NCBI GenBank assembly: GCA_903855995.1
Contig: CAIOAN010000011.1
Location: 1-64,000 of the forward strand
Reading direction: 5' to 3'
Source: an uncultured Opitutia bacterium
GTDB lineage: Bacteria; Verrucomicrobiota; Verrucomicrobiia; Opitutales; UBA953
Length of the DNA stretch: 64,000 bases
Part shown: piece after piece, positions 1 to 64,000 of the stretch
Position numbering within the stretch: position 1 is the stretch's first letter
Layout: each line of letters begins with the position of its first letter
Translations under genes and position numbers: made by a program
The notes under the pieces: model-generated
Told to the model about the DNA's origin: nothing
Database searches by the model: none
Seen by the model: the letters and a program-made list of their open reading frames with translations, nothing else

Positions 1-164
1 CGGAATTCAGCCCAATCACCGAGCGGGGTCCAGGCGGACATGCCCTCGCGCCAGCCCAAATCGGAAGCGAGGAAGCGCTGGGAGGCCAGGCCGGCGGTGA
101 TATCCTCGGCAGAGAAGACTCCGAGTTGCGCGGAATTGCGGGCGACGTGGATTTGCATGGTCAT
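1..164 (-). CDS. GYF_2-domain protein, truncated by the window edge
   Basis: The reading frame starts at ATG 164 (a second Met is two codons later) and runs off the left edge after 54 residues. The visible part (IHVARNSAQLGVFSAEDI, then GMSAWTPLGDW) has the pattern of a GYF_2 (DUF4339) domain: a short display module with Gly-x-Phe-x-x-x-x-I near the start and a W-x-P-L at the end. In Verrucomicrobiota this domain usually sits at the N-terminus of membrane proteins (family knowledge). The gene upstream on the same strand also begins with a GYF_2 domain, so the two may be a tandem pair transcribed together, with about 58 bases between them. Nothing can be said of the missing C-terminal part. 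Confidence 0.6.
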   Translation of the reverse strand, partial: MTMQIHVARNSAQLGVFSAEDITAGLASQRFLASDLGWREGMSAWTPLGDWAEF

Positions 165-222
165 AGGTAAGTCCCGAGGCCAGCCCCTCGCAAGCCAGCA
201 CGTCTCACCGGGTCACTGGCAC

Positions 223-1071
223 CTAGAAGGTGGGGCTAAAAAACGGCCAAAGTGCGAAAGAGGAGGCCGCGACCGAGGCACAACAGGAAATAAAACCGAG
301 TCCGAGCAGGGCGAGCAACGGCTTCCAGACCGAATCCCCGTGGACGACGGATAAGAATACTAGAAGCAGGCCGAAGACGAGCAAAGGTAGCACGCAGTTC
401 AACAAGGGGAACCAAGCAATCAACAGGACGGCGCCGACGACATAGACCATGGCCCGGGTCGTCGCCATAAGACCACCCCGGCCGCCGCCGACCACATACA
501 GCAACGCCTGCGTGAGACAGGCCGCTGTCGGCACGAGAAGCATGACAAGCACTAGGACGGCGCCGACAAAAGAGCCAAGCCGGCCGAGGCTGACCCCGGC
601 TGGGACGGCAATCGCCGGGAGTGCTCCGGCGGAAAATAAAGTCGGCCACTTCACTTGGGCCGACAGGAGGGCATAAACGAAATAAAATAACACGGCGGCC
701 AGCAGACTGGTACGGCCCAGCCACCAAAGTGAATTTCTGATCGACGTCGACTTGCGCAAGGCTTCGGCGGTCGAGCGCGGGTGAAAAATCACCGAACGAA
801 AAGTGTCGAAAGTTGCGCGCCATGATTTCCTCGCGAGGCCAGGTCCGGCCTCCCAAGCGGGCACCACCACCGGCATCAGCGATCGAAAGGCCTGGGCGGC
901 GCCGATAAATTCAGACCGGGCGGAAAGCGGCACCCAGCGAGCCTCGCCCTCGCACCACGAAAACACTGAGGAAGCGAACCGCCCTGTCGCCAAGCCGGCT
1001 TCGACTTGGGACTTACTGAACTCGCCGAGGCCGACGCCCCGATCGGCAAGATGGTAGGGGGCGTCGGGCAT
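223..1071 (-). CDS. GYF_2 domain plus Yip1-like multi-pass membrane protein
   Basis: This is a 282-residue protein starting at ATG 1071. The frame stays open further upstream, but those codons lie inside tRNA-Arg, so the start must be downstream of it. Residues 1 to about 55 form a GYF_2 module (GLGEFSKSQVEAGL, then W-V-P-L). Residues from about 80 read TFRSVIFHPRSTAEALR and are followed by five or six hydrophobic segments to the C-terminus, which is the layout of Yip1-type membrane proteins. Role unknown; GYF_2-Yip1 fusions are presumed to act in membrane organisation or signalling, which is inference. The downstream partner at the window edge carries the same N-terminal module. Confidence 0.6.
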   Translation of the reverse strand: MPDAPYHLADRGVGLGEFSKSQVEAGLATGRFASSVFSWCEGEARWVPLSARSEFIGAAQAFRSLMPVVVPAWEAGPGLARKSWRATFDTFRSVIFHPRSTAEALRKSTSIRNSLWWLGRTSLLAAVLFYFVYALLSAQVKWPTLFSAGALPAIAVPAGVSLGRLGSFVGAVLVLVMLLVPTAACLTQALLYVVGGGRGGLMATTRAMVYVVGAVLLIAWFPLLNCVLPLLVFGLLLVFLSVVHGDSVWKPLLALLGLGFISCCASVAASSFALWPFFSPTF

Positions 1072-1085
1072 GGCGGGCGGTAAAG

Positions 1086-1164
1086 TGGTGAGGAGGGCGG
1101 GACTCGAACCCGCGACCGGCGGCTTAGAAGGCTGCTGCTCTGAATCCAGCTGAGCTACCCCCTC
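1086..1164 (-). tRNA. tRNA-Arg (anticodon UCU), CCA encoded
   Basis: On the minus strand the sequence folds as a cloverleaf. The acceptor is GAGGGGG paired with CCUCCUC (one G-U), the D arm is GCUC/GAGC, the anticodon loop is CUUCUAA, the T arm is GCGGG-UUCGAGU-CCCGC, the discriminator is A, and a genomic CCA sits at 1086-1088. The anticodon UCU reads AGA/AGG. The anticodon stem has one A-C mismatch in the middle, which is slightly unusual. The tRNA covers what would otherwise look like an N-terminal extension of the neighbouring membrane protein. Confidence 0.92.
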
Positions 1165-1214
1165 ATGAAAATGACCGTATGACGGCCACCGCACTTGGGC
1201 AAGCCGTCAGCAGA

Positions 1215-2174
1215 CTAGCAGATCAGGTCTCTGAAATTGCTGAAATCGGCCGAAAGCCCGCTCGGCATGCCCTTATTGATGACCGAGACGGCATCATGGG
1301 AGTGCAGGGACTCGAGGTGCGAGCAGGCGATGACGAAGTCACGAACGCGGGCGTCGCCGTCGAACTGCTCATAGACCACCCGGGCGGCATCTTCGACAAA
1401 CTTAGAATAAGCGCCGTTGAGCTCGGCGAAAGCCTGCTCGTCTTCGCGCTTCACCATGACCTGGGTCTCCGTCTGGAGGCCCTTGAGGCAGAGGTCCTTC
1501 ATGTCCTCGATGAAGAGGCTGCGACCGGGCGAGACTTCGGCGACCACGCGGGCCTTGGAGCGCTGCGAGTGGGGAATGCCGTAGGCCGAGCGCTCTTCGC
1601 GGGCGTGCTCAGTGAGCTCAGCCGAACAAGGGCAGGCGGAGGAATAGACGAAGTCGAAGTGGACGTAGCGGCGGAGACGGTCGAGATCATCGATCGTGCC
1701 CTCGAGAGTCGCACGGTAATACTGCCAGCCCTCGAGTCCCGAGCGGAGGGACTGCTGCAGGATCGGGTAGCGGAACTCGACCATGATACGGGCGCGACTG
1801 CACTCTAGGTCTTTCTTGTAGCGAATCAGGATTTCCTCGAGCAACTCGTGTGAGACCACGCGATCCTTGAATTCGTAGAACGTGCGCATGATGCGCGACA
1901 TATTGATACCCTTGCGGTCGGCCGCGAGAGATACGGAGCCCGTCACCGTGCACTCGAGCGTGATTGGCTTGCCATCACGCGTGGCGACGAGCATCGGCAG
2001 GCGGAAACCGGAGATGCCCACGTGCTGGATCGGGACATTGGCTCCCTGAATCTGGGAGGCGTCCTTATTCTGCATGTCTGGCAAAGTTGCCCGATAGGCA
2101 TCGTTCGCCCGGAAATTTCGGTCGTAGCGACGGGAGAGATCCCGGCTGCGGGGCGGATGGTCGGCGCGACTCAT
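1215..2174 (-). CDS. folE2: GTP cyclohydrolase FolE2 (type IB)
   Basis: A 319-residue GTP cyclohydrolase I of the FolE2 family. It opens the imidazole ring of GTP and rearranges it to 7,8-dihydroneopterin triphosphate, the first step to tetrahydrofolate and, through QueD, queuosine. The family hallmarks are visible: LPDMQN near residue 31, [11 protein letters not shown] at 51-61, and [10 protein letters not shown] with Cys181 and Cys183 in the metal and active-site region. Start ATG 2174 is chosen because further upstream codons run into tRNA-Thr. FolE2 is an alternative to FolE1 and is known to accept metals other than zinc. No folate neighbours are present here. Confidence 0.9.
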
Positions 2175-2237
2175 AGCGGGAAGGTTGAGGGAAAAGCCCG
2201 GGTGGGCAAACGGGCGGGTTGAAATTGTCCCCTGCGC

Positions 2238-2313
2238 TGGAGCCACCTGCCGGATTTGAACCGGCGACATTCTCATTACGAATGAGATGCTCTACCAGCT
2301 GAGCTAAGGTGGC
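2238..2313 (-). tRNA. tRNA-Thr (anticodon CGU), CCA encoded
   Basis: The minus strand gives a 76-nt cloverleaf with acceptor GCCACCU/AGGUGGC, D arm GCUC/GAGC, anticodon stem CUCAU/AUGAG around loop UCGUA, T arm GCCGG-UUCAAAU-CCGGC, discriminator U and genomic CCA at 2238-2240. The anticodon CGU reads ACG. It lies just upstream of folE2 on the same strand. Confidence 0.93.
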
Positions 2314-2423
2314 GGCGCAGAGGAAGGGTGAACATGGGGAGTCGGGCCCGAAAATCAAGCCTTGGCCGAGCGGGAATGCCCTCGCCACCCCCAGCAAGAA
2401 CCGCAAATTACCCCTAAAGCCCC

Positions 2424-3530
2424 ATGCGAGCCGCCTTAATCGCCCGCCAGTTCGATGTCCAAGGGAGGCTCGTCACCGTCGAGCCCTATGGTTCGGGTAA
2501 CGTCAACGACACCTATCTGGCGATTTTCCGGACCACCTTCTCGGAGCAGCGCTTCATCGTGCAGCGCATCCGCAAGTCAGTCTTCCCGGACCCCGAGGCG
2601 ATCATGCAGAACATGCGCGTTCTCACGGACCACTGTCACGCCAAGCTGGAAGCCGAGGCAGAGGGCGCGGACCGCATCTGGCAGTTACCCAAGATCATCC
2701 AGACCAAGACCGGCGATGATTGGGTAACGGACAGCGATGGTGATTTGTGGCGTGCGATTTCCCAGATTGCCAGCGCCCAGGCGTATGAAAAAGTACGCAA
2801 CCCAGAGCACGCCCATGAAGCGGGAATCGTGCTCGGACATTTCCACCGCATGGTCAGCGACCTCCCGGCCGCGAAGCTGCGCTACGCCCTGCCTGGCTTC
2901 CACGTCACGCCGAGCTACCTGGCGAAGATGGACGCCGCGCTCGCAACGCCCGGAGGCCAGGAGCGTCTGCATGACTCATCGGAATCCAAACGGGCGGTCC
3001 GCTTCGTCGAAGCTCACCGCGCCCGCTGCAGGGTGCTCGAGGACGCGCTCGGGCGAGGCGACCTGCAGCTGCGCACCACGCATGGCGACCCCAAGGTCGG
3101 CAACATCATGATCGATGAAGCCACCGGGCGCGGCACCTGCATCGTCGATCTCGACACCGTGCAGCCCGGGCTCGTGCACTATGACATCGGCGACGCCACG
3201 CGCTCGGTCTGCAATCCGGCCGGAGAGGATGCCGCCGAACTTGGGTCCGTCATCTTTGATTTAGACTTATTCAGCATGATTTACAGGGGTTATCTGGCCC
3301 ATGCCCAGGACTTCCTCAGCCAGGCGGACCATCGCCATCTCTACGACTGCATCCACCTGATTCCGCTCGAACTCGGCATCCGCTTCCTCGCCGACCACCT
3401 GGCGGGTGATGTGTATTTCAAGGTCCGCTACCCGGGACATAATCTCCGCCGTGCCCTCGTGCAGTTCAAACTCGCGGAAAGCATCGAAGCCCGGGAATCC
3501 TCCATCCGTAAAGTACTGGGTTCGTCCTGA
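2424..3530 (+). CDS. Aminoglycoside-phosphotransferase-fold sugar kinase, NahK-like
   Basis: A 368-residue protein with the APH kinase fold. The N-terminal lobe starts PYGSGNVNDTYL, followed by FIVQRIRKSVFPDPEAIMQN, the pattern of the N-acetylhexosamine 1-kinase / so-called mucin-desulfatase group. The catalytic loop is THGDPKVGNIM (Brenner-type HGD motif, Asp catalytic) and the metal loop is CIVDLDTV. By family it would phosphorylate an N-acetylhexosamine or related sugar at C1 in the cytoplasm; the actual substrate is inferred. Its stop codon overlaps the start of the next gene (TGATG at 3528-3532), implying translational coupling. The length matches Bifidobacterium NahK (about 360 residues). 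Confidence 0.72.
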   Translation: MRAALIARQFDVQGRLVTVEPYGSGNVNDTYLAIFRTTFSEQRFIVQRIRKSVFPDPEAIMQNMRVLTDHCHAKLEAEAEGADRIWQLPKIIQTKTGDDWVTDSDGDLWRAISQIASAQAYEKVRNPEHAHEAGIVLGHFHRMVSDLPAAKLRYALPGFHVTPSYLAKMDAALATPGGQERLHDSSESKRAVRFVEAHRARCRVLEDALGRGDLQLRTTHGDPKVGNIMIDEATGRGTCIVDLDTVQPGLVHYDIGDATRSVCNPAGEDAAELGSVIFDLDLFSMIYRGYLAHAQDFLSQADHRHLYDCIHLIPLELGIRFLADHLAGDVYFKVRYPGHNLRRALVQFKLAESIEARESSIRKVLGSS

Positions 3531-4348
3531 TGACACCCGCCGCCGACAGCCTATCCGTGACCCTCTGGGTCGCCCTCGGTATCCTTGCCCTGCTCATGGC
3601 GCGAGGAGCTTGGCGCGGATATCGCCGCGGGCCCCTGCGCCAGCTGGCGGGACCTGCGGCGATCGCCGTCGGCCAAACGGTGGGTTGGCTTTTCGGATCG
3701 GACCTCGGGCACGCCTGCCTGCAAGGGACGACCTTCCCTTGGATTCTGCGCGGAGTGGCGGGCATCATCACCCTCTCCTGTCTTGCCGGGTTGATTTGCT
3801 ATGCGATCTTCTGGCGGCTGGGTCGCCTCCCCGAAGGCCAGACGGAAGCCGAGAGCCCGGTTCTCGGCTCGCTCGTAGGCTGCTGGACCGGGGCCCTTTA
3901 TTTTATTATAGCCGTCGCACTCCTCGCGGCGGCGGCCTCCATCTACGACCTGCTCGAGGCACCGGACGCCCCGCGGCATCACTGGACCGTCGAATTGCGC
4001 AACGACTTGTCGGCTACACCCCTCACGACCGGCCTCAAGACTTGGTCTCCAATTCCAGACCGCCAAAAGACCCTGATCAAACAAACCCGGAGGCTGATGG
4101 CAGATCCGGAGGCCAGAAAGCGGCTCATGGCCCAACCCGAAATCCGGGCCTTAGCCGCTCACCCGACCCTTTATCAAGCCTGGGAGGATAATAAAGTTCG
4201 TGAGTTATTGAATAACAAGGACTTAACTGGATTCATTGACCACCCAAGAGTACGCGCAGTGTTAGCCGACGAACAGCTGCAAAAAGACGCGGAAAAGGTC
4301 GATTTACCCCTGATAATCGAGCGGTCCCTCCAAAAACCACAAAAGTAG
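3530..4348 (+). CDS. CvpA-like integral membrane protein
   Basis: A 272-residue protein with four hydrophobic segments in the first 150 residues (LWVALGILALLMARGAWRGY; PAAIAVGQTVGWLFG; GVAGIITLSCLAGLICYAIF; LYFIIAVALLAAAAS) and a charged cytoplasmic-looking tail. The first helix followed by W-R-G-Y-R-R-G-P and the order of helices resemble the CvpA/colicin V production family, whose exact role is unsettled. The tail carries several short repeats around P-E-I-R-A and P-R-V-R-A. The start overlaps the kinase stop by one base, so the two genes are probably co-translated. Confidence 0.5.
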   Translation: MTPAADSLSVTLWVALGILALLMARGAWRGYRRGPLRQLAGPAAIAVGQTVGWLFGSDLGHACLQGTTFPWILRGVAGIITLSCLAGLICYAIFWRLGRLPEGQTEAESPVLGSLVGCWTGALYFIIAVALLAAAASIYDLLEAPDAPRHHWTVELRNDLSATPLTTGLKTWSPIPDRQKTLIKQTRRLMADPEARKRLMAQPEIRALAAHPTLYQAWEDNKVRELLNNKDLTGFIDHPRVRAVLADEQLQKDAEKVDLPLIIERSLQKPQK

Positions 4349-4417
4349 GGCTGGATGATATTTTTTTGTAGTCCAAGCGGTCAGAATACCTATGTTCAAA
4401 CCTCCCTCCCCCATCAC

Positions 4418-5263
4418 ATGAACAAGTTCTCGTTCCTCCTAGCCGCTGCCCTCAGCCTTTCCTTGCACGCGCAGGAAAACAAGCCTTCCGCTCCGGCCGC
4501 CACCCCGACAGCACCTGCTGCCGCCGCACCCGCTGCCGCCAAAGGCGAGCAGAAGACCTACTTCGTCGAAGTCTGGAATGGCAAGAGCGCCAATGATTGC
4601 CTCGCCTTCCAGCGCAACATCCAGCTCCTCTCACAGGAGCTCGAAGAGCTTAAGAAGCTCCAAGTGTTCCTCGATAACGCTCTGACCACACCGGAGCGCG
4701 AAGCCCGCGGTCACGACATCGCCGCCAAGCAGGCCAAGCTCAAGGGCGACAATGAATCGATGGGTAAGCTCTACAACGGCTTCAGCATCGACCGCCCCTT
4801 CCAGTTTATCCCGACCAAGGCTCTCTTCGCCGTACCTCTCTCCAATGAGGACCACGCCAAAATCTCGGCCGCCAAGGATTTTAAGCCCGATTCCGTAATC
4901 ATCGCCGGCGACAAGAAGTTCCTCATCAAGGACACCATCGCTGGCCAGGTTGAGGTCGAAACCTTCCAGATCTCGCTGAAGCGCATCGTCGACACCAAGG
5001 CCCAGCTTCAGCAACTCATCGACCTCCAGCCCAAGCTGACCAAGGACGACGACAAGAAGAAGGTCGAGAAGGCCATCAAGGAAGTCCAAGACGAGCTCAA
5101 CAAGAGCCTCGAAGAGTTCAAGAAGGCCCGTGGCTTCGACTACCCCTCCGAAAACATCACCCTCCCAGCTGAAGCCAAGCTCGCCGTCCAGATCACGGAA
5201 GAAGAAAAGAAGGCCATCGACGCCAAGACTAGCCCCGCCAAGAGCGAGCCGGAAAAGAAGTAA
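4418..5263 (+). CDS. Secreted protein of unknown function, paralogue 1
   Basis: 281 residues from ATG 4418. This start is chosen over 4355 because it begins a clear signal peptide (MNKFSFLLAAALSLSLHAQ). An Ala/Pro linker follows, then a mostly helical body with LSQELEELKKLQVFLDNALTTPERE near residue 75 and a lysine/glutamate-rich C-terminus. I do not recognise a family. The gene 39 bases downstream encodes a diverged copy: both have a coiled segment ending in NALTT-x-ER or TALTT-x-ER, an aromatic GF motif about 40 residues later, and a DKKFL / DRRLL strand. Tandem duplication is the simplest reading. It is probably an envelope protein; no function is assigned. Confidence 0.6.
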   Translation: MNKFSFLLAAALSLSLHAQENKPSAPAATPTAPAAAAPAAAKGEQKTYFVEVWNGKSANDCLAFQRNIQLLSQELEELKKLQVFLDNALTTPEREARGHDIAAKQAKLKGDNESMGKLYNGFSIDRPFQFIPTKALFAVPLSNEDHAKISAAKDFKPDSVIIAGDKKFLIKDTIAGQVEVETFQISLKRIVDTKAQLQQLIDLQPKLTKDDDKKKVEKAIKEVQDELNKSLEEFKKARGFDYPSENITLPAEAKLAVQITEEEKKAIDAKTSPAKSEPEKK

Positions 5264-5302
5264 TCCTGCCCCCCTTACCCCACCCCAAACCTAAGCACTA
5301 AA

Positions 5303-6160
5303 ATGCCTACCGCCACCGACACCCCCGCTGCTCCTGCCGAAGCCCCCAAGGGTCCGGTCATCGAGCTCATCCCGCTCGGACAGAACCTCGGACGCGTCGT
5401 CCTCACCATTGCCAACCAAGGCTCCCTTGCCCGCTTCCAACAGGAACTCGGCACCCTCGGCCAGCAGCTCGGCCGCATCCAGCAGTTTCAGCAGCGCATC
5501 CAGACCGCCCTCACGACGGTTGAGCGCGACGCATTGGTCAAAGTCGCTGAAGCTGAAGTGAAAGACTTCAATGAAAAGGACGGCGTGTTCGTCAAGGTCT
5601 GGGGCTTCACCATCACCGCCCTCGCCAACCGCCAGACGACGTTCGTCAACACCGCCCTGCGCCTCTTCGCCATCGTGAACGAAGAAGAGGCCGCCAAGGC
5701 CCGCTCGGACAAGGGCTTCAAGGAAGAGCAGCTCGTCATCCGTGGCGACCGCCGCCTCCTCCAGACCGCTGAAATCCGCGGCCTCGATCTCGTGGTCCAG
5801 TTTGACCAGTTCGCCAAAGTCCTCCAAGCCCGCCGCGACGCCTTCCTCCAGCTGACCGAGCTCCTCAAGCGCTCGACCAACGAAGAAGAAAAGGCCCGCA
5901 TCAAAACCCAGCTCGACCAGACCGCCGAGTTGCTCGAAAAGGGCAACAAGGAGATGGCCGAAAGCGTAGGCTACTCGATCACGCACAATTACGAGATCGA
6001 AGTCCTGGAATCCAAGTTCGTCATCCTGCTCAACCAGGAAGAAGTGAACCAGGTTCAGAATCTCTTCGCCAACGCCCAGCAGCAGGCTGCCGCCCAGGTC
6101 GCCCCGGTGAGCATCGAAGCCCCCAAGGCCGAGAAGCGCATCGTCGAAAAGAAGAACTAA
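5303..6160 (+). CDS. Unknown protein, paralogue 2 (no signal peptide)
   Basis: 285 residues from ATG 5303. It shares the helical core of the gene before it (QQELGTLGQQLGRIQQFQ, then TALTTVERDAL, then VIRGDRRLLQ) but begins MPTATDTPAAPAEAPKG with no signal peptide, so the pair may act on opposite sides of the membrane. The body is predicted to be helical and rich in Gln, Glu and Lys. A strong terminator follows at 6185, so the two paralogues form the end of a transcription unit that may begin at the kinase gene. I do not recognise a family. Confidence 0.55.
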   Translation: MPTATDTPAAPAEAPKGPVIELIPLGQNLGRVVLTIANQGSLARFQQELGTLGQQLGRIQQFQQRIQTALTTVERDALVKVAEAEVKDFNEKDGVFVKVWGFTITALANRQTTFVNTALRLFAIVNEEEAAKARSDKGFKEEQLVIRGDRRLLQTAEIRGLDLVVQFDQFAKVLQARRDAFLQLTELLKRSTNEEEKARIKTQLDQTAELLEKGNKEMAESVGYSITHNYEIEVLESKFVILLNQEEVNQVQNLFANAQQQAAAQVAPVSIEAPKAEKRIVEKKN

Positions 6161-6184
6161 GCCTTTCTGCGAAGGCTTAAACCT

Positions 6185-6215
6185 AAGGCCCGCCTTTGCT
6201 TGCGGGCCTTTTTGT
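6185..6215 (+). terminator. Rho-independent terminator after paralogue pair
   Basis: A 9-bp stem AAGGCCCGC / GCGGGCCTT with an 8-nt loop is followed by a T-run (CTTTTTGTT). It sits 24 bases after the stop of the preceding gene and just before the convergent exonuclease gene. Confidence 0.85.
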
Positions 6216-6218
6216 TGC

Positions 6219-7187
6219 CTAGAATAACTCGCCCTGGCTCGGCTCAGCGGGCGGGGCGGACTTCTTGACCGGCGGCACCACCAAACGAGGCAACGCAGGC
6301 TCGGGAGCCACGGCGCGGCCGTGCTTCGACTGATAGCGTCGCAGCGTCGAATGCATCTCCATCTCCATCAGAAACGCTTCTGTCGCGCTGATATCTTCCG
6401 TGACGGGCAAACCTGGCTCAAAGGCGAAATCCGTCTGGAAGGTGACCAGCTTGAGGTTGCCACGGATACGTTCGGCTTCCGTTTTGATCTGCTCGCGGAA
6501 ACGCTCCGGCTCAATGGTATCCGTGGCAGAGAGAACACCCTCAAGGTCGCCGTGCTCGGTCAGCCACTTGACGGCGGTCTTGGGGCCGACACCGCGGAGC
6601 CCTGGAATATTATCCGCCGCGTCCCCGACCAAGGCGAGGTAGTCGGCGATGCGTTCCGGCGGCACTCCGAACTTCTCCGTGACGGCGGCGGCATCGAGTC
6701 GGCGCCAGCCCAGCGCGGGATTGGCCGTCGGCGGCGGGGCCAGCTGCAGGACCTTGCCTCCCACGCACTGACCGAAATCCTTGTCCGCACTGACGATGAT
6801 ACACTCGTGGCCGTCGGCCGTCAGCCGACGCACCGCGGTCGCAATCAGATCGTCCGCTTCGACTCCCCTCTGCTCCATCACCTGGAAACCCAGCAAGGAA
6901 GTCAGTCGCTTGATCTCCGGAATCTGCAGGACAATATCTTCCGGGGTGTCATCGCGCTGCGCCTTGTATTCAGGCAACGCTGCCAAGTGGCGATCCGAGC
7001 CGCCGAGGTCAAAAAAGACGATGCTGCGATCCGGCTTCTCGCCTTCGCGTAGATCCAACAACGACTTCATCCAGCCGTGCAGGGCTCCGGTCGGAAACTG
7101 ATCTGTCTGACGGCGAAGATTGGACCGCTCCATGGCGAAGTGGCTCCGGAAAACCAGATTGAAGCCGTCGACAAGCATCCAGCGCAT
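6219..7187 (-). CDS. Stand-alone 5'-3' exonuclease (PolA N-terminal type)
   Basis: 322 residues of the FEN/PolA 5'-nuclease family without a polymerase domain. Motifs in order: DGFNLVFRSHFAM at the N-terminus (first metal Asp), GVEADDLIATAVRR, VSADKDFGQCV, and the helix-three-turn-helix GDAADNIPGLRGVGPKTAV. The enzyme would remove RNA primers or flaps, or act on branched DNA. Start ATG 7187 is chosen because the longer open frame runs through the upstream terminator and antisense to the secretin gene. The C-terminus is Pro-rich with no known domain. The gene converges on the paralogue pair. Confidence 0.85.
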   Translation of the reverse strand: MRWMLVDGFNLVFRSHFAMERSNLRRQTDQFPTGALHGWMKSLLDLREGEKPDRSIVFFDLGGSDRHLAALPEYKAQRDDTPEDIVLQIPEIKRLTSLLGFQVMEQRGVEADDLIATAVRRLTADGHECIIVSADKDFGQCVGGKVLQLAPPPTANPALGWRRLDAAAVTEKFGVPPERIADYLALVGDAADNIPGLRGVGPKTAVKWLTEHGDLEGVLSATDTIEPERFREQIKTEAERIRGNLKLVTFQTDFAFEPGLPVTEDISATEAFLMEMEMHSTLRRYQSKHGRAVAPEPALPRLVVPPVKKSAPPAEPSQGELF

Positions 7188-7222
7188 GCACGGATTGTCA
7201 GAGAGGTCGGCGGCACCATCGA

Positions 7223-7254
7223 GAAAAAAGCAGGCCCGCCAAATGGCGGGCCTG
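7223..7254 (-). terminator. Terminator of the pilus-like cluster
   Basis: Read on the minus strand, CAGGCCCGCC-ATTT-GGCGGGCCTG forms a perfect 10-bp stem with a 4-nt loop followed by CTTTTTTC. It lies 25 bases past the secretin stop and upstream of the exonuclease, closing the five-gene operon. Confidence 0.88.
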
Positions 7255-7278
7255 TTCGGGAGACGATGAGGTCGGCGC

Positions 7279-10242
7279 TTACTTGGCAGGCTCTTCGATG
7301 ACCTTCGGAGCGGCCGCCGCAGGGGTAGCAACTTCGATCGGCTCGCGGTAGACTGCGCCGCCCGGGGAGATGAGCGTGGGGTTCGAGAAAGTCGAACCAG
7401 CGCGCATGCCGGGGTGAGTGCTGCGGAGGGTGGCGCCGCCCGGGGAAACCAGGTTAGCGGTGACGAAGACCATGAGGCTCTTCTTCTGAATCGTCTTGCC
7501 GCTGGAGCGGAAGGCCGCGCCGATAATCGGAATCGAACCCAGGACAGGGACGCGGTCTTCAACCGTCTTCACTTCTTCGCGGGTCAGGCCACCGATGACA
7601 ACCGTGGCGCCGTCGAAGACGGTGACGTCGGTGGTCACTTCACGGGTGCTGAAGATCGGCTGGAAGAATCCCGAAGGAACGACGACCGTCGTGCCGGCAG
7701 AGATAGCGATCGAGGTGCCGCCGTATTCGACGAAACCTTCGAATTCAGTCACCTTCGGCTTCAGGTTGAGGGCGATGGAATCATCGGCCGCGACGGTAGG
7801 GGTGACTTCGAGCGTCACACCGACTTCCTGGACGGTGAAGTCCTGGGGAGTGCCGGCCGTGATGGTCACACCCGCGGAACCGCCACCCGTAGTGGTGCCA
7901 GTCGAAGCGGAGGTACCGACGTTGGACTGAGTGTCGCCGTAAGCCTGCGGATAGCGGAGCAGCTGGGCCACCTTGATGACCGCGGTCTTACCGTCGAGGA
8001 CGGTCAAGCTCGGGGAGGACATCAGGTCGCTGCCTTCATTTTCTTCAATCGCACGGATCATGACACTGAGGTCATACTGGCCGAGCACGCCGACCTTATT
8101 ACTGAAAGTCTGGGCGGTACCGCCGAGGTTGACGCCTCCAGGCATCGTGGGCGGAGAGATATCGTAGCTGTCAGCTTTGCCAGGGGTCGTGGCGGCGGTA
8201 CCGCTGACGTTCAAGGCCGGGGCAGGGCCATTGTTCGTCTTGAACACGGAGTTAATCGAACGGAGACCCGTCTGCGCAATCGGGGCTGCCGCCGAGCCGA
8301 CCGTCCAGTTCACGCCGAGCTCATTGAGCATCTTCTGTTCCACTTCGATGAACTTAGCCTCGATGTGGACCTGCTTGATGTCGGAGTAGCGACGGATGAT
8401 GTTCTTCACACGGTCCAGATTCTTACGGCTCTGGTAGACGATGAGGTTCGTGCCGTCATAGGACAGCGTGGCGGGCGGTTCGAAGGCGACGCCCGAACGG
8501 GTAAGGAAGTTCTTGATTGCGACTTCTTCGGGGCGCTGGCCATCGCCGGCACCTGCGGCGCTGGCGGCGGCACCACCGAAGGGGCTGGCGGCGGCACCAC
8601 CGGCGGCACCACCGGCGGCCGGGGCACTACCGCTGGCGCTCAGGCCAGTCATCTTAAGAACAGCAGCCGTCGAGAGGGGGTAGATTTCCGTTTCCAGGAG
8701 GCTGTCGCCGGAATCCTCGCGGACTTCGATGATGCCTCCGGAGCTGACGGAGAAACTAAAACCAACGCGCTTGCAGACGTACTCGAGGCACTGGTAGACC
8801 GAAACGCCTTTAAGCTGGATGCTGACGCTGGGGTTCTTGTTCGCGGGATCAAGGAGGACGATGTTCACGCCCTTCTGGTCCTTGTCATAGTTCTGAGAAG
8901 CCTGAACGAGACTCTGGAGAGCGCGCTCGAGGGGCTGATCGCGGACGGTGAAGCCGGGGTCCGGAATCAGGATCGACTTCATCTTGTCGATGACAGGGTC
9001 AGCGGAGTTGCCGAGATCCTGCTTCGTGTTTTCACGATTGAAGACTTCGGGTAACTTCCAGGTTTCATCGAGGAGCTCGAGGAGCTTGCCCTTGGTGACG
9101 CCGCGGTTCCACTGGCCGGAGTTCTCCGAAAGCATCTGGCGGATACGGACCTGGTAGGCCTTGGACTCGGAATTGTTCGGCTGGTACTGCAGGACTTCGC
9201 GATAGGAATCGAGAGCACCCTGATAGTCGCCATAGAGGTAGCGGGCACGGCCCTTGACTAAGAGATCATTGACCTTCTCATCCTTGGCGCGGAGGCCGGG
9301 GGAGATTTCGTCGACGCTGCGGTAGGAGGGGTTATTGCGCTTGGCGGCGTATTCCTTCTTCAGGCGAACGACGCTGGGGTCTTCGGAACCCTTGAGCTTT
9401 TCGTAATCACGCAAGAGCGACTCCGCGCGGGGAATGTCGCGGGCTTCGATGGCGATGAGCGCACGACGGGCGATGGCCGAGCCCTTATCGTCCTTGGCGC
9501 GAGCCTTCAGGTCCTTGTTGACCAGCGAGTCAGGCCCGAGCTCCTGGGTGATCCGGTCGATCTCATTGGAGGCCTTGTCGAGGGAGTCAGCATCACCCTT
9601 ACGGATGAGGCTTTCGGCCGCAGAAAGAGCGTCTTCGCTCTTGCGAAGGCTCGTGGCGCTGGCCGTGGCGAGGCGCTGCACTTCTTCACGAGCGACATTG
9701 TCGCCACCCTTGTCGCCAGCTTCGCGCTGAACGTTGATTTCCTGCTTCGCGATCACGAGGCTATCGCGAACCTTCTGGCTGGCAGGGGTGTCCGGGAGAC
9801 CGGCGATGGCGCCGCTAGCACCGTCGAGGCGTTCGAGGGCGGCCTTAAACTGACCGTCGGCGGCCTGCTTCTTGGCGGCATCAATGGCCTGAGCCACTTC
9901 AGCAAAGAGTTTCTCGTGCGTCGTGGCGACGTCCTCAAGGGCGCTGGCCGGCTTGGCGGCGGGCTCGTCGGCGGCCTTCTTGGCAGCGTCGGCGGCGGCC
10001 ATGGAAGCCTTCACTGAGGCGAGGCCCTCCTTGGCACCTTGGTCATCGGCATCAATCTGAATGATCTGCTCGAACTTATCCTGGGCAGCCTGGAGATTAC
10101 CTTCGTCGCGAGCCTTGAGGGCTTCGACGAGGAACTGGCGCTTACGCGCCTGGGGGTCGCCGTCCTGCGCGACCAGCGAGCCGGCGGCGAGGGCAATGGC
10201 GAGTGCGGCCCAAGCGAGCTGCGAACGGTGGAGGTTTTTCAT
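7279..10242 (-). CDS. Amuc_1098-family secretin, outer-membrane type IV pilus-like channel
   Basis: A 987-residue secretin. A signal peptide (MKNLHRSQLAWAALAIALAA, cleaved near LVAQ) leads into an N-terminal coiled-coil/TPR region (residues about 30-400, with RYLYGDYQGALDSYREVL typical of TPR). STN/N0- and N1-type domains follow, then a long Ala/Gly linker near residue 560. The C-terminal secretin domain includes VHIEAKFIEVEQKML and the signature VPVLGSIPIIGAAF near residue 900. The long TPR N-terminus and the four partner genes upstream match the Amuc_1098 family of Akkermansia. It would form the multimeric outer-membrane pore of a pilus-like machine. It is the last gene of its operon. Confidence 0.87.
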   Translation of the reverse strand: MKNLHRSQLAWAALAIALAAGSLVAQDGDPQARKRQFLVEALKARDEGNLQAAQDKFEQIIQIDADDQGAKEGLASVKASMAAADAAKKAADEPAAKPASALEDVATTHEKLFAEVAQAIDAAKKQAADGQFKAALERLDGASGAIAGLPDTPASQKVRDSLVIAKQEINVQREAGDKGGDNVAREEVQRLATASATSLRKSEDALSAAESLIRKGDADSLDKASNEIDRITQELGPDSLVNKDLKARAKDDKGSAIARRALIAIEARDIPRAESLLRDYEKLKGSEDPSVVRLKKEYAAKRNNPSYRSVDEISPGLRAKDEKVNDLLVKGRARYLYGDYQGALDSYREVLQYQPNNSESKAYQVRIRQMLSENSGQWNRGVTKGKLLELLDETWKLPEVFNRENTKQDLGNSADPVIDKMKSILIPDPGFTVRDQPLERALQSLVQASQNYDKDQKGVNIVLLDPANKNPSVSIQLKGVSVYQCLEYVCKRVGFSFSVSSGGIIEVREDSGDSLLETEIYPLSTAAVLKMTGLSASGSAPAAGGAAGGAAASPFGGAAASAAGAGDGQRPEEVAIKNFLTRSGVAFEPPATLSYDGTNLIVYQSRKNLDRVKNIIRRYSDIKQVHIEAKFIEVEQKMLNELGVNWTVGSAAAPIAQTGLRSINSVFKTNNGPAPALNVSGTAATTPGKADSYDISPPTMPGGVNLGGTAQTFSNKVGVLGQYDLSVMIRAIEENEGSDLMSSPSLTVLDGKTAVIKVAQLLRYPQAYGDTQSNVGTSASTGTTTGGGSAGVTITAGTPQDFTVQEVGVTLEVTPTVAADDSIALNLKPKVTEFEGFVEYGGTSIAISAGTTVVVPSGFFQPIFSTREVTTDVTVFDGATVVIGGLTREEVKTVEDRVPVLGSIPIIGAAFRSSGKTIQKKSLMVFVTANLVSPGGATLRSTHPGMRAGSTFSNPTLISPGGAVYREPIEVATPAAAAPKVIEEPAK

Positions 10243-10262
10243 GAGTTTGGGGCTTTGAAAAG

Positions 10263-11216
10263 TTATTTCTTGGTGGGGGTTTTTTCGACGGTGGGGGGCT
10301 TAGTCTTAGGCTTAGGGGGAGGGGGAGGCGGAGGCGCAGGCACAGAGAGTGCCTCGCTAAACGTCTTCTTCGGCTTCTTGGGGTTAGGAGCGAAGTGCTT
10401 ATCAAAAGTCACCGTCTTGGATGCTAAGTCAATTTCTTTGACGGTGTAGACGGCCTGATTGTAGGTAAACTTCTCGCCCACCAAGTGGAGCGTCTTGGTC
10501 CAGCCTGGCTCGCTCGCGGAAGCGATAACGATGTCAGTCCGGCCGGCGAATTCGAGGGGCTTAATGTCGTCGATATCGACAATCTGTCCAAATTGGCGGT
10601 CATCCACGGTCAGCACCTGGCGCACGGTGATGATACCATCAGCGTCCTTATCCTTCACCACCTTGAACGCCTTAAGCGTGAGGTAGGGGGCATCCGGAAT
10701 CGGCTTATTCAGCTTACAGCCCTCTATGTACTGCTTGGTCTTGATATTCTGAAGCGTGAACAGGCGGTCTTCCTCTTTGGCGTTACGGGGCAGGATTGTC
10801 TCGATAACAATAAAGGGGTAGGTCGGATGACCGACGGACACCAAACTGATGCCAAACGGGGGCAGCACCTCGGCCTTACGGCTGCGGGGCACATAATCCT
10901 TAATAGAGGCATCCCAGACGACGTCGATGGTCGTGAAAAGGTCGTAATCCCAATTGTCGTCGTTCTCTTCGGGGCTGAGCCAATCCTTCACATTGTCCTC
11001 GAGCGAGGCGAGAGGGGAAGACGGGTACACCGCACCCTGCGGGGGCTGCTCTTTGAGCTGTCGGATCAGCGCGGCCTTCTCATCGACGTTATCAATGACG
11101 ATGGGCCGGATGATGCCGGGAAACATGCCCAGCTGGAGGCCAAGGTAGGCGAACACGCCTATGCAAAGCAGCAAGGCTCCGGCGGCGATGAGAAGGATGT
11201 CCTTACGAGAATTCAT
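10263..11216 (-). CDS. Amuc_1099-family pilus-like system protein
   Basis: 317 residues: one N-terminal membrane anchor (about residues 7-30, ILLIAAGALLLCIGVFAYLG), a periplasmic beta-rich body, and a Pro/Lys-rich tail (APPPPPPPKPKTKPP). It sits between the Amuc_1100-like gene and the secretin, the same position as Amuc_1099 in Akkermansia muciniphila, with 13- and 20-base gaps. By position and topology it probably bridges the inner membrane and the secretin, like PilP; this is inference. The proline tail could span the peptidoglycan. Confidence 0.7.
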   Translation of the reverse strand: MNSRKDILLIAAGALLLCIGVFAYLGLQLGMFPGIIRPIVIDNVDEKAALIRQLKEQPPQGAVYPSSPLASLEDNVKDWLSPEENDDNWDYDLFTTIDVVWDASIKDYVPRSRKAEVLPPFGISLVSVGHPTYPFIVIETILPRNAKEEDRLFTLQNIKTKQYIEGCKLNKPIPDAPYLTLKAFKVVKDKDADGIITVRQVLTVDDRQFGQIVDIDDIKPLEFAGRTDIVIASASEPGWTKTLHLVGEKFTYNQAVYTVKEIDLASKTVTFDKHFAPNPKKPKKTFSEALSVPAPPPPPPPKPKTKPPTVEKTPTKK

Positions 11217-11229
11217 GTCCTAGGAGCTC

Positions 11230-12345
11230 TTATTTCTTGGGTTCGCCCTCAGGAGAGCTGGCAGGCTTCTCCTCCGGGATGGAAAGGTAATCGACCTGCA
11301 CGACGAAGGCGGAGGGCTTGCGAGGAAGGGCCAGCGGACGCTTATCCTCGGCAGGAGTAGCGGCGGCGCCGAGCTTACCAGTCGTAGCATTGGCGACCGG
11401 CGCTTCGACAGTTTCCGCGCCGAAGAAACCGTTGCCGGCGGGGGCGGCGGCCGGCGCGGCGGCGGAGGTGGCAGCGGTGGCGGCACCCAGAAGTTTTTCG
11501 ATCTCCTTGGTCGTGGCGCCTACCTCAACCAAAGTAATGGCGAAGGGGCGGCCGGAATTACGGACCTTGTTCACGAAGGTGCGAAGCGTAGGCGTATAAC
11601 CGACGAAGCGCACGCGGAAGGAAAGGGTCTCCACCTGGTTGCGTCGGTCAAACGTGCGCACGGGGGCGAATTCGTCGGCCTCATTGCGGGAGCCATCAGC
11701 TTCCGGCCCGTAAGTGCCGGCGCCCGGCTTGCCTTCAGGAATAAGGGTGAATGTTTCGATCGGCTCGCGATCGATAGATTCAAGCAAGAGGGGGGAGCCA
11801 GCCGGGCGAGATTCCGCCAGCTGACGGAAAAGGTAATCAACGATCAAACGCTGCTGGTCGACGTGCTGGAACTCGCGCTTCGGGGAAGTGCCCTGATTGC
11901 GGATGTAGCGGCGGAAACCAAAATCGCAGGGCTCGTTGGGGAGCATCTTGATATCCTGGTCGTGTGCCAGTTTGCGCCAGTCATCGACGGACTGACGGAG
12001 AAGTGAACTCAGGTCGGCGGCGTTGCTCGTGCTCTTGCCGCGGATGGCGAGATCAGGGTTGCCGGCGATGCTGGTGCGGAGCGCCGAGATATGTCCGGTA
12101 AGCTCGGCGAGGTCTTCGACCGACTTCTTGACATTATCGGCAGTGAGCGAAATCGGGGCGGAGCCAGGAGCGAGCTCATGTCCCTTAAGGAGACGGCTGG
12201 TTTCAGCTGACGCCTTAACCAACGCTGCGTCTGCCTTTGATTTGGCGGCGTAAGCGAGGTAGGAGAAAATCGCTCCGCCGAGGAAAATCGCGGCGGCGAG
12301 GATGATGCCGGCGAAGAAGCCGGGGTTCTTTTTGAAATTGTCCAT
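11230..12345 (-). CDS. Amuc_1100-family pilus-like protein
   Basis: 371 residues: a short cytoplasmic head (MDNFKKNPGFF), one membrane helix (about 12-35, AGIILAAAIFLGGAIFSYLAYA), a coiled-coil segment, an alpha/beta body, and an Ala-rich C-terminus. Topology and gene order match Amuc_1100 of Akkermansia muciniphila, the abundant envelope protein reported to signal through host TLR2. It resembles a PilO-type inner-membrane alignment protein (inference from topology). Here it is encoded in an organism with no visible host-association genes in this window, so the immunological activity is probably not the native role. It is 3 bases downstream of the PilM-like gene. Confidence 0.78.
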   Translation of the reverse strand: MDNFKKNPGFFAGIILAAAIFLGGAIFSYLAYAAKSKADAALVKASAETSRLLKGHELAPGSAPISLTADNVKKSVEDLAELTGHISALRTSIAGNPDLAIRGKSTSNAADLSSLLRQSVDDWRKLAHDQDIKMLPNEPCDFGFRRYIRNQGTSPKREFQHVDQQRLIVDYLFRQLAESRPAGSPLLLESIDREPIETFTLIPEGKPGAGTYGPEADGSRNEADEFAPVRTFDRRNQVETLSFRVRFVGYTPTLRTFVNKVRNSGRPFAITLVEVGATTKEIEKLLGAATAATSAAAPAAAPAGNGFFGAETVEAPVANATTGKLGAAATPAEDKRPLALPRKPSAFVVQVDYLSIPEEKPASSPEGEPKK

Positions 12346-12348
12346 GAC

Positions 12349-14049
12349 TTAGAGGGCCTTGTCCTTCTGGATGACCAAGGTGAAAGTTACTTTCGGGGAA
12401 TGAGCAGGATCGGCGAAGACGTGGATTTCGTCGCCGGGGACCGAACTGACATAAGGCGACTTCCGGACCGCATCGATGAGCTGAGAGCGATGCTGACTCA
12501 TGACCTTCGCGTTGTGCTGCTTGAGATCAAAGGGAACCTCGGTGAAAAGGAAGCGGGCGGTGACGACGACCTTGGTGACGACCACCGGGGCGGGCGGAGG
12601 CTGACCTTCGACAGGGGCGGGCGCCGGGAGCGTCTCATACTTCACATGAAGTTCTTCAATCCAGGTGTTCTTGCATGAACCGACGCGGGCCTGGAGGTCG
12701 CCCAAGAACGCCGGCCAGTTCGAACGATTCAAGACAACCGACTCGAGCTCCTTGCTGACGGCGAGATATTCCTGCGCCTTCTTGCGCGAGTCGTTGAGCG
12801 AATTTCGGTGAGCGGAAAGTTCCATCTGCCGAGCGCTCAGCACGGCGACCTTCTCCAGGTTCTGATCAACGGCGGCACTGAAAGCCAGATAGACCGGCAA
12901 GGGAGCCATGGCCGCGAGGAAAGCGGCCACGAGCAGCAGCGGCTTGCGGGCGTCGAAGGCTTGCTGGGCGGCGATATCGCGCGGGACCAGGTTAACGCCG
13001 GTGGACTGGGAAAGAATCAGGCGGGCGGCTTCGCCCACGACCTCGGAAATCTGGTACTTGGCTCGCTGCACGGTGTCCGTGGTGACTTCCGCGCCCAGAA
13101 TGACGACGGACGATGGGTCGAACTGCTCGACCGGCAGGCGAAGGGTTTCGCAAAGCTGCTCGGCGAGACCAGGCACCTGCGAGCCGCGGCCGGTGACAAG
13201 GATCCGGGCTGGCTGGCGACCGTTGGTGCCGCGGCGCACATTGATGAGGCGGCGGTTGATATCCTGCGCAAGCCGGCGAATGAAAGTCTGGGAGTTGGCC
13301 TGCAGGATCGCCACCTGCGGATCGGACTCGGCGAGGTGAATGACGCCGGAGAAATAGCCCACCTTGATTGCCTCCGCGGTCGCAAAAGGCTGACCGGTGT
13401 TATCGGAAACACCCTGGGTCAGCAGGTTGCCGCCGATGTTCGTGGCGGACTGGATGTTGACGCCGCCGGGGCCGACAAAACTGAGCGTGGTGGAACGAGC
13501 ACCTATGTTGATGATCAGAACCTCCTCGGTGGCCGAGCCGCCGGCGAGACGGAAGGCCTGACTATCGAGTAAAGGGGCCGCCTGGATGGAAGTCGGGCGC
13601 AGACCCGTCGCGGAAATGAGATTGGCGATGCGACTGGCGATCTCGGTGCGCAGCGCGAACAGCAGGACTTCGGCTTCGACGCCATCGGAGGAAATCACCT
13701 GGCTGTCCCAGATGACTTCATTGAGCGGATAAGGAATGGCGTTCTGGGCTTCGAAGGCGACAATCTGCGCCTGCCGCTCGCGCTCGACCTGCGGGACTTT
13801 GAGTGACTTCTGGAGGAGAAGGAAGGCCGGCGCGATGACCGTGACCTGGCCCGAAATTTGGTGAGCGTTGACGAGGTCTCCGAGGGCGGAAACCACCGCG
13901 TTTAACCATTCATCGTCGCCCGTGAGGCCGGGGGTGATTTCTTCGACGTAGAAGTGCTCAAGCACCAGGCTGCCGGACTCGGCGGTGAACTGCGACACCG
14001 AGACATTCGATGCGGCAAGATTAACAATAGTGGCCTTCTTCTGGCTCAT
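12349..14049 (-). CDS. Amuc_1101-family PilM-like ATPase fused to a PilN-like half
   Basis: 566 residues. The N-terminal half (about 1-345) has the actin-like PilM fold: VNLAASNVSVSQF at the start, VIAPAFLLLQKSLKVP, an ATP-binding region with IINIGARSTTLSF, and ILVTGRGSQVPGLAEQL. A membrane helix follows near residues 372-395 (LLLVAAFLAAMAPLPVYLAF), then a coiled coil and a small C-terminal domain typical of PilN. One polypeptide therefore carries what are two genes (pilM, pilN) in Proteobacteria. It would organise the inner-membrane platform of the pilus-like machine. Confidence 0.8.
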   Translation of the reverse strand: MSQKKATIVNLAASNVSVSQFTAESGSLVLEHFYVEEITPGLTGDDEWLNAVVSALGDLVNAHQISGQVTVIAPAFLLLQKSLKVPQVERERQAQIVAFEAQNAIPYPLNEVIWDSQVISSDGVEAEVLLFALRTEIASRIANLISATGLRPTSIQAAPLLDSQAFRLAGGSATEEVLIINIGARSTTLSFVGPGGVNIQSATNIGGNLLTQGVSDNTGQPFATAEAIKVGYFSGVIHLAESDPQVAILQANSQTFIRRLAQDINRRLINVRRGTNGRQPARILVTGRGSQVPGLAEQLCETLRLPVEQFDPSSVVILGAEVTTDTVQRAKYQISEVVGEAARLILSQSTGVNLVPRDIAAQQAFDARKPLLLVAAFLAAMAPLPVYLAFSAAVDQNLEKVAVLSARQMELSAHRNSLNDSRKKAQEYLAVSKELESVVLNRSNWPAFLGDLQARVGSCKNTWIEELHVKYETLPAPAPVEGQPPPAPVVVTKVVVTARFLFTEVPFDLKQHNAKVMSQHRSQLIDAVRKSPYVSSVPGDEIHVFADPAHSPKVTFTLVIQKDKAL

Positions 14050-14072
14050 ACAGGAAAGGTATAAATAGGGGG

Positions 14073-14795
14073 TTAGCGAGCTCCGGCGTCTTCGCGGATA
14101 AACTCGGGAGACGGCGAACTGGCGGGCAATTGATCGAAAATCGAATAAGGCACAAGGAACTGCGGGCGCAGGATACCGGTATTCGCGGCGACCCCGCGGT
14201 CAGCCAAATCCTTCGCCCCATCAAAGAGCTTCTTGTCCTGAATCTGCTTATGGATGGCGGCATCCATGCCCAAGGTAATCTTACCCCGCTCATCAAAAAG
14301 GGGGACTTCTGTGCCGCCGACCTCAACCTGGACATAATAATAATCAGGGGTGGCCTTGAGCCGGTCGCGGGCGACAACGTCACCGGGTAGATAGAAATAT
14401 ACCGAGCGCGTGCTTCCCCCGACTTCCATCGTTAAAACGGTCGCCGCGGCCCGGTAGTAGGTAAACTCGCTGGCATCCTTCCCCGTGCCAGACTTATAAA
14501 TCTGGGTGACGGTGACCTTCACTTTGTCGACCCAACCTTTATTAGCGGCCTTCTTGGCCCCTTCCTTGGGCTCTTTGCTCTCGGGATTGAAGTTCGCCTG
14601 AAGCTCCACCTGCATGCGAATCCAAGGATGTTTCTGGCCTCCGAGTTTAGCCGGATCAAAGTGTACGGACTTAACAGAGACGGGCGCCTTGCCGCCCGCG
14701 ACAGGCGCTCCCTCGGCCTTGCTTTGGGCAAAAGCAGCAGGCAACGAGAGGCAGACTGCCATTACATAGGCAAAAACAGCACGGACGTGGGGCAT
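14073..14795 (-). CDS. Amuc_1102-family secreted pilus-like protein
   Basis: 240 residues from ATG 14795, chosen over 14834 because it gives a compact signal peptide (MPHVRAVFAYVMAVCLSLPAAFAQ). The body has VSVKSVHFDPAKLGGQKHPWIRMQVEL and later SVYFYLPGDVVARDRLKATP, a beta-rich layout. First gene of the five-gene operon and in the position of Amuc_1102. It is probably a periplasmic or outer-membrane component; no catalytic motif is visible. The promoter should lie in the 119-base divergent region shared with the metal ABC operon. Confidence 0.7.
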   Translation of the reverse strand: MPHVRAVFAYVMAVCLSLPAAFAQSKAEGAPVAGGKAPVSVKSVHFDPAKLGGQKHPWIRMQVELQANFNPESKEPKEGAKKAANKGWVDKVKVTVTQIYKSGTGKDASEFTYYRAAATVLTMEVGGSTRSVYFYLPGDVVARDRLKATPDYYYVQVEVGGTEVPLFDERGKITLGMDAAIHKQIQDKKLFDGAKDLADRGVAANTGILRPQFLVPYSIFDQLPASSPSPEFIREDAGAR

Positions 14796-14865
14796 GGGGA
14801 AGGTAATTTTTAGGCTGGGGTGTCTTTGTGGCAAACGTAAAAACGGGATGGGAACAATTCATAAT

Positions 14866-14880
14866 TGCAAGTATGTTGCA
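14866..14880. promoter_or_regulatory. Palindrome in the divergent pilus / metal-uptake promoter region
   Basis: TGCAA-gtatg-TTGCA is a perfect 5-bp inverted repeat with a 5-nt centre. It lies 34 bases upstream of the GTG start of the metal-binding protein and 70 bases upstream of the Amuc_1102-like gene. A second short inverted repeat (CAATT-cat-AATTG, 14855-14867) abuts it. The AT-rich context in a GC-rich genome and the position fit an operator for a Fur-family or similar metal regulator; which one is unknown. Confidence 0.35.
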
Positions 14881-14914
14881 TTTGGAATGGACTCGTAATT
14901 CACCCCCTTAGCTC

Positions 14915-15787
14915 GTGGCGCGACCGTCCCTCATAATACTGATCTCGCTCCTCGGCGGCGCCTTCCGGCTTTCCGCCCAGAATCTGCCGAAAGGAGAAAT
15001 TGTCGCCACTTTTTCGATTACGGAAGATATTACTCAACATGTTATTGGTCAAGGGTTTAAATATAAATCAATCGTCCCGCCTGGAAGCGAAATCCACGGA
15101 TTCCAACTTAGCCCAGCCGACGTCAAAGACCTCAACCGGGCGGAAATAGTCGTCGGCATCAGCCCCCTCCTTGAGCCTTGGCTACAAGCCTGGGCCGCCG
15201 CCAATCACCAAGAAGCTAAAGTCGTCTGGCTGGATGCAGCCGGCCAAACCAACGGTACCGACCCCCACTTATGGACCGACCCCAGGGAAGTCCGCCAAAT
15301 GTCCGAAACCCTTCATAAGAAAGTGACGGGCTTTCCCCCGGTTAATAATTCAAAAGAATCATATGAATCATGGCTGGGTGAGATCGACCAGGTCGACGCC
15401 AAGCTTGCCAAGCTGTTCGCCGACCTCCCCGCCGACCGGAGAGCCTTCATCTCGCAGCATCCGAACCTGGGATGGCTCGCCCGGCGCTACGGCCTGCGGG
15501 TCGCCGGCACCATCCTCTCCAGCGGGACGGCGGAAGCCGCCGACCCCTCAGCCTTTCATTTCTCCGAAATCCTCAAACTCATCCGCCGGGAAAAAATCCG
15601 CGTCATCGTGACCGATGAAGGCCAGCCCGGCGGCTTTGCAGAACGACTTGCCCAGGATGCCGGCCTCGCGGCACCCGTGAGCCTGACCTTCGAGACACTC
15701 CAGCCGAAAGGAAGGGAAGGCGACACTTGGGCCACGATGATGCTCCGCAACGGCCGTCGGCTGCATGATGCCTTACTCGCCCCATGA
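14915..15787 (+). CDS. Metal ABC transporter substrate-binding protein (cluster A-I, ZnuA/MntC type)
   Basis: 290 residues from GTG 14915, beginning with a signal sequence (LIILISLLGGAFRLSAQ). It binds a divalent transition metal outside the inner membrane. Expected ligands are visible: His61 (SEIHGFQLSP), His118 (TDPHLWTDP), His182 (SQHPNLGWLARRYGL) and an acidic residue in VIVTDEGQPGGFAERL. There is no His-rich loop, so manganese or iron is as likely as zinc. The stop overlaps the ATPase start by four bases (ATGA), and the order substrate protein, ATPase, permease is the classic three-gene operon. Metal choice is inference. Confidence 0.87.
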   Translation: MARPSLIILISLLGGAFRLSAQNLPKGEIVATFSITEDITQHVIGQGFKYKSIVPPGSEIHGFQLSPADVKDLNRAEIVVGISPLLEPWLQAWAAANHQEAKVVWLDAAGQTNGTDPHLWTDPREVRQMSETLHKKVTGFPPVNNSKESYESWLGEIDQVDAKLAKLFADLPADRRAFISQHPNLGWLARRYGLRVAGTILSSGTAEAADPSAFHFSEILKLIRREKIRVIVTDEGQPGGFAERLAQDAGLAAPVSLTFETLQPKGREGDTWATMMLRNGRRLHDALLAP

Positions 15788-16557
15788 GTTCGCTCTTCCA
15801 ATCCATCAGTCGGGCCGCTTTCGCGCTGCTCCCCACCCTGCCCTATACGCCGACGGAAAAAACTGGTTGCGGCGGATTCGCGGTAAAAGCCCACAGCCTC
15901 TCCGCCCGCGCCCGCACCGACGGCCCCGTCGCCTTCCGCGATGCCTCTTTTGAAATTCCCTGCGGTTGCCGCACGGCGCTCATCGGGCCCAATGGATCGG
16001 GCAAATCAACACTCCTGCGCGTGCTCGCGGGCCTCACACCGGCATTCACCGGCGAAGTCGAGGTCGCCGGGACCCCCCCCCGCTTGGGGCAGCGACGCAT
16101 CGCCTATCTGGCGCAACGACCCCACCTCACCGAACACTTCCCCCTGCGCCTCCGACGACTCGTGCAGATGGGCACCTATGCTCATCATGGCTGGTTTGAG
16201 GAGTGCTTCCACGGCGACACGGCCGTGGATCAGGCGCTTTTTAAAATGGGGCTCGCCGACCTGGCCGAGCGCCCCGTGCATACTCTTTCAGGCGGACAAC
16301 TCCAACGCGGGCTCATCGCCCGCGCCATCGTACAGGGCGCGGAAGTGATGCTACTCGACGAGCCTTATGCCGCCCTGGATCAAGCCAGCCGCGAGATCAT
16401 CGACACATTCCTCTTCGAGCAAGGTCATGCGTTCACCGTGGTGATGGCGACACATGATCCCGCTGACCTGGGGCGATTTGACCGCATCCTGGAAATGCGC
16501 GGAGGTACGATTCACACCAATCACGCGTGCGAAGGCCACGACCACCGCCATGCTTGA
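15784..16557 (+). CDS. Metal ABC transporter ATP-binding protein
   Basis: 257 residues. Walker A GPNGSGKST at residues 68-76, signature LSGGQLQRGLIARAI, Walker B VMLLDEPYAALD, and H-loop MATHDP. It powers import of the metal delivered by the preceding protein. The first 45 residues are longer than usual and lack known motifs, so translation might start later, but the ATGA overlap with the upstream stop supports the given start. The C-terminus is His-rich (HTNHACEGHDHRHA), which could bind the transported metal and act as a sensor; that is inference. Confidence 0.9.
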   Translation: MSSLFQSISRAAFALLPTLPYTPTEKTGCGGFAVKAHSLSARARTDGPVAFRDASFEIPCGCRTALIGPNGSGKSTLLRVLAGLTPAFTGEVEVAGTPPRLGQRRIAYLAQRPHLTEHFPLRLRRLVQMGTYAHHGWFEECFHGDTAVDQALFKMGLADLAERPVHTLSGGQLQRGLIARAIVQGAEVMLLDEPYAALDQASREIIDTFLFEQGHAFTVVMATHDPADLGRFDRILEMRGGTIHTNHACEGHDHRHA

Positions 16558-17362
16558 GCTCATCCGCGAACCTCTGGGCGAAGCGTTCTTTACCCGCGCG
16601 CTGCTCGCCGTCGTGCTGAGCAGCCTCACCTGCGCCTGCTTGGGCGCTTACGTCGTGCTCCGCCGGATGGCATTCGTGAGCACCGCCCTCACCCATTCCA
16701 TCCTCCCCGGGGTCATCGGCGCCCTGCTCCTAGGAATCTCGCCCTACGCCGGGGCGCTCGTCGCCGCCCTGCTCACCGCCGCGGGCGCCGCCTGGCTCGC
16801 CTCGCGCGAGGGCACGAGTGAAGATAGCGCCGTGGGCGTGATGCTCTCGGTGATGTTCGCCGGGGGTATCGCCTTGATGCAATACGCCAACTCCTGGCGC
16901 GACTTCGCCGGACTGCTATTCGGAAGCGTCGTCTCGGTGGGATCTTCGGATCTCATCGTCATCGGCTCGACGACTTTCATCGTCCTGCTGGGCTTACGGC
17001 TGCTGCACAAGGAACTCGAATTGGCCTCCTTCGACGAAGAATACGCGAGCCTGCTCGGCGCCCGGCCGGCATTGATGCGCGTCGTTCTCCTCGCATTGGT
17101 CGCCCTCGGCGCGGTGTCATGCGTGCGGCTGGTCGGCGCATTGCTGACGACGGCGCTCTTCGTCATCCCCGCGGCGACCGGAGTGCTGCTTGGCCGCACA
17201 GTCCCGCAAGTCATGGCCTGGGGCGTGGCCTGCGCGCTCAGCGGCGGCATCGCCGGCCTTTATCTCTCATACTACTTCCCGGCCGTACCTTCCGGCGCCG
17301 GCATCGTCCTCTGCTGCGCGGCGCCTTACTTGGCCGCCCGAATCTTCGCGCCCCGGCGCTGA
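16550..17362 (+). CDS. Metal ABC transporter permease
   Basis: 270 residues from ATG 16550, overlapping the ATPase gene by eight bases. It has seven to eight hydrophobic segments (for example LLAVVLSSLTCACLGAYVVL and LVGALLTTALFVIPAATGVL) and the ABC-3 family landmarks RRMAFVSTALTHSILPG and RLVGALLTTALFVIPAA. It forms the inner-membrane channel for the metal importer. It is the last gene of the operon; no terminator is visible before the convergent small gene whose stop abuts it. Confidence 0.9.
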   Translation: MLELIREPLGEAFFTRALLAVVLSSLTCACLGAYVVLRRMAFVSTALTHSILPGVIGALLLGISPYAGALVAALLTAAGAAWLASREGTSEDSAVGVMLSVMFAGGIALMQYANSWRDFAGLLFGSVVSVGSSDLIVIGSTTFIVLLGLRLLHKELELASFDEEYASLLGARPALMRVVLLALVALGAVSCVRLVGALLTTALFVIPAATGVLLGRTVPQVMAWGVACALSGGIAGLYLSYYFPAVPSGAGIVLCCAAPYLAARIFAPRR

Positions 17363-17719
17363 TTAAAAACGCGGCGGGCGGAGGGCCAACGGCAAGCCCA
17401 ACACCTCGCGGGCGACAATCGCCTGACGGAGCGCGGACCGACCGAAGAACTGGGCCCGCGATTGGGCTCGAGCGGGGCGAGTAACCACGAGGGAGGTGGC
17501 ATCGAGGTGCGTCGGGGCTGCGACGACAGGAACAACGGGAGTCGGTGCAGCCAGGATTTTTACCGGGGCCGAACGAACCCGACGTGCTCGACGCACCAAG
17601 GGCGGCGGCGCAGACGCGAGGGGCGCCGGCTGGTCGGAACTCATCTTGATCTTGCCGACCACCCAGGCCACCCCGGCGGCCAGCGCGATGACAACCTTGA
17701 TGAATAAAACCGGCTCCAC
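17363..17719 (-). CDS. Small membrane-anchored protein downstream of floA
   Basis: 118 residues from a GTG codon at 17719, two bases after the floA stop. One N-terminal membrane helix (MEPVLFIKVVIALAAGVAWVVG) is followed by an Arg/Pro/Ala-rich basic region without recognisable domain. The tight spacing suggests co-transcription with nfeD and floA. The composition is low in complexity and could partly reflect GC-rich codon drift, so I am only moderately sure that it is a real protein. No function assigned. Confidence 0.45.
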   Translation of the reverse strand: MEPVLFIKVVIALAAGVAWVVGKIKMSSDQPAPLASAPPPLVRRARRVRSAPVKILAAPTPVVPVVAAPTHLDATSLVVTRPARAQSRAQFFGRSALRQAIVAREVLGLPLALRPPRF

Positions 17720-17721
17720 AG

Positions 17722-18741
17722 TTAGGCCTTGGCGCCCGGCACCGGACCGTCACCGGCGATGCCCTTGCGCATCTCGGTGTCGGAACGAAGGTTTTCGAGG
17801 CGCTGGAAATCCATGTAACCCATGCGGCCGGAACGCAGCGCGTCGGCGAGAGCCTGCGGAATCTGGGCTTCAGCTTCGACTACACGCGCGCGCATCTCTT
17901 CGACGCGTGCGCGCATTTCCTGCTCAAGGGCGACAGCGGCGGCACGGCGGATTTCAGCCTGGGCCTGCGCCATGTTCTTATTGGCGTTGGCCTGCGCCTC
18001 TTGGAGCATCGCGCCGATGTTGTCGCCCACGTCCACGTCGGCGATGTCGATCGACATGATCTCGTAAGCGGTGTGGGCGTCGAGACCACGCTCAAGCACG
18101 GTCTTGGAAATGCGGTCCGGGTTCTCGAGCACGACCTTATAGCTCTCGGAAGAGCCAATCGTGGTCACGATGCCTTCGCCGACGCGGGCAATAATGGTCT
18201 CCTCCTGGGCGCCGCCGACAAAACGGTCGAGATTGGTGCGCACCGTCACACGCGCCTTCACCTTCACCTGGATGCCATCCTTGGCGACGGCGTCGATGGT
18301 GGTGCGGCCGCTGGCCGGATTCGGACAATCGATCACCTTCGGGCTAACGGACGTGAGCACGGCCTCGAGCACGGATTTGTTCGTACCGCGGGTCGCGATG
18401 TCGATTGCGCAGGCGCGGTTCCAATCAAGATGCAGGCCGGCTTTCTGGGCGGCGATGAGCGCCTGCACCGTCTGGACAATGTTGCCGCCGGCAAGGTAGT
18501 GGGCGTCAATCTTCTCGACGTCCACCGAGAGGCCGGCCTTGGTCGCGGCGATCTTAGCGTCGACGATCACGGTGTAAGGCACGCCGCGCAGGCGCATGCC
18601 GACGAGGTCGAAGAGCCCGACCTCGGCCCCCGCCAGGCGCGCGCGCACCCAGACGGCGAGGAACGAAAGCAGGAACAGGACGAGCAGCAGCAGGGCACCT
18701 GCCGCCACGAAGAGAATAATATTAGTCATTTGTTCGGGCAT
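17722..18741 (-). CDS. floA: Flotillin-like protein FloA
   Basis: 339 residues from ATG 18741 (a second ATG four codons later is also possible). An N-terminal membrane segment ([20 protein letters not shown]) is followed by the UPF0365/FloA SPFH-like domain with [44 protein letters not shown] and the long coiled coil with repeated [13 protein letters not shown]. FloA scaffolds membrane microdomains. It follows nfeD by seven bases; NfeD-FloA pairs are a standard arrangement. The length matches the family (about 330 residues). Confidence 0.92.
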
Positions 18742-18748
18742 GGGAAAT

Positions 18749-19252
18749 TTAGCGGACGCGCCGGACGGTGACTCGACCGGAGGCGGCCTCGGTGACGATG
18801 ACCGAGGCGCCGCGATCGACGAAGCCATCAAGGGAGAAGGCCTCGACCAGAACTCCCTCGATTTCGATCGTGCCCGAAGGGGCGAGGGCCGTCGAAGCGA
18901 CGGCGGTCTTGCCCACATAGACGGCGAAACCAGCCGCGGCCGGCACCGCCGACCCGGCGTTGCTGCTGGAGTTGATCATCGAGCGGCCGATCGAAGTGTG
19001 CGGCAGGAAACGGCGGAAGGCGAAGAACTCCAAGGCGAGCACCACCACGAAAATCGTGGAGAGCAGGGCGCAGGTTCCGGCACCGGCCTCCGCCGAGAGA
19101 TAGATGCCGTAGAAAGACACCACGGCCCCGAGAAATCCCAGAATCACGGTGGGCAAAAAGAACTCCGCTCCGATCAGCACCAACCCGGCGACGAGCAGAC
19201 CGACGGGCACCACGAGAGAAACTTCGGCGGAATGCGCGGCGAACATCGACAT
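18749..19252 (-). CDS. NfeD-like membrane protein, short form
   Basis: 167 residues from ATG 19252 (ATG 19246 is the alternative). Hydrophobic segments ([38 protein letters not shown] and [18 protein letters not shown]) precede a C-terminal OB-fold typical of NfeD, with [20 protein letters not shown] and later [21 protein letters not shown]. It lacks the N-terminal ClpP-like protease domain of long NfeD proteins. It is translated just ahead of floA and probably partners with it in membrane domains. Confidence 0.85.
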
Positions 19253-19386
19253 AGGACCCAAGTTGGAGGGGCACTGTCGGTTTTCCAACCTTTTCTGAAA
19301 ACGAAGCCCTATAAAAACCTTCTTAAAATATACTATCTGGCGCCGTCTCGCTTGCAGGCATGACCGCCGCGACCCTAATCTGGGTC

Positions 19387-19911
19387 ATGCCCAAGAAACC
19401 GCCCGCCCCCCGGCGCACCCACGTGAAAGAAGCTCACCTCGTCCTCCAGGACGCACTGCTCAAAGTAGGCGCCGCGGCGGACCGCTCCAAAGGCGCCCAA
19501 CAGAAAGCCCACGCCGAAGTCGCGAAGAAACTCGGTGTCTCGACCTCGATGCTCTACAAGTGGCGCGAGCCGGCGGAAAAAGGCAGTGGCCATCCTAATC
19601 CGCTCGAGCGCACCGCCATCCTGATCGAAGCCACTGGCGACACCCGCATCGCCGACTGGATCGCGCAACGAGCCGGCGGCCAATTCACCGTCGATGATCC
19701 GGCATCCCCTCCGGCCGGCCTCGACAAAGCGGCCAACGCCCTTGTCCGCGAATTCGGCCTGCTGATCGCGGAAGTCGTCGATGCCATCGAAGATCACCGC
19801 ATCACGCCCGACGAATCCCAATCGCTCCGCGAGAAATGGAACGGCCTGCGCAAACGGGCGGAAACCTTTGTGCGCACCTGCGAGAAGGGGGACTACGGCC
19901 CCAAGGCCTGA
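19387..19911 (+). CDS. CII-like DNA-binding regulator (Phage_CP76-type)
   Basis: 174 residues from ATG 19387; an ATG at 19360 would add nine residues without clear purpose. A helix-turn-helix is visible at about residues 42-60 (AEVAKKLGVSTSMLYKWREP), followed by NPLERTAILIEATGDTRIADWIAQRAGG. This combination resembles phage regulatory CII (CP76) proteins, which are also found as lone chromosomal genes. The C-terminal half (ALVREFGLLIAEVVDAIED and onwards) is helical. No phage genes lie nearby, so it is probably a domesticated or remnant regulator; its target is unknown. Confidence 0.5.
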   Translation: MPKKPPAPRRTHVKEAHLVLQDALLKVGAAADRSKGAQQKAHAEVAKKLGVSTSMLYKWREPAEKGSGHPNPLERTAILIEATGDTRIADWIAQRAGGQFTVDDPASPPAGLDKAANALVREFGLLIAEVVDAIEDHRITPDESQSLREKWNGLRKRAETFVRTCEKGDYGPKA

Positions 19912-19955
19912 TGCTTTTCGCTTTCCCCGCTCCGCCGAGCATGTAACCAGAAGCC

Positions 19956-20537
19956 ATGGCTGAATTCACCATCCGCCCTTACGGCGACCCGATCCTTCGG
20001 GCCAAGGGCGACCCTGTGCGGGAATTCGGTCCGGCCCTGCGCTCGCTGGGCGAAGCAATGCTGGGCGCCATGCGCACGGCCAAGGGCATCGGTCTGGCCG
20101 CCCCGCAGGTCGGGCTCTCGCTGCAACTTTTCGTCATGAACGTGAAGGACGAAGACTTCCTGCCCGTACTCGACGGCAAGCCCTGCGAACCAGCGGACAT
20201 CATGCCGATGCTGCTGGCCAACGCGACGGTGACCGTCCCCGCCGGCGAGCCGGAGACCTACACCGAAGGATGCCTCTCCTTTCCTGGCATCACCGGCGAC
20301 GTCGAACGCGTTGAACGCGCGATCGTGCGCTACCGCGACGCCGAAGGCGCCCCGCATATCCTCGAATGCGAAGGCCTGCTCGCCCGATGCGTGCAGCATG
20401 AGCATGACCACTGCCAAGGCGTGCTCTTCATCGATCGCATGACGCGCCCCCACCAATTGCTCACCGCCGCGAAAGTGAAGAAGCTCAAGCGCACGACGCT
20501 CGCGGAGATGAAGGCGGCCCGCAAAACGGGCGCCTGA
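19956..20537 (+). CDS. def: Peptide deformylase
   Basis: 193 residues. It removes the formyl group from the N-terminal Met of new proteins. All three family motifs are intact: GIGLAAPQ (residues 44-51), EGCLS (104-108, metal Cys) and HEHDH (148-152, two metal His and catalytic Glu). A loop between motifs 1 and 2 (EDFLPVLDGKPCEPADIMPM) is longer than in E. coli Def. The gene abuts the convergent hypothetical gene base to base. tRNA formyltransferase is not in the window. Confidence 0.95.
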   Translation: MAEFTIRPYGDPILRAKGDPVREFGPALRSLGEAMLGAMRTAKGIGLAAPQVGLSLQLFVMNVKDEDFLPVLDGKPCEPADIMPMLLANATVTVPAGEPETYTEGCLSFPGITGDVERVERAIVRYRDAEGAPHILECEGLLARCVQHEHDHCQGVLFIDRMTRPHQLLTAAKVKKLKRTTLAEMKAARKTGA

Positions 20538-21728
20538 TCACTTCGCGCCCGCGGCCTTGAATCCGAGGGCCAGCCGGCCTACCTCGATCGCACCCGCACC
20601 GAGAGGAGTGCTACGCACCTGATAGGAAATGCCCGCGCCGCCGGTGACCGCCTCGACGCCCCACTTGGCCTTGTAGCCTTCGTTGCCCGCGACACCCGAG
20701 CCCGTGGCGGCGATGAAATAGGAGGCGGCACCAATGCCCACGCTGGTCTGCGTGACGCAGAGATGCGTGAGCAAGGCAGCGCCCAGCGGATCGCTCTGCG
20801 CGTCGTAGCCAAGGATCCATTCACCGCTCTGGCCCAGGCGAGGAATGAAGTTCCGGGCGTCGTTCAGTGTGAAATTACAAACCACCGCCGACGCTCCGGC
20901 CGCAGGCGGCGCGGTCGTCACAAAGGCGGCCTCCGAGGCGATGACCTTCATCGAATAGGCATCTGCCATCCGGATGAACATCAGCCCATAGGTGTCATCG
21001 GCGGCGATCGAATAGAACTCTCCCCACACGAGGGCAATCTGATTGGCCGAGACCGGCGCGGCGACCTCGCGCGAGAACGTCGGGCGCTCCTTGGCGGACG
21101 GCAAAGAATAACGGTAACCCGTGGACGGAGCCGACGCCAAGACATTGGCCTCGCTCAGCTTCATCCCGCCGCGGATGTCTTCCGTAAAGGCCACGGGGCG
21201 GGAAATCTTCCGCTCGGAGGAGACGCTCACCGCGCCGATGACGTGCACATGCTGGAAGCCTAGTCCGCGGGCCTGAGCTTCCAGTCTCTTCGCTGACTGC
21301 GCGATCGCCGGAGCCCAACCCTTCTGGACGAGGTCGACGGAGAAGGAAATCGGCTTGAGGCTTTCGGCGGCGCGCACGGCCGCAGCCAAACGCAGACGCA
21401 CCAATGAGGGCGCGGCTTGTTGAATCTGGGCGGTCCCTTCATCGATGATCTTCTGGGCGCGAAGTTTGATCTGCTCCGGAGTTTCCGTGAGGCCGCCGAC
21501 CTTGGGCGCCTTACTGCCGGCTGCCGCCGCGAGGCTGGTCGCCATAATGCTATTACCCTGCTTGGCGCGAAGCTCACCTTGCTGCGTCAGACGCAGAGCG
21601 TTGTTCCACTCGACGGCCTCTCCTGGCTTTAGGTAGCGCACGACCTCCGCGTCCGGCACCGGCGGGGGCGGCGGAGGCGCGACCTCACCGGCGGCGAGAA
21701 TGAACAGCGAGGCGAGGAGGGCGTACAT
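20538..21728 (-). CDS. Secreted protein of unknown function
   Basis: 396 residues beginning with a signal peptide (MYALLASLFILAAGEVA) and a Pro-rich linker (PPPPPPVPDAEVVRYL). The rest has no motif I recognise; it is rich in Ala and has segments such as PISFSVDLVQKGWAPAIAQ and WGEFYSIAADDTYGLMFIRM that look like soluble alpha/beta structure. It follows ptsH by five bases on the same strand, so the two are probably one transcript even though no functional link is obvious. Probably periplasmic. Confidence 0.6.
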   Translation of the reverse strand: MYALLASLFILAAGEVAPPPPPPVPDAEVVRYLKPGEAVEWNNALRLTQQGELRAKQGNSIMATSLAAAAGSKAPKVGGLTETPEQIKLRAQKIIDEGTAQIQQAAPSLVRLRLAAAVRAAESLKPISFSVDLVQKGWAPAIAQSAKRLEAQARGLGFQHVHVIGAVSVSSERKISRPVAFTEDIRGGMKLSEANVLASAPSTGYRYSLPSAKERPTFSREVAAPVSANQIALVWGEFYSIAADDTYGLMFIRMADAYSMKVIASEAAFVTTAPPAAGASAVVCNFTLNDARNFIPRLGQSGEWILGYDAQSDPLGAALLTHLCVTQTSVGIGAASYFIAATGSGVAGNEGYKAKWGVEAVTGGAGISYQVRSTPLGAGAIEVGRLALGFKAAGAK

Positions 21729-21733
21729 GGCGT

Positions 21734-22021
21734 TCAGGATTCGTCAAACTTGCGGGTGAACAAAGCATCCATTTCGCCCAGGAGCGCGGCGGCATCCTTG
21801 CCCCGGACGGAGAAGCGGAGAATCGAGCCCTGTCCGGCGGCGAGCATCATGAGCCCCATGATGCTCTTGCCGTTGACCGACTCCTCATCCTTTGAGACGG
21901 TGATATCGACATCCGGATAGCGGTTGGCCAGACGGACGATCTGAGCCGCCGGGCGGGTGTGGATGCCCATGCGGTTCTGGACGGTGAATTCTCGGGCCAA
22001 AGCCTCGTGGGTCTCTTCCAT
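21734..22021 (-). CDS. ptsH: HPr-family phosphocarrier protein
   Basis: 95 residues from ATG 22021. His21 in GIHTRPAAQIV is the PEP-dependent phosphorylation site (His15 of classical HPr) and Ser53 in NGKSIMGLMML is the regulatory Ser46 equivalent, so both regulatory and transport-type phosphorylation are possible. No EI, HprK or PTS permease genes are in the window. In organisms without sugar PTS permeases HPr often serves regulation only; which case applies here is not visible. The gene is divergent from pdhA with a 142-base region between them. Confidence 0.92.
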   Translation of the reverse strand: MEETHEALAREFTVQNRMGIHTRPAAQIVRLANRYPDVDITVSKDEESVNGKSIMGLMMLAAGQGSILRFSVRGKDAAALLGEMDALFTRKFDES

Positions 22022-22163
22022 ATAAAGGGGTCTATCCGGTGACGGACACAGGATAGACAAAAAGGGAGGGGGGCGGCAAGGCGGGTCAAGGCAAATTGAG
22101 CCCAAGGGAGGGGACGCTTGACCTTCCCTGCTAGACCTCTCCAATCAAACCAAACGAACTACC

Positions 22164-23270
22164 GTGGCCAAGCCCGCTGTCCTTACCCATCCGGAATCCC
22201 TGAAGCGCCCCGCTGGCCCTTCGGACTACGCCAAAGATCCCGTCAACGCGGCCATGTCAAAGGCCGACAAACTCGCCCTTTACACCAAAATGGCTCGTAT
22301 CCGCCATTTCGAGCAACGCTGCATCCGAATCTACCAGCAGGGTAAGATCGGGGGCTTTCTTCACCTTTATGTCGGCCAGGAGGCCGTCGCCGCTGGGACT
22401 ATCTCCCTGTTGGGCAAACATGATCATATCATCACCGGTTACCGCGACCACGGCCACGGCCTGATGGTCGGCATGGGCATGAATGAGTGTATGGCCGAGC
22501 TGACGGGGCGCGTGACCGGCTGCTCCCAAGGCAAAGGAGGCTCGATGCACTATTTCGCCCCCGACAAGAACTATTGGGGTGGCCACGGCATCGTCGGCGG
22601 CCAAGCCCCCCTCGGAACCGGACTCGCCTACGCCGTCAAATACATGGGCCTCAAGGGCAGCTGTCTCGCCTACATGGGAGACGGTGCCGTCAACCAAGGC
22701 GCCGTCCATGAAGCCTACAACCTCGCCTCGCTCTGGGATCTCCCCGTCATCTTCGTCGTCGAAAACAACGGCTATTCGATGGGCACCTCCCAGGAGCGCT
22801 CCACCGCCCACCCGGGCTGCCTAGCCAAGCGTGCCGAAGGCTACAACATGGCCTGGGATGTCGTCAACGGCCACGACGTCTATGAAGTCCGCGCCAAGAC
22901 CGCCGTAGCCCTGAAGCGCGCCCACGAAGAATCCAAGCCTACCGTCCTGGAGATTTTCACCTACCGCTACTTCGGCCACTCGATGGCCGACCCGGACAAG
23001 ACCTACCGCGATAAGGAAGAAATCAAGGAATACCGCGATAAGAAGGACCCCGTGCTCCTCTTCGAGCAGGAACTCCTTCGCGAGAAGGTGCTGACGCCAG
23101 AACTCTCCCAGAAGATCAACGAGGAAGCCATGGCCGAAGCCGACAAGGCCGCCGTCTTCGCCGATGAATCACCCGACCCCACGGTCGCCGACATCACAAA
23201 GCACATCTACTGGGAAGAAGACAACCGCGGGCCGAAGACCACCAGTCGCGGTACCATCATCTTCGAATAA
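22164..23270 (+). CDS. pdhA: Pyruvate dehydrogenase E1 component, alpha subunit
   Basis: 368 residues from GTG 22164. Together with PdhB it decarboxylates pyruvate with thiamine diphosphate and loads the acetyl group onto E2 lipoate. Visible motifs: GKIGGFLHLYVGQEA, GKGGSMHYF, and the ThDP motif GDGAVNQGAVHEAYNLASLW with VENN. First gene of a three-gene operon with pdhB 21 bases downstream. Substrate (pyruvate rather than acetoin or branched-chain acids) is inferred from close fit to PdhA-type E1 alpha. Confidence 0.93.
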   Translation: MAKPAVLTHPESLKRPAGPSDYAKDPVNAAMSKADKLALYTKMARIRHFEQRCIRIYQQGKIGGFLHLYVGQEAVAAGTISLLGKHDHIITGYRDHGHGLMVGMGMNECMAELTGRVTGCSQGKGGSMHYFAPDKNYWGGHGIVGGQAPLGTGLAYAVKYMGLKGSCLAYMGDGAVNQGAVHEAYNLASLWDLPVIFVVENNGYSMGTSQERSTAHPGCLAKRAEGYNMAWDVVNGHDVYEVRAKTAVALKRAHEESKPTVLEIFTYRYFGHSMADPDKTYRDKEEIKEYRDKKDPVLLFEQELLREKVLTPELSQKINEEAMAEADKAAVFADESPDPTVADITKHIYWEEDNRGPKTTSRGTIIFE

Positions 23271-23291
23271 ACCCTCTTCGCACACACTTTC

Positions 23292-24269
23292 ATGGCTGTC
23301 ATTTCCTACCGCGAGGCGCTGCGCGCCGCGATGCGCGAAGAACTCAAACGCGACGACAAGGTCGTCATCATGGGCGAAGAAGTCGCCCAGTTCAACGGCG
23401 CCTATAAGGTGACCGAGGGCCTCCTCAAGGAGTTCGGCCCGAAGCGCATCGTCGATACCCCGATCTCCGAAGCGGGCTTCATCGGCCTCGGCATCGGCGC
23501 CTCGATGCTCGGCATCCGTCCCGTGATGGAGCTGATGTTCTGGTCCTTCTCGTATGTCGCCTTCGACCAAATCGTGAACAACGCCGGCAACATCCGCTAC
23601 ATGTCTGGCGGCCTCATTAACTGCCCAATCGTCATCCGCGGTCCGGCTAACGGCGGCACCAACGTCGGCGCCACCCACTCACACACGCCCGAGGCCATCC
23701 TCGCCTCCCACCCCGGCATTAAGGTCGTCTGCCCGGCCACCCCCTATGACGCCAAAGGCCTGATGAAGGCCGCCATCCGCGACAACGACCCGGTGTACGT
23801 GATGGAGAATACGATTCTTTATAACGATAAGGGCGAAGTGCCGGATGAAGACTATATCGTGCCACTCGGCGTCGCCGACGTGAAGCGCGTGGGCACTGAC
23901 CTCACGATCGTCGCCCACGGGCGCGCGGTGATCACGAGCCTGAAGGCCGCCGAGATTCTTGAGAAGGAGCACGGCGTCAGCGTCGAGGTCGTCGACCTCC
24001 GCTCCATCCGCCCGCTCGACGAGGAGACTATCCTCACCTCCGTCCGCAAGACGCACCGCGCCCTGCTGGTCGAAGAGAACAAGCCCTTTTGTGGCGTCGA
24101 CGCCCAAGTGGCCTACCTCATCCAGTCGAAGGCGTTCGACGAACTCGACGCCCCGATTCACCGCGTGTCCTCCATCGATGCTCCGCAGATCTACTGCAAA
24201 CGCATGGAAGACCTGCAGATGCCTAACGTCGAACGCGTCGTCGCCGAAGCACTCAAGGTCCTCGCCTAA
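23292..24269 (+). CDS. pdhB: Pyruvate dehydrogenase E1 component, beta subunit
   Basis: 325 residues. Transketolase-like pyrimidine-binding domain at the N-terminus (VVIMGEEVAQFNGAYKVTEGL, with the Glu that activates ThDP) and a C-terminal transketolase domain (IVAHGRAVITSLKAAEIL; VEVVDLRSIRPLDEETI). It forms the alpha2-beta2 E1 with PdhA. Length and motifs are normal; it lies in the pdhA-pdhB-pdhC operon with 18 bases to the next gene. Confidence 0.94.
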   Translation: MAVISYREALRAAMREELKRDDKVVIMGEEVAQFNGAYKVTEGLLKEFGPKRIVDTPISEAGFIGLGIGASMLGIRPVMELMFWSFSYVAFDQIVNNAGNIRYMSGGLINCPIVIRGPANGGTNVGATHSHTPEAILASHPGIKVVCPATPYDAKGLMKAAIRDNDPVYVMENTILYNDKGEVPDEDYIVPLGVADVKRVGTDLTIVAHGRAVITSLKAAEILEKEHGVSVEVVDLRSIRPLDEETILTSVRKTHRALLVEENKPFCGVDAQVAYLIQSKAFDELDAPIHRVSSIDAPQIYCKRMEDLQMPNVERVVAEALKVLA

Positions 24270-24287
24270 TCCCCACTCTCAAATCCG

Positions 24288-25571
24288 ATGGCTGAAATTA
24301 TCGATATGCCGAAGCTCTCCGACACGATGTCGGTGGGGACTTTGGTGAAATGGAACATCAAGGAAGGCCAAGTAGTGGCCTTCGGCGACATCTTGGCTGA
24401 AGTCGAAACCGACAAGGCGACGATGGAACTCTCCTGCACGGTGCCCGGCACGATCCTCAAGATCTACGCCCCGTCCGGCACGCAGCTGCCTGTCGGCGCA
24501 CCGATTTGCGCCATCGGCAAGAAGGGCGAAGCCGCCCCTGAGCCCTCCGCTGCCCCCGCCCCCAAGGCTCCCGCGACCGCCGTCCCGGCGATCCCCGAGA
24601 AGACCGACGTGAGCTGCGTGCCGGCCGCTCCCGCATCCTCCGGCGCACCGTCCGCTCAGTCCGATGCTTCGCGCACCAAGGCTTCACCTTACGCCAAGCG
24701 CATGGCTGAAAAAGCCGCCCTCAATGTCGCCACCCTCGCCGGCTCCGGCCCCGGTGGCCGCGTCGTCGGTCGTGATGTTGCGGCGGCCGCTTCGGCCCCT
24801 GTCGCTTCCGCTCCGTCCGGCCCGATCAATGTCGCCGTGGCTCCGCCCGCCGACGGCAAAGGCATCCAGCCCGACGCCGACGTCCCGGTGGGCGGCATGC
24901 GCCAGACGATCGCCCGTCGCCTCCTGGAGTCAAAGATCACGGTGCCGCATTTCTACCTGGAAGTCGAAGTCGACGCCGCACCGCTCATGGCCATGCGCGA
25001 ATCGCTGAACAAGCGGCTCGCCGAAGCCGGCGGCGAAGGTGCGATCAAGCTCTCGGTGAATGACTTCATCCTGAAAGCCTCCGCCGAGGCTCTCCGCCGC
25101 GTCCCCGCGGTCAACGCTTCCTGGGCCGGCACAAGTATCCGCACCCACGGCGCCGTCCATCTCTCCTTCGGAGTCGCCCTCGAAGACGGCCTGGTCACCC
25201 CGGTGATCCGCGACGCCCACGCGAAGACGCTCAAGGATATCGCCGTTGAAGCGAAAGCCCTCATCGGTAAGGCCCGCGCGAAGAAACTCACGCCGAACGA
25301 AATGTCGGGCTCCACCTTCACGGTCACCAATCTGGGCATGTACGGGGTCACGGGCTTTTTCGGCATCATCAATGTGCCGAACGCCGCGATTCTTTCCGTC
25401 GGCGCGACCATCAAGAAGCCGGTCGTCGACGCGCATGACCGCCTGGTGATCGGCCACCGCATGGTGATCGGCCTCTCGGGCGACCACCGCGTGGTCGACG
25501 GTGCCAATGCCGCTCAGTTCCTCCAGGCGCTCAAACAGCTCCTCGAAGAACCCGCCTTGATGCTGATCTAA
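24288..25571 (+). CDS. pdhC: Dihydrolipoamide acetyltransferase E2
   Basis: 427 residues. One lipoyl domain (EVETDKATMEL, lipoyl Lys near residue 44), an Ala/Pro linker, a peripheral-subunit binding domain (SPYAKRMAEKAALNVATLAG, then GGRVVGRDV), a second linker and the catalytic domain ending in GLSGDHRVVDGANAAQFL (His and Asp catalytic). It transfers acetyl from lipoate to CoA and forms the complex core. No E3 gene follows: a terminator comes 22 bases after the stop, so lipoamide dehydrogenase must be encoded elsewhere. Confidence 0.95.
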   Translation: MAEIIDMPKLSDTMSVGTLVKWNIKEGQVVAFGDILAEVETDKATMELSCTVPGTILKIYAPSGTQLPVGAPICAIGKKGEAAPEPSAAPAPKAPATAVPAIPEKTDVSCVPAAPASSGAPSAQSDASRTKASPYAKRMAEKAALNVATLAGSGPGGRVVGRDVAAAASAPVASAPSGPINVAVAPPADGKGIQPDADVPVGGMRQTIARRLLESKITVPHFYLEVEVDAAPLMAMRESLNKRLAEAGGEGAIKLSVNDFILKASAEALRRVPAVNASWAGTSIRTHGAVHLSFGVALEDGLVTPVIRDAHAKTLKDIAVEAKALIGKARAKKLTPNEMSGSTFTVTNLGMYGVTGFFGIINVPNAAILSVGATIKKPVVDAHDRLVIGHRMVIGLSGDHRVVDGANAAQFLQALKQLLEEPALMLI

Positions 25572-25592
25572 GCGGAACGAAAACTTCCCTGC

Positions 25593-25625
25593 AAACCCGG
25601 GTCCGCGAGGCATCCGGGTTTTTTG
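25593..25625 (+). terminator. Terminator after pdhC
   Basis: AACCCGG / CCGGGTT stem with a 13-nt GC-rich loop, followed by a run of six T. It ends the pdhABC operon just before the convergent SDR gene. Confidence 0.8.
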
Positions 25626-25630
25626 TGCCT

Positions 25631-26326
25631 TTAGAAAGTGCGCACCGAAGATAAGCCGCCGTCCACATGGAGCACCTGCCCGGTCATGAAACGTGCGTGG
25701 CCGGAAAGCAGGTGCGTGACGAGCGTGGCGATATCCTCCGAACGCCCGACCTGCTGGAGCGGGTGACGTTTCGCGGCGGCTTCCTTCTTGAGTTCAGAAT
25801 TCAATAGCGCGCCGGCCAGCGGGGTATCGGTGAGCGAAGGCGCGATGACGTTAACGCGGATCGCGGGCGCCCATTCGGCGGCGAGGCTCTTCGCAAGCGC
25901 TTCAACGGCCCCCTTGGCCGCGGCGATGCTGGCGTGCATGGGCATGCCCTGTGCGACGGCGACGGTAGAGAAGAGCACGACCGACGCGCTCCCCGATGCC
26001 TTGAGCGACGGGAGCGCGGACTGGAGTGCGGCGATGGCCCCGAAGAGATTCACCTGTAGGTCGCGCTGAAAATCCTCCGGGGTCAGGCGATGGAAAGGCT
26101 TGAGCGAGATGGATCCCGGAAAATAGACGAATCCGTCCAAGCGCTCGGGCCAAGTCAACGGCCCCGGGGCGGCCGCCTCGAAAGGCTGGGCGATGATTCC
26201 GAGGTCGGCGAGTTTCTCCGGCGCACGACAGGCGGCGTGAATGAGATGCCCGTCGGCCTGGAGTTGTGCAACGGTCGCGCGGCCGATACCGGAAGTTCCG
26301 CCGATGATTGCGATATGTTTAGACAT
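25631..26326 (-). CDS. SDR-family protein lacking the catalytic tyrosine
   Basis: 231 residues. The Rossmann NAD(P) site is intact (IIGGTSGIGRATVAQL, residues 7-22), Ser120 is in the usual place (VVLFSTVAVAQG) and Lys138 is present, but the Tyr of the YxxxK motif is Ile134 (HASIAAAKGAVEAL). I recall related SDR sequences with the same HASIAAAKGAVE pattern, so this may be a real subfamily with altered chemistry rather than an error. The C-terminus HVDGGLSSVRTF is typical of classical SDRs. The substrate is unknown. It lies between two terminators as a single gene. Confidence 0.8.
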   Translation of the reverse strand: MSKHIAIIGGTSGIGRATVAQLQADGHLIHAACRAPEKLADLGIIAQPFEAAAPGPLTWPERLDGFVYFPGSISLKPFHRLTPEDFQRDLQVNLFGAIAALQSALPSLKASGSASVVLFSTVAVAQGMPMHASIAAAKGAVEALAKSLAAEWAPAIRVNVIAPSLTDTPLAGALLNSELKKEAAAKRHPLQQVGRSEDIATLVTHLLSGHARFMTGQVLHVDGGLSSVRTF

Positions 26327-26385
26327 ACCCTGAAGGTTATCGGGCCGAACTGATGGTCAAACGCTCCGCCACTTTTTACGGGCAT

Positions 26386-26414
26386 GAAAAAGGCCGGAGG
26401 CGAACCTCCAGCCT
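26386..26414 (-). terminator. Terminator of the secreted sugar cluster
   Basis: On the minus strand, GGCTGGAGG-TTCG-CCTCCGGCC forms a 9-bp stem (one U-G) with a UUCG tetraloop, followed by TTTTTC. It lies 23 bases beyond the ThuA stop. Confidence 0.85.
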
Positions 26415-26437
26415 GATCAAAACACCCTATCGCTCGC

Positions 26438-27412
26438 TTACTTCTTCTCGGCGGGCTTAGCCGGCGCCTTGCGCGGGGTCTTCTTATCCAGGTTCGCCTT
26501 GAGTTCTTCTTCCGAGAACTTCGTGGCGATACCAGCGGCAGGAACTTCGGCCTTCGCAGTCCAGACGATCGCATTCAACACGAGCATGCGCTGGCTGTCG
26601 ATGGACCAACCGGCGTGATAATGGCCGCCACAGAAACCGAAGCCGCGGCCGCCATCCTTGCGGCTCACCGCCCAAGCGACGACCGCCGGCTGCTTCTCCT
26701 CGACCATCTTGCGGACGTCAGGGTTGCCTTCGTGGGCGCCATCCTTGCGGCTCATCGTGGTGGCCGGAGCGATGGCCTGAAGCACGGGCGTGACGCCTTC
26801 CATGTTGTCACGGAAACGCATGTTGAAGTACCACTCGTCGCTCGAGCCAAAAGGCTTCACGCCTCGGCTGACCGGGTGATCGGGCAGCGACTTGAAGTCG
26901 GCATCCCAGTGAGGATTCACAGAGTAGAAGGACTCGAAGTATCCGCCGAGCCAATCCTTGAACTCGAGGGCGCCCTTGCCCTTGGAGGAGCGGCCAGCAG
27001 GAGGCGGGCTCACAGGCTTACCATCCACACTCAACCAGCCAGCGCTCTCGTAGGCAGGCTCCACGGCGTAGTGCAAACAGACGAAGCCACAACCAGCGGC
27101 CATCTTCTTGGCAAGCTGATCGAGGTGGGGAATCGCCGGGTGGCCGTTACCGCCGTCGGAGTAGATCACGATCGTATCGGCTTTGGCGACGCGCTCGTCG
27201 GAGGGCCATTCGCCATTGAGGGCGACGTCGACATTCACGAGGTCGGCCGCACCCTGCTTCAGGCCGGAGGCGAGGAGCTGGATGCCAGCGTTATGCTCGT
27301 GCTCACCCGGGCCGTGGCTCGGCTTACCGGCGATGAGGAGGACGTTCTTCTTGTCCGCGGCCGAGACGAACGCGGCCGAGAGCAGAAGGAGACTAAGAAA
27401 AGAATTCTTCAT
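26438..27412 (-). CDS. Secreted ThuA-domain protein
   Basis: 324 residues with a signal peptide (MKNSFLSLLLLSAAFVSA). The ThuA/trehalose-utilisation fold is shown by VLLIAGKPSHGPGEHEHNAG near the start, TIVIYSDGGNGHPAI, GCGFVCLHYAVEP and GRGFGFCGGHYHAGWS near the C-terminus. ThuA-like domains have a glutamine-amidotransferase-like fold and take part in disaccharide catabolism through 3-keto sugars. The protein ends in a Lys/Pro/Ala tail. It is the last gene of a four-gene cluster with DUF1080, a sugar isomerase-like enzyme and an SGNH hydrolase; all but the isomerase have signal peptides. Confidence 0.8.
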   Translation of the reverse strand: MKNSFLSLLLLSAAFVSAADKKNVLLIAGKPSHGPGEHEHNAGIQLLASGLKQGAADLVNVDVALNGEWPSDERVAKADTIVIYSDGGNGHPAIPHLDQLAKKMAAGCGFVCLHYAVEPAYESAGWLSVDGKPVSPPPAGRSSKGKGALEFKDWLGGYFESFYSVNPHWDADFKSLPDHPVSRGVKPFGSSDEWYFNMRFRDNMEGVTPVLQAIAPATTMSRKDGAHEGNPDVRKMVEEKQPAVVAWAVSRKDGGRGFGFCGGHYHAGWSIDSQRMLVLNAIVWTAKAEVPAAGIATKFSEEELKANLDKKTPRKAPAKPAEKK

Positions 27413-27416
27413 GGGG

Positions 27417-28124
27417 TTACTTAACTTCCTTGAGGATGATGTCCTTAAACTGGACGGTCATCGCGGTCCCGGCGTGGAGCTGGAGAGCGAGGACGCCTTT
27501 CTTGGCGCCGATGGCGGTCTCGTCGGTCACGTCGATGGTCTGCATGCCATTGATGAAGTGCTGCAGGTGGCCTCCCTTGGCGACGATGCGGTATTCATTC
27601 CAGTCGGCCGGTTTGATCTTGGCCTGGATATCCTCGGACTTGCCGAGCGAACCGGTGACCTCGAGCTTGGGGTGCTTCTCGTCCTTGCCCTCATGGACGA
27701 TGACCTTTTCACCACGCTTGGCGAGGATGCCGCGACCCTTCTCTTCGTAAAGAATACCCGAGTAGGTTTTGCCGCATTCGAAGTCGGCCTGGTAGCCAGC
27801 GACGACGAACTTTGCTTCGTCGACGACTTTGCTGCGATACTGGACGCCGGAATTACCGAACTTGTCGGACTTACCATCGAGATCAACGATCTTATACTGG
27901 AAGGTCAGTTCGAAGTCGGCGACTTCACCATCCCAGACGAGGAACGTGTTGCCCTTGGTCGGCTTGGCGGCGGTCGTCTGACCAGTGATGACGCCGTCCT
28001 TGACGGACCAGAAGTCCAGGCCCTTCCAGCCGGTCAGGTCTTTGCCGTTGAAGAGGTTCTTGTCCTCGGCGGAAACCGTCGCGCAGAGCGCGGCGAAAGC
28101 GAGGAAGGGGGTCAGGAGCTTCAT
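27417..28124 (-). CDS. Secreted DUF1080 protein (3-keto-disaccharide hydrolase-like)
   Basis: 235 residues with a signal peptide (MKLLTPFLAFAALCATVSA). The DUF1080 pattern is complete: NLFNGKDLTGW, GVITGQTTA, FELTFQYKIVD, NSGVQYRS, and AIGAKKGVLALQLHAGTAMTVQFKDIILKEV at the end. The fold is a concanavalin-like beta-sandwich, and the Pfam family is now named 3-keto-disaccharide hydrolase. It would cleave 3-keto-glycosides outside the inner membrane; the substrate is unknown. ThuA follows four bases downstream. Confidence 0.85.
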   Translation of the reverse strand: MKLLTPFLAFAALCATVSAEDKNLFNGKDLTGWKGLDFWSVKDGVITGQTTAAKPTKGNTFLVWDGEVADFELTFQYKIVDLDGKSDKFGNSGVQYRSKVVDEAKFVVAGYQADFECGKTYSGILYEEKGRGILAKRGEKVIVHEGKDEKHPKLEVTGSLGKSEDIQAKIKPADWNEYRIVAKGGHLQHFINGMQTIDVTDETAIGAKKGVLALQLHAGTAMTVQFKDIILKEVK

Positions 28125-28144
28125 ATTTTGTTGGGGGTAAGGGA

Positions 28145-28999
28145 TTACTTCTGCTTGCCGAAGAAGCGGTTCAGATTCTTCAGGCCCTTGACAGCGATGT
28201 CATCGCGGTGCGGCTCCATCTTGCGCCAAATGGCGGCGGCCCGGGCGATGACCTTCACGTCCGTCGTGAAGGACTCGATGACGATGTCGTGCTTGTAGCC
28301 GATTTTCTTGAGGGCACCGACAATCGGCTTCCAATCCAGGGAGTCTCCGCCGGGGGTGCCGCGGTCGGTACCGCAGGCATGGAAGTGACCGAGGTGCTTG
28401 CCGGCCTTGAGGATGGCGGCGGCCTGATTCTTCTCCTCGATGTTCATATGGAACGTGTCGAGGTGTAGCTTCACGTTGGGCAGGTTGATCGCTTTGACAA
28501 GGCGGAGGCCCTGGTCGCAGGTGTTAAGGAAGTCGGTCTCGAAGCGGTTCAGCGGCTCGATGTCGAGCTCGATGCCTTTCTGTTGAGCGTACTTGCCGAT
28601 GGCCTTGAGATTCTTGACGACCATCTTGAAATGCAATGCCTTGGTCTTGTCGTCATGCGCGCCGATCAGGCCGACGACGGAGTAGAGCGGGCCGATGAGG
28701 CGGGGGCAGCCCATGACGGCGGCCTGGTCGATGAGCGCCATGATATACTTACGACCGGCGGCCTGGTCCTGAGCGCTGCCGCGAAGGTCGCGACCGGGGC
28801 CCATGCAGGCGCAGATGGATCCGATGGCGATGCCCGCCTTGGCGGCGGCGGCCTTCAGCACCTTCGGGTCGGTATGGGAAGGATCCTCAATCGGGATCTC
28901 GACGGTGTGGAAGCCCCACTTCTTGAGCTTCTTGAACATGGAGACGCTCTCGTTGGTGAACGGGGAGGCATAGAGGAAGGTATTGAGGCCGAAACGCAT
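28145..28999 (-). CDS. Sugar phosphate isomerase/epimerase-type TIM barrel
   Basis: 284 residues without a clear signal peptide. Xylose-isomerase-like TIM barrel (AP-endonuclease family 2): MRFGLNTFLYASPFTNESV, EIPIEDPSHTDP, metal ligands in LDIEPLNRFETDFLN, LHLDTFHMNIEE, GHFHACGTDRGTPGG and DIVIESFTTDV. These match the D-tagatose/psicose 3-epimerase group, where two Glu, a His and an Asp bind the metal. Within this cluster it may act on 3-keto sugars released by the DUF1080 protein, which is inference. Gap to DUF1080 is 20 bases. Confidence 0.82.
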   Translation of the reverse strand: MRFGLNTFLYASPFTNESVSMFKKLKKWGFHTVEIPIEDPSHTDPKVLKAAAAKAGIAIGSICACMGPGRDLRGSAQDQAAGRKYIMALIDQAAVMGCPRLIGPLYSVVGLIGAHDDKTKALHFKMVVKNLKAIGKYAQQKGIELDIEPLNRFETDFLNTCDQGLRLVKAINLPNVKLHLDTFHMNIEEKNQAAAILKAGKHLGHFHACGTDRGTPGGDSLDWKPIVGALKKIGYKHDIVIESFTTDVKVIARAAAIWRKMEPHRDDIAVKGLKNLNRFFGKQK

Positions 29000-29081
29000 G
29001 GTAGGTTGGGGGAGTTGGGGAGGGAGGGACTTTTGGCAGGCGAGCGAGGGCGGTCAAGGCTGGGCGTCTAAACGGAGCCTT

Positions 29082-30371
29082 TTAAGGGACCAGTTCGCCG
29101 AGGACAAGGAGCCCGCCCGGGAAGAAATTCAGCGGGGCGAAGCGCTCGGGCTGATCGATGATATTCTTATTCTTGGCGAGGACCGCGGCCTTGTCGATCG
29201 GGTCAGCCAGAAGCTCGAGGCGCACGGTGTGGATGCCTTCGGGCAGATCCGTACCGACCGTGAAGGTGCTGAGGCGGTTGTAGGTGCAGTAAGCGTCGAT
29301 GCGCTGGACATTATTCTGCTTCTTGCCGTCGAGGGTCACGCCCACTTTGCCGCCCGCGGGGCCGACGATGTCATAGACGGCACAATGGGTGCCCTTGAAC
29401 TTGAATTCGATGCTCTGACCGGGCTGCGTCAACTTGACCATCGCGGGTAGCCGATTGGCCCAGCCCTTGGCGAAAGCATCGGTCTTCATGTCGGCGGCGA
29501 CCAGCCCATCGGAAAGTTTCGCCGCGGTGATCGGCGCGAGGGTGGCGCGCTCGAAGTTCGCCGGATCGAGAGCGAGATTGCTCACGTGCGGCGCCGGTGC
29601 GTTGTTCGCGATGGCGAGGGCGGGCAGCGAGCGTACGATGGCCTGCGTATAGAGTACGTGACCGGTGGATTCATGCGGATGGACGCCGTCCGCCGCGAAG
29701 ACGAGCTTGTCACCGGCAGCCTGCTTCTGCTCATCCGTCTTGGGCAGCGGCGACTTCCAGACAAGCTTGCCGGCCTTGGCGAGCTTCGCGACTTCCATGC
29801 CGAGGGCGATCGATGGGATGCCGTAGAATTCGGAGACCTTCTCCATCGCGCTCGCGGAGCGTTGCAACTTCCCTTCGAGCATTGCTGGCGAAAGCGCTTC
29901 AGTCAGGGTATAGACGAAACAGATGTCGCAGCTCGGATTGGCCTTCCAGGTCTGGCGCACGATGCCCTCCATGCAGCGGATGATACGCTGCGGATCCGCA
30001 CCGCCGTCGTTCACCGCGAATTCTACGAAGAGCAGGTCAGGGTTCTTGGAGAGGACATCCTGCTGGAGTCGAAAGACGCCGAGGTCCGAACCGGTGCCGC
30101 CAATCGCGGCGTTGATCTCGGTGAAGGTCGACTGCGGATAGGCCTTCTTGAAATGGGCGAGGGTCTGCACGCGCCAGCCGTTCTGCGCGGTGATCGAACC
30201 TCCGAGGTAACCAATCTTCAACTCGGCGCCGGTCGTCTGGGCCTTGAGGAAGAAATTCGGCAGGCCGCCGCGGGCGCGGACCTCCTGAGCGTCGACCAAG
30301 GGATAGTCCTTGTCGGCAGCATGGCCGAGCACGGCGGCGCACAGCGCCAAGGCGGAGAAGAGCAGTCTCAT
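29082..30371 (-). CDS. Secreted SGNH/GDSL hydrolase with C-terminal beta domain
   Basis: 429 residues from ATG 30371 (chosen for its signal peptide MRLLFSALALCAAVLGHA). SGNH catalytic blocks are visible: IGYLGGSITAQNGW (Ser59), INAAIGGTGSDLGVFR, VEFAVNDGG and ADGVHPHESTGH (catalytic Asp/His). Residues from about 265 onward form a second beta-rich domain (SIEFKFKGTHCAVYDIVGPAGG) that looks like a carbohydrate-binding or esterase-associated module. It probably removes acetyl or other acyl groups from polysaccharide. First gene of the ThuA/DUF1080 cluster, 82 bases ahead of the isomerase. Confidence 0.8.
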   Translation of the reverse strand: MRLLFSALALCAAVLGHAADKDYPLVDAQEVRARGGLPNFFLKAQTTGAELKIGYLGGSITAQNGWRVQTLAHFKKAYPQSTFTEINAAIGGTGSDLGVFRLQQDVLSKNPDLLFVEFAVNDGGADPQRIIRCMEGIVRQTWKANPSCDICFVYTLTEALSPAMLEGKLQRSASAMEKVSEFYGIPSIALGMEVAKLAKAGKLVWKSPLPKTDEQKQAAGDKLVFAADGVHPHESTGHVLYTQAIVRSLPALAIANNAPAPHVSNLALDPANFERATLAPITAAKLSDGLVAADMKTDAFAKGWANRLPAMVKLTQPGQSIEFKFKGTHCAVYDIVGPAGGKVGVTLDGKKQNNVQRIDAYCTYNRLSTFTVGTDLPEGIHTVRLELLADPIDKAAVLAKNKNIIDQPERFAPLNFFPGGLLVLGELVP

Positions 30372-30484
30372 GGGGTGTCTTATTAGACGTAAGGAAACCC
30401 CGCAGGTTCCAGCCAATTGGCAAAGCGGAACGAAAAAACGAAAGTCCGCCTTCCTTCCGAGGCGGAGACACGTAAGTTCATCGT

Positions 30485-31516
30485 ATGGATAACGTCACGC
30501 ACGCCGCCCTGGGCATCGCCGCCGGTATCGCCGTGCATCGCCGCGGGGGGTCGATTTCCGCCGCCGCCGTCGCTGCCCTGCTCGCCGCCGAAGCCCCGGA
30601 CCTCGACGTCTTCCTCCGTTCCGCCGACGACCCGCTCGAGGCCTTCCGCTGGCACCGCCACTTCACGCACAGCTTCGCCTTCATGCCCATCTGGGCCTTG
30701 CTCAGCGCATGGGTCACGACCCTCTTCTTCCATCGCCGTCACAACGTCGGTTGGCGCGAGCTCTTCCTACCGGGACTCGCCGGGGCGCTGACACACCTGC
30801 TATGCGACGGCTGCACGAGCTACGGAACGATGCTCCTGTGGCCATTTACGGAAGTGCGCTACGCCTGGGACTGCCTACCCATCGTCGATCTCTTCGCCAC
30901 CCTGCCTTTGCTGACCCTGGCCATCATGGCCTGGCGCAAGCATTCGCCCCGTCTCGCGACCTACGCCCTGCTCTGGTTCGCGGCCTACGCCGCGCTCGGC
31001 ATGTGGCAGCATGCCCGCGCCGAACGCAGCCTCCGGACTTGGTTCGCGCAACGGAACATCGAACCGGAACGAGTCGCGATCAAACCGACGATCTCGAACC
31101 TCTTCGTCTGGCGAGCCATCTGGCTGAATGACGGGCGTTGGCAGGTCGCCGCCCTTCGCAACCTGCCGTTCACCGATACGCGCATGGTGGTCGGCGAAAG
31201 CCGCCCGGCCTGGTCGGCGACCTCCGTCGGTAATCCGCCGCCTTACTCCGAAGGTGCGCATATCATCGCCGACTTCTCGCGCTTCACGGGCGGATGGAAC
31301 ACCTATGACGTCCAGCCTGGCGCCATCTTGGTCGGGGATATCCGCTTCGCGATGCTGCCGACCAGCAGCAAGCCGCTCTGGTCTGTCCGCTGCGCGCCTG
31401 GCGGCACCCGCGCCGACACCACGCTCATCATGGACCGCGGCCTGCAAGCCGGCGACTGGACCCGCTTCGGCGCCTTGCTCTCCGGCTCAGATTCCCGCTT
31501 CATCGTCACCAAGTAA
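30485..31516 (+). CDS. YdjM-type membrane metal-dependent hydrolase
   Basis: 343 residues. The N-terminal half has the YdjM/DUF457 pattern: MDNVTHAALGIAAG, EAPDLDVF, WHRHFTHSFAF (clustered His), then LPGLAGALTHLLCDGCTSYG. Four or five membrane segments occupy residues 10-190. The C-terminal 140 residues are soluble and not recognised. Members are called inner-membrane metal-dependent hydrolases, but the reaction is unproven; the E. coli member YdjM is SOS-regulated. I see no LexA-like box directly upstream. The next gene starts one base after the stop. Confidence 0.72.
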   Translation: MDNVTHAALGIAAGIAVHRRGGSISAAAVAALLAAEAPDLDVFLRSADDPLEAFRWHRHFTHSFAFMPIWALLSAWVTTLFFHRRHNVGWRELFLPGLAGALTHLLCDGCTSYGTMLLWPFTEVRYAWDCLPIVDLFATLPLLTLAIMAWRKHSPRLATYALLWFAAYAALGMWQHARAERSLRTWFAQRNIEPERVAIKPTISNLFVWRAIWLNDGRWQVAALRNLPFTDTRMVVGESRPAWSATSVGNPPPYSEGAHIIADFSRFTGGWNTYDVQPGAILVGDIRFAMLPTSSKPLWSVRCAPGGTRADTTLIMDRGLQAGDWTRFGALLSGSDSRFIVTK

Positions 31517-31517
31517 C

Positions 31518-32285
31518 ATGCGTTCCCTGCTTCTTTTCCTCGCCGCCGCCGCGATGGGCTCCGAACCCTCGTTCAAGCTCGTGCTCGAAGATAACTTCGA
31601 CGGCACGGAACTGAACGCGAAGACCTGGAATATCGAAACGGGCAAGCGACGAGAATCCCTCAACTCGCCCAAAGCCGTCGACGTGAAGGATGGGGTGCTC
31701 AAAATCACGACCTGGACGGATACGGATAACACGACATACTGCGGCTTCGTCACTTCGCGCAAGAAGTTCGCCCTCGTCGCCGGCAAGACCGAAGCCCGCT
31801 GCCGCTTCTCCGTCCAGCCCGGCACCCAGATCGCCTTCTGGGCCCAGTCGATGACCTACGGAAAATCGGGCAAAGCCGAGGCCGCCGCGGAAGACGGCGT
31901 CGAGATCGATATCCTCGAGACCACCGGACTCAAAAAAGGTGGTTATCAATCGGTGCTCCACTGGGGGCCTTATAAATCACCCACGGAAAAGAAGAGCAGC
32001 TCCGTGCAGCATCCGGCCGCCGTGGGCGGCGAATGGCACGACTATGGCGTCGAATGGGATGCCACCGGCTACCGCTTCACCTTCGACGGCAAAATCGCCT
32101 GGACCGATGCGAAATGCCCGGGCTCCAAGGCTCCGGAGTTCCTGCTGCTGACCAGTGAATCCAATATCAAGAGCTGGAACGGCGAACGCCCAAAAGAAGG
32201 CTACGGATCGAAAGAGGCCTCGAAGAACACCTTCGAGATCGACTGGGTGAAAGCCTGGGAGCGGACGACGCCCGGCGCGAAATAA
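31518..32285 (+). CDS. Glycoside hydrolase family 16 protein
   Basis: 255 residues from ATG 31518, immediately after the upstream stop. Short signal peptide (MRSLLLFLAAAAMGS). GH16 landmarks: FKLVLEDNFDGTELNAKTWN, then the catalytic EIDILE (Glu129 nucleophile, Asp131, Glu134 acid/base), and WHDYGVEWDATGYRFTFDG. The family hydrolyses beta-1,3- or beta-1,3-1,4-glucans, agars, carrageenans or porphyrans; the insert in EIDILE is the beta-bulge type. Substrate cannot be told. It would act in the periplasm or outside. Confidence 0.85.
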   Translation: MRSLLLFLAAAAMGSEPSFKLVLEDNFDGTELNAKTWNIETGKRRESLNSPKAVDVKDGVLKITTWTDTDNTTYCGFVTSRKKFALVAGKTEARCRFSVQPGTQIAFWAQSMTYGKSGKAEAAAEDGVEIDILETTGLKKGGYQSVLHWGPYKSPTEKKSSSVQHPAAVGGEWHDYGVEWDATGYRFTFDGKIAWTDAKCPGSKAPEFLLLTSESNIKSWNGERPKEGYGSKEASKNTFEIDWVKAWERTTPGAK

Positions 32286-32286
32286 C

Positions 32287-32907
32287 TCAGCGCAGCTCGA
32301 AGCGGTAAGTTGCCAGCGCCTCGGCCGTGACCGGGGTGCCGTTACGGACCGCCCCCGTGAACCGCGACGACCGCGCGGCGGCCAGCGCCGCCTCGTCGAG
32401 CCAGCGACTTCCGGAACTGCGGATCAACTCGACGCGGTCGACTTCGCCTCGGGGCGTCAGCGTGATCTTCACGCTAACCTCACCTTCGGCTCCGGCCCGG
32501 CGGGCACGCTCAGGATAAGCAGGCTCTTGCCGATGTTCAAAAGCGGGGGCGGTATAAGATTCCGCGACCGGCACCGCGACGGCGACCGGCGCGGGGGTGG
32601 CAGCAGCGGCCAGGGAAGCAGCGGAGGGGGCGGAAATCGCCGGCGAGGGCGCCGCCCCAGCCGCTAAGGGGGTCGTGTTATATTTAACCGGCGCGATTTC
32701 CGGCACACCTGCGCCGACGGCGACGCCCGCCTTCACTTCACCGGGCAAGGCAATCGGTTCAGCCACCAAGGAGATCATCAGGACGCCGCCTTCGCGGGAA
32801 GGCTCGGGGCCGCGGCCGGAGCCGCCCGCCCAAACCGCTGCGAGGGCCGCGAGGTGGACCGTGGCCACGGCACTCCAGATCAGGCGATGTCGGCGGCTTT
32901 CAGTCAC
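32287..32907 (-). CDS. TonB-family energy transducer
   Basis: 206 residues. An N-terminal membrane anchor (LIWSAVATVHLAALAAVWAGG), an Ala/Pro-rich periplasmic linker and a C-terminal TonB domain (EPAYPERARRAGAEGEVSVKI, then VELIRSSGSRWLDEAALAAA, RFTGAVRNGTPV). It would transmit proton-motive force from ExbBD to outer-membrane receptors, none of which is in the window. It converges on the GH16 gene with one base between stops. Confidence 0.82.
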   Translation of the reverse strand: MTESRRHRLIWSAVATVHLAALAAVWAGGSGRGPEPSREGGVLMISLVAEPIALPGEVKAGVAVGAGVPEIAPVKYNTTPLAAGAAPSPAISAPSAASLAAAATPAPVAVAVPVAESYTAPAFEHRQEPAYPERARRAGAEGEVSVKITLTPRGEVDRVELIRSSGSRWLDEAALAAARSSRFTGAVRNGTPVTAEALATYRFELR

Positions 32908-32954
32908 GCTGGCAGAGTCGGCCCGCCCCCTTGATCAGTCAAGAACAGGGCGTG

Positions 32955-33443
32955 TCATTTCGATAGGTCCGGCGGCACCATCCACAGCAGACTCCAGCTG
33001 CCATAGGGTCGGAGACGGGTTGGCTTGGCCGTCCGCTCGAGTGCCAGCAACCCCGCCTTGCGGAAGCGGACGGCCTGATCGCCGTCGGGCAGGCCGAGCA
33101 GGACAGCGGCCAACGCAGCGAGGTGAGGATTGTGACCGACTAGTAGCCGGCTGTGCCGGGCCTTCGCCAACTGGAGCGCCGTGCCCCGTGGATCATGTTC
33201 TGGCTCGAGTCCGGCCAGCACCTTGAGCGGCAGGTCCGAACGGGTGGCGATCTTGAGCAATTGTGCCGTCCGCACCGCGCGCACCAGCGGGCTGTGCTCG
33301 ATGGCCGCAACCGTTTCGAGCGGAATACGCCCCGCGCCCTTGGCCAGATCGGCGACCTGGCGCTGCCCGCGCGGCGTCAAATCGCGCGACGCATCGGGCT
33401 CGCCCGGGACGGCCTCGGCATGACGGAGCAGGAAAACGCGCAT
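32955..33443 (-). CDS. sixA: SixA-type phosphohistidine phosphatase
   Basis: 162 residues from ATG 33443. Histidine phosphatase fold: FLLRHAEAVPG (Arg7, His8 nucleophile), SRDLTPRGQRQV, EHSPLVRAVRTAQLL, and LLVGHNPHLAALAAVLLG (second catalytic His). The short length and the DLTPRG motif place it with SixA, which dephosphorylates phosphohistidine on HPt domains or PTS proteins; HPr is encoded elsewhere in this window. Divergent from the D-Ala-D-Ala carboxypeptidase. Confidence 0.83.
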   Translation of the reverse strand: MRVFLLRHAEAVPGEPDASRDLTPRGQRQVADLAKGAGRIPLETVAAIEHSPLVRAVRTAQLLKIATRSDLPLKVLAGLEPEHDPRGTALQLAKARHSRLLVGHNPHLAALAAVLLGLPDGDQAVRFRKAGLLALERTAKPTRLRPYGSWSLLWMVPPDLSK

Positions 33444-33519
33444 GCCCCTCAATGTGCCGGATAATAATATTTATGCAAATCGGTCTTGCCCCGACGCGCC
33501 GGGCGGCGACCAATCGCGC

Positions 33520-34503
33520 GTGCGCTTCACCACGGCCGCCGCCCTGCTCCTCAGCCTAATCCAGCCAGCGGGCGCCGTCGTCACGACGCGCTACTCCGAC
33601 GCCGGGATGACCATCAGTGGCGCCATCTGCCTCGACGCCGCCACGGGCGCGGTGCTTGCGGAGAACAAGGCCGATTGGCCGGGGCATCCGGCGAGCGTCA
33701 CCAAGCTGATGACTTTCCTCCTGGTGCTGGAGGATATCCGCGACCACAAGATCACGCTCGGCAGCCGCGTGAATATCGGCCGAGAGCCCTCCCGCGAGAT
33801 TGGCTCGCGCGTCGGGCTTTCACCGCAGGAGAACTTCTCCATCGAAGAACTGCTCTTCGCTCTGATGCTGCAATCCGCGAACGACGCTGCCGTGGCGCTA
33901 GCCGTCGACCGCGAAGGGACTACCTCCGCCTTCGTCGCCCGCATGAATCGCCGCGCCGCCGAACTCGGTATGAGCCGCACCCACTACGTCACCCCTAATG
34001 GCATGACCCAAGGGCGCGGCCCGCATGATGACTCGACCGCCCGCGACCTCGGTAAACTCTGCGTGGCCATCTGTAGGCTTCCCGAGGCCCTGCGCTTCAC
34101 CAGCACCAAGACGTATACCTTCCGGCGCCCGCTCCGCCCGATGGACCTCACGAACCATAATCACCTCCTCACGCTGTACCCGGGCTGCGATGGATTAAAG
34201 ACCGGATGGACCCAGGCGGCCAACGCCTCGATCGCCACTACGGCCAAAGAGGGCGAACGGCGCGTCATCGCCGTCGTCCTTGGCTGTGATAGCCCCGGGG
34301 GGGCCAAGGCCGCCCAGCGTCTCCGCGACAAACTGGCGGCCGACCTGATGACCGAAGGGCTCAGTAAGTTAAAGCAGATCGAAGCAGGAAAACCGAAGGC
34401 CGTCCCGCAGACCGCCACGGTGGCTCCCACGGCTAAAAAAGCCGTAATCGCCCGCAAAGAGCCAGATTTCTGGGATTGGCTGGGGGATTTGTTTAGCTTC
34501 TAA
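33520..34503 (+). CDS. D-alanyl-D-alanine carboxypeptidase (peptidase S11)
   Basis: 327 residues if translation begins at GTG 33520, which opens directly into a signal peptide (VRFTTAAALLLSLIQPAGA). An in-frame ATG at 33442 would overlap the start codon of the divergent sixA gene and leave no promoter space, so I prefer the GTG. PBP5-type active-site motifs: SVTK (59-62), SAN (119-121) and KTG (227-229). It trims the terminal D-Ala of peptidoglycan stem peptides. The tail ends DFWDWLGDLFSF, an amphipathic helix like the membrane anchor of PBP5. Confidence 0.88.
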   Translation: MRFTTAAALLLSLIQPAGAVVTTRYSDAGMTISGAICLDAATGAVLAENKADWPGHPASVTKLMTFLLVLEDIRDHKITLGSRVNIGREPSREIGSRVGLSPQENFSIEELLFALMLQSANDAAVALAVDREGTTSAFVARMNRRAAELGMSRTHYVTPNGMTQGRGPHDDSTARDLGKLCVAICRLPEALRFTSTKTYTFRRPLRPMDLTNHNHLLTLYPGCDGLKTGWTQAANASIATTAKEGERRVIAVVLGCDSPGGAKAAQRLRDKLAADLMTEGLSKLKQIEAGKPKAVPQTATVAPTAKKAVIARKEPDFWDWLGDLFSF

Positions 34504-34534
34504 ACCCCAGCCAGAAGGGGGTAGAAAGAAGTAG

Positions 34535-34548
34535 TGAACATTTGTTCA
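34535..34548. promoter_or_regulatory. LexA/SOS box upstream of recA
   Basis: TGAACATTTGTTCA is palindromic except for the central bases and contains GAAC-N4-GTTC, the core of the Gram-positive type LexA operator. It is 56 bases upstream of the recA ATG, and such a box is expected at recA. LexA itself is not in the window. Confidence 0.72.
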
Positions 34549-34603
34549 TTTTGCTTGCAAGGGAGCCCGCGGTGGGCAGTTTCCCTCCTGCATACCCAAC
34601 GCT

Positions 34604-35686
34604 ATGTCCGCCAAATCCGAACCCACCGCTAAGGAAAAATCTGCCACCCAGGCAGCCGAGAAGAAGACCCTCGATCTGGCTCTCTCCGCCATCAACAAGC
34701 AGTATGGCGACGGCACCCTGATGCGCATGGGAGACGCGACCAAGATGCAGGTCTCGTCCGTCTCCACTGGCTCGGTCGCCATCGACCTTGCCCTCGGCGT
34801 CGGCGGCCTCCCCCGCGGACGTATCGTCGAGATCTTCGGCCCGGAGTCCTCGGGTAAGACGACCCTCTGTCTCTCCATCATCGCCGAAATCCAGCGCCAA
34901 GGCGGCAATGCCGTCTTCGTCGACGTCGAGCACGCCCTCGACCCTCGCTACTCTAAGGTGGTCGGCGTCGACCTCGACAACCTTCTGGTATCCCAGCCGG
35001 AATCCGGCGAAGACGCCCTCAATATCGTTGAAACCCTTATCCGCTCCGGCGCCGTTGACGTGGTTGTCATCGACTCCGTGGCCGCCCTGGTTTCAAAGCA
35101 GGAACTCGACGGCCAGATGGGCGACGCCACCGTCGGCGTCCAAGCCCGTATGATGAGCCAGGCGATGCGCCGCCTCACGGCCGCGATCAGCCGCACGAAC
35201 TGTATCTGTATCTTCACGAATCAGATTCGCGAAAAGATTGGCGTGATGTTCGGCAGCCCCGAGACCACTCCCGGCGGCCGCGCCCTGAAGTTCTTCTCCT
35301 CCGTCCGCATCGACATTCGTCGCATCGGCCAAATCAAGGAGCCTTCCGGCAAGGTCATCGGCAACCGCACCAAGGTGAAGGTCGTGAAGAACAAGGTCGC
35401 TCCTCCCTTCACGGAGTGCGAGTTCGACATCATGTACACTGAAGGCATCTCGCGCAGCGGCTCGGTCCTCGACCTCGGTATCGAACATAAGATTCTCGAG
35501 AAGAAGGGCGCTTGGATCGCCTATAACGGTCAGCTCATCGGCCAGGGCCGCGAAGCCGCCAAGGATTACCTGATCAAGAACCCCAAGGTCCTGGAAGAAA
35601 TCCAGAAGATCATCATGGAGAAGGTCCAGGTCGTCGGTGGCATGACCCTCGGCGTCGGCGTCGCCGATAACGTGACCGTCGAATAA
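34604..35686 (+). CDS. recA: Recombinase RecA
   Basis: 360 residues. Walker [10 protein letters not shown] at 79-87, [18 protein letters not shown], Walker [11 protein letters not shown], loop L2 [15 protein letters not shown] with [16 protein letters not shown], all canonical. It drives homologous recombination and LexA cleavage. A short extra N-terminal stretch ([19 protein letters not shown]) precedes the core. A LexA-like box lies upstream and a strong terminator downstream, so it is a single-gene SOS unit. Confidence 0.98.
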
Positions 35687-35712
35687 TCAATCGTTGTTGG
35701 CTAGCCATAGCC

Positions 35713-35740
35713 CGGGCCGCACGAAAGTGCGGCCCGTTTC
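35713..35740 (+). terminator. Terminator after recA
   Basis: Perfect 10-bp stem CGGGCCGCAC / GTGCGGCCCG with a GAAA tetraloop, followed by TTTC. It is 26 bases past the recA stop. Confidence 0.85.
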
Positions 35741-35755
35741 ATTGGCGGAGTGCGC

Positions 35756-37054
35756 CTAGCGCACCTCTTCAACCTTGAGGGTGGAATTCACCGGCTTAAT
35801 CGCGGCCTTCAAGGCAGCGGCCAGGCGATCGAACTCCACCTGCGAACTCTTCGCGACGGCTTCCATGTCCTTCTTGGCTTCAGGGCTGCGGAAGAGGGTC
35901 TTGATCTGCTTGGTCTCGTAGGCCTGCTTCTCGACCACGGCCTTCCAGATTTCGGCAAACGTCGCCGAGGTCGGATTCTTCGGGAACTCAACGGCAAGAT
36001 TCACGCCCTTGGTCAGCTGCTCGGCGGTGAAGACCTTGGCGTCAGCACCCCAGGTGACCTGTACTTTAGCCGATTTAGCGCCGGTGACTTTAAGCGTGAG
36101 GCGATTCAACTTTCGCTGGAAATCAGCAAGCTCCACACCGGCGGCAATGGTGTCGTCCTTGGAGATATCGCCGGCCTCAAAAGAGAACGGGAGGCGGAAA
36201 CTGCGCAATGAGACGACCCCGCCCTCATACTTCATGATACGCTGGCCTTCGCGGGCCGCGGCCTTGCCGGCGGCGAGGTCGACATTGATCTGCCCCACGT
36301 CGCCGCGCAGGCCGAGGCCTTCCAGGTAAGCCGTCGCCATCATGACGTGGCCAGCCCAGCCAGGGTGCACGCCGTCGTTACCCTCGAGTTTGAAGCCCGC
36401 ACCGAACTTGGCACGCGATTCATAACCCTTGAGCAGCATCGGCCAGTAGACATCGGCGAAGGAGACGCCCTCGGCCTTGGCGACCTCAATGTCGATGTTG
36501 CGGAAATTAAGCAGAGCGAGATTGAGGGTCTCCCAGGTTCCCTTGGCGGACTTCACCCACGGCGGGACGGAGTGAATCGTGCCCGAGGAACCGAGCACGA
36601 CGCGGGCGCCGGCGTCCTTGAACTTTCGGACGACCGCCGTCTGGTTCTGGCGATAGGTTTCCGCGATGGCATCATCCTTGGGCACGTAACGGAAGTCGTT
36701 CATCCCGTAGCAGGTCGTGGCGATCGTCGGCTTGAAGCGCAGGACGTCGTTATCCATGCGCTTCAGAAAACCGCCGGCCTGCTCGCCGCTCCAGCCGTAC
36801 TGGCGGACCGTGACATGCAGATCGGAACGAGCGGCGACGATATAAGCCTCCATGAGGACGCTGTATTTCTTCTGCTCGGTGATGGAGTCGCCACAGATCG
36901 CGAGCCGGTCCTCTTTCTGCAGCAGCACGCTGGTGGTCGCCGGTGCCTGCAGGCCGACATAATCAGCCGGTACGCTGTCCGGCCGAGCCTGATACTGCTG
37001 GCAACCGATTAAGGCAGCCGAAAGGAGAAGAATAAGCACGCGGGGGTTTCGCAT
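35756..37054 (-). CDS. SGNH/GDSL hydrolase lipoprotein
   Basis: 432 residues. A lipoprotein signal (VLILLLSAALIGCQQ, lipobox Cys18) indicates membrane anchoring. SGNH blocks: LAICGDSITEQ (Ser57), VRQYGWSGEQAGGFL, TTCYGMNDFRY and GNDGVHPGWAGH (Asp/His). The C-terminal 150 residues are beta- and helix-rich and unrecognised. It is likely an esterase acting on polysaccharide decorations or a lipase-like enzyme; substrate unknown. It is separated from the DUF1552 gene by a 309-base segment that holds the candidate RNA gene. Confidence 0.8.
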   Translation of the reverse strand: MRNPRVLILLLSAALIGCQQYQARPDSVPADYVGLQAPATTSVLLQKEDRLAICGDSITEQKKYSVLMEAYIVAARSDLHVTVRQYGWSGEQAGGFLKRMDNDVLRFKPTIATTCYGMNDFRYVPKDDAIAETYRQNQTAVVRKFKDAGARVVLGSSGTIHSVPPWVKSAKGTWETLNLALLNFRNIDIEVAKAEGVSFADVYWPMLLKGYESRAKFGAGFKLEGNDGVHPGWAGHVMMATAYLEGLGLRGDVGQINVDLAAGKAAAREGQRIMKYEGGVVSLRSFRLPFSFEAGDISKDDTIAAGVELADFQRKLNRLTLKVTGAKSAKVQVTWGADAKVFTAEQLTKGVNLAVEFPKNPTSATFAEIWKAVVEKQAYETKQIKTLFRSPEAKKDMEAVAKSSQVEFDRLAAALKAAIKPVNSTLKVEEVR

Positions 37055-37107
37055 GCCGTCGTTGTAGGCCGACCCCGAGGGAAATCTATCCTGTTCTACC
37101 CACCCGC

Positions 37108-37136
37108 TTGCTTTTTAAGGACAAATGAGTCATATT
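37108..37136 (+). promoter_or_regulatory. Sigma70-like promoter ahead of candidate RNA
   Basis: TTGCTT at 37108-37113 and CATATT at 37131-37136 are separated by exactly 17 bases. The predicted transcription start (about 37141-37144) falls within the first bases of the structured segment that follows. No open reading frame with good coding character follows. Confidence 0.4.
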
Positions 37137-37138
37137 AA

Positions 37139-37306
37139 TCCTCCCCTGCAGTGTTCGACACCCGCGGCAGCCTCCCTTCCCTACGAACATAATATACGGG
37201 AGGTGCGACCCGACCGGCCTCGTCCGAGCCGTGGCAACGTACCGCCCACCTAAATCCAGGAAAAAGTGGAGCTCCAATCGGAACCGGCACAGGCGGGGGA
37301 CCTTTT
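37139..37306 (+). ncRNA. Candidate structured small RNA, possibly 6S-like
   Basis: The segment has matching ends: TCCTCCCCT (37139-37147) pairs with GGCGGGGGA (37292-37300), then GUG (37151-37153) with CAC (37288-37290), giving a long terminal helix. Inside are CCTCCC / GGGAGG (37171-37176 with 37198-37203), flanked by GCA / TGC, a hairpin CGGCCTC-GTCC-GAGCCG (37215-37231), and GTGG / CCAC. A T-run follows at 37303. Overall length (about 165 nt), a long closing helix with an open middle and the TGTTCG and GTCCGAG stretches recall 6S RNA, but I cannot confirm the family. It sits between two minus-strand genes with its own promoter. The minus strand could also be the transcribed one. Confidence 0.35.
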
Positions 37307-37343
37307 AAAACAAACAGGCGGCGGAATCATCCGCCGCCTGTTT
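37303..37343 (-). terminator. Terminator after the DUF1552 gene
   Basis: On the minus strand, AAACAGGCGGCGGA-TGAT-TCCGCCGCCTGTTT is a perfect 14-bp stem with a 4-nt loop, followed by GTTTTAAAAGG. It ends the DUF1592-DUF1552 transcript about 20 bases after the stop. Confidence 0.88.
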
Positions 37344-37363
37344 GCTCGTTGATTACCCGAAGC

Positions 37364-38677
37364 TTAACCAAGTTTCAACGGCCCGGCTTCACTGAGACTG
37401 ACGTTGCCGAAGGTCTTCACCTTATGGCCGAAGCCGTGGGCAAGGGCCATCAGGAAGCGGTTGTGCGGCTCCTTGGTGAACTTGAGCGCCCGTCCCGTCT
37501 TGAAGCCGAGGCCACCGCCGATGAGCACCCATGGGATATCCTCGTGGGTGTGGCTGTTCCCCTTCCCGAGCTCATTCGTCCAGACGATGGTGGTGTTATC
37601 CAGCATGCTTCCCTTGCCATTCGGCTCCGGGGTTTCCTGAAGGCGCTTGGCGAGATAGGCGATTTGCTCAGCGAACCAGGTGTTGATTTTGATGAGCTTC
37701 TCCACTGAACCGGTATTGAGGTCGGGGTCGTGCGAGAGCGAGTGATGACCCTCTTCGATCCCGATCCACTTCATGCGGGCACTGCCGACCGAATTCGTGA
37801 ACTGGAAGGTCGAGATACGCGCCATGTCATTCTGGAACGCGCTGATAAGCAGTTCGGTCTGGAGGCGGGTGATTTGCGGGATGCTGTCGTTATCCAGCGG
37901 CACGCCGGCGGGCGGCGAGGGCGGGACTTTGACCGCGGCGGCGGACTGGCTCTCCTTGAGGCCGCGCTCGAGCTCGCGCAGCGCGGTGGTGTGCTGATCG
38001 AGCAAAGCCCGGTCATGGGAGTCCACACTGTTGGCCACCTTGGCGACATCGTCCTTCAAACCGTCGAGGACGGAGGCGAGGTTCTCGCCTTCTTTCATCG
38101 AGCCGTAAAGTTTGTCGAAGAGCTCGTAGGGGCTTGAGATAGGCGCGACGGGCTGGTTGGCGCCGGCGTAACTCCAGCGCGTCCAAGGGTCGGCGCGATT
38201 GCCGACAGCCACGCCGATTTCCAGCGAGCCCATGCGCGTCTTGGTTTCCGGCTTCGACTGCAGGTAGTTCCGGATCGTCTGGTCGATGGAAGGTCCGCTG
38301 GCCCAGCCCGCGGGAGCGCCGCCCCCGCCCATGATATTTCCAGGGAATAGCTCGATGCCCGTGAGCAGGCAGCTCATACCGCGCATGTGCCCATCGCCGT
38401 CGCCGCGCACGCGATTATTGACGCCCTTGAGCGTGAGCATGCGATCTTTGAAAGGCTCGAACGGCTTCAGGATGGGCTTGAGCTTGAAATTGGAGCCTTC
38501 TTCTTCGGGCCAGAACGCCGGCGGCACGGTGCCGTTGGGCGAGAACACAAAGATCAGGCGCTGGCGGCGGGCCACGGGCTCAGCGGCGCCGAGTGAGGTG
38601 AGGCCGCCGAGGAGCGGCAGGGCGGCGGCCGAAAGGCCGAGGCGACGGAGGAAATCTCTGCGATGCTGGAGGGACAT
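37364..38677 (-). CDS. DUF1552 secreted protein with Tat-type signal
   Basis: 437 residues from ATG 38677, four bases after the stop of the cytochrome-like gene. A twin-arginine-like signal (HRRDFLRRLGLSAAALPLLGG) directs it out of the cell. DUF1552 landmarks: RLIFVFSPNGTVPPAFWP, MLTLKGVNNRVRGDGDGHMRG, CLLTGIELF, and NTTIVWTNELGKGNSHTHEDIPW near the end. The family has a sulfatase/DUF1501-like fold and is typical of Planctomycetes and Verrucomicrobia, always paired with DUF1592 cytochrome proteins; the activity is unknown. Confidence 0.87.
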   Translation of the reverse strand: MSLQHRRDFLRRLGLSAAALPLLGGLTSLGAAEPVARRQRLIFVFSPNGTVPPAFWPEEEGSNFKLKPILKPFEPFKDRMLTLKGVNNRVRGDGDGHMRGMSCLLTGIELFPGNIMGGGGAPAGWASGPSIDQTIRNYLQSKPETKTRMGSLEIGVAVGNRADPWTRWSYAGANQPVAPISSPYELFDKLYGSMKEGENLASVLDGLKDDVAKVANSVDSHDRALLDQHTTALRELERGLKESQSAAAVKVPPSPPAGVPLDNDSIPQITRLQTELLISAFQNDMARISTFQFTNSVGSARMKWIGIEEGHHSLSHDPDLNTGSVEKLIKINTWFAEQIAYLAKRLQETPEPNGKGSMLDNTTIVWTNELGKGNSHTHEDIPWVLIGGGLGFKTGRALKFTKEPHNRFLMALAHGFGHKVKTFGNVSLSEAGPLKLG

Positions 38678-38681
38678 GTTC

Positions 38682-41024
38682 TTAGCGGTTAAGTTGAGAT
38701 GGTTGGACCGGGTTGGCGCGCATCGCAGCCACCACGGCGACTTCGACGGCGAGATTGCGCACATGGAAGTTGTCGGCGCGGAAGCCATCGGTGAGCTGCC
38801 CTAGTAACTCGGGAGAGTAGGCGGCGGGCGGCTGCTTGATGAGCGCGTGAAAGAGATTGCGGACAAAGCCGGCCTGCCCGGCCTGGCTTTCCGCGGCGTG
38901 CACGGCGACATCGCGCGCGCCCCGGAGCTTGATGACCGACCCGTCGGCGGCGGTATAGTCGGCGGAGGCATCGACGGGCTTCTTGTTGTCGGTCTCGCGG
39001 ACTCGCCCCACGGCGTCGAATCGCTCGAAGCTGAAGCCGAGTGGGTTGATGGTGACGTGACAGGACTGGCAGGCGGGCTTCGCCGTTAGTTCGGTGACTT
39101 TCTCGCGCATGGTAAACGAGGGGTCGAATTTGTCGTCCATGAAGGCGATCGCCATGGGCGGCGGCTTGAGCATCCGGCCGAGAATATTGCGGGTCACAAA
39201 GACGCCGCGATGAATCGGTGAACTCGACTTTGTGTACGAGAAGGTGGCTAGGACGTAAGGATGCGTCAGCACACCCGCACGCTGCTCGGCATCCATCTTC
39301 ACGGGCTGGAAGCCGGAATTGGTGACAATCTTCTGGCCATAGAACTTCGCCAGGCGATCGTTCATCAGGATGGTGTCGTTAAGCAGCAACTGGCGATAGT
39401 CTGATTTCTCCGACCAAACCACGCTCTCGGAGAAAAGATCGAGCGATGTGCGCAGATCCATGACGACGCCTTGGTCGAAGCCGGGGTACGCCTTCTGGTC
39501 CTTGGCGATTTCCGAACCTTCCTCGACGTGCAGCCAATGATGCAGGAAATCGCGGAGCTTGGAGCGCGCCCGCGTGTCCTTCATCATGCGTTGAGCCTGC
39601 AGGCGGACCTGTTTTTCGTCATGCAGCGCGCCGGCGGCGGCGGCTTTCAGCAACGCTTCATCGGGTACGGAATCCCAGAGGGCGAGGGCGAGACGGGAGG
39701 CGACAGCGTAATCATCCTGCGGGCCGGCGCCGGGATAGAGGAAGTAAGGCGAGGAAAGCGTAAAGATCAGCGCTCGCTTGGCGGCGACCTCCGGGGCGAC
39801 GCCTTCGGCGAAAATCCGCGCAAGGTCAGACTTCTGCAGGTCGGTGAGCGGGCGGCGGTAGGCCATCTGGGCGAAGCGCAGGCAGAAGGCCTTCAGCTTC
39901 TCGCCGCGATCCGCTGCGTCGGCCTTGGTGCCGGCATATTCATAAAGGCGGCCGCCCAGATGGGCCGAGACCTGGAGGGCCCCCTTGGCCATCGCCTCCG
40001 TCCATTCCCGCGAGACCGACACGCCGCGCTCATAGCCGATACTGCTGTCATCCGGGGGCAGCGAAACATCGATCACGTCGACATAACTGGAGAATTTCGG
40101 CGAGAGGTTCTCGGAAGGAATCACCGTCCAAGCGCCGCCGGGCGGACGCCACTCAAGTTTGATCGCGGCGGTCTTATCCTTATACTTAAAGAACTCGACC
40201 TTCAGCGGGTAGCTCCGGCCGCCGAGCAGAAAGAGGGGCGACTGCGCGGAACGGGAAACCCCCGAGCCGACCCAGAGGTCGATCAACGCGCTCTTCTCGC
40301 TGCCGTTCTCGGGCGCATTGACATACAGACGCGCCCCGTTGGGCGTGGTGATGCGAAAATCATATTCGCCAGAGTCGGGCACCAGGAGTGCCCCCGTCCA
40401 ATCGATCTTGAACTGCGCAGTAATCGTACCCTTCTCCGGCGGCTTGGTGCCGTAATCAAAATCAATCACCGGGTCGACGCGGGTGTCGAAGCGGACCTCG
40501 GGTCGGTCGCGATCCGGCTTAGCGGGATCGCGCTCTGGCCGTTCGCGATAATTACCCGCCAAGCCGCCGGCCACGGTGGTGGCGGTGGTGCGGCGGAGCG
40601 AACCGAGCAGATCGGCGACGCTTTCGCGGTACTGGCGGTCGGTCAGGTGCGCGAGTTCGATGCGGGGCGGATTATTCCGCGCCCGGGCTTCGGCGGAATA
40701 GAATGCCTTGTGGATGTACTCGGCGGAGGCGGCGCACTCGGCGGCCGAGAGCGCCCCCGGATCATCCTCGGGCATTTCCCGGAGAATATACTTCGCCAGG
40801 AACGTCGGCGATTTCTCGCCGACCAACGGCTCGTCGGCCTTGCCGGCGACGCCCTGCCCGACCGGGCCGTGGCAACGCTGGCACTCGGCGCGATAGACCG
40901 CCTCGCCGGTGCGCGGCGCGGCGATATTTTTCTTATAATAGCGCTGGCCCTGACGACCGCCGACCGCAACCGCGACGAGGAGGAGCAGGACTAGGACAAC
41001 CTTGGTGACACGGGCGAAAGACAT
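38682..41024 (-). CDS. DUF1592/DUF1588/DUF1585 cytochrome-like protein with PA14 domain
   Basis: 780 residues from ATG 41024. An N-terminal membrane anchor (VVLVLLLLVAVAVGG) precedes a c-type heme motif CQRCH (Cys48, Cys51, His52). A PA14-like domain (about 190-300; WTGALLVPDSGEYDFRITTP) sits between DUF1587-like and DUF1592 segments. DUF1588 (GVFVTRNILGRMLKPPP) with a second heme-type motif CQSCH follows, and DUF1585 ends the protein. The domain order is classic for the planctomycete/verrucomicrobial family; it may pass electrons during polymer degradation, but this is not established. Co-transcribed with the DUF1552 gene. Confidence 0.87.
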   Translation of the reverse strand: MSFARVTKVVLVLLLLVAVAVGGRQGQRYYKKNIAAPRTGEAVYRAECQRCHGPVGQGVAGKADEPLVGEKSPTFLAKYILREMPEDDPGALSAAECAASAEYIHKAFYSAEARARNNPPRIELAHLTDRQYRESVADLLGSLRRTTATTVAGGLAGNYRERPERDPAKPDRDRPEVRFDTRVDPVIDFDYGTKPPEKGTITAQFKIDWTGALLVPDSGEYDFRITTPNGARLYVNAPENGSEKSALIDLWVGSGVSRSAQSPLFLLGGRSYPLKVEFFKYKDKTAAIKLEWRPPGGAWTVIPSENLSPKFSSYVDVIDVSLPPDDSSIGYERGVSVSREWTEAMAKGALQVSAHLGGRLYEYAGTKADAADRGEKLKAFCLRFAQMAYRRPLTDLQKSDLARIFAEGVAPEVAAKRALIFTLSSPYFLYPGAGPQDDYAVASRLALALWDSVPDEALLKAAAAGALHDEKQVRLQAQRMMKDTRARSKLRDFLHHWLHVEEGSEIAKDQKAYPGFDQGVVMDLRTSLDLFSESVVWSEKSDYRQLLLNDTILMNDRLAKFYGQKIVTNSGFQPVKMDAEQRAGVLTHPYVLATFSYTKSSSPIHRGVFVTRNILGRMLKPPPMAIAFMDDKFDPSFTMREKVTELTAKPACQSCHVTINPLGFSFERFDAVGRVRETDNKKPVDASADYTAADGSVIKLRGARDVAVHAAESQAGQAGFVRNLFHALIKQPPAAYSPELLGQLTDGFRADNFHVRNLAVEVAVVAAMRANPVQPSQLNR

Positions 41025-41060
41025 GCAGGGTAAGACCCCCACCATCACCCCTTAGTTCCT

Positions 41061-41741
41061 CTAAATCAAGCCAGCCTCCCCGAAACTGAACCATCCTTTG
41101 CCGGCTGGGTCCGATTCGGGACGGCCGACCACCACATGGTCCAGCAACTCTACCCCGACCACCCGGCCGGCCTCGGCCAGCTGGCGGGTCACGGCCCGAT
41201 CCGCCGGGCTAGGGGTCGGGTCGCCGCTCGGATGATTATGGGCCACAATGGCGGCCGAGGCGGCGTGCTTGAGGGCCTGGCGAAAGACCTCACGGGGATG
41301 CAGCAACGAACTGGTCGCCGTCCCGGAGCTCACCTCATGGAGCGCCAAGAGCCGGTTGCGACGATTGAGACACAGCACCCAGCACTTCTCGACCGACAAG
41401 CCGGCGGCAAAGGGCTCGAGGCGCGCCCAGACCTTGGCGGGCGCATCCAACTTTTCGCCAGGATCGTGGGCGCGCTCGCGAATCCGCCGGGCCAGCTCCA
41501 TCGCCGCAGCGAGTTCCGCCGCCTTCGCCGGCCCAAGGCCATGCACCCGCCCGAAGTCATGGGTATCCCAGGTCGCGAGCGCCGCCAGCGTGCCTGACTC
41601 CGCGAGCAAGGCCGCGGCCACGTGCGGCGCGGGCGCGCCCTTCGTCCCCGTCCCGATCAACAACTCAATCAACTCGGCATCCAGCAAGGCCCTTGGGCCC
41701 AGCCGAACAAGACGCTCGCGGGGACGATCTTCAGAAATCAT
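41061..41741 (-). CDS. radC: RadC family JAB-domain protein
   Basis: 226 residues. N-terminal helix-hairpin-helix-like part (RERLVRLGPRALLDAELIELL; GRVHGLGPAKAAELAAAMEL) and a C-terminal JAB/MPN metalloprotease-like domain with EVSSGTATSSLLHPREVFR and the metal motif HNHPSGDPTPSPAD. Once named a DNA repair protein, RadC function is unproven. Complete and of normal length. No operon partners. Confidence 0.92.
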   Translation of the reverse strand: MISEDRPRERLVRLGPRALLDAELIELLIGTGTKGAPAPHVAAALLAESGTLAALATWDTHDFGRVHGLGPAKAAELAAAMELARRIRERAHDPGEKLDAPAKVWARLEPFAAGLSVEKCWVLCLNRRNRLLALHEVSSGTATSSLLHPREVFRQALKHAASAAIVAHNHPSGDPTPSPADRAVTRQLAEAGRVVGVELLDHVVVGRPESDPAGKGWFSFGEAGLI

Positions 41742-41784
41742 CCCGCGAGATTGCCGCGCTCAGCCGGGGGCTCAAGGCGACCTA

Positions 41785-42447
41785 TCACCCAGCAAGACCA
41801 CCCAGTTTGCGGTAGCGTGCGAGCACCTTCCCATAAGCCGGCGTCAAGGCCTCCAGGGACGAGACGTTCAAGCCGAGGTCCTTGAGCAGGCCGTCCCGTA
41901 AGCCGTAGATCCAGGAATGGACTTCGACTTGCTGACCGCGCGCCCAAGCATCTTGCATCACCGTCGAGTGGCATACGTTGGCGGCCTGCTCGATCACATT
42001 GAGTTCGCAAAGCGTGTCCAGTTTGGCCGGACCCAGCACGGATTCCACGGCTAGCGCGTGCTTATGATGCACATCGCGCACATGCCGTAGCCAGTTGTCG
42101 ACGAGGCCCACCTTACGCCGTTCGAGCGAAGCCTGCACTCCGCCGCAGCCGTAATGACCGCAGACGATGACATGCTCTACCTTGAGCACATCGACGGCGT
42201 ATTGCAGCACCGAGAGGCAGTTGAGGTCGGAGTGCACGACGACATTGGCGACATTGCGGTGCACGAAGAGCTCACCGGGAAGCAAGCCGACGATTTCGTT
42301 CGCCGGCACCCGGCTGTCGGAACAGCCGATCCAGAGATAACGGGGAGACTGCTGCTTGGAGAGGGTCTCGAAAAAAGAAGGGTCCTTAAGCCGCACGCCT
42401 TCCGACCATTCACGATTTTTTTCGAACAAGTTTTCGGCGGCGGACAT
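41785..42447 (-). CDS. Beta-class carbonic anhydrase
   Basis: 220 residues. It interconverts CO2 and bicarbonate. Zinc ligands Cys42, Asp44, His98 and Cys101 and the Asp44-Arg46 dyad are present in GCSDSRVPANEI and VIVCGHYGCGGV. The N-terminus NREWSEGVRLKDPSFFETL and the overall length match the E. coli Can type. Divergent from the DUF486 gene with 66 bases between them. Confidence 0.95.
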   Translation of the reverse strand: MSAAENLFEKNREWSEGVRLKDPSFFETLSKQQSPRYLWIGCSDSRVPANEIVGLLPGELFVHRNVANVVVHSDLNCLSVLQYAVDVLKVEHVIVCGHYGCGGVQASLERRKVGLVDNWLRHVRDVHHKHALAVESVLGPAKLDTLCELNVIEQAANVCHSTVMQDAWARGQQVEVHSWIYGLRDGLLKDLGLNVSSLEALTPAYGKVLARYRKLGGLAG

Positions 42448-42513
42448 CGAAGCGGTCAGATTGTGGAATATCTTGTGAGAGCAAGAGAATTAGGGAAGGC
42501 ATCTGCAGTCATC

Positions 42514-42882
42514 ATGGAACCCTCTCTGTTTCGCCCCGCCCTACTGACCGTGGGCCTGCTCACCGTCTCCAATCTGTTCATGATGTTCGCTTGGTACAGC
42601 CACCTGCGCACGATGAAGGACAGCCCGTGGTGGATCGCCGCCTTGGCGAGCTGGGTCATCGCGCTCGCAGAGTATCTCGTCATGGTCCCAGCCAATCGCA
42701 TCGGGCACGCCGGCGGCCTCTCCGGCGCCCAGCTCAAGGTTATCCAAGAATGCATTACACTCATCCTCTTCGTGCCCTTCATGATCTTTTTCCTCGGGGA
42801 GAAATGGAAAATTGACTACTTATGGGCGTTTTTCTGCCTCGTAGGGGCGGCCTTCTTCATCTTCCGCCCCGACAAGGGTTGA
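42514..42882 (+). CDS. DUF486 (DMT-superfamily) small membrane protein
   Basis: 122 residues from ATG 42514. Four membrane helices, starting PALLTVGLLTVSNLFMMFAWY and ending YLWAFFCLVGAAFFIF. The landmarks SNLFMMFAWYSHL, ALAEYLVMVPANRIGH, LKVIQECITLILFVPF define DUF486, a small drug/metabolite-transporter-like family of unknown substrate. Complete and normal in length. Confidence 0.88.
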   Translation: MEPSLFRPALLTVGLLTVSNLFMMFAWYSHLRTMKDSPWWIAALASWVIALAEYLVMVPANRIGHAGGLSGAQLKVIQECITLILFVPFMIFFLGEKWKIDYLWAFFCLVGAAFFIFRPDKG

Positions 42883-42917
42883 AACTCCGCCGCTCTGGTG
42901 GTGTATTATAGGTCATC

Positions 42918-43427
42918 ATGAAGCTCCCCACCCTGGCCCTCGCCTTCCTTACGGCGTCCCTCGCCGCCGCCACGTCCTCCAATAAATCGACGAACGGCAA
43001 CCAACCGACGAGCAGCAACGCAACTGTGCAGGTCGACGGCTCCGCCACCGCTAGCAAGAAGAACTCCAAGAAGGATGCGGCAGCAGCGCCGGCCGACCCA
43101 GTCTCTCTCGTGGCCGCGAGCGTCGATGCCGCCACGCAGATCGCCATGGAAGCCGCCAAGGCCGCCCAGGCCGAAGCGGATAAGCTTGCCGCCATCGGCA
43201 CCGACAAGGCCGCCGCTCCGGCCGTTGACCCGAAGTTGGCCGCCGCCGCCGTCACGGGCGCCGCCGCCGTCGCCAAGGAAGTGAAGAAGGCGAAGAAAGA
43301 GTCCGATGCGGATAACGCCGCCGCCGCCGACAAGAAGCCAGCTCCGGCCGCTGACAGCAACGACGCCGCGCCGGCCGCCAAGCCCACGCCGAAAAGCAAG
43401 AAGTCCACGAAAGACGCCGCCCAATAA
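42918..43427 (+). CDS. Ala/Lys-rich secreted low-complexity protein
   Basis: 169 residues with a signal peptide (MKLPTLALAFLTASLAAA). The mature part is almost entirely Ala, Lys, Asp and Pro with short helical heptads (AATQIAMEAAKAAQAEADKL) and no recognisable domain. A terminator follows 18 bases after the stop. It could be an envelope-associated, histone-H1-like or cell-wall protein; nothing in the sequence decides. Codon use is in line with the neighbours. Confidence 0.55.
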   Translation: MKLPTLALAFLTASLAAATSSNKSTNGNQPTSSNATVQVDGSATASKKNSKKDAAAAPADPVSLVAASVDAATQIAMEAAKAAQAEADKLAAIGTDKAAAPAVDPKLAAAAVTGAAAVAKEVKKAKKESDADNAAAADKKPAPAADSNDAAPAAKPTPKSKKSTKDAAQ

Positions 43428-43444
43428 GCGACGGCAACGCCCAG

Positions 43445-43467
43445 AGCCCCTTCATTGGGGCTTTTTT
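43445..43467 (+). terminator. Terminator after Ala/Lys-rich gene
   Basis: AGCCCC-TTCATT-GGGGCT stem-loop followed by TTTTTT. Confidence 0.8.
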
Positions 43468-43536
43468 GTGCCCCGATGAAATCTGCCCCAGGGGTTGAAA
43501 CCTTTGAGCCCAGTGGCTGTATGAGAATTACCCCTC

Positions 43537-43752
43537 ATGTATAAGTCCCTACTTCTCTTGGCGCTTTGCAGCGGCCTAGCCCAAGCCGCCGAACCAGCGC
43601 CCGCCAAGGACGCGCCGGCGGCCCCGGCCATCAAACCCTTCTTCGATCCCGCCGCGCCCGGCCCGACGGTCGACCCTACGAAGGATGTCCCGCCTCCGGT
43701 GATTCCGACGCCCTCAGCCCTTCCCCCGGAAAAGAAGAAAAAGAAGAAGTAA
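43537..43752 (+). CDS. Small secreted Pro-rich protein with poly-Lys tail
   Basis: 71 residues. Signal peptide MYKSLLLLALCSGLAQAA, a 45-residue Pro/Ala-rich disordered body (PVIPTPSALPPE) and a C-terminus of seven consecutive lysines. No domain. A perfect terminator stem follows, and the gene stands alone between two terminators, which supports a real transcription unit. The lysine run could bind anionic envelope polymers; this is a guess. Confidence 0.5.
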   Translation: MYKSLLLLALCSGLAQAAEPAPAKDAPAAPAIKPFFDPAAPGPTVDPTKDVPPPVIPTPSALPPEKKKKKK

Positions 43753-43768
43753 GTTTCCCGCCCCTTAA

Positions 43769-43809
43769 ACAAAAGACCCTGGCGCTCGCGAGAGCCCAGG
43801 GTCTTTTGT
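43769..43809. terminator. Bidirectional terminator between small gene and ftsK
   Basis: ACAAAAGACCCTGG / CCAGGGTCTTTTGT is a 14-bp perfect stem with A-runs and T-runs on both flanks, so it serves both the plus-strand small gene and the minus-strand ftsK. Confidence 0.85.
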
Positions 43810-43827
43810 TATCAGCCAATCGCGAGG

Positions 43828-46437
43828 TCAGTCGACCAGAACTTCACGGGGGCTCGAACCGTTCTCGGGTCCGACATAACCCTTGTCGTGGAGAATATCC
43901 ATGATGCGGGCGGCGCGGTTATAGCCAAGCTTGAGGCGACGCTGCAGCAACGAGACTGAAGCGCGGCGCGTCTCCTTGATGATGGCCCAGCTTTGCGCGA
44001 CGAGCGGATCTTCGCCGTCCTCGCCTTCTTCGGCGTCGTCGCCGCCTTCGGCTCCTTCCTTGATGGCGTTGACGACATCCTGGGCAAATTCGGGCTTCCC
44101 GTTCTTCTCAGCGAGAAACTCGACGATGGCGGAAACTTCCTGCTCGCCCACGAACGCCCCTTGCACGCGATTGAGCGAAGCGCTGCCCGGAGGCACGAAG
44201 AGCATGTCACCCCGGCCGACGAGGGTCTCGGCGCCACCGCGGTCCAGGATGGTGCGAGAGTCGATCTGCGAAGAGACCTTGAAGCCGATGCGGGTCGGCA
44301 GGTTGGCCTTGATCAGGCCGGTGATGACGTCGGTCGAAGGACGCTGGGTGGCGAGGACGAGGTGAATACCTGCGGCACGGGCCAGCTGGGCGATGCGGGC
44401 GATCGAAGTCTCGATCTCTTGGGCGGCGACCATCATCAAGTCCGCCATCTCGTCGATGATACAGACGATGTAGGGGAGCTTCTCTTTCGGGATCTGCACG
44501 CCGTCGTCGATGATCTCTTCGGCGGCTTCGGCGGCGGCGACCTGCTCGGCGGGGCTGAGCTGGAGTTCCTCCTGCTTCGGGGCGCCGGCTTCCTTGGTGA
44601 TCTTGGCGTTGAAGCCGTTGATGTTCTTCACGCCGCACTTCGCGAAAATCTTATAACGGCGCTGCATCTCGGCGATCAGCCACTTCAACGCCGCGGGCAC
44701 GCGCTTCGGGTCGGTCTCGACCGGGATGAGCAGATGCGGGAGGCTGTTGAAAATCTGCAGTTCGACCATCTTCGGGTCGACCATGATGAAACGGAGGTCG
44801 TCCGGCGTGCAGCGATAAAGCAGGGAGACGATGATGGCGTTGATGCAGACCGACTTGCCCTGGCCAGTCGCACCGGCGATGAGACAGTGCGGCATCTTCG
44901 CGAGATCCTGGATGACTGGCTTGTTGGTGACACTGTCGACGCCGAGGACGACCGGGAGCTCCATCGTGGACTCCGCCCACGCCTTGGATTCGATGATCTC
45001 ACGCAGGAGGACATCCTTACGGGTCTTGTTCGGAATCTCGATGCCCACAGTACCCTTGCCCGGCACGGGGGCGAGGATGCGGACGGCCTCGGCCTCGAGG
45101 TTCATCGCGATATTATTGGAAAGATTGGCGATGCGTTCGACGCGCACACCCGGGGCGGGCTTGATCTCGTAGCGCGTGATCGAGGGTCCCTGTTGGATGC
45201 CCACGTCGACGCCGTTAGCCGGGTCGACCGGAATGCAATCCACCTTGAACTGCTTGAGCGTCTCGATGAGGTCCGACGCGCGCTTGCGGAAATCCTCAGG
45301 CACGACGGCCCCGGTAGACTTTGGCTCATTCAGCATCCCGACGGCCGGGAAGACGTAATCTCCACGGCGCTTTAAAATCTGTCCCGCCGAGGCCCGCTCG
45401 ATCTTATCAGGCTTCACGACAAGCACCTTGCCGGCATTCGGACCGAGCGGCTCCGGCGCCTTACGCACGGGCTTGGCCTCCGGCTCCACTTCTTCTTCAT
45501 CCTCGTCGACGACCTTCGTCTTGGCCTTCTCGGGCTTCTTATCCTTCACATCCTTGGCGTCGGACGAAATAGTGACATTGTCGGACTCGACGAGGTCGGG
45601 ACCTTCTTTCTCCGTCTCCTCGGGGCCTTCGTGAGGGATATCGACGACGGGAATAGACTTCGATGGCGCCTTGGCCGTGGAAGCGGGCTGGGGCACCGTG
45701 ATCTGGGCACCCACGACTTCCATCTGCTTGCGACGCAGCTCGGAGGCGAGGGCGGCCTTGCGGCGCTGTTCCTCCGCGGCGGCGAGGGCGGCGGCTTTGC
45801 GACCCGCGTTCCAAGCCCCAAAGCTGTCGCGCAATTCCGCGATCCAAGAAGCGAGCGTGGCCTTGGGATCGTCGGCGAGAGCGCCGAGCAAGCAGAAGCC
45901 GTAGGGGAAGACCAGGATCCAAGTACCGTAATCACCGAGCACGGGCTGACAAACCGAGCCAAAGAGGAAACCTCCCAAGACGCCGCCCGGCCCGCGCGGA
46001 TCGAAGGCGACCGTGACGCGCGTCGGCCCGAGCCAGAGCGTGAGAATCGGCGCAAAGAACAAGACGCAGGCCGCCATCAACGCCACCTTGGTCGGCCACA
46101 GCGTGTGGGCGCGCTGGTTGAGCGCGAACCACGCCGCCGCGAACAGGAAGAACGGAATCAGGAAGGCGGCGTATCCGAAGAGACTGAAGAGCACCACGGC
46201 GACCGTGGCGCCGAAAGCGCCGCAAGGATTAGATTCGTGGGCGGCATTGGAATCGGCCGGCAGGCTGAACGTACGCTCGAGCCATTGCGGCAGCATGTTG
46301 GTGTCGTTGCTCCCGTGGAAGAGCATGGCGACGAGCAGGAACGCGCCCAGCAAGCTGAGCACGACGGCGAGGATGGGTCGGCTCTCGCTGGCCGGGCGGG
46401 CGAGCGTAGCGGAGCGTTTGCGGGCGGGAGCGGGCAT
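43828..46437 (-). CDS. ftsK: DNA translocase FtsK/SpoIIIE
   Basis: 869 residues. Four or so membrane helices in the first 190 residues (ILAVVLSLLGAFLLVAMLF; AVVLFSLFGYAAFLIPFFLF), a charged linker, then the motor: FtsK alpha/beta domains with GATGQGKSVCINAI (Walker A), YIVCIIDEMADLMMVAAQ (Walker B) and RPSTDVITGLIKANLPTRI. The C-terminal gamma winged helix (VSLLQRRLKLGYNRAARIMD) recognises polarity sequences. It pumps DNA at the division septum and activates chromosome dimer resolution. The linker carries runs of acidic and basic residues (DEDEEEVEPE). The HAD gene lies two bases upstream. Confidence 0.95.
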   Translation of the reverse strand: MPAPARKRSATLARPASESRPILAVVLSLLGAFLLVAMLFHGSNDTNMLPQWLERTFSLPADSNAAHESNPCGAFGATVAVVLFSLFGYAAFLIPFFLFAAAWFALNQRAHTLWPTKVALMAACVLFFAPILTLWLGPTRVTVAFDPRGPGGVLGGFLFGSVCQPVLGDYGTWILVFPYGFCLLGALADDPKATLASWIAELRDSFGAWNAGRKAAALAAAEEQRRKAALASELRRKQMEVVGAQITVPQPASTAKAPSKSIPVVDIPHEGPEETEKEGPDLVESDNVTISSDAKDVKDKKPEKAKTKVVDEDEEEVEPEAKPVRKAPEPLGPNAGKVLVVKPDKIERASAGQILKRRGDYVFPAVGMLNEPKSTGAVVPEDFRKRASDLIETLKQFKVDCIPVDPANGVDVGIQQGPSITRYEIKPAPGVRVERIANLSNNIAMNLEAEAVRILAPVPGKGTVGIEIPNKTRKDVLLREIIESKAWAESTMELPVVLGVDSVTNKPVIQDLAKMPHCLIAGATGQGKSVCINAIIVSLLYRCTPDDLRFIMVDPKMVELQIFNSLPHLLIPVETDPKRVPAALKWLIAEMQRRYKIFAKCGVKNINGFNAKITKEAGAPKQEELQLSPAEQVAAAEAAEEIIDDGVQIPKEKLPYIVCIIDEMADLMMVAAQEIETSIARIAQLARAAGIHLVLATQRPSTDVITGLIKANLPTRIGFKVSSQIDSRTILDRGGAETLVGRGDMLFVPPGSASLNRVQGAFVGEQEVSAIVEFLAEKNGKPEFAQDVVNAIKEGAEGGDDAEEGEDGEDPLVAQSWAIIKETRRASVSLLQRRLKLGYNRAARIMDILHDKGYVGPENGSSPREVLVD

Positions 46438-46439
46438 GA

Positions 46440-47468
46440 TTATTCGCCGAAAAGGGTTCCTTGGGAGGATGCGGTATCCCCACCGGCGGGCGGCGGCTCA
46501 GCGTGGAGGTGCCGGGGCGGGCGAGTGACGCGGGCCGCCAGCGCACGCACGCGCTCCTGCGCGAGGCGCTCGACCGTCGCGGACAGTGCATGGCGAATCC
46601 ACTTCGGCGTGAAAGACGCTGCCGAATAATCGCACGGGCCGTAGCCATGAACGCGACCCGCCTGCAGCAGCGCGTCGTTCTGCGCGAACTCGGCTTCGCT
46701 CTCCGGCACATAGACCGCGAAGGCCTTGCCGCCGTTCTTCCGCAATAGCGAGAAGACGGGTACGTCGCTCGGGCCGTCGGCGACATAGATCATATTCTCA
46801 AACGGCACGCGGCGATCCTCGGTCCGCACGACGGCATTGACGTCAATCTCGGCGTTCTTGTTGGAGCCCTTGTTGATCTCGAAAAGGAAGCGGGTCTTGA
46901 TCGTGTTGTCGACCATCGCGGCGACCTGCGTGATCTCCGTCGGCAAGTCGAGCGAGAGCTCATCCTGCTTGGTGAAGTGGGGCGGCAGCGGGTGCTCGAG
47001 GAATTCGCAGCCATAGATGCCGTCGCAATGCGCGGCGAGCGAGGTGCCGCGGATCATTTCGGCGAGACCCGTGCTGATGATGTAATGCTCCAGGACGACC
47101 TCGACGTTGTGCTTACGACCGAGCTCGCGGACATACTCCTTGAGCGCTGGGAAGAAGGCAGGCAGGCCGGGGCAGAGTTCGATTTCGGCCCCAAGCTCCC
47201 GCAGGCGCTTGTTTGTGAGGCCCTTCATCAGCCCGGACTTCACGTAGCTGAGGAGGTGGTTTAAGTAGACCGAGTCCTTGGGCGTACGGATGCCCTTGCG
47301 GGCGTAAAGTGCTGGCAGCTGGTTGGTTTCCTTCCAGAATTGCTCCTCATCGACCCCGAAAGCCTTGAACAGCGGGGTCTGCATGTAGCCTGGGCAAAGG
47401 GTCTTGTCGAAATCCCAAACACAGGTGACGACGTGGGTGCCGCGAAGCGCGGGTTCCTTGGGCTGCAT
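46440..47468 (-). CDS. HAD-family hydrolase
   Basis: 342 residues from ATG 47468; the frame is open further upstream but that part is antisense to the prfA leader. HAD motif I VWDFDKTLCPGYM (Asp nucleophile), motif II near YIISTGLAEMIRG, and motif IV ENMIYVADGPSDVPVF. The cap is large and unlike phosphoserine phosphatase in length. Substrate unknown. The stop lies two bases from the ftsK start, suggesting one transcript; it is divergent from prfA. Confidence 0.8.
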   Translation of the reverse strand: MQPKEPALRGTHVVTCVWDFDKTLCPGYMQTPLFKAFGVDEEQFWKETNQLPALYARKGIRTPKDSVYLNHLLSYVKSGLMKGLTNKRLRELGAEIELCPGLPAFFPALKEYVRELGRKHNVEVVLEHYIISTGLAEMIRGTSLAAHCDGIYGCEFLEHPLPPHFTKQDELSLDLPTEITQVAAMVDNTIKTRFLFEINKGSNKNAEIDVNAVVRTEDRRVPFENMIYVADGPSDVPVFSLLRKNGGKAFAVYVPESEAEFAQNDALLQAGRVHGYGPCDYSAASFTPKWIRHALSATVERLAQERVRALAARVTRPPRHLHAEPPPAGGDTASSQGTLFGE

Positions 47469-47573
47469 GATGATCGAAAGGGTTGAAGGTCGGGCTTGCG
47501 GAGAAGGACCTGCCGCACTCCATTGAATAACGAACAGGCCTGTCCTGTCCAAGCCCGATTAGCCCCCTTCCCG

Positions 47574-48665
47574 ATGTCCGCCAGCCCCCTCCGCCCCGAC
47601 CTATCCAGCTTTCGCCGCCGCCTGGCCGAACTCGAAGGCCTGATGGCCGACCCAGCCACCTTTGGCGACAGCCGGAAGGCGGCTGCCCTGGGAGCCGAAC
47701 TCCGTTTCACGTCCAAGGCGGTCAAGGCCGACGACGTTCTCACGGGGTATGAAAAAGAGCTCGCCGAGGCCCATGCCCTTTCAAGCGAGCAGGATGCCGA
47801 AATGCGCCGCATGGCCGAAGAGGAAATCGCCCGCCTGACCCCCGCCGTCGAGGCCTCCCGCGAACTGCTTATCCGGGCCATCATCCCGCCCAATCCAGAT
47901 GACTCCCGCAACGCGCTGGTGGAAATCCGGGCCGGTACGGGCGGCGAAGAAGCCTCCCTTTTCGCAGCCGAACTCCTGCGCGCCTACACCCGCTTCGCCG
48001 AAAAGAAGGGCTGGAAGTGCGAACTAATGTCGCTCTCGCATTCCGATCTCGGTGGCGTCCGTGACGCGGTGATCCTGATCGAAGGCGAAGGGGCCACCGC
48101 CCTGCTCCGCCATGAAGCCGGTGTCCATCGCGTCCAACGCGTCCCGGCCACCGAAGCCTCCGGCCGCGTCCACACCTCGGCCGCCACAGTCGCCGTGCTC
48201 CCGGAAGCCGAAGAAGCCGAAGTCGTCCTGAAACCCGAAGACCTTGATATGTCCGTCGCCCGTGCCAGCGGCGCCGGCGGTCAGCACGTCAATAAGACCG
48301 AGTCCGCGGTGCAGATCATCCACAAGCCGACGGGGCTGATGGTCTACTGCGCCGATGAACGCTCCCAGCTGCGTAACCGCGTCAAAGCCCTCCGCGTGCT
48401 TCGCTCCCGCCTGCTCGACCTGACCCGCGCCAAGGAACGCGAGGCGCGCGCCGACGCCCGCAAGACACAGGTGGGTTCGGGCGATCGCTCCGAACGCATC
48501 CGCACTTATAACTTCCCGCAAAACCGGATCACCGACCATCGCATCGACCTGACGGTACACGGGATCGAACAAGTGCTCGAAGGAAACCTGGATCAGCTCG
48601 TCGACGCCCTCTTCGAGGCCGATTTGCGCGAGCGCGCTGAGGCGATTACTCGTCCGTCAGCTTAA
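47574..48665 (+). CDS. prfA: Peptide chain release factor 1
   Basis: 363 residues from ATG 47574. GAGGQHVN places the catalytic GGQ at 235-237. The codon-recognition tripeptide is PAT (191-193, in RVQRVPATEASGRVH), which reads UAA and UAG, so this is RF1 rather than RF2. No programmed frameshift is present. PrmC (HemK) methylase, often next to prfA, is absent. The 3' end overlaps the convergent small gene by 20 bases. Confidence 0.96.
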   Translation: MSASPLRPDLSSFRRRLAELEGLMADPATFGDSRKAAALGAELRFTSKAVKADDVLTGYEKELAEAHALSSEQDAEMRRMAEEEIARLTPAVEASRELLIRAIIPPNPDDSRNALVEIRAGTGGEEASLFAAELLRAYTRFAEKKGWKCELMSLSHSDLGGVRDAVILIEGEGATALLRHEAGVHRVQRVPATEASGRVHTSAATVAVLPEAEEAEVVLKPEDLDMSVARASGAGGQHVNKTESAVQIIHKPTGLMVYCADERSQLRNRVKALRVLRSRLLDLTRAKEREARADARKTQVGSGDRSERIRTYNFPQNRITDHRIDLTVHGIEQVLEGNLDQLVDALFEADLRERAEAITRPSA

Positions 48666-49149
48666 GCATCGCGCTTTCCTCGCCGACGAGGAATTGCCCG
48701 CGGGCGGCGTGACCGTCGTCGATCCAGCGATCGACCACCAGCAAGGTCCGCTGGAACGAACGCCCCGGACTCTCTGGCGTGAAGATGATGGCAGGCTTGC
48801 CCGCGGAGCCCTTCTGCACAAACCGCCACGTGCCCGACAAAGGGCATTGCGCGAGACTCTGCGAGAGGGCGGCGGCGTTGAATGGCGTAAGCTCGGCCGG
48901 CACCCGTGTGAAATCGAAATCTGTCGGCCAGAGCTCCTTCTCCGCGTGAAATTGCAGAATAGTCGTGCGGGCCGCCTGGAAAACCTTCGAGACCGCGTCG
49001 GCCTTGGCGTGATCCTGCACCACAAAGAACCCGGCCAGGACCAGACCCGCCACCAGCCCCAGGAGACCGAGCGAGAACGCGGACCGCCAAAGCGGGGTCA
49101 GCGGAACGCGGACGATCGTGACATCCTTGGTGGGGTCTTCTTCGGACAT
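48646..49149 (-). CDS. Single-pass membrane protein of unknown function
   Basis: 167 residues: a cytoplasmic head (MSEEDPTKDVTIVRVPLTPLWR), one membrane helix (AFSLGLLGLVAGLVLAGFFVV), and a soluble domain with CPLSGTWRFVQKGSAGKPAIIF and RTLLVVDRWIDDG. The layout recalls pseudopilins with a long helix and C-terminal strand region, but there is no prepilin peptidase site (G-F-T-L-x-E). No family recognised. Convergent with prfA and overlapping its end by 20 bases. Confidence 0.6.
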   Translation of the reverse strand: MSEEDPTKDVTIVRVPLTPLWRSAFSLGLLGLVAGLVLAGFFVVQDHAKADAVSKVFQAARTTILQFHAEKELWPTDFDFTRVPAELTPFNAAALSQSLAQCPLSGTWRFVQKGSAGKPAIIFTPESPGRSFQRTLLVVDRWIDDGHAARGQFLVGEESAMLKLTDE

Positions 49150-49238
49150 ACGGAGAAGCCCATCATTGCCCCTCCGGAGTCCGACTCAAGCCTCGAGGGC
49201 TTGTTTTGTGCCTTGGAGAAAGCCAGCCGCCCGCCTTG

Positions 49239-50030
49239 ATGGGAGCCATGGACGCGGACTACCTCCAACGCTTCGCCGGCATCGGCCGACTCTACGGACG
49301 CGCCGGCATGGAGCGGCTCGCGGCCTCGTCATTCATGGTCGTCGGCCTCGGCGGCGTCGGCTCCTGGACCGTCGAAGCCCTCGCCCGCTCTGGCGTCGGC
49401 CATGTGGCGCTGGTCGACGGTGACAGCGTGTGCGTCTCCAACACGAACCGACAGTTGCACGCCCTTGCAGGCAATATCGGCAAGCCAAAGACCGAGGCCG
49501 TCGCGGAACGGGCGCGGGCGATTCATCCGGCGATCCGCACCACGCTGCACACGCGTTTTCTCTCCCGCTTCAATCCACACGAGGTGCTGGCGGATTTCGA
49601 CGGCGTGGTGATCGACGCGATGGATGCGTTGTCTCCGAAATGCGGCCTGATCGCCGAAGCGGTGAAGCGGAAACTGCGCGTGGTGTCGGTCGGCGGCTGC
49701 GCGGGGCGGCTCGACGGCACGCGCCTGAAAGTGACGGATCTCCGGGACTCGCGAGACGATCCGCTGATGATGCTCGTGCGCAAACGCCTGCGGCAGAACT
49801 TCGACTTCCCGCGAGGCAAGACGCCCTTCGGCGTTTCCTGCGTCTGGTCTGATGAGCCGTTCACCCAGCCGACCGACTGCGAAGGCCTGCCGGGCGGCGA
49901 GATTCCCGAGGGTGAAGACCTACACCCGAACTGCGAGTGGGGCTATGGCACCGCGTCGCACGTCGCCGGCGCCTTCGGTCTGGCCGCCGCCGGCGAAGCC
50001 CTGCGCCTAAGCCTACTCCCCAAGGAATAA
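49239..50030 (+). CDS. tcdA: tRNA threonylcarbamoyladenosine dehydratase
   Basis: 263 residues from ATG 49239 (ATG 49248 also possible). E1-like ThiF/HesA fold: VVGLGGVGSWTVEAL (ATP site), DSVCVSNTNRQLHAL, IDAMDALSPKC, and LDGTRLKVTDLRDSRDDPL, then FGVSCVWSDE, all aligning with E. coli TcdA (CsdL). It cyclises t6A to ct6A at position 37 of ANN-decoding tRNAs. The end overlaps the convergent TatD gene by 18 bases. Confidence 0.92.
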   Translation: MGAMDADYLQRFAGIGRLYGRAGMERLAASSFMVVGLGGVGSWTVEALARSGVGHVALVDGDSVCVSNTNRQLHALAGNIGKPKTEAVAERARAIHPAIRTTLHTRFLSRFNPHEVLADFDGVVIDAMDALSPKCGLIAEAVKRKLRVVSVGGCAGRLDGTRLKVTDLRDSRDDPLMMLVRKRLRQNFDFPRGKTPFGVSCVWSDEPFTQPTDCEGLPGGEIPEGEDLHPNCEWGYGTASHVAGAFGLAAAGEALRLSLLPKE

Positions 50031-50810
50031 CCGGCGGAAGTTGCGGGCGGTCATCTCGGCCGACGATGCGGATGAAACGCCCAGCGTGCGAGCGAGCTCC
50101 TCGTTATTACGCACGAGGTTCGACGGGTGGTTCTGTTCCGTGCCATCCGCCGCGGGCGGGAGCGCGCGCACACGAAATTCCGGGGCAGGGCAAAGCGCGG
50201 GCGCATCCGTCTCTACGAGAATGCGCTCACGCGGAATCGCCGCGGCGAACTGGACCCGGAGGTCGGCCTTGCGCGGGATGAGATGGTGCGCGCTGAAGGA
50301 GAAATAGGCTCCGAGTCTGGCGAGCTCCGGGACGAGCTCGACCGGGCCGTTCCAACTGTGCAGGAGGAATCCCCGGAGCGGGAGATCAGCCGCCCGCAGG
50401 ATATCCATCAACGGCCCGATAGCTTTCACACAATGAATCGTGAGGGCGCGGTCAAATTCGACGGCCAAGGCCAGCTGGATGCGGAACGCCTGCTCCTGCG
50501 CGAGGGCATCGAAATCCTTCACCCAACGGTCGAGCCCCATCTCGCCGACGCCGGCGGCGGGATTCTTAAGAAGCAGACCACGGAGTTGCTCCGCCCAATC
50601 TGGCGGTGCGGTCGGCACGTCCCAGGGATGCAATCCGAACGAGAGCAGATTGCGCGGGTCGCGGCGGCCGAGAGCGGACACATCTTCCCAGTCGGAGGGG
50701 GCGCTGCCGTTGATCATCGCCAGGCCCACGCCGTCCGCCCGGGCTTGCTCGACCGCGGCGTAGGGCACCTCGGCGAACTGATAGTGGCAATGGGCGTCGC
50801 AGAATTCCAT
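50013..50810 (-). CDS. TatD-family metal-dependent hydrolase
   Basis: 265 residues from ATG 50810 (ATG 50819 also possible). TIM-barrel amidohydrolase fold: FCDAHCHYQF (metal His-x-His), SFGLHPWDV, GVGEMGLDRW (metal Glu), LTIHCVKAIG, LLHSWNGP and LVETDAPALCP (metal Asp). TatD enzymes are DNases or deacylases; the substrate is not evident. This could be mistaken for the EboB-type hydrolase of the ebo cluster 9-13 kb away, but there is no link in position or motif. Confidence 0.85.
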   Translation of the reverse strand: MEFCDAHCHYQFAEVPYAAVEQARADGVGLAMINGSAPSDWEDVSALGRRDPRNLLSFGLHPWDVPTAPPDWAEQLRGLLLKNPAAGVGEMGLDRWVKDFDALAQEQAFRIQLALAVEFDRALTIHCVKAIGPLMDILRAADLPLRGFLLHSWNGPVELVPELARLGAYFSFSAHHLIPRKADLRVQFAAAIPRERILVETDAPALCPAPEFRVRALPPAADGTEQNHPSNLVRNNEELARTLGVSSASSAEMTARNFRRLFLGE

Positions 50811-50901
50811 CGAGTGCAACCGATGCTGACCGTGACGCCCGGCGCCTCAACGACGAACCACCTTGCCCTGCCGCCCCGCCCTCGCCTATCTCCGTGGCAG
50901 G

Positions 50902-51798
50902 ATGAAGACGCCGCCCTTGCCCACCGAAGCGCTGATGACCGTCACTGGCCTACCCTACCCGCTCAAGGCGAAGGGCAAGGTCCGTGAAGTCTTCGACCTC
51001 GGCACGCATTATTTGATTGTCGCGACTGACCGTCTCTCGGCCTTCGACGTCGTGATGCCCAACGGCGTCCCGGGCAAAGGCATCCTCCTCACCCAGATCA
51101 GCCTTTGGTGGTTTGATCAAGCCCGCCTCGTCTTCCCGACGCACCTCGTGCCCGACCACGCCAACGCGCTGGCCAAGGCCCTGCACGGCCACGAACACCT
51201 GATCCCGCGCTCGATGCTCGTGCGTAAGCTCAAGCCCCTTCCGGTCGAAGCCGTCGTCCGCGGCTACCTCGCCGGCAGCGGCTTCAAGGAATACCAAAAG
51301 ACCGGTGGCATCCTCGACCACCCGCTCCCCGCCGGCCTGCTCGACGGCTCTAAACTACCGCAACCGATTTTCACCCCTTCCACCAAGGCCGCCGAGGGCC
51401 ACGACGAAGCCATCACCCGCGCGCGCTGCGGCGAAATCCTCGGCGAGAAGGTTTTCCGCACGGTGCAGGAAACTTCCATCGCCTTATATCGCATGGGTGC
51501 CGAACGCGCGGCCAAGGCGGGCGTCATCCTGGCCGATACGAAGTTCGAGTTCGGCAGCGCCGCCGATGGCTCGCTCGTGCTGATCGACGAAGTCCTCACG
51601 CCCGATTCGTCGCGCTACTGGCCGGCCGCCACCTGGCAGCCCGGTCGCGCCCAGCCTTCCTACGACAAACAGTTTGTCCGCGACTGGCTCGAAGCCCAGC
51701 CGTGGAACAAGACCGCACCGGGCCCGACCCTGCCAGCGGAGGTCGTCCAGAAGACGCAGGCGCTCTATGCGGAGTGCCTCGAACGCCTCACGGCTTGA
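50902..51798 (+). CDS. purC: Phosphoribosylaminoimidazole-succinocarboxamide synthase
   Basis: 298 residues from ATG 50902. It couples CAIR and aspartate to SAICAR in purine synthesis. Landmarks: GKVREVFDLG near the start, TDRLSAFDVVMPNGVPGKG, VEAVVRGYLAGSGFKEY, LADTKFEFG, IDEVLTPDSSRYWP. The length is the long (yeast-like and proteobacterial alternative) form of about 300 residues. A repeat-rich intergenic segment follows. Confidence 0.95.
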   Translation: MKTPPLPTEALMTVTGLPYPLKAKGKVREVFDLGTHYLIVATDRLSAFDVVMPNGVPGKGILLTQISLWWFDQARLVFPTHLVPDHANALAKALHGHEHLIPRSMLVRKLKPLPVEAVVRGYLAGSGFKEYQKTGGILDHPLPAGLLDGSKLPQPIFTPSTKAAEGHDEAITRARCGEILGEKVFRTVQETSIALYRMGAERAAKAGVILADTKFEFGSAADGSLVLIDEVLTPDSSRYWPAATWQPGRAQPSYDKQFVRDWLEAQPWNKTAPGPTLPAEVVQKTQALYAECLERLTA

Positions 51799-51845
51799 GA
51801 TAACAAAGAGGCCTGGAGTCCCAGAGGCCCCGAGGGAGGGACTGA

Positions 51846-51865
51846 GAGTATTGAGTATGGAGTAT
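51846..51865 (+). repeat. Dispersed 20-bp repeat R1, copy a
   Basis: GAGTATTGAGTATGGAGTAT, itself made of three GAGTAT-like units. Its exact reverse complement is at 53717-53736, on the far side of the intervening gene and tRNA. Confidence 0.8.
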
Positions 51866-51883
51866 CGGGGGAGTGCTGCCTTC

Positions 51884-51945
51884 GAGGTAGGGCTGACCAA
51901 CCTTGGTCAGCCGCGGTTGAGCGAGGCGCTCAACCCTACCCAAGA
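51884..51945. repeat. Palindromic element A1 (three-way junction)
   Basis: Outer arms GAGGTAGGG (51884-51892) and CCCTACC (51934-51940) close two inner perfect hairpins: CTGACCAA-cc-TTGGTCAG (51893-51910) and GTTGAGCG-agg-CGCTCAAC (51916-51934). The element ends CCCAAGACA. As DNA or RNA this would form a compact cloverleaf-like junction. The outer arms match those of element B1 near 53.5 kb. Confidence 0.7.
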
Positions 51946-51958
51946 CAAAGGACCACCG

Positions 51959-51978
51959 CACGTGGTGCTGTCCCTACC
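51959..51978 (-). repeat. Dispersed 20-bp repeat R2, copy a
   Basis: CACGTGGTGCTGTCCCTACC, exact reverse complement of 53490-53509. It forms the right half of a degenerate second palindromic element (51950-51980) whose GGAC / GTCC ends can still pair. Confidence 0.8.
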
Positions 51979-52035
51979 CGATATGTCGCGGAACCGCGGT
52001 CGACAGGCAGGGTCGGACAGGTTACCTCATCGACC

Positions 52036-53163
52036 ATGAAGCCGACCCCGCTCCTCGCCCTCCTACTTGCCTCCGTCGCCTTCGCCGCACCGGAGCCCAA
52101 GTTCCGCATGCAGGAAATCGATAAGATCAGCATCGGCTACGGACTCGCCATCGCCGACGTCGATGGCGACGGCAAGCCCGACATCATCCTCGCCGACCAG
52201 CACACGGTGCAGTGGTATCATAACCCGGACTGGAAGAAGCACGTCATCGCCGAGAACCTCACGAAGGACGACAATGTGTGCATCGCCGCCCGCGATATCG
52301 ATGGCTCGGGTAAATGCGCCATCGCCGTCGGGGCCGGCTGGAATCCTTCCGACACGGTCAAGAGTGGCGCTGTCTTCTTTCTCATCCCGCCGGCCGATCG
52401 CACCCAAAAATGGGAGGCCGTAAAGTTGCATCACGAACCTACCGTGCACCGCATGCAATGGGTCGAAGTTTCCAAGGGCCGCTGGGACCTGGTCGTCCAA
52501 CCCTTGCACGGGGTCGGCAACAAAGCCGGCGTGGGGGTGGGTGCGAAGATGCTCGCCTACGAAAAGCCGGCGAACCCCAAAGACGAATGGAAGGTGCGCG
52601 TCGTCAATGATGTCAGCCACATGACGCATAATCTGCAGCCTGTCCGCTGGGTCGCCGGCTCCGCCCAACAGATTATCTCCGGCTCCAAAGAAGGCCTCTG
52701 GCTGAACGCGCCACAAGGTGAAGGCTGGACCGCCGTCCAGATGACGAACGTCGCCGTCGGCGAGGTTCGTGACGGCAAGCTGCCGAACGGCCAAACCTAC
52801 CTTGCCACGGTCGAGCCGATGCACGGCACCGCTTCCGCCATTTACACCAAGGCCTCCGATAGCACCTGGAACCGCCTACAGGTCCTCGATGGTTTCAAGG
52901 ATGGCCATGCGATCGCTTGCGCCGACTTTCTCGGCACCGGCTCGGATCAATTCATGGTCGGCTGGCGCGGCACGGACCCCGGCATCCGCCTGCTCACCCC
53001 CAACGACGATGCCGGCAAGACCTGGCGCACCAGCGTCATCTCCACCAAGGAAGCCGCCGTCGAAGATTTCAAAGCCGCCGACCTCAATGGCGACGGCAAG
53101 CCCGACCTGATCGTCGCTGGCCGCCAGACCAAGAACCTCGTCATCTTCTGGAACGACCGCTGA
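52036..53163 (+). CDS. Secreted VCBS/FG-GAP repeat beta-propeller protein
   Basis: 375 residues with a signal peptide (MKPTPLLALLLASVAFA). FG-GAP-type blades carry Ca2+-binding loops such as IADVDGDGKPDIILAD (about 40-55), ARDIDGSGKCAIAVGAG (about 86-102) and AADLNGDGKPDLIVAG near the C-terminus. The fold is probably a seven-bladed propeller for protein or glycan binding outside the cell. The gene and the adjacent tRNA-Gln are bracketed by two repeat-rich intergenic regions. A terminator follows. Confidence 0.8.
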   Translation: MKPTPLLALLLASVAFAAPEPKFRMQEIDKISIGYGLAIADVDGDGKPDIILADQHTVQWYHNPDWKKHVIAENLTKDDNVCIAARDIDGSGKCAIAVGAGWNPSDTVKSGAVFFLIPPADRTQKWEAVKLHHEPTVHRMQWVEVSKGRWDLVVQPLHGVGNKAGVGVGAKMLAYEKPANPKDEWKVRVVNDVSHMTHNLQPVRWVAGSAQQIISGSKEGLWLNAPQGEGWTAVQMTNVAVGEVRDGKLPNGQTYLATVEPMHGTASAIYTKASDSTWNRLQVLDGFKDGHAIACADFLGTGSDQFMVGWRGTDPGIRLLTPNDDAGKTWRTSVISTKEAAVEDFKAADLNGDGKPDLIVAGRQTKNLVIFWNDR

Positions 53164-53182
53164 GGCGTCCGGCATAGGCATG

Positions 53183-53208
53183 AAAAAGCCCTCGTGAGAG
53201 GGCTTTTT
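53183..53208. terminator. Terminator between propeller gene and tRNA-Gln
   Basis: AAAAAGCCCTC-GTGA-GAGGGCTTTTT: 11-bp perfect stem with a 4-nt loop and A/T-runs on both sides, so it can act for both strands. Confidence 0.88.
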
Positions 53209-53220
53209 GCTTTCAGGAAA

Positions 53221-53291
53221 TAGTCCGACTAGGATTTGAACCTAGACAAGGAGAATCAGAATCTCCTGTGCTACCATTACACCATCGGACT
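53221..53291 (-). tRNA. tRNA-Gln (anticodon CUG), CCA not encoded
   Basis: The minus strand folds with acceptor AGUCCGA/UCGGACU, the typical Gln D arm (GGUGUAAUGGUAGCAC), anticodon stem GGAGA/UCUCC with loop UUCUGAU (anticodon CUG, reads CAG), T arm CUAGG-UUCAAAU-CCUAG and discriminator A. The following genomic bases are UUU, so CCA must be added by the enzyme, unlike the other two tRNAs in the window. Confidence 0.92.
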
Positions 53292-53420
53292 GTCCTGAGT
53301 CGGTTGACGATGGGACTCCCCAGCGGTTCGTCAAAAAGAAAGGAGAGTCATTCGGTGCCGAAATTGCCTTAAAACAGAGGCCCAGAGGCCCGGAGGCTCA
53401 GTTGACCAGAGGGACATTCC

Positions 53421-53664
53421 CGTTTCGGGTGGCGGGTGGCAGCCTCAGGTGGCGGGTGGCAGGATGAAATTTCCTGGTGCCTGGATCGAGGTAGGGACAG
53501 CACCACGTGATGTCCTCTGCCGCCGAACGCACGACTCAGATTAGGACGCGATAGTGATCACGTCCCTACCTCAAGACAGCCGCAGCCCAATCATCCGGTT
53601 TACGTCTCCCTTTGAGCGCCATATTTACCCCGCCACCTGAACCCCGGGGCCGCCACCCGAAACG
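53421..53664. repeat. Nested inverted repeat, about 244 bp
   Basis: CGTTTCGGGTGGCGG (53421-53435) is the exact reverse complement of 53650-53664, and TCAGGTGGCGGG (53445-53456) of 53629-53640; both pairs share the same centre. A direct repeat GGTGGCGGGTGGCAG occurs at 53428-53442 and 53448-53462. Element B1 sits inside. The structure can extrude as a long cruciform. Confidence 0.75.
53486..53578. repeat. Palindromic element B1 with 11-bp terminal inverted repeats
   Basis: GAGGTAGGGAC (53488-53498) and GTCCCTACCTC (53562-53572) are perfect inverted termini, 63 bases apart. Inside, ACGTGAT pairs with ATCACGT. The left end contains R2b (53490-53509), and the right end continues CAAGACA as in element A1 (CCCTACCCAAGACA). 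The layout is like a miniature inverted-repeat element without coding capacity. Confidence 0.75.
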
Positions 53665-53669
53665 AGAAC

Positions 53670-53695
53670 TAGGGCAGCACGCGGTGCTGACCCTA
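53670..53695. repeat. Palindromic element B2 (short hairpin form)
   Basis: TAGGGCAGCAC-GCG-GTGCTGACCCTA: an 11-bp stem with a single bulged A and a 3-nt loop, followed by CCTTAAGATA, the same right-hand end type (CCCTACCT-TAAGA) as the longer elements. It probably represents a collapsed copy of the family. Confidence 0.7.
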
Positions 53696-53716
53696 CCTTA
53701 AGATAATCACTCCCCA

Positions 53717-53736
53717 ATACTCCATACTCAATACTC
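53717..53736 (-). repeat. Dispersed 20-bp repeat R1, copy b
   Basis: ATACTCCATACTCAATACTC, exact reverse complement of 51846-51865, followed by a further CATATAC. Its inverted orientation relative to copy a mirrors that of R2. Confidence 0.8.
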
Positions 53737-53786
53737 CATATACCCTCCTTCACCTCTCTCCCATCCTCGAGTCCTCCAGCCCTCGC

Positions 53787-54215
53787 TTACTTCCTCTTCT
53801 TCGGCTTCTTGGCGACCTTCGGTAACAAGGCTCTCAACAGCCTCGTGGCCTCTTCGCGATCAATCTTCGAGTCGGCGATTGCAAAGGTGAGCTGCTCCCA
53901 TTTGACCGAATCAGGCTTCGGCTTCACGCCATTCAAGCGGAGAAAGACCAAGGCCGCACCCAAAGCCGTCCGTTTATTCCCATCCAGAAACGGGCGATTC
54001 CGGCAAAGGTAGAAAAGATAAGCCGCCGCGACTTCAGCGAGATCTGCAAACGGCGAGAAACCTCCGATGGTGACCTGCGGGGCCGCGACGGCGGATTCCA
54101 GTAACGAAGGTTCGCGCAGGCCGTCGGCACCGCCGAAACCCGCCAGTGCCGCCGCATGGATTTCACGAACGATTTCCACCGAAAGGTGGAAGCAATTCTC
54201 CGGCGTGATCTTCAC
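53787..54215 (-). CDS. Doc-type (Fic fold) toxin with catalytic His replaced
   Basis: 142 residues, overlapping the antitoxin stop by four bases (ATGA at 54212-54215). Doc/death-on-curing fold: LREPSLLESAVAAPQ, ADLAEVAAAYLFYL, then the active-site loop NRPFLDGNKRTAL (residues 73-85) and VFLRLNG. Doc toxins phosphorylate EF-Tu using the His of HxFx(D/N)GNK; here that position is Arg74 (codon at 53994-53996 on the plus strand), one base change from His. The GNKR anion-binding part is intact. The toxin may be inactive or changed in activity. The C-terminus is Lys-rich. Confidence 0.82.
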   Translation of the reverse strand: MKITPENCFHLSVEIVREIHAAALAGFGGADGLREPSLLESAVAAPQVTIGGFSPFADLAEVAAAYLFYLCRNRPFLDGNKRTALGAALVFLRLNGVKPKPDSVKWEQLTFAIADSKIDREEATRLLRALLPKVAKKPKKRK

Positions 54216-54439
54216 GCGAGCTTCCGCATCGTGCGGGCATAGTTCTTCATCACGCCGCGGACGGCCGCCGTTACTTCCTCCTTGGAGGGACGAGGGCGGA
54301 GAGGGGTAATGGTGATCGTGCCGCCTTCATGCACCTCGACATTGACGTCATCCCCGACCTTAAGGCGGGCGAGCTCCATCAGAGCGGCATCGAAAACGAG
54401 TCCTTGGGAATTACCGAGCTTGGTCAGTTTTTTATGCAT
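54212..54439 (-). CDS. AbrB/MazE-type antitoxin
   Basis: 75 residues. SpoVT/AbrB swapped-hairpin DNA-binding domain: KKLTKLGNSQGLVFDAALMELARL, DDVNVEVHEGGTITITPLRP. The C-terminal helix (PSKEEVTAAVRGVMKNYARTM) would neutralise the toxin. First gene of the pair, translationally coupled to the toxin by ATGA. AbrB-Doc pairing is known but less common than Phd-Doc. A palindrome overlapping its promoter suggests autorepression. Confidence 0.85.
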   Translation of the reverse strand: MHKKLTKLGNSQGLVFDAALMELARLKVGDDVNVEVHEGGTITITPLRPRPSKEEVTAAVRGVMKNYARTMRKLA

Positions 54440-54441
54440 GG

Positions 54442-54474
54442 GTAATACAATGTATTACTCTTTAAGCATGTCAA
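54442..54474 (-). promoter_or_regulatory. Antitoxin promoter overlapping a palindromic operator
   Basis: On the minus strand, TTGACA (54469-54474) and TTGTAT (54445-54450) are 18 bases apart. GTAATACAATGTATTAC (54442-54458), a 7-bp inverted repeat with a 3-base centre, covers the -10 element. Transcription would begin within a base or two of the antitoxin ATG (54439), so the mRNA is probably leaderless. Confidence 0.6.
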
Positions 54475-54526
54475 GTCGGTCCAACAAGGAACTCGCCCCA
54501 GGTTGAATTTCTAAAATCCGCCCTCC

Positions 54527-55456
54527 TTACCGAACCTTACGGGGTTTCTTCGCGGTGGCGAGTTCGTCGTCGATCGACCACTCCGGCCAAGTCTCGCGGG
54601 TGTAGCGCTGCAGCTCGATGAGCGCACTGCGCACCAGCTCGGAGGGTTCGCCCTTCCACCTGAGGCCGACGCTGATGGGCTTGAAACCATCGAGCGGCAA
54701 GGCCCGCACTTCCGGATGATCGGCGCCGGTGCCTGGCGCGAGGTTCACCCCGTAACCTTCACCGGCGGCGACATAACTGGTGACGAGCTCCATCGAAGTG
54801 GCCTCGATGGATTGATTCCATGTGGCTCCCAGGCGCTTCATGTCCCGCTGAAAACTGCGCATGACGCTGGTCGCCTGAGGCAGGCCGATCAGTGGCACGG
54901 CGACCTTCTTCTGCTTCCAAAGTTCCGCCGCGGTCTTGATGGGCGACTTGCGTGGGACAATCAAAACAAGCGGCACGCGCGTCAGGCGGAGCTGGCGAAA
55001 CTTCGCGCTCGGGCGCTCATCGATGGGTACCACGGCGATATCAATGACCCCATCGGCCAGCCAGGTTTCAAACTGGGTCTGATAGCCTGAGCGCATGCTC
55101 AGCTGCAGGTTCGGAAATTGCGCGCGCAGGCGCCGGGTGACCGTGGGAATATGATGCAGGAGCAGCAAGCCCGAGGCCCCGAGACGGAGTTCTGGCCGTT
55201 CTTCGCCGCGCAGTTTATCCGCGACACCAGGCAAGCCAGCGAAGAACGGCTCGATATGGGCGAAGAGCTTCTTGCCAGCCGTGGTGAGCCGGAAAGGGGT
55301 GCGTTCGAAAAGCCGGACGCCGGCCTGATCTTCCAGCGCGGCCATCTGGCCGCTCACGGCCGGCTGCTGGATACCGTAGGGGATGTGGCGGACCGCCGCG
55401 CTGATTCCGCCGTGCTTGGCGACATAGTAGAACAGCTCGAGGTGATGGACGTTCAT
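54527..55456 (-). CDS. LysR-family transcriptional regulator
   Basis: 309 residues from ATG 55456; the longer frame begins with residues that do not resemble LysR. N-terminal winged helix: MNVHHLELFYYVAKHGGIS, QQPAVSGQMAALEDQAGVRLFERTPFRLT. The C-terminal substrate-binding domain has LRLGASGLLLLHHIPTVTRRL and a co-inducer pocket region. It lies divergent from the desaturase gene (138-base gap), the classical arrangement for a LysR regulator and its target, so it may control that gene; this is inference. Confidence 0.88.
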   Translation of the reverse strand: MNVHHLELFYYVAKHGGISAAVRHIPYGIQQPAVSGQMAALEDQAGVRLFERTPFRLTTAGKKLFAHIEPFFAGLPGVADKLRGEERPELRLGASGLLLLHHIPTVTRRLRAQFPNLQLSMRSGYQTQFETWLADGVIDIAVVPIDERPSAKFRQLRLTRVPLVLIVPRKSPIKTAAELWKQKKVAVPLIGLPQATSVMRSFQRDMKRLGATWNQSIEATSMELVTSYVAAGEGYGVNLAPGTGADHPEVRALPLDGFKPISVGLRWKGEPSELVRSALIELQRYTRETWPEWSIDDELATAKKPRKVR

Positions 55457-55594
55457 CGGGGTGGAACCATCTTCCGCCGCCCGCCCCTCGAAGCAACGCC
55501 CTTCGGGTCCGGCTATCAGATTAATCAATGCCCCCATCAGGTTTATCGATTAACGCCCCACGGCGGACCGGCGGTATAATATTAGCCTTAAAAA

Positions 55595-56299
55595 ATGAGC
55601 TCGCTCCTCCTCGTCAGCGCCCAGGCCCTCGGCGTCGTCGCGCTCGCCGACTTCATCTCCGGCCTCGTCCATTGGCTGGAAGATGCGTACGGCACCGAAA
55701 CCACTCCGGTGGTGGGAACCCTCATGATTCGCCCGAACATTATCCACCACCATTACCCTCGGTATTTCACGAAGCTCAACTGGTGGCAAAGCTCCTGGGA
55801 TCTCCTGCTCCTCGGCGCCCTGATCATCGGAGTCGCCGCCTGGACCGGCGTGCTCACCTGGCATGTCTGGCTATTCGTCGCCATCTGCGTCAACGCCAAC
55901 CAAATCCATAAATGGTCGCACCAGACGCGGGCCGAGAACGGCCGCCTCGTCTCGTTCCTCCAGGACATCCATCTCCTCCTGACCCCGCGGCAACATGCTC
56001 TGCACCACACGGACCCCAAGAACACCTACTATTGCCCGGTCACCAACCTGCTAAATCCGGTTCTGGAGTTCATCGGCTTCTGGCCGAAGCTCGAAGCCGT
56101 CATCGAAGCGCTCACCGGCGCCACCCACCGGAAGGACGCCTCCAACCGCGGCGAAGGCCCGGCGCCCGCCTGGGTCGCCGAGCTCCGCCGCCCCTCGGCC
56201 GCCCATGCGCATGACCTCGGCTCCGCCCGCCGCCCCGCAGCCCACGCCGTTATTGAGATGGAGAGCGAACTAGAAGGCCTACCGCTAGGCGGATCGTAA
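55595..56299 (+). CDS. CarF/TMEM189-type plasmalogen desaturase
   Basis: 234 residues with three or four membrane segments. The lipid-desaturase (PF10520) His motifs are all visible: VHWLEDAYG, RPNIIHHHYP, NQIHKWSHQ, LQDIHLLLTPRQHALHH and TYYCPVTNLLNPVLEFIGFW. This matches human TMEM189/PEDS1 and Myxococcus CarF, which introduce the vinyl-ether double bond of plasmalogens with oxygen. The C-terminal 60 residues are variable and Ala/Pro-rich. It implies that ether lipids exist in this organism; other ether-lipid genes are not in the window. Confidence 0.83.
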   Translation: MSSLLLVSAQALGVVALADFISGLVHWLEDAYGTETTPVVGTLMIRPNIIHHHYPRYFTKLNWWQSSWDLLLLGALIIGVAAWTGVLTWHVWLFVAICVNANQIHKWSHQTRAENGRLVSFLQDIHLLLTPRQHALHHTDPKNTYYCPVTNLLNPVLEFIGFWPKLEAVIEALTGATHRKDASNRGEGPAPAWVAELRRPSAAHAHDLGSARRPAAHAVIEMESELEGLPLGGS

Positions 56300-56301
56300 T
56301 C

Positions 56302-59300
56302 TTACTTCGCCAACGGGACCTGGGAATTGCCCATGAGGTAGGCAAGGAGGTCGCGCTGCTGCTCAGGCGTGAAGGCCTGCAGGAGTCCTTCCGGCATGAG
56401 CGAGATGGGCAATGTCTGGCGCGATTTAATGTCCTGCTTGTCGATGACGGTCTCTTGCCCGATCGCTCGCAGGGTGAGCGTCTGCTCGGTCTGCGCACCG
56501 ACGATGCCGCTGAGGACGCGACCGTCCTTGAGCGTGAGGGTATTCAGATAATACGCAGCATCCACGACGGCGCTGGGGTCGACGATATTCTCGAAAAGAT
56601 AATTAAGATCATGACGGCCACTCCCGGTGAGGTCCGGCCCAAGCGCACCGCCTTCGCCGTAAAGTTTGTGACACTGTCCGCACACACCGGCGAAGATCGC
56701 CCGGCCCTTGCCCTGGTCGGCCTTGGCGAGTGATTCAGGCGTATGCCGCGCCTTGAGTTCGACGACGAGCTTGAGTTTGTCCGCGGAAGTCTCGCGGGCT
56801 TCGCCCCAGACTTTGGCCAGCTGAGCGGTGAGTTTCTCATTGTTGAACGCCCGAATCTGCCGCGCGGCCGCCGGCCCGAGGTTGTCCTTCGCGATCTTGC
56901 CCGAGGCGATGGCAGACAATAGTTCGTTGGCGAACTTCGCACGCGAAACCAAGGCCATGATGACCTGCGGGCGCTCATGCGGATAGAGCTGCGGATAACG
57001 GGCGATAATCTTTTTCGCCACCGCCGCATCGTCAAACTGCGTCAGGCCTTGGACGGCTTCGAGACTGAGCCCGCGCGTGTTCAAGAGTTTTTCGCAGTCC
57101 GCCCGGAGGTTCTTGTCCTTGGCTTCGATCAGCGAGAGCAGTGCGACGCTCCGCTGTTCCATCAGGGCGTTCTCATCCAGGGCGACCTTACGGATATCCG
57201 CAAGGGCTTGGCCGTCGCCGAAGATGACGTTGAGCTGCCGCACCAAGACGGCCGTATCAGCGGCGGGGGCGGGAATGGCGGCAACGAAGCGATCCCAGGC
57301 CGCGGGCTTGGTCGCCTTACGGAGTCCCTTCAAGGCCTCAGCCATGCCGGCGACCACGGATGACTGTCCTTCCGGCATCTGGGAAAAGCCTTCGATCAGG
57401 GCATTCAAGGCGGTGGGCGACTTCACGGAAGCTTCGGCGATGCGGCGAGAGATGAGCTTCGTGACGAGCGGGACGCGGCAGACGTGTGCGCAATTCACGA
57501 GTTCATCCAGCGGAAGCTCGCGGATGCCCGTCCAGACGAGCAACGGGAGATTATGGTCGGTGACGTCTTGGTCGTAACGCAGCAGGTGCTGGGCCACGAG
57601 CGTGCGGACCGCTGGAGTGAGGAGCGGCAAGGCTTCGGCGAGCGCGAGACGCGCACGCTGGCCGTGTGGCTCGCTGGCGAGCTTGAGGAGCGCGGCTTCC
57701 TGTAGGTCGCAGGTCGCAATCATGCCATCGGCGAACTTGGCTAAGATGTTGTTCCGTTCCACGAGCGGATCGGTGAGCTCGCGTTCGATAAGGCGGGCGA
57801 GGACGTCGATGCGCTTTTCGGCGAGGATGGCCGCTGGCGCGTAATGCTTGGCGTGCTCAGCGGCGAAAGGCTTGTCGGCCGACTTTACGGTGCGCATCGC
57901 CTGCAGGGTCGAATGGGCGTTCAGCGCGAGGACGGAGTCCGCTTCGGACGCGAGCTTCTCCCAGGCGGCGGACGCGGACGAAAGGTCGACACCCTTCCAG
58001 GCGCGCTCACGAAGTTCCCAGCGCGCCATGCGCACGAGCCACTCGTTCTGGCTGCGCTGCAACTCGACGAGTTCTGCGGGAGTGGCCTTGGCGAAATCGA
58101 CCTTGGGCCGCTTAGCCTCTCCGTACGTAACCTTAAAAATACGCCCGGAGGTGCGGTGGATGCCGTCCTGGTCGTGACACTCACCGATATCGCTCCAATC
58201 GAGAATCGTCACACCGCCATCGGGGCCTTGGCTGATTTCAATACCGCGGAACCATTCGTCGTCGGACTTCAACATATCACCGACGTGTTTCATGACCAGT
58301 GCGCTGCCGACCTTCTCAATGCGGTCGATATTAGTGCGGCGACCATGAAGGTTAAGGGTGAAAAGCTTGTCGCGATATTCCGCCGGCCAGTTATCACCTT
58401 GGTAAATCATCATCCCCACGTGGGCGTGGCCCCCGCCGAAGCTATCGGCGCCGCCGCGGCCACCGTTGGCATCGTTCCATTTCTTGCCGCTATCCCAGTG
58501 ATAATGGTCGGCTTGCTGATCGATGAGTTCGTAGACAAACGGATACGGATCCTCGCCGTGCATACGCTTGAAGTGGGCGCCGTGAATACCCTGCCAGCCA
58601 TGACCGATGACCGTGTTGATGAAGAGCAGCTCGTGGTCCTTCGTCCAATCGGAGCCCCAGGGATTGGTCGTGCCGTGGCAATAGGGCTCGAAGACTTTCG
58701 TCACCGGGTGGTAGCGCCAGAGACCACCAGCGGTGGGCTGGCGCTTTTCCTTCGGCACGCCGGGGACGTCGATCCACGAGGTGCTCGAGATACCGACGCG
58801 CCCGTAGAGCCAACCGTCGGGGCCCCACTTGAGGCCGTTGGCGAAGGTGTGGCGGCTGGCTGCCGTGGTGCTGAAACCATCGAGCACGACCTGGGCCGGA
58901 CCAGCGGGCTTGTCGCCGTCCATGGGGATGAAGAGAAGGTTCGGAGGGCACATCGCATACACGCCACCGAAGCCGCGCTCGATGCTGGTGAGCATTTGCA
59001 CGTCGTCCGTGAAGACCGTGCGCTTGTCGAAATGCCCCGTGTGCTGGGAGTCCTCGAGGATGATGATGCGGTCGCGGAGCTTCAGGTCGAAGCGCTCCTT
59101 GCCGTCGGAGTACGTGTAGTTCTCGGCGACCCAGAGGCGGCCGCGCTCGTCCCAGCAAAGGGCGATGGGCTGGCGCACATCTGGCTCGGCGGCGAACAAC
59201 GTGGCCTTAAAGCCCTCAGGCAGGTGGAGTTTAGAAAGCGCCTGCTGCGGGGTCAGCAACGGGATGGTTTCGACCTGATTATTGGTCGGCTCCGGGAAGG

Positions 59301-59352
59301 GCGCGGCGATGGCGGCAGCTCCGAGAAATAAGGCGAGACTACGGGCGGACAT
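56302..59352 (-). CDS. PVC-type heme-binding CxxCH protein with membrane-dehydrogenase-like propeller
   Basis: 1016 residues with a short signal peptide (MSARSLALFLGAAAIAA). Residues about 40-430 form a glucose/sorbosone-dehydrogenase-like propeller (LPEGFKATLFAAEPDVRQPIALCWDERG; GLKWGPDGWLYG; HYHWDSGKKWNDANGGRGG). A long HEAT-like helical region follows. The C-terminal cytochrome c domain carries CGQCH near residue 885 and a Met ligand in ISLMPEG. The family is a hallmark of Planctomycetes and Verrucomicrobia and is believed to oxidise sugars in the periplasm. Its stop faces the desaturase stop three bases away. Confidence 0.88.
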   Translation of the reverse strand: MSARSLALFLGAAAIAAPFPEPTNNQVETIPLLTPQQALSKLHLPEGFKATLFAAEPDVRQPIALCWDERGRLWVAENYTYSDGKERFDLKLRDRIIILEDSQHTGHFDKRTVFTDDVQMLTSIERGFGGVYAMCPPNLLFIPMDGDKPAGPAQVVLDGFSTTAASRHTFANGLKWGPDGWLYGRVGISSTSWIDVPGVPKEKRQPTAGGLWRYHPVTKVFEPYCHGTTNPWGSDWTKDHELLFINTVIGHGWQGIHGAHFKRMHGEDPYPFVYELIDQQADHYHWDSGKKWNDANGGRGGADSFGGGHAHVGMMIYQGDNWPAEYRDKLFTLNLHGRRTNIDRIEKVGSALVMKHVGDMLKSDDEWFRGIEISQGPDGGVTILDWSDIGECHDQDGIHRTSGRIFKVTYGEAKRPKVDFAKATPAELVELQRSQNEWLVRMARWELRERAWKGVDLSSASAAWEKLASEADSVLALNAHSTLQAMRTVKSADKPFAAEHAKHYAPAAILAEKRIDVLARLIERELTDPLVERNNILAKFADGMIATCDLQEAALLKLASEPHGQRARLALAEALPLLTPAVRTLVAQHLLRYDQDVTDHNLPLLVWTGIRELPLDELVNCAHVCRVPLVTKLISRRIAEASVKSPTALNALIEGFSQMPEGQSSVVAGMAEALKGLRKATKPAAWDRFVAAIPAPAADTAVLVRQLNVIFGDGQALADIRKVALDENALMEQRSVALLSLIEAKDKNLRADCEKLLNTRGLSLEAVQGLTQFDDAAVAKKIIARYPQLYPHERPQVIMALVSRAKFANELLSAIASGKIAKDNLGPAAARQIRAFNNEKLTAQLAKVWGEARETSADKLKLVVELKARHTPESLAKADQGKGRAIFAGVCGQCHKLYGEGGALGPDLTGSGRHDLNYLFENIVDPSAVVDAAYYLNTLTLKDGRVLSGIVGAQTEQTLTLRAIGQETVIDKQDIKSRQTLPISLMPEGLLQAFTPEQQRDLLAYLMGNSQVPLAK

Positions 59353-59404
59353 GAGGGTCCGACCAGCCTGCGGGGCCGAGGTTCCGCATCAACCTAAGAC
59401 CGTC

Positions 59405-60769
59405 TCAAAATCCTTTGGCAATCTGGCCGTAGACGTCGGTCGAGGCCATCTGTGATGGCAAAGCCGCGGAGACGGGCGCGATGAGCACGGGCCAGTCGAG
59501 CGAGTCTTCGGGGATGCGACCGTGCGAACCCTTCACCAGTGAGGCATCCTGCGAGATGACCTTCATCAAAGCCTTGAAGCCGAGCTTCTTCTTCAACAGG
59601 AACCAGGCGACCGAGAGCATCGGAAAACGGATCTTAGGGTCGATGAATAGCTCGACGGGGTCGTACCCAGGCTTGCGGTGGATATCCACGGTGCGCGCGA
59701 AATCTGGATCACCGTCGCCCTCCTCCCACCAGTAATAGGAGAACCAGCTGTGGTCATCGGCGACGACGACGAAGTCGCCGCTGCGCACGTGCTTGATGCC
59801 GGCCGCGGTCTGGCCTTCGGCGTCGAGCACCTGGGCGACGCCGGGCGTGGCAAGGAGGACCTTGCGGACTTGTTCGTGGACCGAGGGATCGAGGACGACG
59901 ACGTGTGCGACCTGGTGGTCAACAACGGCGAAGGCCTTAGAATTGAAGGTGTCGAGCGTGAGGCTGCCGGCCTCGGGCTTGAGCTCGAGCCAGTCGTGCT
60001 TGCGCAGTATCTTGTTCAGCGGCACAGCACGGTCGACGGCGGTGATGGCGTATTCGGAGACGATGAGGACTTCAACGCCGCGAGCTTCGAGGAATTCGGC
60101 GAGGTCGCCAACGAGCTGATCGACGTCACGACGCGCGGTATCGCAGCGCGGGTCGGCCGGGCCGAAGCGCTGCAGGTCGTAGTCGAGATGCGGCAAGTAG
60201 ACTAAATTAAGGTCCGGCTGCTCATGCTCCTCAATCCAGCGGGCCGAATCGGCAATCCATTGCGAGGCGGGCAAGCCGGCGCGGGGACCCCAGAAGGAAT
60301 GAAACGGGAAATCGCCGAGCTCACGCTTGAGCAACTCCTTGAAGCGCTGCGGGTAGCTGGCGATGTCGAAGATCTTGCCGCCATCAGCCTTATAAACCGG
60401 GCGCGGCGTGACGGAGATGTCGGCCGCAGTGCCCATGTTATACCACCAAAAAAGATTGGAGACCTTGAGCTTGGGATTCTTGGCGTGCAGTTCGTCCCAA
60501 ACTTTCGGCGCACCGACGACGCGGTTCGACTGCTTCCAGAACTGCACCTCGCTCAGGGTGCGATCATACCAGCCGTTGCCGACGATGCCATGTTCGCTCG
60601 GCTGCTTGCCCGTGAGATAGTCGGACTGCGCGGTGCACGTCACCGCGGGGAACGCCGGGTGCACCTTGGCGACGGAGCCCTTCGTCGCACGCGCGGCGAG
60701 GCGTGGCATCACGCCGGAAGTCAGGTCGCGGACGGAAAGACCGACGACGTTCAGGACCGCGCGGCGCAT
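59405..60769 (-). CDS. eboF: EboF-like alkaline-phosphatase-superfamily hydrolase
   Basis: 454 residues. Alkaline phosphatase/nucleotide pyrophosphatase fold: a catalytic Thr in FPAVTCTAQSDYLTG, GNGWYDR, metal ligands in VYLPHLDYDLQRFGP, LIVSEYAITAVD, and VVADDHSWFSYYWW with nearby Asp/His. In ebo clusters this gene is called EboF (nucleotide diphosphatase-like). It would hydrolyse a phosphodiester or diphosphate, perhaps releasing a product from a nucleotide or prenyl carrier. It overlaps eboD by 19 bases and is the last gene of the cluster. Confidence 0.78.
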   Translation of the reverse strand: MRRAVLNVVGLSVRDLTSGVMPRLAARATKGSVAKVHPAFPAVTCTAQSDYLTGKQPSEHGIVGNGWYDRTLSEVQFWKQSNRVVGAPKVWDELHAKNPKLKVSNLFWWYNMGTAADISVTPRPVYKADGGKIFDIASYPQRFKELLKRELGDFPFHSFWGPRAGLPASQWIADSARWIEEHEQPDLNLVYLPHLDYDLQRFGPADPRCDTARRDVDQLVGDLAEFLEARGVEVLIVSEYAITAVDRAVPLNKILRKHDWLELKPEAGSLTLDTFNSKAFAVVDHQVAHVVVLDPSVHEQVRKVLLATPGVAQVLDAEGQTAAGIKHVRSGDFVVVADDHSWFSYYWWEEGDGDPDFARTVDIHRKPGYDPVELFIDPKIRFPMLSVAWFLLKKKLGFKALMKVISQDASLVKGSHGRIPEDSLDWPVLIAPVSAALPSQMASTDVYGQIAKGF

Positions 60770-61902
60770 GTCTGCAAATCGCGCGCCCGAAGTTCGTCGG
60801 CAGCCTTACGGACGACGGCGGAAGCCATCTCGTGGACCTGGGTGGACTTACCGATGGCCGTCGGGAGAACCAGTGTGAGCTGGCCGCCGAGGTGTTCGCG
60901 AAATTCTTCGAGACCAGCGAGCATCGGCGCGCCCCCATCGAGATGCATCTCGGGGGCATAGATCCGGAAGCCCAAGGCGACGAGCAGGTTGAGCGAGCGT
61001 TCGGTCTCTTCCTTGCCGAAGAGTCCAAGCTCGCGGGCGCAGATTAAGTCGAGTGCCAGGCCGACGGCCACGGCCTCGCCGTGCGTCAGTCGATGATTCG
61101 TCATCGATTCCAGCTTATGGGCCGCCCAATGGCCGAGATCGAGCGGACGGGCGCTGCCCAGTTCGAAGGGATCGCCGTTGCCGGCGATGTGGCGGGCATG
61201 CAGCTCGGCCGAGCGGCGCACCGCACGACCAATCGCGGGAATATTGCCATCGGCGAGCAGGCCAGACTCTTTCTCGAGATTGGCGAAGAAGACCGGATCC
61301 TTGAGGAGCGAAACCTTCACGGCTTCGACGAGTCCGTCGCGCAGGCCGCGGGCATCGAGCGAGGCAAGGAGCGCGAGGTCGTTGACCACGGCCGCGGGCA
61401 CAACGAACGCGCCCGTGAAATTCTTCTTACCAAAAGTATTGATGCCGTTCTTCACGCCGACGCCGGCATCACCCTGACCGAGCGTCGTGGTGGGCATGCG
61501 GACGAGACGCACGCCACGGTGGGCGGTCGCGGCCGCGAAGCCGACGGCGTCCAGAAATGCGCCGCCGCCGATGGCGAGGACGTAGGAATGGCGGCAGATC
61601 TTGTCGGCCTCGATCGCAGCGAGGGCGGCCTTGACGACGGCGGAATCCTTCTTCGCGGCTTCGCCTCCGGTAAGCACGAGCGGCTGACGGGTGAAGTTCA
61701 CGCCCATAGCCTTGCCGTAGGCGGCGATTTCGGCGACGAAGCCCGGACGAGAGTTCGCCAGGCCAGAATCGACGATGGGGATGACCTTGGCACCCGCGAA
61801 CAGGTCGGCCAAGACACGGTTACCCGCAGCGAACGCCCCTTCCGTAAAGAAGATGCGGTGGCGGTAGGTTACCGCGAATTCGAGGTCAAGGGAGTCGTCC
61901 AT
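60751..61902 (-). CDS. eboD: EboD-like sugar-phosphate cyclase (3-dehydroquinate synthase family)
   Basis: 383 residues from ATG 61902. NAD-dependent cyclase fold: IPIVDSGLANSRPGF, VLTGGEAAKKD, GGGAFLDAVGFAAATAHRG, MPTTTLGQGDAGVGVKNG. Metal-binding Glu and His lie in GLVEAVKVSL, LDLGHWAAHKLE and LTHGEAVAVG. The motif DAGVGVKNGIN replaces the DSSVGGKTGVN of genuine AroB, so the substrate differs from DAHP and resembles the EVS-like branch. No shikimate genes are nearby. The product is probably a cyclitol; identity unknown. Confidence 0.8.
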   Translation of the reverse strand: MDDSLDLEFAVTYRHRIFFTEGAFAAGNRVLADLFAGAKVIPIVDSGLANSRPGFVAEIAAYGKAMGVNFTRQPLVLTGGEAAKKDSAVVKAALAAIEADKICRHSYVLAIGGGAFLDAVGFAAATAHRGVRLVRMPTTTLGQGDAGVGVKNGINTFGKKNFTGAFVVPAAVVNDLALLASLDARGLRDGLVEAVKVSLLKDPVFFANLEKESGLLADGNIPAIGRAVRRSAELHARHIAGNGDPFELGSARPLDLGHWAAHKLESMTNHRLTHGEAVAVGLALDLICARELGLFGKEETERSLNLLVALGFRIYAPEMHLDGGAPMLAGLEEFREHLGGQLTLVLPTAIGKSTQVHEMASAVVRKAADELRARDLQTCAARS

Positions 61903-62005
61903 AGCCCTGGGGGAGGGTTTATCAGAAGGATTTAGACCGCCTAGGACAAGCCCAGTTCCGATAAATAGACCGCCCGAGGCCCTCAATTTCCGCCCATTGC
62001 CGCAA

Positions 62006-63043
62006 CTAAGTCGTCGGAATCCAGCGACGGAAGAGCAGCGTCAATCCGAAGCACCCCAGCGGGAGCCACCAGAAAAGCCCCGAGGAACGGGTCACGCCAA
62101 GGTAAGCGTTCTGGAGCGTGCTTTCGGAGCCGTACATCTGCGCGGTATAAAAAAGAAAAAGACTGTTGGCGGCTAAATCGAGCAAAGGGAAGGAGGCGAG
62201 CCGATCAGACACCCGAGCGCCGACCCCAGCGGGGAGCGGGTGCTTCCGGTTGGAGCGATAAATCCAAAGCCAATAAAGGGCGCAGCCGAAGAGTGTCAGG
62301 CGGAGGGAGGGCTGGGCGCCCAAGGAGGATGCCGCGATCAACAACGGCAGCGGCACCAAGTATAAAAGGAACTCAGCCCAGCGCGGCGGCTGGCCGTTGC
62401 CGGACTCATGACGGGCGACGAGGGTAATCGAAAAAGTCAGCAACCAGAGCACGAGCGGGTGGGCGATCAGCGCAAACAGCCGAGCCGTATGCCAAGCCTG
62501 GTCAGCATCAGCGAGCGCACAAAATCCGATGGCTGGGAGCAGTGCCCGGCACAGCCCCATGACCGCGGGTGCCCAGGCCACCTGCTTGTGCCAGCGATTA
62601 TAAACAAGGACGCTGATCGTGAGCGCGAACGCCAGCTTCACGAGGAGCGCACGATGAGCCGCGAGAACATGACTGCCCGCGGCGAGCGCATCACGACCAT
62701 CGGTATAACAGGAACGCACCGTGATGAGGAAACCCAGGAGCAGGCCGAGCCCGCCGACGACGTAGGCCGTCCGGAGGGAAATCAGGCCGGAGGGAATCGG
62801 TCGAGACGGGCGATGCTCCGCATCCCACTTCGCATCAAACGCGTCGTTGAGAATCATCCCACCCACATAGGTCAGCGAAACGCCCAGCCACAGGCCGAAT
62901 AACGACAGGGTGGCGAGGATGATCCCAGGGATGTGCTGCGCGAAGACAAAGGCGAGCAACCAGCCGACAAAGAGATTCGACCACACCGTCGGCAGATTGG
63001 AACCGCGGGAAAGAATGAGCCAGGCGCGGAGTTTCGCGGTCAT
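62006..63043 (-). CDS. eboC: EboC-like UbiA-family prenyltransferase
   Basis: 345 residues from ATG 63043. Eight or nine hydrophobic segments. The prenyl-diphosphate site NDAFDAKWD (66-74) is intact, with HRPSRPIPSG directly after; the second Asp-rich site is weaker (ADADQAW). It would attach a prenyl chain to the cyclic product or a related acceptor in the membrane. It starts two bases after the eboE stop, so the two are co-transcribed. A 103-base gap with no clear terminator separates it from eboD. Confidence 0.83.
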   Translation of the reverse strand: MTAKLRAWLILSRGSNLPTVWSNLFVGWLLAFVFAQHIPGIILATLSLFGLWLGVSLTYVGGMILNDAFDAKWDAEHRPSRPIPSGLISLRTAYVVGGLGLLLGFLITVRSCYTDGRDALAAGSHVLAAHRALLVKLAFALTISVLVYNRWHKQVAWAPAVMGLCRALLPAIGFCALADADQAWHTARLFALIAHPLVLWLLTFSITLVARHESGNGQPPRWAEFLLYLVPLPLLIAASSLGAQPSLRLTLFGCALYWLWIYRSNRKHPLPAGVGARVSDRLASFPLLDLAANSLFLFYTAQMYGSESTLQNAYLGVTRSSGLFWWLPLGCFGLTLLFRRWIPTT

Positions 63044-63045
63044 GA

Positions 63046-64000
63046 TCAGAGCGGCCGCACGCCGCGCTGCGCGAGCTCGGCGAGCGTCCAGCGGTATTCC
63101 TCGGCGATCATGTCGGCGACGTCGGCAGCACGATGTTCGGGCGGGAGGACTTCCCAAGTATACGTTTCGATTTCCAGTTCGCGGCAGGCGCCGGGAGTTT
63201 TCGCGATGACATCGAGGGCGGCCTTGAGATGATCGTTGGTCGTGGAGAGCTCGTCCGACAAGTGATCGGCGTTCACCGGTACGTGGAAGTGGACGCGCAG
63301 TTCCTCGAGCGTGTGGAGCTGATCCATCGAAGCCATCGCGAGCGGGATGTCCTTGAAGCGCACAATGGAGCCGTCCTTGGCGCGGCCCATGGTCTGGTGC
63401 AGGTAGGTGGGCTCGTGCATCTTCGCGAGGCGCGCGAGGGCGACCTCGGTGGGCTTTAACTTCAGCGCGGAGCTGAGGTGGAACTTGAGCACGGGCGCAC
63501 CACCGGCATTGAGGCGCGCGATGGCCTCATGGGCTTCTTCGTATTGTAGGGCGAAGTGACAGGTATCGTAGGCGATACCGAGGTGCGCGTCGACGAGGCC
63601 GCGGGCGGGCTCTTTGGCGCGCAGTTGTTCAAACAGACGGAGTGCTTCGGGCGTGTTCTCGGCGTGGCCGATCGGCTCTGGCTCCAAGGCCAGGCGGAGA
63701 TGCGTACCCGTGCGATCGCGTAGGCGGGCGAGGTGTTCGGCGCACGCGAGCAGATTGCGGCGCATGACCTTGAGCTCGTCCGCATTGCGGCCGAAACCCT
63801 TGAACGAACCCGGCAGCGTGCTGACGGTGCCGACCTTATCCGGCGGGCCAAACGCGGCGAGGAGGTCGAAGAGGCGGTTGGTGTATTCAAGGCGCGGGGC
63901 CTCGCACCAATCCGGGGCAAAAACATTATCCTTCACGGCCTGGCCGTGGAACGGGCCGAACGGGAAACCATTGATGCCGGCGACGACGCAGTTCTCTTTA
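63046..64000 (-). CDS. eboE: EboE-like TIM-barrel protein, 5' end beyond the window
   Basis: At least 317 residues; the frame is open to the right edge. The edge-proximal part reads GINGFPFGPFHGQAVKDNVFAPDW, split here as GINGFPFGPFHG then VKDNVFAPDW. The start is therefore upstream of the GTG at 63936. Xylose-isomerase-like barrel: LRLALEPEPIGHAENT, GIAYDTCHFALQYEE, VLKFHLSSALK, YLHQTMGRAKDG, HFHVPVNADHL, ELEIETYTWEVLPPEHR. This is the metabolite-traffic protein EboE in ebo clusters. The metal site implies an isomerase, but the reaction is unknown. eboA and eboB are expected further right. Confidence 0.8.
   Translation of the reverse strand, partial: KENCVVAGINGFPFGPFHGQAVKDNVFAPDWCEAPRLEYTNRLFDLLAAFGPPDKVGTVSTLPGSFKGFGRNADELKVMRRNLLACAEHLARLRDRTGTHLRLALEPEPIGHAENTPEALRLFEQLRAKEPARGLVDAHLGIAYDTCHFALQYEEAHEAIARLNAGGAPVLKFHLSSALKLKPTEVALARLAKMHEPTYLHQTMGRAKDGSIVRFKDIPLAMASMDQLHTLEELRVHFHVPVNADHLSDELSTTNDHLKAALDVIAKTPGACRELEIETYTWEVLPPEHRAADVADMIAEEYRWTLAELAQRGVRPL

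Follow-up and report, generated by a model that had tools for sequence, protein, structure and literature searches.

An Amuc_1098-1102-type operon in an uncultured Opitutia bacterium as the likely alignment complex and pore of a type IVa-like pilus

The genes amuc_1098 to amuc_1102 in Akkermansia muciniphila (PMC5332112, PMC10688800, PMC13174399) have been referred to as a cluster of type IV pili genes, in which Amuc_1098 corresponds to PilQ; for Amuc_1100, a location in the outer membrane or on the pili is described (PMC10688800). According to a further study, amuc_1099 to amuc_1102 represent the mucin-utilization locus MUL2, for which a type IV-like pilus model was presented, and the synteny of MUL2 is retained in aquatic Akkermansiaceae and in other Verrucomicrobiales; the need of MUL2 for the utilization of glycan (mucin) is reported for Akkermansia only, as cited in that study (PMC13174399). 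The preliminary description of the DNA analysed here had stated that interest in the Akkermansia system is confined to Amuc_1100 as its product, which overlooks both the work on the type IV pili cluster and the work on MUL2.

The system is already known, and the operon described below, which is located in a stretch of 64,000 nucleotides from an uncultured Opitutia bacterium (hereafter the window), is a further member in another taxonomic order. As far as the searched literature shows, the new elements are the assignment of the Amuc_1099-like protein as PilP-like, the pairing of the operon with a motor, and its presence in the Opitutae and in more distant lineages; no paper joining Amuc_1099 with PilP and no paper on the operon-motor pairing was found in that literature. 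We consider it probable, at about 85%, that the products of the operon are the alignment complex that spans the envelope and the pore in the outer membrane of a type IVa-like pilus, the motor of which is encoded elsewhere in the genome.

Operon layout and relationship to the Akkermansia cluster

The operon consists of 5 co-directional open reading frames on the minus strand, between positions 14795 and 7279, that are separated by 23, 3, 13, and 20 nucleotides (Table 1), the first gene starting with an ATG codon at 14795. Both the reading frames and the Akkermansia locus L100 confirmed the order 1102-1101-1100-1099-1098, in the same direction, as had been claimed in the preliminary description, and thereby the MUL2-type synteny of 1102-1101-1100-1099 followed by the secretin gene. 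Locus L100 was recognised as the Akkermansia copy from the matches of its proteins to the PDB entries for Amuc_1100 (6lad, 6kny, 6laf) and Amuc_1102 (7dsz). The gene order was also identical in about 44 Opitutae loci, to the limits of the contigs, and the PilM-PilN protein had relatives in publicly available genomes that belonged almost exclusively to the Opitutae, many of them from lakes. The single terminator said to close the operon was recovered. A scan for promoters yielded sites that were no more common than in shuffled sequences.

The upstream neighbour, as read from the reading frames in the window, is a divergent metal-type ABC transporter locus, and the downstream neighbour of the secretin gene is a gene for a 5'-3' exonuclease. 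The Akkermansia operon is instead followed by coaE-rho. It was noted that the exonuclease gene also follows the secretin gene in other Opitutae (L010, L018, L025, L044) and in the distant loci L104 to L107, a neighbour retained across deep divergence. A tandem pair of genes further downstream, for exported or coiled-coil-like proteins, was found to consist of paralogues.

Table 1. Positions of the operon genes, the terminator and downstream neighbours in the window
Feature	Position	Strand	Basis
Amuc_1102-like secreted protein	14073..14795	-	Open reading frame, alignment, profile similarity to the 1102 family of the Akkermansia side
PilM-PilN fusion, Amuc_1101-like	12349..14049	-	NF045709 (272 bits), PF11104, motif and helix in alignment
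Predicted PilO-like inner-membrane protein, Amuc_1100-like	11230..12345	-	hhalign, AlphaFold2 model, PDB matches to Amuc_1100, then PilO
Probable PilP-like membrane-anchored periplasmic protein, Amuc_1099-like	10263..11216	-	hhalign, AlphaFold2 model, VIA-align
Outer-membrane secretin with N-terminal TPR region, putative PilQ role, Amuc_1098-like	7279..10242	-	NF042912 (337 bits), PF00263 (123 bits), only one further secretin in the genome
Intrinsic terminator 3' of the secretin gene	7231..7254	-	10 pairs, CTTTTTT tail
5'-3' exonuclease gene	6219..7187	-	
Tandem pair of paralogous genes	4355..6160	+	25% identity, E 2e-13

The search with the NCBIfam models placed the secretin and the PilM part far closer to the Amuc families than to ordinary PilQ and PilM. 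The secretin scored 337 bits against NF042912 (Amuc_1098), as compared to 157 bits for GspD and 125 bits for PilQ, and the PilM part scored 272 bits against NF045709 (Amuc_1101), as compared to 100 bits for pilM. These values are below the equivalog cut-offs of 750 and 650 bits, respectively, and the 2 proteins thus fall outside strict NCBI membership in the Amuc_1098 and Amuc_1101 equivalog families, a difference from the Akkermansia cluster, yet the Amuc families remained the best matches.

None of the NCBIfam or Pfam models recognised the 1102-, 1100-, and 1099-like proteins. A sequence search of the PDB with a single 1100-like protein, and profile searches with the 1100 and 1102 profiles, yielded chance-level matches only; comparisons of folds or of profile against profile were required. 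In comparisons of the families from the window with those from the Akkermansia side, hhalign gave a probability of 99.2 for 1100 (E 8.5e-20) and of 81 for 1099 (E 1.2e-5), and the profile-profile value for 1102 was 97.4 (E 1e-11); together with the NCBIfam scores, the profiles support homology for each of the 5 pairs.

Predicted roles of the encoded proteins

The 1101-like protein contains a PilM domain (residues 10-333) that matched PF11104 (PilM_2) above cut-off with 72 bits. An NLxP motif and a membrane helix follow, and the remainder is PilN-like and periplasmic. In the alignment, the L and P of the NLxP-type motif were invariant and located directly before the helix in the Opitutae as well as on the Akkermansia side. 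In known systems, PilN starts with a motif of this type, by which it binds PilM. The PilM-PilN fusion of the preliminary description was thus borne out, and the 2 single-pass membrane proteins that it listed are present and can be named, one as PilO-like and the other, less surely, as PilP-like.

The 1100-like protein was modelled with AlphaFold2 (mean pLDDT 70), and the ten best PDB matches of the model in Foldseek were chains of Amuc_1100, followed by Pseudomonas PilO. The VIA-align Z scores were 16.7 for Amuc_1100 and 9.1 for PilO, and the protein is, by its predicted fold, PilO-like. For the 1099-like protein, the model was of moderate confidence (mean pLDDT 73.5) and Foldseek returned no significant match. 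In a VIA-align comparison with 988 chains, PilP ranked first and second, with Z scores of 7.4 for the Myxococcus pilus model and 7.2 for Neisseria, the next being 4.7, all of which are below 8 and derived from a moderate-confidence model. We consider the protein to be probably, but not certainly, PilP-like. As an aside, the alignment of the Akkermansia-side 1099 family (L096-L112) contained an invariant DxDxDG...E loop of calcium-binding appearance, which the Opitutae proteins lack at the aligned place, and several distant 1099 proteins (among L104-L113) had CxxC-type cysteine pairs resembling a small zinc ribbon.

The secretin matched PF00263 with 123 bits (cut-off 27.5), and the Pfam scan revealed only the Secretin domain and a weak TPR match, with no AMIN domain detected. 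The AMIN domain is common in PilQ but missing from some secretins, and its absence here marks a variant. The 1102-like protein has an ordinary signal peptide and, by eye in the alignment, no GFTLIE prepilin motif, and is therefore, as judged from its sequence, not a canonical pilin.

Because of the folds, the motif and the order 1101-1100-1099-1098, the operon reads as a diverged M/N-O-P-Q set, which is the order of the classical pilMNOPQ genes, with 1102 in front. It shares with the classical type IVa genes the PilM domain, the PilN-type motif, the PilO-like fold, the secretin and, probably, the PilP-like fold. It differs from them in that PilM and PilN are fused, in the additional 1102 gene, in a probable PilP-like protein without the conserved lipobox cysteine, and in a secretin with a TPR region in which the AMIN domain was not detected.

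Motor genes in the genome and across the Verrucomicrobiota

The genome, which comprises 2.66 Mb on 13 contigs and is 97% complete, contains the genes pilB2-pilT-pilB1-pilC in a row on contig C6, adjoining coaE, and no M/N/O/P/Q gene was found in the stretch of C6 read around this cluster. There are 9 prepilin-like genes, 5 of which are located outside the type II secretion (T2SS) locus, and a single prepilin peptidase. The preliminary description had reported that pilB, pilT, pilC, and prepilin genes are missing; for pilB, pilT, and pilC this holds beside the operon, but not for the genome, which also contains the prepilin genes. The conclusion that it is open what the machine assembles had been drawn from the surroundings alone, and the C6 motor, the prepilins and the peptidase speak against it.

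The genome encodes only 2 secretins, one in the operon and one in the T2SS locus on contig C12. With the Amuc_1101 profile, which also picks up ordinary PilM in control genomes, we recovered only the gene in the window and one weak match that is probably FtsA. We propose that the operon is paired with the C6 motor, as one of the 2 secretins belongs to a self-complete T2SS and as the stretch read around the motor cluster has no M/N/O/P/Q genes. Counting against the pairing, the operon and the motor are located on separate contigs. It was also observed that the PilB2 and PilB1 ATPases are paired in nearly all motor clusters read (L052, L198-L205, L208, L223, L224, L230-L237), and that PilT sits between them in the Opitutae, but not in genomes from the Akkermansia side.

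The operon might alternatively provide the pore and the inner-membrane components for a T2SS-like system that exports proteins and builds no pilus, as type IV pili and T2SS are of common ancestry, the secretin also matches GspD with 157 bits, and MUL2 is compared to a secretion system in PMC13174399. However, the T2SS on C12, with homologous secretin, ATPase and platform proteins, is a separate and self-complete locus that contains its own GspD, E, F, and K, L-like, M-like, and C-like proteins and pseudopilins. Moreover, the operon is the sole secretin system in the genomes G149, G176, G116, and G207, and its 1100 protein resembles PilO and its 1099 protein, less surely, PilP. We regard export without a pilus as improbable.

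We compared the presence of the Amuc_1101-type gene and of PilB1 in 289 Verrucomicrobiota genomes, using E-value thresholds of <1e-20 and <1e-190, respectively, that were chosen after a gap in the values had been seen. Both were present in 251 genomes and both absent in 26, while 12 were discordant, corresponding to concordance in 277 of the 289 genomes (Fisher test, p 6e-26). The test was repeated at the level of genera because related genomes are not independent (p 2e-13), and joint absence was recorded in 11 families. PilT was rejected as a phylogenetic marker in favour of PilB1, since most of the operon-less genomes have retained it.

The individual genomes provided further details. In the close relatives G149 and G176, the only secretin was of the Amuc_1098 type, and there was only one ATPase cluster, which consisted of pilB2-pilT-pilB1 together with pilC. 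Among the genomes without the operon, G010, G143, and G088 retained PilT alone, without PilB1, PilB2, and PilC, whereas the motor cluster of G283 (L214) is decaying, with a broken PilB1 reading frame, a partial PilC gene and no PilB2 found. As exceptions, G108 has a full motor and no detectable operon, its GspD gene being frameshifted as well, and 8 genomes contained the operon without a close PilB1.

An independent machine that makes no use of the C6 PilB, PilT, and PilC proteins would fit the lack of an adjoining motor gene and the case of G108, but it is very improbable given the concordance with PilB1, the joint absence in 11 families, the missing or broken motor genes in the 4 operon-less genomes named above, and the linkage to coaE-rho. 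The operon is followed by coaE-rho in the Verrucomicrobiae, including Akkermansia, while the order is coaE-rho-pilB2-pilT-pilB1-pilC in the Opitutae, and in G238 operon-rho and pilB2-pilB1-pilC are located about 10 kb apart on the same contig and strand. Since coaE-rho adjoins the operon in the former group and the motor in the latter, the simplest reading of these gene orders suggests one ancestral locus that was later split.

Several other arrangements were noted: the secretin gene is duplicated in tandem in several lineages (L101, L108, L110, L111, L220), Akkermansia contains a second, lone Amuc_1098-type secretin gene far from the operon (L206:7900-10425), and on contig C7 of G001 (L200:3670-7409) an extra ATPase gene, a PilC-like gene and a prepilin gene are located about 3-9 kb downstream of the operon secretin gene, possibly as part of a second machine.

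The proposed pilus and its significance

From the genes, domains, fold relations, co-occurrence and synteny observed here, we infer that the complex assembles and pairs with the C6 motor as follows. The cytoplasmic PilM domain, held to the fused PilN part via the NLxP motif, would pair with the 1100 protein, the PilO-like component of the inner membrane, and the PilP-like 1099 protein would connect this complex to the secretin, through which the fibre would exit; the 1102 protein may be an additional exported subunit. PilB1 and PilB2 would polymerise the fibre on PilC and PilT would withdraw it, all encoded by the C6 cluster, and the prepilins would be matured by the one prepilin peptidase. 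Most likely, the machine thus builds a type IV pilus and is driven by a motor whose genes are located elsewhere.

As to its role, which like all functions in the host organism we infer, attachment to particles or glycans is most likely, by analogy with the proposal for Akkermansiaceae. Alternatively, the pilus might be used chiefly for DNA uptake rather than for attachment or movement: many bacteria use type IV pili for competence, and G204, G116, and G207 have kept the operon and the PilB genes with no PilT above the family cut-off. This is rather unlikely to be the main role, as the Akkermansiaceae work indicates glycan attachment (PMC13174399).

More tentatively, and at slightly less than even odds, the pilus may represent a subtype specific to the Verrucomicrobiota, characterized by the PilM-PilN fusion, a membrane-anchored PilP, a TPR secretin without AMIN domain, the exported 1102 protein and 2 paired PilB proteins, and formerly encoded by one coaE-rho locus. 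If so, Amuc_1100 would be its PilO, a part of the inner membrane and not a surface protein. As a PilO homologue, Amuc_1100 is predicted to have an inner-membrane, periplasm-facing location, which would call its customary outer-membrane description into question. Finally, since freshwater Opitutae and more distantly related members of the phylum have the same set of genes, the system is suggested to be far older than life in mucus.
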